DNA from: a virus
Length of the DNA: 21,687 nt
Direction: 5' to 3' (one strand)
IMG/VR virus record: IMGVR_UViG_3300021963_000746
Span: 1-21,687 of that record
The position numbers and the translations under genes were made by a program. Below are positions 1 to 21,687 of this stretch, piece by piece. Position 1 is the first letter of the stretch. The number at the start of each line of letters is the position of its first letter. The notes below the pieces were generated by a model that was not told where the DNA came from, made no database searches, and saw only the letters and a list, made by a program, of their open reading frames with translations.

Positions 1-2
1 GT

Positions 3-806
3 GTAAGAACAGAAACTGGTGTTGCCATAGGTAAAGATACTGAAACATATGATGGTGGTGTCGCTATTGGTGAAGGTGCTGTTTCTAATTATGCTGGTAC
101 TAGTATCGGTAAAAATGCTAGAACATTATATCAAGGTGTTGCAATAGGTACTAATGTTAACTTAGGTTTTTCATATCAAGCAGTAGCTATTGGTCGTAAC
201 ATTACCTTAGGTAGTGATAATAACCACAACGTTCTTATTGGTTGTGATATTACACCATCTTCTGGTGATGCAAAAAGAAACATATATATTGGTAGTTTAA
301 TTACAGCTACAACCGCAAATAAACCAGACAATACCATAATTGGTCATGCTGCAAATGTTGGTAATGCTACTGGTGTTGTTGTTGTTGGTAAAGGTGCAAG
401 TTCAGGTGATGATAGCGCTATAGCTGTTGGTATAAATGCTAATGCAAGTGGTTTAAGGTCAATTGCAATTGGTGAAGGTGCTTCAGCTACAACCAATGAT
501 GCGATTAATATTGGTAGGGGTGGTGCTTCATCTGGTTTATCATCAATTAAAATAGGTAAAGAAGCTAATGCTACAGCAATGATGGCTACAGCAATTGGTT
601 TCGAAAGTAGTGCAACAGCTGATGGTGCTATCGCTTTGGGTGGTCAAGTAACAGCTTCAACACCTTATTATACAACTACAAGAAACCTTCAATTATTAAA
701 TTATGCTGGCTTAAACTATACTGATGATACAGCTGCTGCAACAGGTGGTGTACCATTGGGTGGTATTTATCACACAAACGGTGTCTTAAAAATAAGAATT
801 GCGTAA
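3..806 (+). CDS. Phage tail fibre, YadA-head-like repeats (5' partial)
   Basis: The reading frame is open from the first complete codon at base 3 to TAA at 804-806, giving 267 visible residues; the true start lies upstream of the window. Nearly all of it is built of short repeats of the type A-I-G-x-x-A, for example GVAIG, SIGKNA, VAIGRN, SIAIGEGA and TAIGFES. This is the pattern of the left-handed beta-roll head of trimeric autotransporter adhesins (YadA/Hep_Hag repeats), here in a phage structural locus. The last 40 residues leave the repeat and end in GGVPLGGIYHTNGVLKIRIA, a type of C-terminus I associate with phage tail proteins. Inference: a trimeric host-binding fibre. It lies 18 bases before the collagen-like fibre gene. 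I see no chaperone or peptidase domain in the visible part. Confidence 0.8.
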   Translation, partial: VRTETGVAIGKDTETYDGGVAIGEGAVSNYAGTSIGKNARTLYQGVAIGTNVNLGFSYQAVAIGRNITLGSDNNHNVLIGCDITPSSGDAKRNIYIGSLITATTANKPDNTIIGHAANVGNATGVVVVGKGASSGDDSAIAVGINANASGLRSIAIGEGASATTNDAINIGRGGASSGLSSIKIGKEANATAMMATAIGFESSATADGAIALGGQVTASTPYYTTTRNLQLLNYAGLNYTDDTAAATGGVPLGGIYHTNGVLKIRIA

Positions 807-824
807 TAACTTAATATAACATAA

Positions 825-2216
825 ATGTCAAAAATACTTTTATATAGTGAACCTACAACAGGTGTCACAACAAATGGCGAACAACACGCTTTTTATGTTG
901 ATGAAAACGGAATACCAACCGTAAAACATGGTAGTCAAGTAATACAATTTGGTACTAGTGGATACGCATTCGCTGGTTCATCTGGTAGTTCTGGAATGAA
1001 TGGTACAAATGGATTATCTGGTACAAGCGGTGAAAGCGGTACAAGTGGTCAAGATGGTGCCCCTGGTGACTTTGGACCTGCTGGTTCAAGTGGTTCATCT
1101 GGCGAAAGCGGTAGTTCTGGTATCAACGGTATTGATGGTGCTACAGGAACTAGCGGATCAAGTGGTATCAGTTATGGTACAAGCGGTTCTAGTGGTTCAA
1201 ATGGTGCTAATGGTTTGGGTGCTAAGTCAAAAGCTGGTTCAGTTGCTTTAACTAATTTTACTGGTGACCCATTAATTTATGATGTTGTATTTATTGAAAA
1301 TTATGCTAATACAGATTATTCAGTTAACACATATGCAACAGGAAGTGAAGCACAAGGTTTTGGTGGATTTTATCCTTATATTACAAATAAAACTGTTAGT
1401 GGTTTCAGAATTAATACAGGTTTAACGGGACCATTAGACCCAGCTATAGATGATGTTGTGATTGACTGGTTAGCAATATCACAAGGTGAAACTGGTGTGG
1501 CTGGTTCATCTGGTAGTTCTGGTGTAAGCGGTGGCGGTGGCGGTGGTAGTGCTGTAACACCACAAAACGTAACTGTTAGTTATACTGGTCAAACACCATA
1601 TAATTACTACGGTACTGATTATTATCAGTGGAAGACAACATACTTTAGTTCAAACTATCTTGACCGTGGTACTGGTGGTGGTTATATCGATAATGTATGG
1701 GGTTATATCGTACCATTCGTATTAAAGCCAGGTGAAAGTATTAAAAAAGTTGGTGGTTATGTCAATTCAAAAATTACTGGTACAGCTGAATGTAAATTAG
1801 CGGTATTTAATAACGACCCTAAGGGTGATGCACCTTATCAAAAATTACAGGAAAACACACTTACAGTTACATGTCCAGGTTATAGTGATTTAATATGGAT
1901 GACTTGGGACTATAACTTTACAAATACGACTGGTGTTGAAGCACAATTCTGGTTCATGTTATTATACCCAATTAGACTTAATAATGACTTTGAATTTTCA
2001 CAAGGATACCGTGACATATATTACTGGACAGGACCAACAACCGTTTATCCACAATTATGGTCAAACCAATTCCAACCATTTGACACAACAAATGATACAT
2101 ATGATGACATTCCTGACTGGTCATATTTTGTAAGCGATAATAACTGGCCAACTTTAAAAGCGGTATTAAACCTTGATAGGGTATTACCAATTTGTTGGCA
2201 AACTGATATGCCTTAA
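825..2216 (+). CDS. Collagen-like phage tail fibre
   Basis: A 463-residue protein. Residues 1-50 are a short N-terminal region, perhaps for virion attachment. Residues 51-132 are a Gly-X-Y tract dominated by GSSG, GTSG and GESG, with one short interruption (ISY near 114-117). Residues 133-220 form a globular beta-rich module ending in IDWLAI. A second short Gly-rich linker (GSSGSSGVSGGGGGG, about 227-241) follows. Residues 242-463 are an aromatic- and Asn-rich domain without a recognised motif, plausibly the receptor-binding tip. Gly-X-Y tracts in phage fibres form collagen-like trimeric stalks. The ATG at 825 follows an AT-rich leader without a Shine-Dalgarno site. Only the structural role is supported; the ligand is unknown. 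Confidence 0.8.
   Translation: MSKILLYSEPTTGVTTNGEQHAFYVDENGIPTVKHGSQVIQFGTSGYAFAGSSGSSGMNGTNGLSGTSGESGTSGQDGAPGDFGPAGSSGSSGESGSSGINGIDGATGTSGSSGISYGTSGSSGSNGANGLGAKSKAGSVALTNFTGDPLIYDVVFIENYANTDYSVNTYATGSEAQGFGGFYPYITNKTVSGFRINTGLTGPLDPAIDDVVIDWLAISQGETGVAGSSGSSGVSGGGGGGSAVTPQNVTVSYTGQTPYNYYGTDYYQWKTTYFSSNYLDRGTGGGYIDNVWGYIVPFVLKPGESIKKVGGYVNSKITGTAECKLAVFNNDPKGDAPYQKLQENTLTVTCPGYSDLIWMTWDYNFTNTTGVEAQFWFMLLYPIRLNNDFEFSQGYRDIYYWTGPTTVYPQLWSNQFQPFDTTNDTYDDIPDWSYFVSDNNWPTLKAVLNLDRVLPICWQTDMP
975..1220 (+). repeat. Gly-X-Y (collagen-like) coding repeat
   Basis: In-frame repeats of GGT-N-N, often GGTTCATCTGGT or GGTACAAGCGGT, encode about 27 Gly-X-Y triplets. Ser dominates the X and Y positions and there is very little Pro, unlike animal collagen. 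A shorter second tract encodes GSSGSSG and a run of Gly near 1500-1548. Such near-identical DNA units are prone to recombination and length change. Confidence 0.8.
1221..1484 (+). other. Protein module shared with the 2400-3065 gene (domain within the collagen-like fibre)
   Basis: Residues 133-220 of the collagen-like fibre match residues 125-221 of the nearby 2400-3065 product. Shared landmarks in the same order are K-x-GS near the start, (T/K)DYSV or DKYSI in the middle, NKTxxGFxI, and a terminal IDWxAI. The Gly-Phe strand followed by a terminal Trp-x-Ala strand resembles H-type lectin-like beta sandwiches of fibre tips. That family assignment is a guess from pattern; the internal homology is visible. 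Confidence 0.6.
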
Positions 2217-2226
2217 TAATTAAATT

Positions 2227-2400
2227 ATGATACAAGAAACAATACAAACAAAGCACGTACATTCAAAATTGAATGAAAATGGTGAATATGAAGTTGAATT
2301 TATAGTTGATATTGAAATACCAGTACCACCAATAAGTGATAAAGAAAAAATAGAACAATTAGAAGCTAAATTAGAATTGCTTTTGAAAAGCCTTAAATAA
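2227..2400 (+). CDS. Small acidic protein, unknown function
   Basis: A 57-residue ORF from ATG 2227 to TAA 2398-2400; the stop overlaps the next ATG as TAATG. The N-terminal half has alternating charged and hydrophobic residues (EYEVEFIVDIEIPVPP). The C-terminal half is a predicted amphipathic helix (DKEKIEQLEAKLELLLKSLK) with a short heptad pattern, so it could form a small coiled coil. It lies between two fibre genes and probably belongs to the same operon. It could be a small fibre assembly factor or accessory protein, but nothing in it identifies a family. The tight packing and overlap with the following start support it as a real gene. Confidence 0.6.
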   Translation: MIQETIQTKHVHSKLNENGEYEVEFIVDIEIPVPPISDKEKIEQLEAKLELLLKSLK

Positions 2401-3065
2401 TGTCAAAAAACCTATACATAAAACCAGCCATTGCGACTGAAGATGACAGTACGTTGTATTTGAATACATTATCCACCACACCTGGTGGTGAAGTTCAAAT
2501 TGTAACCACTGGATCAACTGTTAACACAATTGGCCCAGATAAGCATGTTATTGTTGGTGATATGTTGGTAGGTCCTGGCCACAATAAAAGCGTTCCAACG
2601 GACCTTTATGTTGATGGTAGCATAACTATTGAAAAAGGTAATGATGTTACAGTAGGTGATGAAACAGTTGAAAACGAAGGAATTTTATATGTTAATGGTA
2701 GTATTACTTGCACCGATACTATTGATATTGATGGTGACCTTGTTTTCGATGATGGTCCAGTTGATAGCCAGAATTTTGGAATAAAGAATGGTTCAGCTGA
2801 TTTTACAGGATGGACACCTGTTGGTGAAGGACCATATAGTGACTTATTTCAAAAGCAAATAACGTTTACGGTACCATTCAAAGATGATAAATATTCAATT
2901 CAGTTACAACCAATAAATTATCCAAATAGTGCAACTGGTGGTACTGGTTCTGGAAAAAGTGGGTATTTATTCCCAGTTAACAAAACACCAAATGGTTTCA
3001 AGATTTATCTTCATACCATGCCAGCTGACCTTGAATACATAGACTGGATGGCAATTAAATACTAA
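2400..3065 (+). CDS. Phage tail fibre / appendage protein with IDWMAI-ended domain
   Basis: A 221-residue protein whose ATG overlaps the previous stop (TAATG at 2398-2402). Residues 20-120 contain repeated beta-strand units such as DLYVDGSITI and ILYVNGSITC with TIDIDGDLVF, suggesting a small beta-solenoid or trimeric stalk. Residues 125-221 form a globular domain ending in YIDWMAIKY, homologous to the module inside the upstream collagen-like fibre (residues 133-220). Stalk plus C-terminal globular domain fits a short fibre or decoration protein that binds the host surface. It ends the fibre block; a 44-base gap with a putative promoter follows before the portal gene. No enzymatic motif was seen. 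Confidence 0.65.
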   Translation: MSKNLYIKPAIATEDDSTLYLNTLSTTPGGEVQIVTTGSTVNTIGPDKHVIVGDMLVGPGHNKSVPTDLYVDGSITIEKGNDVTVGDETVENEGILYVNGSITCTDTIDIDGDLVFDDGPVDSQNFGIKNGSADFTGWTPVGEGPYSDLFQKQITFTVPFKDDKYSIQLQPINYPNSATGGTGSGKSGYLFPVNKTPNGFKIYLHTMPADLEYIDWMAIKY

Positions 3066-3085
3066 GTGACCAAAACGCATAAAAA

Positions 3086-3095
3086 TATATTTAAA
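3086..3095 (+). promoter_or_regulatory. Candidate phage promoter element TATATTTAAA
   Basis: TATATTTAAA lies in the 44-base gap 14 bases before the portal ATG. The same 8-mer core (TATATTTA) recurs in four other gaps. It differs from the Bacteroidota -7 consensus TAnnTTTG only in the last base. No matching -33 TTTG was found at the usual spacing, so a phage-specific promoter or an AT-rich translation leader are both possible. Confidence 0.4.
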
Positions 3096-3109
3096 TACAA
3101 ATACCTACA

Positions 3110-4330
3110 ATGGGAAAAAAAATTAATATAATATCAGAAGAAAAGTTATACGTTCCACAGTTGATTGAAACAACTACAAAACGTGATGATTTTATCAAAT
3201 ATGGTGAAGATAACCTTTACCCAAATTATTTGCTTTCATTACTTGAAAAAAGTGCTATACATAAAAGTATTCAAATGGGTAAACAAGACATGACCGTTGG
3301 TAATGGATTGAAGCTTATAACCGAAAATTTACCACCAGAACAATTGGCTATCGTAAACAAGTTTTTAACAATACCAAACCCATATGAAAGTTTGGAAGAT
3401 ATTAGCTATAAAATTGCCATGGACCTTATTATTTATGGTGCATATGCATTGAACATTATCTGGTCAAAAGATAGACAAACAATAGCTGAAATTTACCACA
3501 TTGATTACGGTAAATTGCGTTGTGGTAAACCAGATGAAGATGGTAACATGCCGTATTATTATTATAGCGATGATTGGTCTGATGTTAAGAAACATTTACC
3601 AAAACCATACGCTGTATTCAGCATGGATGAAAGAAAAGACCCAAACCAAATTTACATTTGTAAGGAATATAACCCATCAATGAAATACTATGCCATCCCA
3701 CAATATTCAGCTTCAATTCCATATGTGGAAATTGACTTTGAAATTGGGATGTATCACTTGAATAACATCCAAAACCAATTATCACCAAATTATATCCTAC
3801 AGATTAACACAGGTATTCCAGAAGAAGAAGAACAGGATATTCTATTCCGTGAAATAAAAGCTAATTTTACTGGGAAGCATGGCCAGAAATTTATGGTTAC
3901 GTTTGGTAATGGCCAGGACCAAGCACCAACGTTTATCCCAATTCAAACAACCGATAGTGATAAACAATTTTTAACATTAACAGATGCCGTATTACAGGCA
4001 TTATGTACAGCAAATAAGGTTGTATCACCGATGTTATTAGGTATCAAAACACCTGGTCAATTAGGTGGCCGTTCTGAATTGGTAGACGCATACGATTTAT
4101 ACTATGCAACAGTCATCAATAAACTACAAAAACACATCCTTAAAACATATCACAAGATATTAACAATTAATGGCACAAGCGCAAAATTGGACTTTATCAA
4201 AGCTGAACCATTGCCATTCAATTTAACTGAACAGTCATTGTTACAAGTGGCAACACCAAACGAAGTTAGGGACATGGTTGGACTTGAACCAATTGAAATA
4301 CAAAATAACCCAACCCAAACAGTAGAATAA
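3110..4330 (+). CDS. Portal protein
   Basis: A 406-residue protein of the size and layout of phage portal proteins, the dodecameric ring at the head vertex through which DNA enters and leaves. Recognisable features are the early YGEDNLYPNYLLSLLEKSA segment (about 31-49), which resembles portals of Bacteroidota phages, and the following MTVGNGL. A mixed alpha/beta clip-and-stem region comes next, then a C-terminal segment with helix-rich TANKVVSPMLLGIKT and PNEVRDMVGLEPIE. The latter two resemble the conserved portal endings in which a VxPxLLGI loop precedes the crown. The following gene starts inside its stop codon (TAATG), as expected for coupled portal and connector genes. There is no fused protease or MuF domain. 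The call is from pattern and context. Confidence 0.82.
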   Translation: MGKKINIISEEKLYVPQLIETTTKRDDFIKYGEDNLYPNYLLSLLEKSAIHKSIQMGKQDMTVGNGLKLITENLPPEQLAIVNKFLTIPNPYESLEDISYKIAMDLIIYGAYALNIIWSKDRQTIAEIYHIDYGKLRCGKPDEDGNMPYYYYSDDWSDVKKHLPKPYAVFSMDERKDPNQIYICKEYNPSMKYYAIPQYSASIPYVEIDFEIGMYHLNNIQNQLSPNYILQINTGIPEEEEQDILFREIKANFTGKHGQKFMVTFGNGQDQAPTFIPIQTTDSDKQFLTLTDAVLQALCTANKVVSPMLLGIKTPGQLGGRSELVDAYDLYYATVINKLQKHILKTYHKILTINGTSAKLDFIKAEPLPFNLTEQSLLQVATPNEVRDMVGLEPIEIQNNPTQTVE

Positions 4331-4917
4331 TGTCACAAGTACTATTTATATCCGAAACATTTTTACGTGAATACACCAATGTAGGTGCCAACGTACAAAA
4401 CAACATTCTTACAAATTCAATTCGTAAGTCACAAACTATCAAAATACAAAGCATTTTGGGTAAGGCATTATACGATAAAATTGATAATGACCTATATAAC
4501 GCTGGTGGTAGCATTAGTGGTTTGACTGGTAACTATGCAATATTATTTACAGATTACGTGGTGCCAGCTTTAACAGCTTGGTCATTCTATGAATGTATTG
4601 TACCACTTACATTGAAATTCACCAACAAAGGTATTAACCGTGCACAAGATAGTTACAGTGAAGGTATTGACTTGGAAACGATGAAATTCATCAGAAACGA
4701 TGCACGTAATGAAGCTGAATGGATTACTGAAAGGTTAACCACTTACCTATGCAATAACACAGGTTTATTCCCAGAATATTCTGATTATAGCGCACAGGAT
4801 TTATATCCGTCAACAAAAGCTGGTACATACAATAGTGGTATCTATATGAAAAAACGTAAAAAAGTTAGCAACAACTTTTTCCCAGATAAAGATGATTACA
4901 CAAAATTTGAATTTTAA
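4330..4917 (+). CDS. Head-tail connector/adaptor-like protein (DUF6712-like)
   Basis: A 195-residue protein beginning in the portal stop codon. The N-terminal part (ISETFLREYTNVGANVQNN, then IQSILGKALYDKI) and the helix containing DYVVPALTAWSFYECIVPL match the helical layout of connector proteins (DUF6712-like in Bacteroidota phages, comparable to gp6/gp15 adaptors). A Tyr- and Lys-rich C-terminal tail follows. Such proteins form a ring beneath the portal and join head to tail. The position directly after the portal supports this. Family naming is from memory of the pattern, not a search. Confidence 0.6.
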   Translation: MSQVLFISETFLREYTNVGANVQNNILTNSIRKSQTIKIQSILGKALYDKIDNDLYNAGGSISGLTGNYAILFTDYVVPALTAWSFYECIVPLTLKFTNKGINRAQDSYSEGIDLETMKFIRNDARNEAEWITERLTTYLCNNTGLFPEYSDYSAQDLYPSTKAGTYNSGIYMKKRKKVSNNFFPDKDDYTKFEF

Positions 4918-4922
4918 TTAAT

Positions 4923-5087
4923 ATGAAAAAGGAACAAATATTATCTATTATCCGCCACACCTTAACATTTGCTGGTGGTATATTCGTAACCAAAGGTTTA
5001 ATTGATGAAGGTATGGCAACAGAAATTGTTGGTGGTCTTATGACACTTATCGGTACCATTTGGGGTATTGTAGACAAAAACGCTTAA
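4923..5087 (+). CDS. Small holin-like membrane protein (Pam3-gp28-like)
   Basis: A 54-residue protein (ATG 4923, TAA 5085-5087). It starts MKKEQILSIIRHTLTFAGG, continues through one hydrophobic segment (LTFAGGIFVTKGL) and a second (IVGGLMTLIGTIWGIV), and ends in DKNA. The order LxxxRHxLTFAGG, LIDEGMATEIVGG, TIWGIVDK matches my recollection of the Pam3-gp28 family of putative phage holins. Holins permeabilise the inner membrane at the end of infection and release or activate the endolysin. It is 5 bases after the connector gene and 2 bases before the next small gene. No endolysin gene is seen in the window, so the lysis function rests on the family resemblance. Confidence 0.65.
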   Translation: MKKEQILSIIRHTLTFAGGIFVTKGLIDEGMATEIVGGLMTLIGTIWGIVDKNA

Positions 5088-5089
5088 CA

Positions 5090-5269
5090 ATGGGCTTTTT
5101 AGGTGATTTAAGCCACTATATCATATTCATCCTTACCTTGGGTCAAGGAAAAAGAATTGCGATGTTTATAGCCAAATTATTTGGACATGAAGATTGTGGT
5201 TGCGATGATAGAAGGACTAGATGGAATAATTGGTTGCTACCAGAACATAAAAAACGTTATCCAATTTAA
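5090..5269 (+). CDS. Small DCGC-motif phage protein, unknown function
   Basis: A 59-residue protein. An upstream in-frame TTG at 5060 would overlap the holin-like gene by 28 bases; the ATG at 5090, two bases after that gene, is preferred. Residues 1-30 are mildly hydrophobic (LSHYIIFILTLGQG, IAMFIAKLFG). Then comes HEDCGCDDRRTRWNNWLLP, where the Cys-Gly-Cys pair flanked by acidic and Arg residues is a motif I recall from small proteins beside holin genes in Bacteroidota phages. Two cysteines alone do not make a zinc site, unless the protein dimerises. The place in the small-gene cassette suggests a link to lysis or to the virion neck; no function can be assigned. Confidence 0.6.
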   Translation: MGFLGDLSHYIIFILTLGQGKRIAMFIAKLFGHEDCGCDDRRTRWNNWLLPEHKKRYPI

Positions 5270-5271
5270 AA

Positions 5272-5394
5272 ATGGCATACAAAAAAAATACAAAAAAATT
5301 ACAAGAAGCACTTATCAAATTGCAACAAATAAAACAAAGTGAAAAGGATGAAAACAGTTTACGAAGCATTGAACCATCTAGGAATAAACGTTAG
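5272..5394 (+). CDS. Possible 40-aa basic/helical ORF overlapping the second holin-like gene
   Basis: ATG 5272 follows the previous stop by two bases and the frame runs to TAG 5392-5394, giving 40 residues. It is Lys/Gln/Glu-rich with a helical middle (KLQEALIKLQQIKQSEKDE). Its last 47 bases overlap the next membrane-protein gene in another frame. Without it there would be a 78-base gap between tightly packed neighbours, which favours translation. The overlapped C-terminus (NSLRSIEPSRNKR) looks like incidental sequence. It may be a real small protein, or a leader whose translation couples to the downstream start. Confidence 0.4.
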   Translation: MAYKKNTKKLQEALIKLQQIKQSEKDENSLRSIEPSRNKR

Positions 5395-5626
5395 CCTAAT
5401 TATTGGTGGATTGATTGGTGCGTTTATCGGAATGAAACCAAATTTACCATGGTGGAAACAAGTTATCAGTGTAATAATTGGGGCGTTTATCGCTAACTAC
5501 ACAGCACCCCTTATCGTTAGTCTTTTTGGCCTAGGACAGGATACATTACCAGGTGTTGGTTTTGTGGCTGGATACAGTGGGCGTGAAATGCTGAATTACA
5601 TAATGACCAAATTAAAAAAGAAATAA
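5348..5626 (+). CDS. Holin-like membrane protein
   Basis: A 92-residue protein starting at ATG 5348; a GTG at 5339 would add three residues. It begins MKTVYEALNHLGINVSLIIG. Three hydrophobic segments are visible: about 15-30 (SLIIGGLIGAFIGM), 38-60 (VISVIIGAFIANYTAPLIVSLFG) and a weaker one near 68-77 (GVGFVAGYSG). The C-terminus is Lys-rich (KLKKK). Small size, an N-terminal helix, several membrane spans and a basic tail fit class I or related holins; the ANYTAPLIV segment resembles holins of Bacteroidota phages. It is the second membrane protein in the cassette, so the pair could be holin and antiholin, or only one may act in lysis. Confidence 0.6.
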   Translation: MKTVYEALNHLGINVSLIIGGLIGAFIGMKPNLPWWKQVISVIIGAFIANYTAPLIVSLFGLGQDTLPGVGFVAGYSGREMLNYIMTKLKKK

Positions 5627-5627
5627 C

Positions 5628-5771
5628 ATGGCAAAGGCTAAAGCAATTAAAGAAGTTAAGCGTTGGGTAGAAAAACCCAAAGCAAAACGTAAGGGTGTTC
5701 ATTCAAAAACTAAAGCATCCAAAAACAAAAAAAGCAAAAACTATCTAAAGCGTTATAAGGGCCAAGGATAA
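5628..5771 (+). CDS. Small basic phage protein ending KRYKGQG
   Basis: A 47-residue protein, about 40 percent Lys or Arg, with the segments KPKAKRKGVHSKTKASKNK and SKNYLKRYKGQG. This kPkxKRkGVHsKTKxSKxKxSKNYxKxYxGQG arrangement is one I recall as recurring in small proteins of Bacteroidota phages. The composition suggests nucleic-acid binding or a disordered virion component packaged with DNA, but no function is established here. It starts one base after the holin-like gene stop and is the last gene of the small-gene cassette, before a 66-base regulatory-looking gap. Confidence 0.65.
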   Translation: MAKAKAIKEVKRWVEKPKAKRKGVHSKTKASKNKKSKNYLKRYKGQG

Positions 5772-5783
5772 ACAAATGGAACG

Positions 5784-5801
5784 ATATACTTAACAGTATA
5801 T
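5784..5801. repeat. Perfect inverted repeat (7-bp arms, 4-base spacer)
   Basis: ATATACT-taac-AGTATAT is a perfect inverted repeat in the 66-base gap before the scaffold-like gene. Its right arm overlaps the TATATTTA element at 5797-5804. It could be an operator or a weak RNA hairpin; AT-rich sequence makes chance formation possible. Confidence 0.4.
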
Positions 5802-5804
5802 TTA
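5797..5804 (+). promoter_or_regulatory. Candidate phage promoter element TATATTTA
   Basis: This is another copy of the shared 8-mer, 33 bases before the scaffold-like ATG, in the only long gap between the lysis-like cassette and the head genes. A 14-bp palindrome (ATAATAATTATTAT, 5810-5823) lies just downstream. It may drive the scaffold, capsid and 7367-7933 genes that end at the terminator at 7956. Confidence 0.4.
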
Positions 5805-5809
5805 CCAGT

Positions 5810-5823
5810 ATAATAATTATTAT
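5810..5823. repeat. 14-bp perfect AT palindrome
   Basis: ATAATAATTATTAT reads the same on both strands and lies between the putative promoter element and the scaffold-like ATG. It may be a protein-binding site, or simply AT-rich leader sequence. Confidence 0.3.
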
Positions 5824-5837
5824 TTTAAACTAAAATT

Positions 5838-6392
5838 ATGACAAAGATTGAAAAAATTGCACAAATTTTGGGCATTACATTGTCATCAAATGAAGTCGTA
5901 GAACAAACTTTCGCAGCTGAAGGATTATTGGCGGATGGTAAAAGAATTTTTACTGAAGCTGATTTATTCGAAGTAGGTGTAACAGTTCAAGTTGAAACAG
6001 AAGAAGGTATGGCCATTCTAGTCGGGGAACACGTCCTTGAAGATGGTACTAAGATTGTCTGTGATGAAGCTGGTGTTATCATCGAAATGGAAGCCCCAGA
6101 AGCTGAAGCTGAACCAGTCGAAGAACCTGTTGAAGAAGAAATGGCTGAAGAAGAAGTTGTTGAAGAAGAATTTTCTTTTTCAAAAACTAATTACGATGAA
6201 ATGATGTCACGTATCGAAAAGCTTGAAGAAGTATTGTTGGGTGCTGTTGAAGCGTTAAACAAAACCAATTCAGAATTAACTGAAAAAGTTGAAACGTTGT
6301 CTGCACAGCCAGCTGCCCAACCGATCAAAACAAAAAGACCTGTTACTGAAGAAAATGCTTTAGCAGCGCTTAAATTACCAAAAAGAAAATAA
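5838..6392 (+). CDS. Putative capsid scaffolding protein
   Basis: A 184-residue protein with the layout of a scaffold. A small N-terminal domain (1-82) contains two beta-rich units, GLLADGKRIFTEADLFEVG and HVLEDGTKIVCDEAGVIIEM. A very acidic Glu/Ala/Pro/Val stretch follows (85-111). Then comes a predicted coiled coil (about 118-156, MSRIEKLEEVLLGAVEALNK) and a basic C-terminus ending in LKLPKRK. Scaffolding proteins organise the major capsid protein into a procapsid and often contact it by a basic C-terminal helix. The gene directly precedes the major capsid gene, the classic position. No protease motif is seen. The ATG follows an AT-rich leader with no Shine-Dalgarno site. Confidence 0.65.
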   Translation: MTKIEKIAQILGITLSSNEVVEQTFAAEGLLADGKRIFTEADLFEVGVTVQVETEEGMAILVGEHVLEDGTKIVCDEAGVIIEMEAPEAEAEPVEEPVEEEMAEEEVVEEEFSFSKTNYDEMMSRIEKLEEVLLGAVEALNKTNSELTEKVETLSAQPAAQPIKTKRPVTEENALAALKLPKRK

Positions 6393-6429
6393 AATAAAAT
6401 AACAAAAAAAACTAAAAACAATTTAAATT

Positions 6430-7317
6430 ATGTCATTAGTAGTATCTGGATTAACCAACTATGCGAAAGCTGAAGGTTTCCCACTTATCGTTTCTGCTAT
6501 CACACGTGGTAGAACTGCTGAATACGCTAACATCGTATCTGGCTTAAAAGGTACAGGATTGGTTCCTTTCCTTTCATCTGATGTAACATTGGCCGCTGGT
6601 GGTTCATGTTCATTTAATAATAATGGTACTTCTACTTTTTCTGAAGTAGAAATTGCTGTAAAACCTGTAGAATTTACCGAAGCTATTTGTATCGGTGCTT
6701 TAGAAGGTAAAGCAATGATGTATGAAGTACAAGGTTATGACGAATTGCCATACGCTGGTCAGTTCTTACAAAGCAAGTCTGATGCAATTTCTAAGAAATT
6801 GGATAGTCTTTACTGGTTAGGTTCTGTATCTGGTGGTGACGTTTTCAACGGTTTCACTACACAAGCAACCGCTGCTTCTTTGTTAACAACTGTAACTGGT
6901 TCAACATCTAGTGTATACGCTGCTATCGATTTAGCTATTGACGAAGCTGTTGCTTACGATAGTACTTTCGAAACATCTGACAGTGTTAAGATTTTCTTGA
7001 ACTATGCTAAATTCCGTTCATTGCAAAAAGAATTGGTTTCTGCTAATTTCTTCCACTATAACCCAGCTGCTATTGAAGGTAACATGGAAATTACTTTCCC
7101 TGGAACTAAAATTCAAATTGTTGCAACTGAAGGTTTAGCTGGTCACAATTACTTGTATGTAGCTGACGCTGCACACTTGCACATTGGAACTAATTTGGCT
7201 TCTGAAGCTGAAGGTATGAATGTATACCACGACCAAATTTCTAACAACTTGTACTTACGTGCTGCTTTCTACGCTGGTACTGGTGTTAGTAAAATGATGT
7301 TCAAAAAAGCTTGCTAA
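6430..7317 (+). CDS. Major capsid protein
   Basis: A 295-residue protein of the length of compact HK97-fold capsid proteins. It has an N-terminal helix-rich region (SGLTNYAKAEGFPLIVSAI), a central domain with FTEAICIGALEGKAM and the helix YAAIDLAIDEAVAYDS, and a beta-strand-rich C-terminal half (SVKIFLNYAKFRSLQKEL; FPGTKIQIVATEGL; NYLYVADAAHLHIGTNL; NLYLRAAFYAGTGV). A strand-rich region with an IxxTxGL-type loop and a late F-x-x-G strand is usual for these proteins. Position after the scaffold and a codon use of a highly expressed gene (TCT serine, C-ending pyrimidine codons) agree. No proteolysis signal is obvious. The identification is by pattern and context. Confidence 0.75.
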   Translation: MSLVVSGLTNYAKAEGFPLIVSAITRGRTAEYANIVSGLKGTGLVPFLSSDVTLAAGGSCSFNNNGTSTFSEVEIAVKPVEFTEAICIGALEGKAMMYEVQGYDELPYAGQFLQSKSDAISKKLDSLYWLGSVSGGDVFNGFTTQATAASLLTTVTGSTSSVYAAIDLAIDEAVAYDSTFETSDSVKIFLNYAKFRSLQKELVSANFFHYNPAAIEGNMEITFPGTKIQIVATEGLAGHNYLYVADAAHLHIGTNLASEAEGMNVYHDQISNNLYLRAAFYAGTGVSKMMFKKAC

Positions 7318-7333
7318 TTAGCTATTGATTAGC
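7313..7333 (+). other. Weak RNA hairpin across the capsid stop codon
   Basis: GCTAAT (7313-7318) pairs with ATTAGC (7328-7333) around a 9-base loop, with a possible T-G pair outside. No T tract follows, so it is not an intrinsic terminator. It could stabilise the capsid mRNA end or reduce read-through to the next gene. Confidence 0.3.
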
Positions 7334-7366
7334 GTACAATAAAATTAAAATTTAAAACTATATATT

Positions 7367-7933
7367 ATGCCTTTAAATACTAACTGCTTTTTGACTGAAG
7401 GTCTTGAACTTACAGGATGTACTAAAAACTCACTTGGGGGTATGGATACAGTATTTTTTGCAAACTTTAAGGAATTGGTCCCTGGTGGTTCAGCCGCTAA
7501 CCTTTTCACTTATGATGCAACAACAACTGGTCAAATTACCGCAATTGCAAACACCGCTGTGTTCTACCAATTTGACACCGTAAAAGAAACATCTTCTTTG
7601 TCAGAAGCTATTAACGTGAATGTACAAAACGGTACATTAGCATTCGTACCAACCATTGCTTTGGTTGTGAATAAACTTGACACGCAAAAAAGAAACCTTA
7701 TCCACATGATGGCTACTGGTTTGTTGGTTGCTGTTGTTAAAGATAATAACGGTAAATACTGGATGGCTGGTTCATCAAAAGGTTTGGACGTAACAGCTGT
7801 TGAAGCTGGTACTGGTACAGCCTTGGGTGATAGAAACGGTGCCACTATTACCTTAACTGGTGCTGAATTGTATCCTATCGCTGAATTGTCACAGGATGCG
7901 ATTGATGATTTATTAGCTGTAGTTACTTACTAA
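7367..7933 (+). CDS. Virion structural protein, tail-tube (major tail protein) candidate
   Basis: A 188-residue, beta-rich protein. It begins with a Cys/Gly pattern (NCFLTEGLELTGCTKNSLGGMDTVFFANF). Its middle has VYQFDT/FYQFDTVKETS-like strands. The C-terminal half (LLVAVVKDNNGKYWMAGSSKG, then ALGDRNGATITLTGAELYPIAEL) resembles the endings of Bacteroidota-phage major tail or tube proteins, in which D-x-N-G is followed by a threonine-rich strand and a short helix. It follows the capsid gene after a 49-base gap and is the last gene before a strong terminator, consistent with abundant virion protein. A head-decoration protein is the main alternative. Confidence 0.5.
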   Translation: MPLNTNCFLTEGLELTGCTKNSLGGMDTVFFANFKELVPGGSAANLFTYDATTTGQITAIANTAVFYQFDTVKETSSLSEAINVNVQNGTLAFVPTIALVVNKLDTQKRNLIHMMATGLLVAVVKDNNGKYWMAGSSKGLDVTAVEAGTGTALGDRNGATITLTGAELYPIAELSQDAIDDLLAVVTY

Positions 7934-7955
7934 TAATTAGTATCATCGAAATTAA

Positions 7956-7986
7956 GACCCCTGGCTTACGCTGGGGGTTTTTTTTT
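7956..7986 (+). terminator. Strong rho-independent terminator
   Basis: ACCCCTGGC (7957-7965) pairs with GCTGGGGGT (7970-7978) around the loop TTAC; all nine pairs form, two as G-U. The T-rich tract runs from 7978 to 7986. It is by far the most GC-rich hairpin in the window. It closes the 5838-7933 head operon and separates it from the sigma-like and terminase operon. Confidence 0.9.
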
Positions 7987-8021
7987 ACCTAAAATGGCCT
8001 TTTCATTTTTTACAGACTATT

Positions 8022-8031
8022 TATATTTAAA
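8022..8031 (+). promoter_or_regulatory. Candidate promoter TATATTTAAA after the terminator
   Basis: It lies 36 bases beyond the terminator and 11 bases before the TTG start at 8043. Transcription must restart somewhere in 7987-8042, so this is the best-supported copy of the TATATTTA element. Confidence 0.5.
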
Positions 8032-8042
8032 CAACTATTAAT

Positions 8043-8558
8043 TTGGATTTAAACACATACATAAATAAAAATTTTGATAACCTATTCCAGGCTGCCAAAA
8101 ATATTACCAAAGGTCATGATTTAACCGATGATTTATTTCAACACTGTATCGAAGTATTATTAACCGATAAGAATGAAGAAAAGATACAATTACTGATTGA
8201 CAAAAACCAACTGCAATATTATTTTGTTTCAATTCTAATTCGCAATTACCATTCATCCACATCCAGGTTCCATTACCAATATCGCAAAGGAAGCGATTTA
8301 AAGGCCGATAATGATGTATATAATATCCAAGTACCAGATGAAGGCTTTGATTACGACAAAGAAGCTAAAATAACCTTTATCGAAGGTGAATTGGATGAAC
8401 TTGAATGGTACGATAGACAAATGGTAAAATTATACTTTGAAGAAGGTATGTCATATCAAAAAATATCTGAATTTACAAATATACCCAAAACCAGTTGTTA
8501 CAATACAGTTACACAAATTAAGAATAAGATAAAAGACAAATACGATGGCTGTAATTAA
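8043..8558 (+). CDS. Sigma-70-region-4-like helix-turn-helix protein (TTG start)
   Basis: A 171-residue protein. An in-frame stop at 8028-8030 and the absence of any ATG before the DRQMVKLY segment leave TTG 8043 as the likely start. The N-terminal part (LNTYINKNFDNLFQAAKNIT, GHDLTDDLFQHCIEVLL) resembles sigma region 2-like helices. A central linker follows, and residues about 118-163 (LEWYDRQMVKLYFEEGMSYQ, then KISEFTNIPKTSCYNTVTQI) form a helix-turn-helix like sigma region 4. Such ECF-like proteins occur before the terminase genes of Bacteroidota phages. It may redirect host RNA polymerase to late promoters or only bind DNA. The final 14 bases overlap the next gene. Confidence 0.65.
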   Translation: MDLNTYINKNFDNLFQAAKNITKGHDLTDDLFQHCIEVLLTDKNEEKIQLLIDKNQLQYYFVSILIRNYHSSTSRFHYQYRKGSDLKADNDVYNIQVPDEGFDYDKEAKITFIEGELDELEWYDRQMVKLYFEEGMSYQKISEFTNIPKTSCYNTVTQIKNKIKDKYDGCN

Positions 8559-8772
8559 ATTTAATTTAAAAGAAGAGTATTACAATGAAGCGGTTGCTTT
8601 GTTGGATGAAATAAATAACACCAGAACCATTAACGGTGATCAGTTAAAAAGATTGCATGGGTTGGTTACAAAATGTGGTTACAATTCATCACCAGGTGGA
8701 TGTGCATCGTGCAATAGAAAAGCATTAAATGTATTAAAAGGGTTTATACACCAATACGAAAACCCAGAATGA
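8545..8772 (+). CDS. Small Cys-motif phage protein, unknown function
   Basis: A 75-residue protein starting inside the end of the sigma-like gene (14-base overlap). The first 40 residues are a charged helix-rich segment (KEEYYNEAVALLDEINNTR). Then comes CGYNSSPGGCASCNRKA, with Cys at 44, 53 and 56, followed by a C-terminal helix. Three cysteines with a CxxC could bind metal if a further ligand such as His41-region or a partner contributes. The gene lies two bases from the zinc-ribbon gene. It is not recognised; a role beside terminase or transcription control is only suggested by position. Confidence 0.6.
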   Translation: MAVIKFNLKEEYYNEAVALLDEINNTRTINGDQLKRLHGLVTKCGYNSSPGGCASCNRKALNVLKGFIHQYENPE

Positions 8773-8773
8773 T

Positions 8774-9364
8774 ATGGCTAAGAAGATAGAAAGAAAAAGC
8801 AAGCTAACCAAAATTGCTAATGAAGACCTTTACAAAAAGACAAAGAATGATGGTACAACAGATGAACGTTCAAATAGGGCGAGTACAACAGACTATGTTG
8901 GCCTAACCTTTGAATGTAACTATGACACATTTTTGGTTATAGCTGAAGCTGATAGGGTATTATCAAAGAATGGTAAACACCTGTATAGAAACTTTCATGT
9001 TAGATGCGTTGCATGTGGTACAGAAAGGGAAACATTAATAGCATCGCTAATAGGTAAAGGCGTAGCTTGTAGGGAATGTCAAACAACAGTTAGGGGGGTA
9101 AGGTTAGACTTATCAAAACCACCAATTACATTGGAAGGTAAAATTGAAGCCATGCATGAAATAAACCAAATATGGGATGAAATGAAACGCATGGCCAAAG
9201 CTGGTGAATTAACCAAATATCTTGTAAAAAAGTTTGATGTTAATGAATACCTAATTAATGATGAAGAAGAAGATAAACCAAATGAAGTGGTCAATGATAG
9301 CGATGATATTAACTATGACGATATTAATATTGATTGGGACCAGGAAATTAAGAAATATTTATAA
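8774..9364 (+). CDS. Zinc-ribbon protein preceding the small terminase
   Basis: A 196-residue protein. Residues 1-40 are basic. Residues 41-103 run YVGLTFECNYDTFLVIAEAD ... FHVRCVACG ... ACREC, with paired CxxC motifs at 78/81 and 99/102. The order G-L-x-F, x-V-I-A-E-A, R-C-x-x-C-G, a short basic segment, then C-x-x-C resembles the zinc-ribbon that accompanies HNH or AP2-type homing endonucleases. No HNH or GIY-YIG catalytic motif is present. A helical region (120-155) and an acidic Asp/Glu-rich tail (163-196) follow. Inference: a DNA-binding accessory of the terminase or of transcription. Its stop overlaps the terminase start (TAATG). The alternative is a decayed endonuclease relic. Confidence 0.55.
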   Translation: MAKKIERKSKLTKIANEDLYKKTKNDGTTDERSNRASTTDYVGLTFECNYDTFLVIAEADRVLSKNGKHLYRNFHVRCVACGTERETLIASLIGKGVACRECQTTVRGVRLDLSKPPITLEGKIEAMHEINQIWDEMKRMAKAGELTKYLVKKFDVNEYLINDEEEDKPNEVVNDSDDINYDDINIDWDQEIKKYL

Positions 9365-9882
9365 TGGCAAAACCAAGATATAAACCACACGGTCATCCAA
9401 CCAAGATTAGGAATTACGTTAAACTTGAAGATTTGGGTGCTTACATAAAAGAAAAATATGATGGGTATCGTATAACAGAACAGACCATTGAATTTGCTAT
9501 GAAGGTTGCTGCTGGTGAAGATGCAATATCAGCTGTAAGGGATGTATATACTTTGCATGAAAACCCAGCTGAAGCCAGAAGACAGGCAAAAGACTTAATG
9601 CTAAAACCAAAGGTGGTTGAAACTATTAATATTATACGTGAAAATATAAAGCACCAGACAATTGTTGATACCAATAGTATACTTATGCGACTGGAAATGA
9701 TGTATGGGGAATGCATACAGGAAAACGATAGGGCAAATGCTTTGAAAGTTCTTAAACAGATGGCTGATATTGTAGCTAAAATGGATGGCACAATGTCCAT
9801 TGGGGATGTAACGATTAAATTTGAATTGCCTAACCCCATAAAAGCAAATACAATTGATATAAGCGAAGCTGAAGTAGAATAA
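9364..9882 (+). CDS. terS: Terminase small subunit
   Basis: A 172-residue, largely helical protein. A basic N-terminus (MAKPRYKPHGHPTKIRN) precedes a helix-turn-helix-like DNA-binding region with FAMKVAAGEDAISAVRDVYT and PAEARRQAKDLMLKPKVVET (about 45-95). A second helical, oligomerisation-like region (DTNSILMRLEMMYGECIQEN, ANALKVLKQMADIVAKMDG) and a short C-terminal tail follow. This is the pattern of phage small terminases, which recognise the packaging site and regulate the large subunit. It lies one base before the large-subunit gene. The ATG overlaps the previous stop. The packaging site cannot be located by eye. Confidence 0.78.
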   Translation: MAKPRYKPHGHPTKIRNYVKLEDLGAYIKEKYDGYRITEQTIEFAMKVAAGEDAISAVRDVYTLHENPAEARRQAKDLMLKPKVVETINIIRENIKHQTIVDTNSILMRLEMMYGECIQENDRANALKVLKQMADIVAKMDGTMSIGDVTIKFELPNPIKANTIDISEAEVE

Positions 9883-9883
9883 T

Positions 9884-11122
9884 ATGCAAATAACATTAGA
9901 AGGTGCCGAACTATTTCCATGGCAAAAACAGGTGTATAATTCATTTGTAAATGATGATTACAAAACATATGTGTTAAATACGTCCAGACAGATTGGTAAG
10001 TCATTGCTTATCAGCCAGTTGGTATTGCATTCAGCGATTAACAATGAAAAGGTTATCGTGGGGGTGGTATCATTAACGTATAAACAGGTTAAACTTATTT
10101 ACAATAGCATCAGCAATATATTAGCGAATACACCAATTGTTAGTTCGGATAACAAGTCAGAACTTGAAATAAAGTTGGTCAATGGGTCAGTTATTAAATT
10201 CTTTTCCATCCAGAACTATGATGCAATTCGTGGTCAGACATTTGAATTTTTGGCGGTGGATGAAGCGGCTTATATCCCACCAAATGTGTATCAACAGGTA
10301 TTGCAACCAACCACCCTAGCCAGGGGTCGCAAAACGGTTCTATGTTCAACACCAAGGGGTATCAATTACTTCTATGATATATTTATGCGTGGGATGGATG
10401 AAGATGATAAAACAACCATATCATTCAAATTTGATTACACAGCTAACCCCTATTTTAATTTGGATGAAATACATGCTATTAAAAAGCAATTACCAGATGG
10501 AATATTTAGGGCTGAATACTTGGGTGAATTTAGTGAAAATAGTTCGGTATTTGGTAATATAAAAGATGTGTGTATCCACCATGAATATCCAACCCCAAGT
10601 GGTAATTTATTCTGTGGTATTGATGTTGGTTTATTCCATGACTTTGCTGTGGCATCTATATTCGACAGTACAGGTAATTTGGTTGCATTTTACCGTAGCA
10701 AAACTGGTAGCATAAATAAATTAAATTCAGAACTTGAAGAATTTTTAAAGAAGCATAAACCCACAAAAACCCTTATAGAATGGAATTCAATTGGTGTATC
10801 GGTCTATGAATATTTACAACCCAGAATAAGGGGTGTAGAAGGCTTCAAAACAACCGCTGTGTCGAAGCCAGACCTTATTAACCAACTACAGAATAGTATT
10901 GAAGATAAGCGGATCAAATTACCCCACCAGCATATGGTGCCAGAAATATATGATGAATTGGTAAACTTTAGCTTTAACTATAGTGAAAAGACTAGGGCCA
11001 TCCAATATTCAGCATTGCCAGGAAAACATGATGATATTGTCATCAGCTTAGCATTGGCCAACAAGATATTTGTTGAAGCCAACTTTAGCATCAAACCAAA
11101 GGTGCGTGTCCGATTTGGATAA
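9884..11122 (+). CDS. terL: Terminase large subunit
   Basis: A 412-residue packaging ATPase/nuclease. ATPase motifs: adenine-binding FPWQKQVY (11-18), Walker A SRQIGKS (34-40), Walker B FLAVDEAA (122-129, Asp126 and Glu127) and coupling motif STP (155-157). Nuclease residues are visible as the RNase-H-like CGIDVG (Asp247), LIEWN (Glu299) and HDD (Asp383/384 in GKHDDIVISLA). All expected acidic positions are present, so it looks intact. It pumps DNA into the prohead through the portal. The size is compact but within range. It follows the small subunit by one base and ends 33 bases before the tail block. Confidence 0.95.
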   Translation: MQITLEGAELFPWQKQVYNSFVNDDYKTYVLNTSRQIGKSLLISQLVLHSAINNEKVIVGVVSLTYKQVKLIYNSISNILANTPIVSSDNKSELEIKLVNGSVIKFFSIQNYDAIRGQTFEFLAVDEAAYIPPNVYQQVLQPTTLARGRKTVLCSTPRGINYFYDIFMRGMDEDDKTTISFKFDYTANPYFNLDEIHAIKKQLPDGIFRAEYLGEFSENSSVFGNIKDVCIHHEYPTPSGNLFCGIDVGLFHDFAVASIFDSTGNLVAFYRSKTGSINKLNSELEEFLKKHKPTKTLIEWNSIGVSVYEYLQPRIRGVEGFKTTAVSKPDLINQLQNSIEDKRIKLPHQHMVPEIYDELVNFSFNYSEKTRAIQYSALPGKHDDIVISLALANKIFVEANFSIKPKVRVRFG

Positions 11123-11139
11123 AACGATAATAAGAAAAT

Positions 11140-11149
11140 TATATTTATA
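11140..11149 (+). promoter_or_regulatory. Candidate phage promoter element TATATTTATA
   Basis: This copy of TATATTTA sits in the 33-base gap after the large terminase gene, 6 bases before the next ATG. The short distance means it may instead act in translation initiation. Confidence 0.35.
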
Positions 11150-11155
11150 AATAGC

Positions 11156-11818
11156 ATGAAAGAAATAACGCTAAAAAATAAGAAGGTGTACAACATACCA
11201 AACAACTGGTCAGAACTGGCCATGGGCAAATATATTAAAATTAGTTCTTTGGTTAAAAAATTCGAAGGGATTGATATTGATGACAAAATTTTTAATGAAC
11301 AGATTTTACCTAAAATAGCTGAAATTATTTTGGGTGTTACTGAAAAGGAATTGAAACAGTTTACTGTGGTTGAATACAGCCAGATTAGGGAAGCACTTAA
11401 TTTTATTAATGAACCACTACCTAAGTTTATCCCGAAAACACAAAGTGTTTCAAATGAATTTAAAATAAAAATGACCGACTTAAATGAATTAAAATTTGGT
11501 ACATGGTCTGATGTGAACCACCTTATGGGGTTGGACCCTGTGGGTAACTTACCAATGATTTTTGGTATGCTGGTGACCATCGAAAGAATAAAGCCATGGT
11601 ATAAATTCTGGTCCAAAACTGAAGAAGTTAAAGATGATGAATATTTGGATGTAATTAATAACCTACCAATGTCAGAAATTTTCGCAATTAACAATTTTTT
11701 TTTGCTTACAATGATGGTGTTAAAGCAAAATATTCTATCCTCTTCAGCCCCAGCGGAAATGAAGGTACAAGTCATGAAGCAATTTTCGCTAATGGATGGT
11801 CTTACTACATTTGGATAA
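11156..11818 (+). CDS. Putative tail assembly chaperone (0-frame product)
   Basis: A 220-residue protein. It begins with basic strand-like residues (EITLKNKKVYNIPNNWSELAMG), a start I recall from Bacteroidota-phage tail genes. A helical core follows (LPKIAEIILGVTEKELKQF, YSQIREALNFINE) and then MGLDPVGNLPMIFGMLVTIE, with a hydrophobic C-terminus after a run of nine T (11695-11703). The T run is decoded in frame as FFL, and the -1 frame opens directly there and reaches the following small gene. Short product plus frameshifted longer product, upstream of a tape measure gene, is the signature of tail assembly chaperones. No homology is certain by eye, and the gene sits farther upstream of the tape measure than usual. 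Confidence 0.5.
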   Translation: MKEITLKNKKVYNIPNNWSELAMGKYIKISSLVKKFEGIDIDDKIFNEQILPKIAEIILGVTEKELKQFTVVEYSQIREALNFINEPLPKFIPKTQSVSNEFKIKMTDLNELKFGTWSDVNHLMGLDPVGNLPMIFGMLVTIERIKPWYKFWSKTEEVKDDEYLDVINNLPMSEIFAINNFFLLTMMVLKQNILSSSAPAEMKVQVMKQFSLMDGLTTFG

Positions 11819-11973
11819 TGGATTTATGTGGGGAAAATGTGTTAAAAATAAATGAAGCGGTTGATATGAAGGTATCGCAAGCCTTAACATTCTTAGCGTA
11901 CAAAACATCCAAAAATAATATGATAGAAGCTATCAGAAAAGAAGAAGAAATGAAAAGCAAATACAGAAGATAA
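11692..11973 (+). other. Candidate programmed -1 frameshift: T9 slip site and -1 extension
   Basis: In the 11156 frame the bases split as AAT TTT TTT TTG, so T TTT TTT and T TTT TTG slippery heptamers both occur (9 T at 11695-11703). The -1 frame has a stop at 11689-11691 and is then open to TAA 11971-11973. A slip at the T run yields a 272-residue fusion: 182-183 zero-frame residues followed by FAYNDGVKAKYSILFSPSGN and the rest, including all of the small downstream ORF. The alternative is an error in homopolymer length. I see no strong downstream stem by eye. Confidence 0.55.
11818..11973 (+). CDS. Small downstream ORF / C-terminal part of frameshift product
   Basis: ATG 11818 overlaps the previous stop as TAATG and gives 51 residues ending at TAA 11971-11973. 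It contains a helical SQALTFLAYKTSKNNMIEAI and a basic end (MKSKYRR). It is in the -1 frame relative to 11156-11818, and that frame continues open upstream to 11692. It may be translated separately by coupling, only as part of the fusion, or both. Small helical proteins in this position resemble the second half of chaperone pairs such as lambda gpG-T. The stop overlaps the next ATG. Confidence 0.5.
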   Translation: MDLCGENVLKINEAVDMKVSQALTFLAYKTSKNNMIEAIRKEEEMKSKYRR

Positions 11974-12413
11974 TGAACTATAGTCAATTAACAAACTACC
12001 TTACAACAACCGCTGGCAACCACTTTAATGTGGCGTATTCAGAAGCTGGTTATTTGGAAAACCTTAACTGGGGTGAAAACAAATACGTGGCCGTTTATTT
12101 CGTGTGCCAACCTGGTACATTCAGCATAAACAAAATAAGATACAACATGACCATGATAGTGGCCGACATTATGGATGATGCAACCTTGCAACAAATTACC
12201 AAACAAAGTAACTGTTTCGAAATTGGTAGGGACATCATCAACCAGGTATTGATTGATAGTCAAAACAACACCTTCGACCTATTAGAAGATAGTGTGGTGT
12301 TTACCCCATTCACTGATAACCTACCAGATTTGTGTACAGGATTTCAGTTCGATTTTGTTATCGAAATATTAAATATAAACAATTGTAACTTACCATTTGC
12401 AATAGGGAACTAA
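11973..12413 (+). CDS. Probable tail completion / neck protein
   Basis: A 146-residue protein with both ends overlapping neighbours as TAATG. Alternating strands and helices are visible: YVAVYFVCQPGTFS, KIRYNMTMIVADIM, then TKQSNCFEIGRDIINQVLID and a C-terminal FQFDFVIEILNINNCNLP. The pattern of an N-terminal helix (NYSQLTNYLTTTAG), an antiparallel sheet and a late Cys strand (DLCTGFQFDFVIEI) resembles tail terminator or completion proteins of siphophages. These cap the tail tube or join it to the head. The following gp10-like gene supports the neck context. The family is not certain. Confidence 0.5.
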   Translation: MNYSQLTNYLTTTAGNHFNVAYSEAGYLENLNWGENKYVAVYFVCQPGTFSINKIRYNMTMIVADIMDDATLQQITKQSNCFEIGRDIINQVLIDSQNNTFDLLEDSVVFTPFTDNLPDLCTGFQFDFVIEILNINNCNLPFAIGN

Positions 12414-12865
12414 TGAATTTAATATCACCAGAATTAATGAAGGCCTTAGGGGATGAACTAAAAAAGAATTTGGTTCAAGAACTAAGACGCACAAAAGCGA
12501 TTGCCACAGGTGATTTAATTAATTCACTAGACATTCAAGTTGAAAAAACGAATGATGGTGCAATTATATCTTTAGCTGGGAATGATTATATCACCTTCAT
12601 TGAAAAAGGTCGTAAAAGGGGCAAATATGCGCCAATTAAGGCACTTGAAAGGTGGGTGATGGCAAAAGGTATTGCAACTGGTGCGAAAAAGGTTAAAGCA
12701 ATAGCGTTTGCGATAAATAATAAAATTAAAAAAGAAGGTATCAGACCAAGACCAATTCTGGAAAATGCGTACACAGGTGGATTGCCAATGTATGATAGAA
12801 TTGTAACCCAAGTTTTGGAAAGGGACCTTAACAAATATCTTGAAGAAAAATTAAATAACTTATAA
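12413..12865 (+). CDS. HK97 gp10-like head-tail/neck protein
   Basis: A 150-residue protein typical of the HK97-gp10 family. It has an N-terminal amphipathic helix (LMKALGDELKKNLVQELRRT) followed by TGDLINSLDIQVE. The diagnostic central block (YITFIEKGRKRGKYAPIKAL, then ERWVMAKGI) combines Y-x-x-F-I-E-x-G-R-x-x-G with I-x-x-L-x-x-W. Further on, KAIAFAINNKIKKEGIRPRP and a C-terminal helix follow. Such proteins sit at the head-tail junction or complete the tail. The start overlaps the stop of the upstream completion-like gene, and one base separates it from the tip gene downstream. Confidence 0.75.
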   Translation: MNLISPELMKALGDELKKNLVQELRRTKAIATGDLINSLDIQVEKTNDGAIISLAGNDYITFIEKGRKRGKYAPIKALERWVMAKGIATGAKKVKAIAFAINNKIKKEGIRPRPILENAYTGGLPMYDRIVTQVLERDLNKYLEEKLNNL

Positions 12866-12866
12866 A

Positions 12867-14783
12867 ATGGCTATTCAAACAATAGAAACCCCAAACGAAT
12901 TTAACTATGCCAAACAGACAATACCTTTCTTGGTAAAGTCCACATTAATTGGTCCAACTGGTACAGGTGGTATTGACCCTATCGAAACTTCATTTAGATT
13001 TGTATTTGATGTAGTGGTTCAATTAGGTAATGGTACCTATAAGAACTATGCGTCTATTTCAATTCCACCTAGACCCGATAATTATTTTTCATTTTTTGAT
13101 GCAGCACCTTTAATTTTGGATGCCATTACTTATGATTTGGGGACACACAGACAAACGTTTGCTTCAGCATGTCCAAATAGCATCGTTAAGTTTAGGGTTT
13201 TCTGTACAGAAAGATACCTTGACGTTAACGGAAACTTCATCAGTGGTACAAAGACATCACTTGGTGAATATTATGGTATTGACGGGGCTGGAAATGAAGG
13301 GATAGCACCATATCTTATCAACGCATTAAATTTGAAAAAACCTTTGCATCACCACTTCTTGGTTGATCAAGGTGAATTGGTTGTATCAGAAAAGGAACCA
13401 TTGACATTATCATGGCTTTCAAGAAACGATTTGGGTGTAAATGAATTGGAATATATCCACGGTAATTACGGTACATTCAGCAACATCGCAGCAGTTGGTG
13501 TGGCAACCACAGCAAACGTTATGAACGCTTATACTGGTATCACAAAAAATGTTTTAACAACATTAAGTGCTGGTTCAACAACAACCCCACCATCTTTAAG
13601 AACGGTGTTAAATGGTGTCACTGGTACAGCAACATCAATAATGACTATCAAGTTTACCAACATAGACTTATCACCATCAACAACCTATAAATTTACCATA
13701 GGTGCAAAGATATTAACAGGTCCATATCCTGGTGGTTCACCAACATCATCACAGTCAAATGCGTTGACGCTTAGACCAGTTGTTATAGGTACGAACTTTA
13801 CACCAGTTACAGGTGTGGGTGTTACAATGCAACAGGCTGCTTCTGGTGCACCCAATACATGGCAAGGTGCCACAATTACATTTGTAACAAACAGTTCATT
13901 TGTGACAGGTGATATTACAGCCATTGAAATACAAATTCAAACACCTAACGTGTCAACAGCACCATTAGGGTTTATGAACGGTGTTAACCTTAACCTTACA
14001 AATGCCACGTTATATGAAACAGCTAATACAAGTACACCATTTGTAAACGATGTGCAGGTTATTACTGATGCTGGTACTATTTATACGATGCCATCCGCTT
14101 ATACAGCTAATATTATTCCTTTGAATGATACAGCACAGTCACGTTTTGACACACCTGTGGGTCCATACAAACAATATCACCCAACTGGTCAAGATGCAAC
14201 AACTGGCTTCTGGTTAAATTCACCTGGTAATGCCGCAAAATGGTTCCAACTTAGATTAAGAAACGCCATTGGTGCTGTTATTGGTATTAGTGATAAGATT
14301 TATCAAAAGTCATATGACTGTGACATATATGATAAATTCAGATTGAAGTGGAAAAATAGCTTAGGTGGTTGGGATTACTATACATTCACCAAAGTTAGCA
14401 AAGCTAGGACTAGTATCGAACGTGAAAACTTTAAGCGTTCTAGGGGTCTTATTACATCAACAGCATACCAAGAATTGTCAACAGACCGTGGCTATCAGTC
14501 ATTGAATATTAAATTACAGGATACCTACACCGTTATATCGGATTGGGTGGGTGATGGTACAGCGAAGTGGATGTTGGATTTATTCACCAGTGATGAAGTT
14601 TATCTATTGAACCCAGAACCATTCCAAAGATATGTAACAACAAATGAATACGATTTGGAATATCCTGTGTTCGTTCAACAAACAGATGTTGAATATATGA
14701 ACAACAGTGGTGAAGCTAAACTTAAAAACTACGTAATTGATATAACACCAGCCATTCGTTGGGACGAAAACACAACTAACTAA
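12867..14783 (+). CDS. Tail tip / baseplate structural protein with beta-rich insert
   Basis: A 638-residue protein. The N-terminal 200 residues begin AIQTIETPNEFNYAKQTIPF and include SISIPPRPDNYFSFFDAAPL and a late HHHFLVDQGELVVSEKEPLT. Residues about 215-390 are a Ser/Thr/Gly-rich, beta-strand-rich segment resembling a carbohydrate-binding or Ig-like module, ending near LNLTNATLYETANTS. The C-terminal part (about 440-638) has KWFQLRLRN, FRLKWKNSLGGWDYYTFTKV and SIERENFKRSRG, a pattern I recall in Bacteroidota-phage tail proteins. No glycan hydrolase motif is seen. Position beside the giant next gene suggests they form the tail tip together. The middle insert may vary between phages. Confidence 0.6.
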   Translation: MAIQTIETPNEFNYAKQTIPFLVKSTLIGPTGTGGIDPIETSFRFVFDVVVQLGNGTYKNYASISIPPRPDNYFSFFDAAPLILDAITYDLGTHRQTFASACPNSIVKFRVFCTERYLDVNGNFISGTKTSLGEYYGIDGAGNEGIAPYLINALNLKKPLHHHFLVDQGELVVSEKEPLTLSWLSRNDLGVNELEYIHGNYGTFSNIAAVGVATTANVMNAYTGITKNVLTTLSAGSTTTPPSLRTVLNGVTGTATSIMTIKFTNIDLSPSTTYKFTIGAKILTGPYPGGSPTSSQSNALTLRPVVIGTNFTPVTGVGVTMQQAASGAPNTWQGATITFVTNSSFVTGDITAIEIQIQTPNVSTAPLGFMNGVNLNLTNATLYETANTSTPFVNDVQVITDAGTIYTMPSAYTANIIPLNDTAQSRFDTPVGPYKQYHPTGQDATTGFWLNSPGNAAKWFQLRLRNAIGAVIGISDKIYQKSYDCDIYDKFRLKWKNSLGGWDYYTFTKVSKARTSIERENFKRSRGLITSTAYQELSTDRGYQSLNIKLQDTYTVISDWVGDGTAKWMLDLFTSDEVYLLNPEPFQRYVTTNEYDLEYPVFVQQTDVEYMNNSGEAKLKNYVIDITPAIRWDENTTN

Positions 14784-14784
14784 G

Positions 14785-17700
14785 ATGATTAAAAAGACAG
14801 AACTTTATATCGAAAACAGACAGATTGACCTATTTGGGGATGAAGCATTCTTATTGAACTTTAACGTGGCTGATATTAGTGATATATCGGCCAAAGCTGC
14901 ATCGTATTCCAAAGAAGTTGATATACCAGCCACAAAGGAAAACAACAAAACATTTAGCTACCTTTTTAACGTAAGTTCTGAAGGTTATTTTAACCCAATA
15001 TCAAAGAAAACATCTGAAGTGTATGTGGATGGTGTTTGTGTAATGCGTGGATATTTTAAATTAAATAGCATAACAATTATTGATGCTGAATATGTAACTT
15101 ATCATGGGGTTATTTATGAAGATAGTATTAACTTTGTACAAGCCCTTGGTGACCTTGAATTATCAAACTTGGTATTACCACTTACAGGAACTACAACAAC
15201 CCCTACTGGATCAAGTGGGACCCTTATAATTAATCAACTTACTGGAACCGATTACCGTTTTGTACCACCAATTGGTGGGCCTAGCCCATCACCAGCAAAA
15301 AGAATTTATAACGCAAATTATAATAACGTAATTACAACTGGTGGAATTTTTGGTTCACTACAACCTATTGATAAAAATATACCTAATGCACCATGGTCTG
15401 GGGTATCAACATTTTATAGTCCAACCACAGTTAATGCATTTGTGGCTTTGCAACCTATTTTAATTAATTTAACACCATCAATTCAAATGTCACCATCAAG
15501 AACGGTTACATGGCAATGGTATAAGGTTACACCATCTGGTTCAACTTATTTACATACACCAGTTGGCGGTTCATATGGTGGTAACTTTTTAACATCATCA
15601 ATTACAACCCCATCTGGTAACGTTAACTTAAATACTGGTGATGGTATTTATCTTTTAATACGTGATTTAAACCCTGTAGCATATGTTGGTTCAACCCCAC
15701 CAGCACCAATTGGGTTTACATCAGCTTCACAAATTACTGGTACAATACAAGGAACATCAACAGCGCCTGTTAACAACTTGTTAATAAACGAAAGCTTTAT
15801 TTTAAATAACATAAATTCTGCTGTCAATTCAGATAACAGTGATATATGTTTTCCATTAGTGGATTATAACCAAACATTTCCTTATTCAGCTACCAATAAA
15901 AAGAATAGCCAATTAAATGAATATGAAAAACCTGGTGTGCGTGTTAAATTTGAAGACTTAAGACCAGCTGTTTTTGTTAAGAAAGTATGGGATGCTGTAT
16001 TCAAACAAAGTGGTTTTAAATACAAGTCAAAATTCCTTGACACCAATGCTGATTTATTTAAGAAGCTTATTCTAATTGGTGGAATGGAAGAAGATGAAGT
16101 ACAGTCATTGCAATATGAAAATGTGTTGACTGGTACAACCCAATATCTATTAACCGAACCAAGTCAAGATGTTGAAACAAACCCTGGTGTGGCCAGTTAT
16201 GTTTATGATTATAAAGCATTTTTATTGGGTGGTAAGGTACCAGCATCATCACCAACAAATTATTGGTTTAAAAAATATATAAGACCAACTTATACAGAAA
16301 ATTTAAAGGTTAAATATACCGATGCAAACCGTACCAATGCACAACATGGTTTTTCTGGTAATGAATATGGTGATGTATTAAAAGCAATGGTTGCTGGTAA
16401 ATACAAAATACAAGCACAGATTAAAGGAACATCCCAGTCTGTTATGTATGGTTCAAACGTTGCAGCACCAAACAAACAAGGTATTACTTATCGTCTTAAA
16501 ATTGAAGTTATTGCTAGTGGTTCATTTAATAATGACCCTGTATTATTTACAGCCCCAGCTAAAAGCAAATGGGAAGAAAAAAAGGTTATAACATTTAAAC
16601 GTGAACCAGTTGCTGGCGACCAAGATTTTACACTTACATTTGATGAAACAATTGACCTTGAACAAGGTGATTTGGCAAGGGTTGTATTATATGCTTCAGC
16701 TGATGCACAACTTGACCCAAGTAACACAGATGGAACAGTATATAATTCAAAAACCTTATTAAAGGTTGATGGCAGCTGTTATGTTAAATATTACAGATTA
16801 GGTTCATGGATGGGTTATGAAGCAACATCGCTTACCAACATGCTTCCTAGGTCTATGAAACAAAGTGAATTTATTATAAGCATCACAAAGATGTTTAACT
16901 TATATTTTGAACCAGATAAACAAGACCCAAGAACAATTTATGTTGAACCTAGGGATACCTACTATGAAGATGGGCGTGTATTGAACTGGGAAAAGAAGCT
17001 GGATTATTCCAAACCAATTGATATTAATATTTTGCCACACGATCAGGCAAAAAGCTTTGTATTCAAATATGAAGATGATGGTGCGGATTATTATACTGAA
17101 CAATTTAAAAAGTTTACACCAAATGGGTTAACATTCGGTTCATATCAATTTGTTTCAGATGATGAATATGTTACAGAAACAACTGAATTATCACCAATAT
17201 TTGCAGCATCTTATTTGCAAAAAATAAGTGGTACAGACCCATCAAATGGTTATACTGGTGTTGATGCAAACCCAATGGTTATCACCAAAATAATTGACCA
17301 GGATAGTCAAAAACCTGGTTATAATGGTACACCATCTGATTGGAAAAAAGAAGCACGTATTCTTATCTATGGGGGTAAAATAGCATTACCACCTTATGAA
17401 TACAGAAACTACCAATTCTTTTTAACATCTAACGAACCAGATGGTGATGTATATGAAATTGATTTTGCGTATTATCCTTATGCTGGTCACTATGACAAAC
17501 CAGTTGAACCAAAGGTTGATATTAATTTTTACACTGATACACACTATTTGCCTACCACATACTGGCAAAACAATTTTGGTGTGGCTAATAATATAGCAAA
17601 CCCAAGTTTTTCAACTACATCAATTAACTTATCAGCAGTTTCTGTTGGTCAGAACGTTGTATTGAATTATACAGGTTCAAACTATTTTACTGTTAACCAA

Positions 17701-18744
17701 TACGTAAATAAATATGTTAGGGTTCAAAGTCAAACTGTACCTAACACCTATTTCATGGCTTTGATTGTATCAGCAACATCAACAACGTTAACCCTTAAGA
17801 TTACAGAAATATACGGTACAGCAACCGTTAACTACTGGAAATTAACATTGGTAGATGTTCAAATGAAATACAATTTATTCAATGTATTCTACAAACAACA
17901 GATGATTGAATTGACTGACCAAACAGCTAGGTTAATGACATGTAATATATATTTGACACCAACTGATATAGCAAACTTTAAGTTTAATGATATTGTATAT
18001 ACACATGGTGAATACTGGCGTGTAAATAAAATTATTGACTTTGATACATCATCTGATGTTAACCAAACAACCAAGGTTGAATTAATTAAAATTGTTAGGG
18101 CACAAACCAATAAATTAATTGATTATATAGCTGGTGGTTATTTGGGTATCGCTGGTGGTACTGGTGGTAGTACAACAACTACAGGAACTGGTACGTTAAG
18201 TGGTAATACCCCATCGGTTGTTCAATTAGGTCCAGCTGGGACCCAAAGTTTCTATACAACAGATACACCAAGTCAATTAAATGTATATCGTAATTCTATT
18301 ATCCAGGATACTGAAGGTTTGGTACCTACATTTTTCAATAAAGAAGTAAACGTTTACACAGGTCCACAAGATTTAACCGATACTGTTGTAAAAATTGGTA
18401 ATGACCTTAATGTTGTTAGGGAATTTGCGAATATTAAACCAATTGGTGAAAGCATTATTTTAACTGAAGCGGATGCTGAAAATTTAACTGTTATCCCAGA
18501 AGGTATTGGTCAGGTGTATTTTGAAAACACCAACAAACGTATTCTATTTAATATCGCATTACAGGATGTGGCACCAGATGGGTTTGTAGTTAATTTTGCA
18601 CCATTGGATGATACCTATATGGCTATTATGATGATTGAAAATGGTAATGCTAGTTCAAATGCGATTTTCCCTATTACCCTTGATTATGGTCTTAAATGTA
18701 CATATGATGCCACAAGAAGAATTTGGAATGTGCAACCAGTTTAA
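14785..18744 (+). CDS. Large tail tip / baseplate hub-like protein
   Basis: A 1319-residue protein. Residues 1-130 (KTELYIENRQIDLFGDEAFL, then SYSKEVDIPATKENNKTFSY) match the N-terminal pattern of large Bacteroidota-phage tail proteins. Residues about 130-335 are a Ser/Thr/Pro/Gly-rich beta region. Residues about 375-660 include RVKFEDLRPAVFVKKVWDAV and a beta sandwich (GKYKIQAQIKGTS, EEKKVITFKREPV). A conserved hub-like block follows near 680-800 (MLPRSMKQSEFIISITKMFN, IYVEPRDTYYEDGRVLNWEK, SFVFKYEDDGADY). A Gly/Thr-rich linker (about 1115-1140) leads to a C-terminal domain. It likely forms the tail tip and carries the tube end; no lytic motif was seen. It starts one base after the upstream gene. 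Confidence 0.62.
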   Translation: MIKKTELYIENRQIDLFGDEAFLLNFNVADISDISAKAASYSKEVDIPATKENNKTFSYLFNVSSEGYFNPISKKTSEVYVDGVCVMRGYFKLNSITIIDAEYVTYHGVIYEDSINFVQALGDLELSNLVLPLTGTTTTPTGSSGTLIINQLTGTDYRFVPPIGGPSPSPAKRIYNANYNNVITTGGIFGSLQPIDKNIPNAPWSGVSTFYSPTTVNAFVALQPILINLTPSIQMSPSRTVTWQWYKVTPSGSTYLHTPVGGSYGGNFLTSSITTPSGNVNLNTGDGIYLLIRDLNPVAYVGSTPPAPIGFTSASQITGTIQGTSTAPVNNLLINESFILNNINSAVNSDNSDICFPLVDYNQTFPYSATNKKNSQLNEYEKPGVRVKFEDLRPAVFVKKVWDAVFKQSGFKYKSKFLDTNADLFKKLILIGGMEEDEVQSLQYENVLTGTTQYLLTEPSQDVETNPGVASYVYDYKAFLLGGKVPASSPTNYWFKKYIRPTYTENLKVKYTDANRTNAQHGFSGNEYGDVLKAMVAGKYKIQAQIKGTSQSVMYGSNVAAPNKQGITYRLKIEVIASGSFNNDPVLFTAPAKSKWEEKKVITFKREPVAGDQDFTLTFDETIDLEQGDLARVVLYASADAQLDPSNTDGTVYNSKTLLKVDGSCYVKYYRLGSWMGYEATSLTNMLPRSMKQSEFIISITKMFNLYFEPDKQDPRTIYVEPRDTYYEDGRVLNWEKKLDYSKPIDINILPHDQAKSFVFKYEDDGADYYTEQFKKFTPNGLTFGSYQFVSDDEYVTETTELSPIFAASYLQKISGTDPSNGYTGVDANPMVITKIIDQDSQKPGYNGTPSDWKKEARILIYGGKIALPPYEYRNYQFFLTSNEPDGDVYEIDFAYYPYAGHYDKPVEPKVDINFYTDTHYLPTTYWQNNFGVANNIANPSFSTTSINLSAVSVGQNVVLNYTGSNYFTVNQYVNKYVRVQSQTVPNTYFMALIVSATSTTLTLKITEIYGTATVNYWKLTLVDVQMKYNLFNVFYKQQMIELTDQTARLMTCNIYLTPTDIANFKFNDIVYTHGEYWRVNKIIDFDTSSDVNQTTKVELIKIVRAQTNKLIDYIAGGYLGIAGGTGGSTTTTGTGTLSGNTPSVVQLGPAGTQSFYTTDTPSQLNVYRNSIIQDTEGLVPTFFNKEVNVYTGPQDLTDTVVKIGNDLNVVREFANIKPIGESIILTEADAENLTVIPEGIGQVYFENTNKRILFNIALQDVAPDGFVVNFAPLDDTYMAIMMIENGNASSNAIFPITLDYGLKCTYDATRRIWNVQPV

Positions 18745-18751
18745 TAAAAAT

Positions 18752-18761
18752 TATATTTAAA
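18752..18761 (+). promoter_or_regulatory. Candidate phage promoter element TATATTTAAA
   Basis: It lies in the 34-base gap before the tape measure ATG, 17 bases upstream of it. The sequence matches the 3086 and 8022 copies over ten bases. It could allow separate transcription of the tape measure gene. Confidence 0.4.
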
Positions 18762-18778
18762 TTAAAATAGTACATATA

Positions 18779-21687
18779 ATGGCTGACATTAAAAAAACCA
18801 TAGAAGTTGAAATAATATCAAACACAGGACAGGTTGATAAAATATCTGGTACGCTAGATGACGTAAAAAAGAAGATAGACCAAATTGCTAAGATTGCTAA
18901 TGGTTCAATTAAATTTAAACTTGATGGGGTTGAAAAAACTAATGAAGAAATTCAACAGATTACAACCAACACCAAAAAGGCTGAAAAAGAAGCCAAGGGT
19001 TTAACTGATGAATATAAGAATACCGCAAAGGCAGCTGGTGATGCAGCTGATCAAACTGAAAAATTAGGTACAAACACCAAGAAAGCATCTGAAGGTGCCA
19101 AAGGTGGTGGTGGCTTCTTTGGTGGTCTTAAAGAAGGTCTAGGTGATTTGCAAAAGGGTACAGCCCTTTCAGCTGGTTTAGGCGCTGCAATTGGTGGTGG
19201 TGTTGCAACCGCTGCTATTGCCGCTGCAAATGCTATCAAAGATGCTACTATCGCAGCTGTTAATTTCGGTATTGAACTTGAAAAGAATGCATCCCAAATT
19301 GCTAATGTTTTTGGTTTGGCTAAAGATGATGCACTTGCTTTAGCATCACAGATAACAGCAACCACACAAACATTTGGTACTGATTACCAGGAAACATTAT
19401 TGGCTGTAAATGCTGCGCAAAAACAATTTGGTTTATCAGCACAGGAAGCAACCGATTTGGTTAACAACGGTTTGGCCGCTGGTTTAAATATTAACGGTGA
19501 ATTTTTATCATTACTAAATGAATACCCAGCTTATTTTGCTGAAGCTGGTGTATCGGCTGATGGTTTCTTGGCTATCACCCAACAACAAATTGAACAGGGT
19601 ATCTTTTCTGATAAAGGTCTGGACAGTATTAAGGAAGCGAACATCCGTTTACGTGAATTAACCCCAGCCACACAAAAGGCTTTGAATGACATTCAAATAC
19701 CAGCTGATGCTGTTCAAAAAGCTTTGGCTGATGGTTCAAAAACAACCTTTGATATTGTACAGGAAGTATCGGCTAAATTATCTGAATTGGGCCCATCTTC
19801 ACAGGTTGCTGGTCAGGCTATTGCTGATATATTTGGTGGTCCTGGTGAAGATGCTGGTATCAAATTTTTAAGTACATTAAAAGACATCAGTAATGAACAA
19901 GGTTCATTCAATAACAACCTTAGTGGTACAGCTAAAGCACAACTTGAACAACAACAAGCACAGGCTGAATTAAACGCTACCTGGGCATCATTCTTTGAAG
20001 GTGCTGGTAGTGGATTTACTGGAATTAAAACAGCATTCTTACAGTTTGCTACCGCTGCATTGAAAGGTATTGTTGACATTATCAACTACTTCATTGACTT
20101 ATATAACGAAAGTTATGCTGTAAGATATGTAGTTGAAGGTTTAAAACTTAGCTTCAAAAATACTTATGACGTTATTTCAGCTGGTGTAAAACAGATAATT
20201 TTAGCATTCAAAGCTTTGGGTGGTATCGTTAAAGGTGTATTCACCCTTGATTTTGAAGGTATTAAAAAGTCATATACAGATTACCTTGAAAGTACTGGTA
20301 AAAATATAATACAATTAGGTAAAGATGTTAAGGATAATACTGAAGAAGCTATTAAAGCTATCAAAGATGGTTCAAAACAAAAAATTGTATTAAAAACATC
20401 TATTGTTGATGATACCAAACCAGGTACAACAACCAAACCAACTGGTGGTGGTGCCACAGGTGGTGGTAAAGCTTCAACCACTACAACACAAAAAACAGCT
20501 GAACAAATTGCTGATGAAAAGTTCAAAAAGGAAAAGGAAAAACGTGAAGCTGAATTAGCTAATAGTATCGCAAAGATTAATGAAGACCTTGCAGCCAAAT
20601 TAAAAGCCATCAATGAAGACACCGCTTTAAGTGCTGAAGAACGTGCAAATAAAACTAAAGAAGCTGAATTAAACGCACAACTTGAAATTAATAAAGCAAC
20701 CACCACAAGCCTTAATGATATTAAAACAAAGGCTGAAGAAATATTGGGTGAAAGTAGCAAAGAAGCTGCTGATTTAACCAAACAAGTATCTGAACTTGGT
20801 GTCAAAGCTGAACAGTTAAAAGCTGCTATAACCGATGTGGGTACCAAAGGTGCTGCACAGGCATCCAAAGATGCATTGGTTAAAGGTGAAGAAGCTTTAG
20901 AACAGGCTTTAACTAAGATTAAAAAAGAATATTCAGATAAAAGAATAGCTATATCAGAAGATAACACCCTAACTGAAAAGGAAAGACAGGAAGCTTTAAC
21001 ACAACTTGCATCTGATGAAGAAAATGCTAGGATTGCTGCTGCAAAGAATGCATATCAAACGCTAAAAGATAACGCTGTTATCATTGGTGAAGAACGTAAA
21101 GCGGTTGAACAAAAACTTACTAAAGCCATTCAAGATGAAGATGCTAAACGTGAAAAGGATGCTGAAGCAAAAAGAAAAAAGGATATTGAAAAAGCCAAAG
21201 AAACGGCTGATAAAATAGCTGAAATTGCTGGTAAGATTGCTGATGCAATTGGTCAGATTGGTGATGCCATAAACGCTGTTTATGATGTTCAAATTAAACG
21301 AATTGAAGAAGGTTTCGAAAAGGAAAAAGCTGCACAGGAAAAGGCAAATGAAGAACGTTTGGCTAACAACGAATTGACTGATACACAGCAACAAGAATTG
21401 GAAAGACAAAATGCAATTGAATTAGCCAAGATTGAAGAAGAAAAGAACAAAAAAATTAAGGATATTCAAAAGAAACAGGCTGATATTGATTTGGCTATCA
21501 CCATTGCAAACATCATCGCACAAACAGCTTTGGGTGTTGCAAAGGTAACAGGTCAAACTGGTGTGGGTGCTGCACTTGCTGTACCACTTGTACTTGCATC
21601 TGGTGCCGTTCAATTGGCCACAGCAATTGCACAAAGGGCTTCTATCCAAGGTTTAAAACGTGGTGGTTTTGTAAATGGTCCTGGTGG
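18779..21687 (+). CDS. Tail tape measure protein (3' partial)
   Basis: ATG 18779 opens a frame that is still open at the window end, so at least 969 residues. Residues 1-115 are Lys-rich helices (VDKISGTLDDVKKKIDQIAK). A hydrophobic stretch (about 126-162, ALSAGLGAAIGGGVATAAIA) follows. The core (about 163-370) has ATTQTFGTDYQETLLAVNAA, YPAYFAEAGVSADGFLAITQ and SSQVAGQAIADIFGGPGEDA, which match the Bacteroidota-phage tape measure core. Long Lys/Glu/Ala coiled coils occupy about 575-900, then IDLAITIANIIAQTALGVAK and an end in GGFVNGPGG, usually near the C-terminus. It sets tail length and may insert into the membrane during DNA entry. At about 0.15 nm per residue the tail would exceed 140 nm. 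Confidence 0.93.
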   Translation, partial: MADIKKTIEVEIISNTGQVDKISGTLDDVKKKIDQIAKIANGSIKFKLDGVEKTNEEIQQITTNTKKAEKEAKGLTDEYKNTAKAAGDAADQTEKLGTNTKKASEGAKGGGGFFGGLKEGLGDLQKGTALSAGLGAAIGGGVATAAIAAANAIKDATIAAVNFGIELEKNASQIANVFGLAKDDALALASQITATTQTFGTDYQETLLAVNAAQKQFGLSAQEATDLVNNGLAAGLNINGEFLSLLNEYPAYFAEAGVSADGFLAITQQQIEQGIFSDKGLDSIKEANIRLRELTPATQKALNDIQIPADAVQKALADGSKTTFDIVQEVSAKLSELGPSSQVAGQAIADIFGGPGEDAGIKFLSTLKDISNEQGSFNNNLSGTAKAQLEQQQAQAELNATWASFFEGAGSGFTGIKTAFLQFATAALKGIVDIINYFIDLYNESYAVRYVVEGLKLSFKNTYDVISAGVKQIILAFKALGGIVKGVFTLDFEGIKKSYTDYLESTGKNIIQLGKDVKDNTEEAIKAIKDGSKQKIVLKTSIVDDTKPGTTTKPTGGGATGGGKASTTTTQKTAEQIADEKFKKEKEKREAELANSIAKINEDLAAKLKAINEDTALSAEERANKTKEAELNAQLEINKATTTSLNDIKTKAEEILGESSKEAADLTKQVSELGVKAEQLKAAITDVGTKGAAQASKDALVKGEEALEQALTKIKKEYSDKRIAISEDNTLTEKERQEALTQLASDEENARIAAAKNAYQTLKDNAVIIGEERKAVEQKLTKAIQDEDAKREKDAEAKRKKDIEKAKETADKIAEIAGKIADAIGQIGDAINAVYDVQIKRIEEGFEKEKAAQEKANEERLANNELTDTQQQELERQNAIELAKIEEEKNKKIKDIQKKQADIDLAITIANIIAQTALGVAKVTGQTGVGAALAVPLVLASGAVQLATAIAQRASIQGLKRGGFVNGPG

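Follow-up and report, generated by a model that had tools for sequence, protein, structure and literature searches.

A conserved run of nine T as a probable programmed -1 recoding site in a putative tail chaperone gene of Bacteroidota-type phages

The DNA analysed here, hereafter the window, is a complete IMG/VR virus record (IMGVR_UViG_3300021963_000746) of 21,687 bases. It carries, in this order, the genes for terminase, for the two-frame protein that is the subject of this work (the frameshift gene), for a protein of 146 residues, for a tail-completion protein, for two large structural proteins and for the tape measure. The features of this region are as follows.

9884-11122, plus strand: terminase large subunit.
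11156-11818, plus strand: 0-frame ORF of 220 aa, with an N-terminal domain (residues 1-180) followed by a 40-residue 0-frame tail.
11695-11703, plus strand: putative slip site of nine T (T9) in the phase AAT TTT TTT TTG, which holds T_TTT_TTT and T_TTT_TTG.
11695-11973, plus strand: -1 frame extension of 92 aa, which after a slip would be joined to residues 1-180 to give a 272-aa product.
11704-11818, plus strand: overlap in which the 0 and the -1 frame are both open and for which identity and constraint were considered in both frames.
11818-11973, plus strand: nested ORF of 51 aa, which starts at TAATG and encodes the C-terminal portion of the extension.
11973-12413, plus strand: conserved 146-aa tail/neck gene adjoining the frameshift gene, with counterparts of 80-85% identity in five of the nearest relatives.
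12413-12865, plus strand: tail completion/Neck1 protein (HK97 gp10-like; phrog_5, E 9e-7).
14785-18744, plus strand: large structural protein, a relative of phrog_38559.
18779-21685, plus strand: tape measure gene, truncated by the end of the contig (PF10145, 5.6e-13; phrog_1272, 1e-20).

Lists of closed ORFs miss the tape measure gene and contain only spurious minus-strand ORFs at 18779-21685. Elsewhere in the window, a sigma-70 region 4 domain protein (PF08281, E 2e-6) is encoded at 8043-8558, shortly upstream of the terminase genes, and a collagen-repeat tail-fibre-like protein at 825-2213.

At the junction of the two frames the window reads AAC AAT TTT TTT TTG CTT. The last stop of the -1 frame before the T run is TAA 11689-11691, after which 93 codons are open from 11692 to TAA 11971-11973. 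The 0-frame product has 220 residues and the fusion 272 (180 plus 92); on recheck, all these positions and sizes proved to be right as the original prediction had given them. Taken by itself the open -1 frame is weak evidence and not significant, as it stays open through the overlap in 11% of shuffles of the 0-frame codons (P about 0.11). On the given strand of the window the expected number of T9 runs is about 0.5, and the sole other one lies at 7978-7986 and is preceded by a hairpin. This combination of hairpin and T9 (7957-7986), which is located between two genes, is likely an intrinsic terminator; a G-run plus T9 resembling it is found near position 1548 of contig L007.

Used directly as a query, the 220-aa ORF found no relatives in IMG/VR and none in the phage collection, and the terminase found none in IMG/VR and only distant matches in the phage collection. 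The family was reached with the neighbouring gp10-like gene as the query. Since all matches of this gene in the phage collection come from phages of Bacteroidota (Bacteroides, Parabacteroides, Nonlabens, Tenacibaculum, Elizabethkingia), Bacteroidota are the inferred, not the demonstrated, host group; two scans of bacterial genome contigs found no relative. In seven relatives of the window (L005-L010 from the gp10-like scan, of which L005 and L006 agree, and L088) the -1 extension is 45-62% identical to that of the window across all 92 residues, and the upstream 180 residues show 19-24% identity. The extension always lies in the -1 frame in these seven and the junction always reads NNT TTT TTT TTG. 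Within the overlap, identity between the window and each relative amounts to 0.33-0.58 in the -1 frame as compared to 0.17-0.28 in the 0 frame, and the mean identity in the window family is 0.54 and 0.40, respectively.

These values bear on the possibility that the 51-aa ORF is a gene in its own right, expressed by termination and reinitiation without any frameshift. The 0-frame stop of the window indeed overlaps the start of this ORF as TAATG (11816-11820), as it does in the phage isolate P12024L. However, a gene that begins at the ATG at 11818 would not account for the conservation of the -1 frame in the 42 residues ahead of it in the seven relatives; moreover, the near relatives have their 0-frame stop elsewhere and do not keep the TAATG overlap, and homologues exist in which the two parts are fused. 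We thus consider it very unlikely that reinitiation takes the place of a frameshift, and regard it as possibly an additional route to the 51-aa product.

How far does the arrangement extend beyond the nearest relatives? A homology-free scan, which accepted any X_XXY_YYZ heptamer provided that the -1 frame stayed open beyond the stop of the 0 frame, detected this arrangement upstream of gp10 in numerous further diverged loci as well as in isolate P12024L. Further loci came from protein-seeded scans, in which short extension peptides served as seeds and no seed that found a locus overlapped the T run. Each of 80 loci from the L051 family and each of 80 from the L062 family has exactly nine T, and the flanks clearly vary in both. 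After removal of duplicates there are 149 T9 junction contexts, which form nine clusters (extension, 50% identity) and have the run in codon phase 1, 2 and 3 in 21, 126 and 2 cases, respectively. Thus it is the length of the run and not its codon phase that is conserved, with three exceptions, namely T8 in L256, T6A in L259 and T6 in L021. Because T9, the -1 relation and a homologous extension of 83-100 aa recur in about 150 non-identical loci, chance is excluded as their origin. A T8 locus in L018 was rejected as a member of the family, as it belongs to an unrelated in-frame gene. In the L051 family, the gene adjoining the frameshift gene is fused to a long tail-fibre-like part (L051, 3184-5697).

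Both T9 and the -1 relation are also found in two isolates, the Nonlabens phages P12024L (genes 40/41) and P12024S (genes 38/39). Like the window they contain the homologous two-part gene; different from the window, the run stands in codon phase 2 and the two parts are annotated as separate hypothetical genes, as can be seen in the public annotation of the P12024L locus (L083, 24388-24640).

Other relatives carry the two parts in a single frame. In L080/L082 (258 aa) the N-terminal and the C-terminal profile are both matched in one frame, in L048 the C-terminal profile is matched in one frame, and the junction lacks a T run in all of these loci. Likewise, Flavobacterium phage laban6-1 contains both parts in one ORF, gp017, the halves of which are 44-45% identical to gp10 of Flavobacterium phage 6H and to the unannotated stretch that follows this gp10. 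The laban6-1 protein and the L080/L082 contigs hence resemble the window gene in having both domains and differ from it in having them in one continuous frame and without a long T run. As such in-frame fusions exist, the fused protein is a real form of this protein. In Flavobacterium phage 6H itself (L251, 10050-10927, minus strand) the unannotated stretch after gp10 lies in the -1 frame and is 45% identical to the C-terminal half of gp017; T6 and a stop lie between the two parts, and the split is due either to another mechanism or to a sequence error.

The L051 family provides information on selection in the overlap, where the third positions of the -1 frame are the second positions of the 0 frame. 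Over 69 distinct sequences, the mean entropy of the -1 third positions is 0.33 in the overlap as opposed to 1.05 past the 0-frame stop. Both frames of the overlap are therefore under constraint, in keeping with two functional products, and judging from the sequences both products probably matter. A long conserved RNA element in the L051 overlap would be an alternative, which RNA folds in 11 loci do not support. In the L062 family (70 distinct sequences) the 0-frame stop is too near the end for this comparison.

Taken together, we consider it very likely that T9 is a programmed -1 recoding site from which two functional products arise. What the sequences establish is the existence of the site, the -1 frame relation and selection acting on the extension; that both proteins are made is inferred, as there are no RNA or peptide data. 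Normal decoding would yield the protein of 220 residues, and a -1 shift at T9 would yield the protein of 272 residues, in which the same first 180 residues are followed by the conserved C-terminal domain of 92 residues, probably helical. The original prediction of a programmed frameshift at T9 is thus strongly supported by the conserved slip site, frame relation and extension and by the in-frame fused homologues (L080, L048 and laban6-1 gp017). It had proposed to compare homologues for both C-termini and for the T run, and had named homologues lacking both the run and an open -1 extension as a possible refutation; with the conserved extension, the 149 T9 contexts and the dual constraint in the L051 overlap, the comparison did not refute recoding. 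Homopolymers are prone to error and single-frame homologues do exist, so that one continuous gene might in principle have been split by an assembly or sequencing error in the run. However, such an error would have to leave exactly nine T in some 150 different contexts, drawn from numerous assemblies, and in two isolates, and it would not be expected to place the overlap under dual-frame constraint. We regard this explanation as practically ruled out.

In which step of decoding would the shift take place? The original prediction was borne out in placing the recoding at T9. It had, however, taken the slip to be ribosomal, whereas the occurrence of exactly T9 in three codon phases favours slippage of RNA polymerase, and the question is undecided. 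According to the mechanism that we favour, RNA polymerase would slip on T9 and add one U (or drop two) in some of the transcripts. In the absence of RNA data we lean towards this transcriptional route, because exactly nine T are kept whatever the phase and because no RNA structure exceeding that of shuffled sequences follows the site in 11 loci (z -1.0 to +1.1; pseudoknots not modelled). Long T runs are otherwise rare at these loci: the other sense ORFs of at least 120 aa in the loci from the gp10-like scan plus L083 and L088 contain 205 runs of T6, 41 of T7 and 5 of T8, and none of T9 or longer. The lack of T9 there is suggestive and, given the small numbers, no proof of avoidance. Moreover, the T9 contexts satisfy the published criterion for programmed slippage, that is a run of nine A or T that recurs, together with the arrangement of the ORFs, in at least two homologues that are not identical (PMC1088944). 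As a caveat, the T run is also under constraint from the Phe codons that it forms in either frame.

But why would exactly nine T be kept in phases 1, 2 and 3 if a ribosomal -1 heptamer requires only T7 in the correct phase? This is the main difficulty for a purely ribosomal -1 slippage on U_UUU_UUU (or U_UUU_UUG), which would give the same fusion in the manner of the classical phage G/GT genes. In addition, the variety of heptamers known elsewhere is missing here and no downstream stimulator was found in the 11 loci. Then again, U_UUU_UUU stands in the correct phase in all T9 contexts, which is unavoidable for T9, the T8 of L256 still contains it, and -1 ribosomal frameshifts of the G/GT type are well documented (PMC5009743). 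A diverged relative (L259, 1195-1215) has U_UUU_UUA in place of T9 and keeps the -1 relation; as this is a canonical ribosomal site, it speaks for the use of ribosomes in one lineage at least, and L259 possibly represents a switch to ribosomal slippage. All in all, we hold a purely ribosomal shift to be a serious but less probable explanation. Slippage by polymerase and by ribosome may also act together. For dnaX, homologues that use the one or the other route have been described (Larsen et al. 2000, listed in PMC3711429). Returning to polymerase slippage, we put forward only as a tentative hypothesis that many diverse Bacteroidota-type phages make their tail chaperone pair by this route, where other long-tailed phages use the ribosomal frameshift, and that they do so at a run which selection keeps at exactly nine T and which does not occur elsewhere in their larger coding regions. 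We found no description of transcriptional slippage in a phage tail chaperone in the literature searched, which did not include subscription literature.

The designation of the gene as tail-assembly-chaperone-like in the original prediction is plausible and so far only weakly supported. The gene is in synteny with the tape measure and, as had been predicted, belongs to the tail block without being adjacent to the tape measure, from which it is separated by four structural genes of the same series; in laban6-1, gp017 likewise lies upstream of the annotated tape measure with genes in between. In this it departs from the place of a G/GT gene, which would stand between the genes for the major tail protein and the tape measure and adjoin the latter. 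Conserved -1 relation and conserved C-terminal extension are features that it has in common with G/GT genes. AlphaFold2 predicts residues 1-180 with a mean pLDDT of 89.8 and a pTM of 0.82, and the model of the C-terminal domain is poor (pLDDT 65); one row of the phage collection was left out of the structure predictions. The predicted fold of the N-terminal domain matches those of proteins from P12024S (E 8e-8) and Flavobacterium phage 6H (E 5e-6), and Foldseek against BFVD gives weak matches to three annotated tail assembly chaperones (E 0.018, 0.086 and 0.3, with probabilities of 0.91, 0.97 and 0.18, respectively). One member of the C-terminal family weakly matches ORF12 of phage p2 (E 0.031), which we take to be a tape-measure chaperone. 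There was no match to a solved structure in the PDB and none to a Pfam or PHROG family of assigned function, chaperones included. With no binding data, membership among the tail chaperones is inferred, not proven, and we consider it reasonably probable. Both products are probably needed, as with the G/GT tail chaperones, which load the tape measure and bring in the tail-tube protein.

Our work adds a widespread, unannotated family of probably recoded genes to the Bacteroidota-type phages and would explain why the second half of the gene is missed or split off in annotations. If polymerase slippage holds true, the same two-protein logic of tail assembly would be achieved at another step of decoding, with the ratio of the proteins being set by the exact number of bases in a DNA run. 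Transcriptional slippage is known to occur at A9/T9 in IS elements and mapW (PMC1088944) and also in Shigella mxiE and spa13 and in Thermus dnaX (PMC5009743). With these systems the family described here shares a nine-base homopolymer that joins overlapping ORFs in several non-identical homologues. It differs from them in that slippage is undemonstrated, in its place within a phage structural gene series, in the use of T9 and not A9, and in a far wider conservation. With G/GT of the lambda type (Xu, Hendrix, Duda 2004; reviewed in PMC5009743) it has in common a tail gene with the tape measure downstream, a -1 shift towards the 3' end of the gene, and a short product accompanied by a longer one with a second C-terminal domain. 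Different from G/GT, however, there is no detectable sequence kinship, the N-terminal domain comprises about 180 aa, the 0-frame tail extends to up to 90 codons and four structural genes precede the tape measure, and a single slip sequence, T9, is used almost everywhere.
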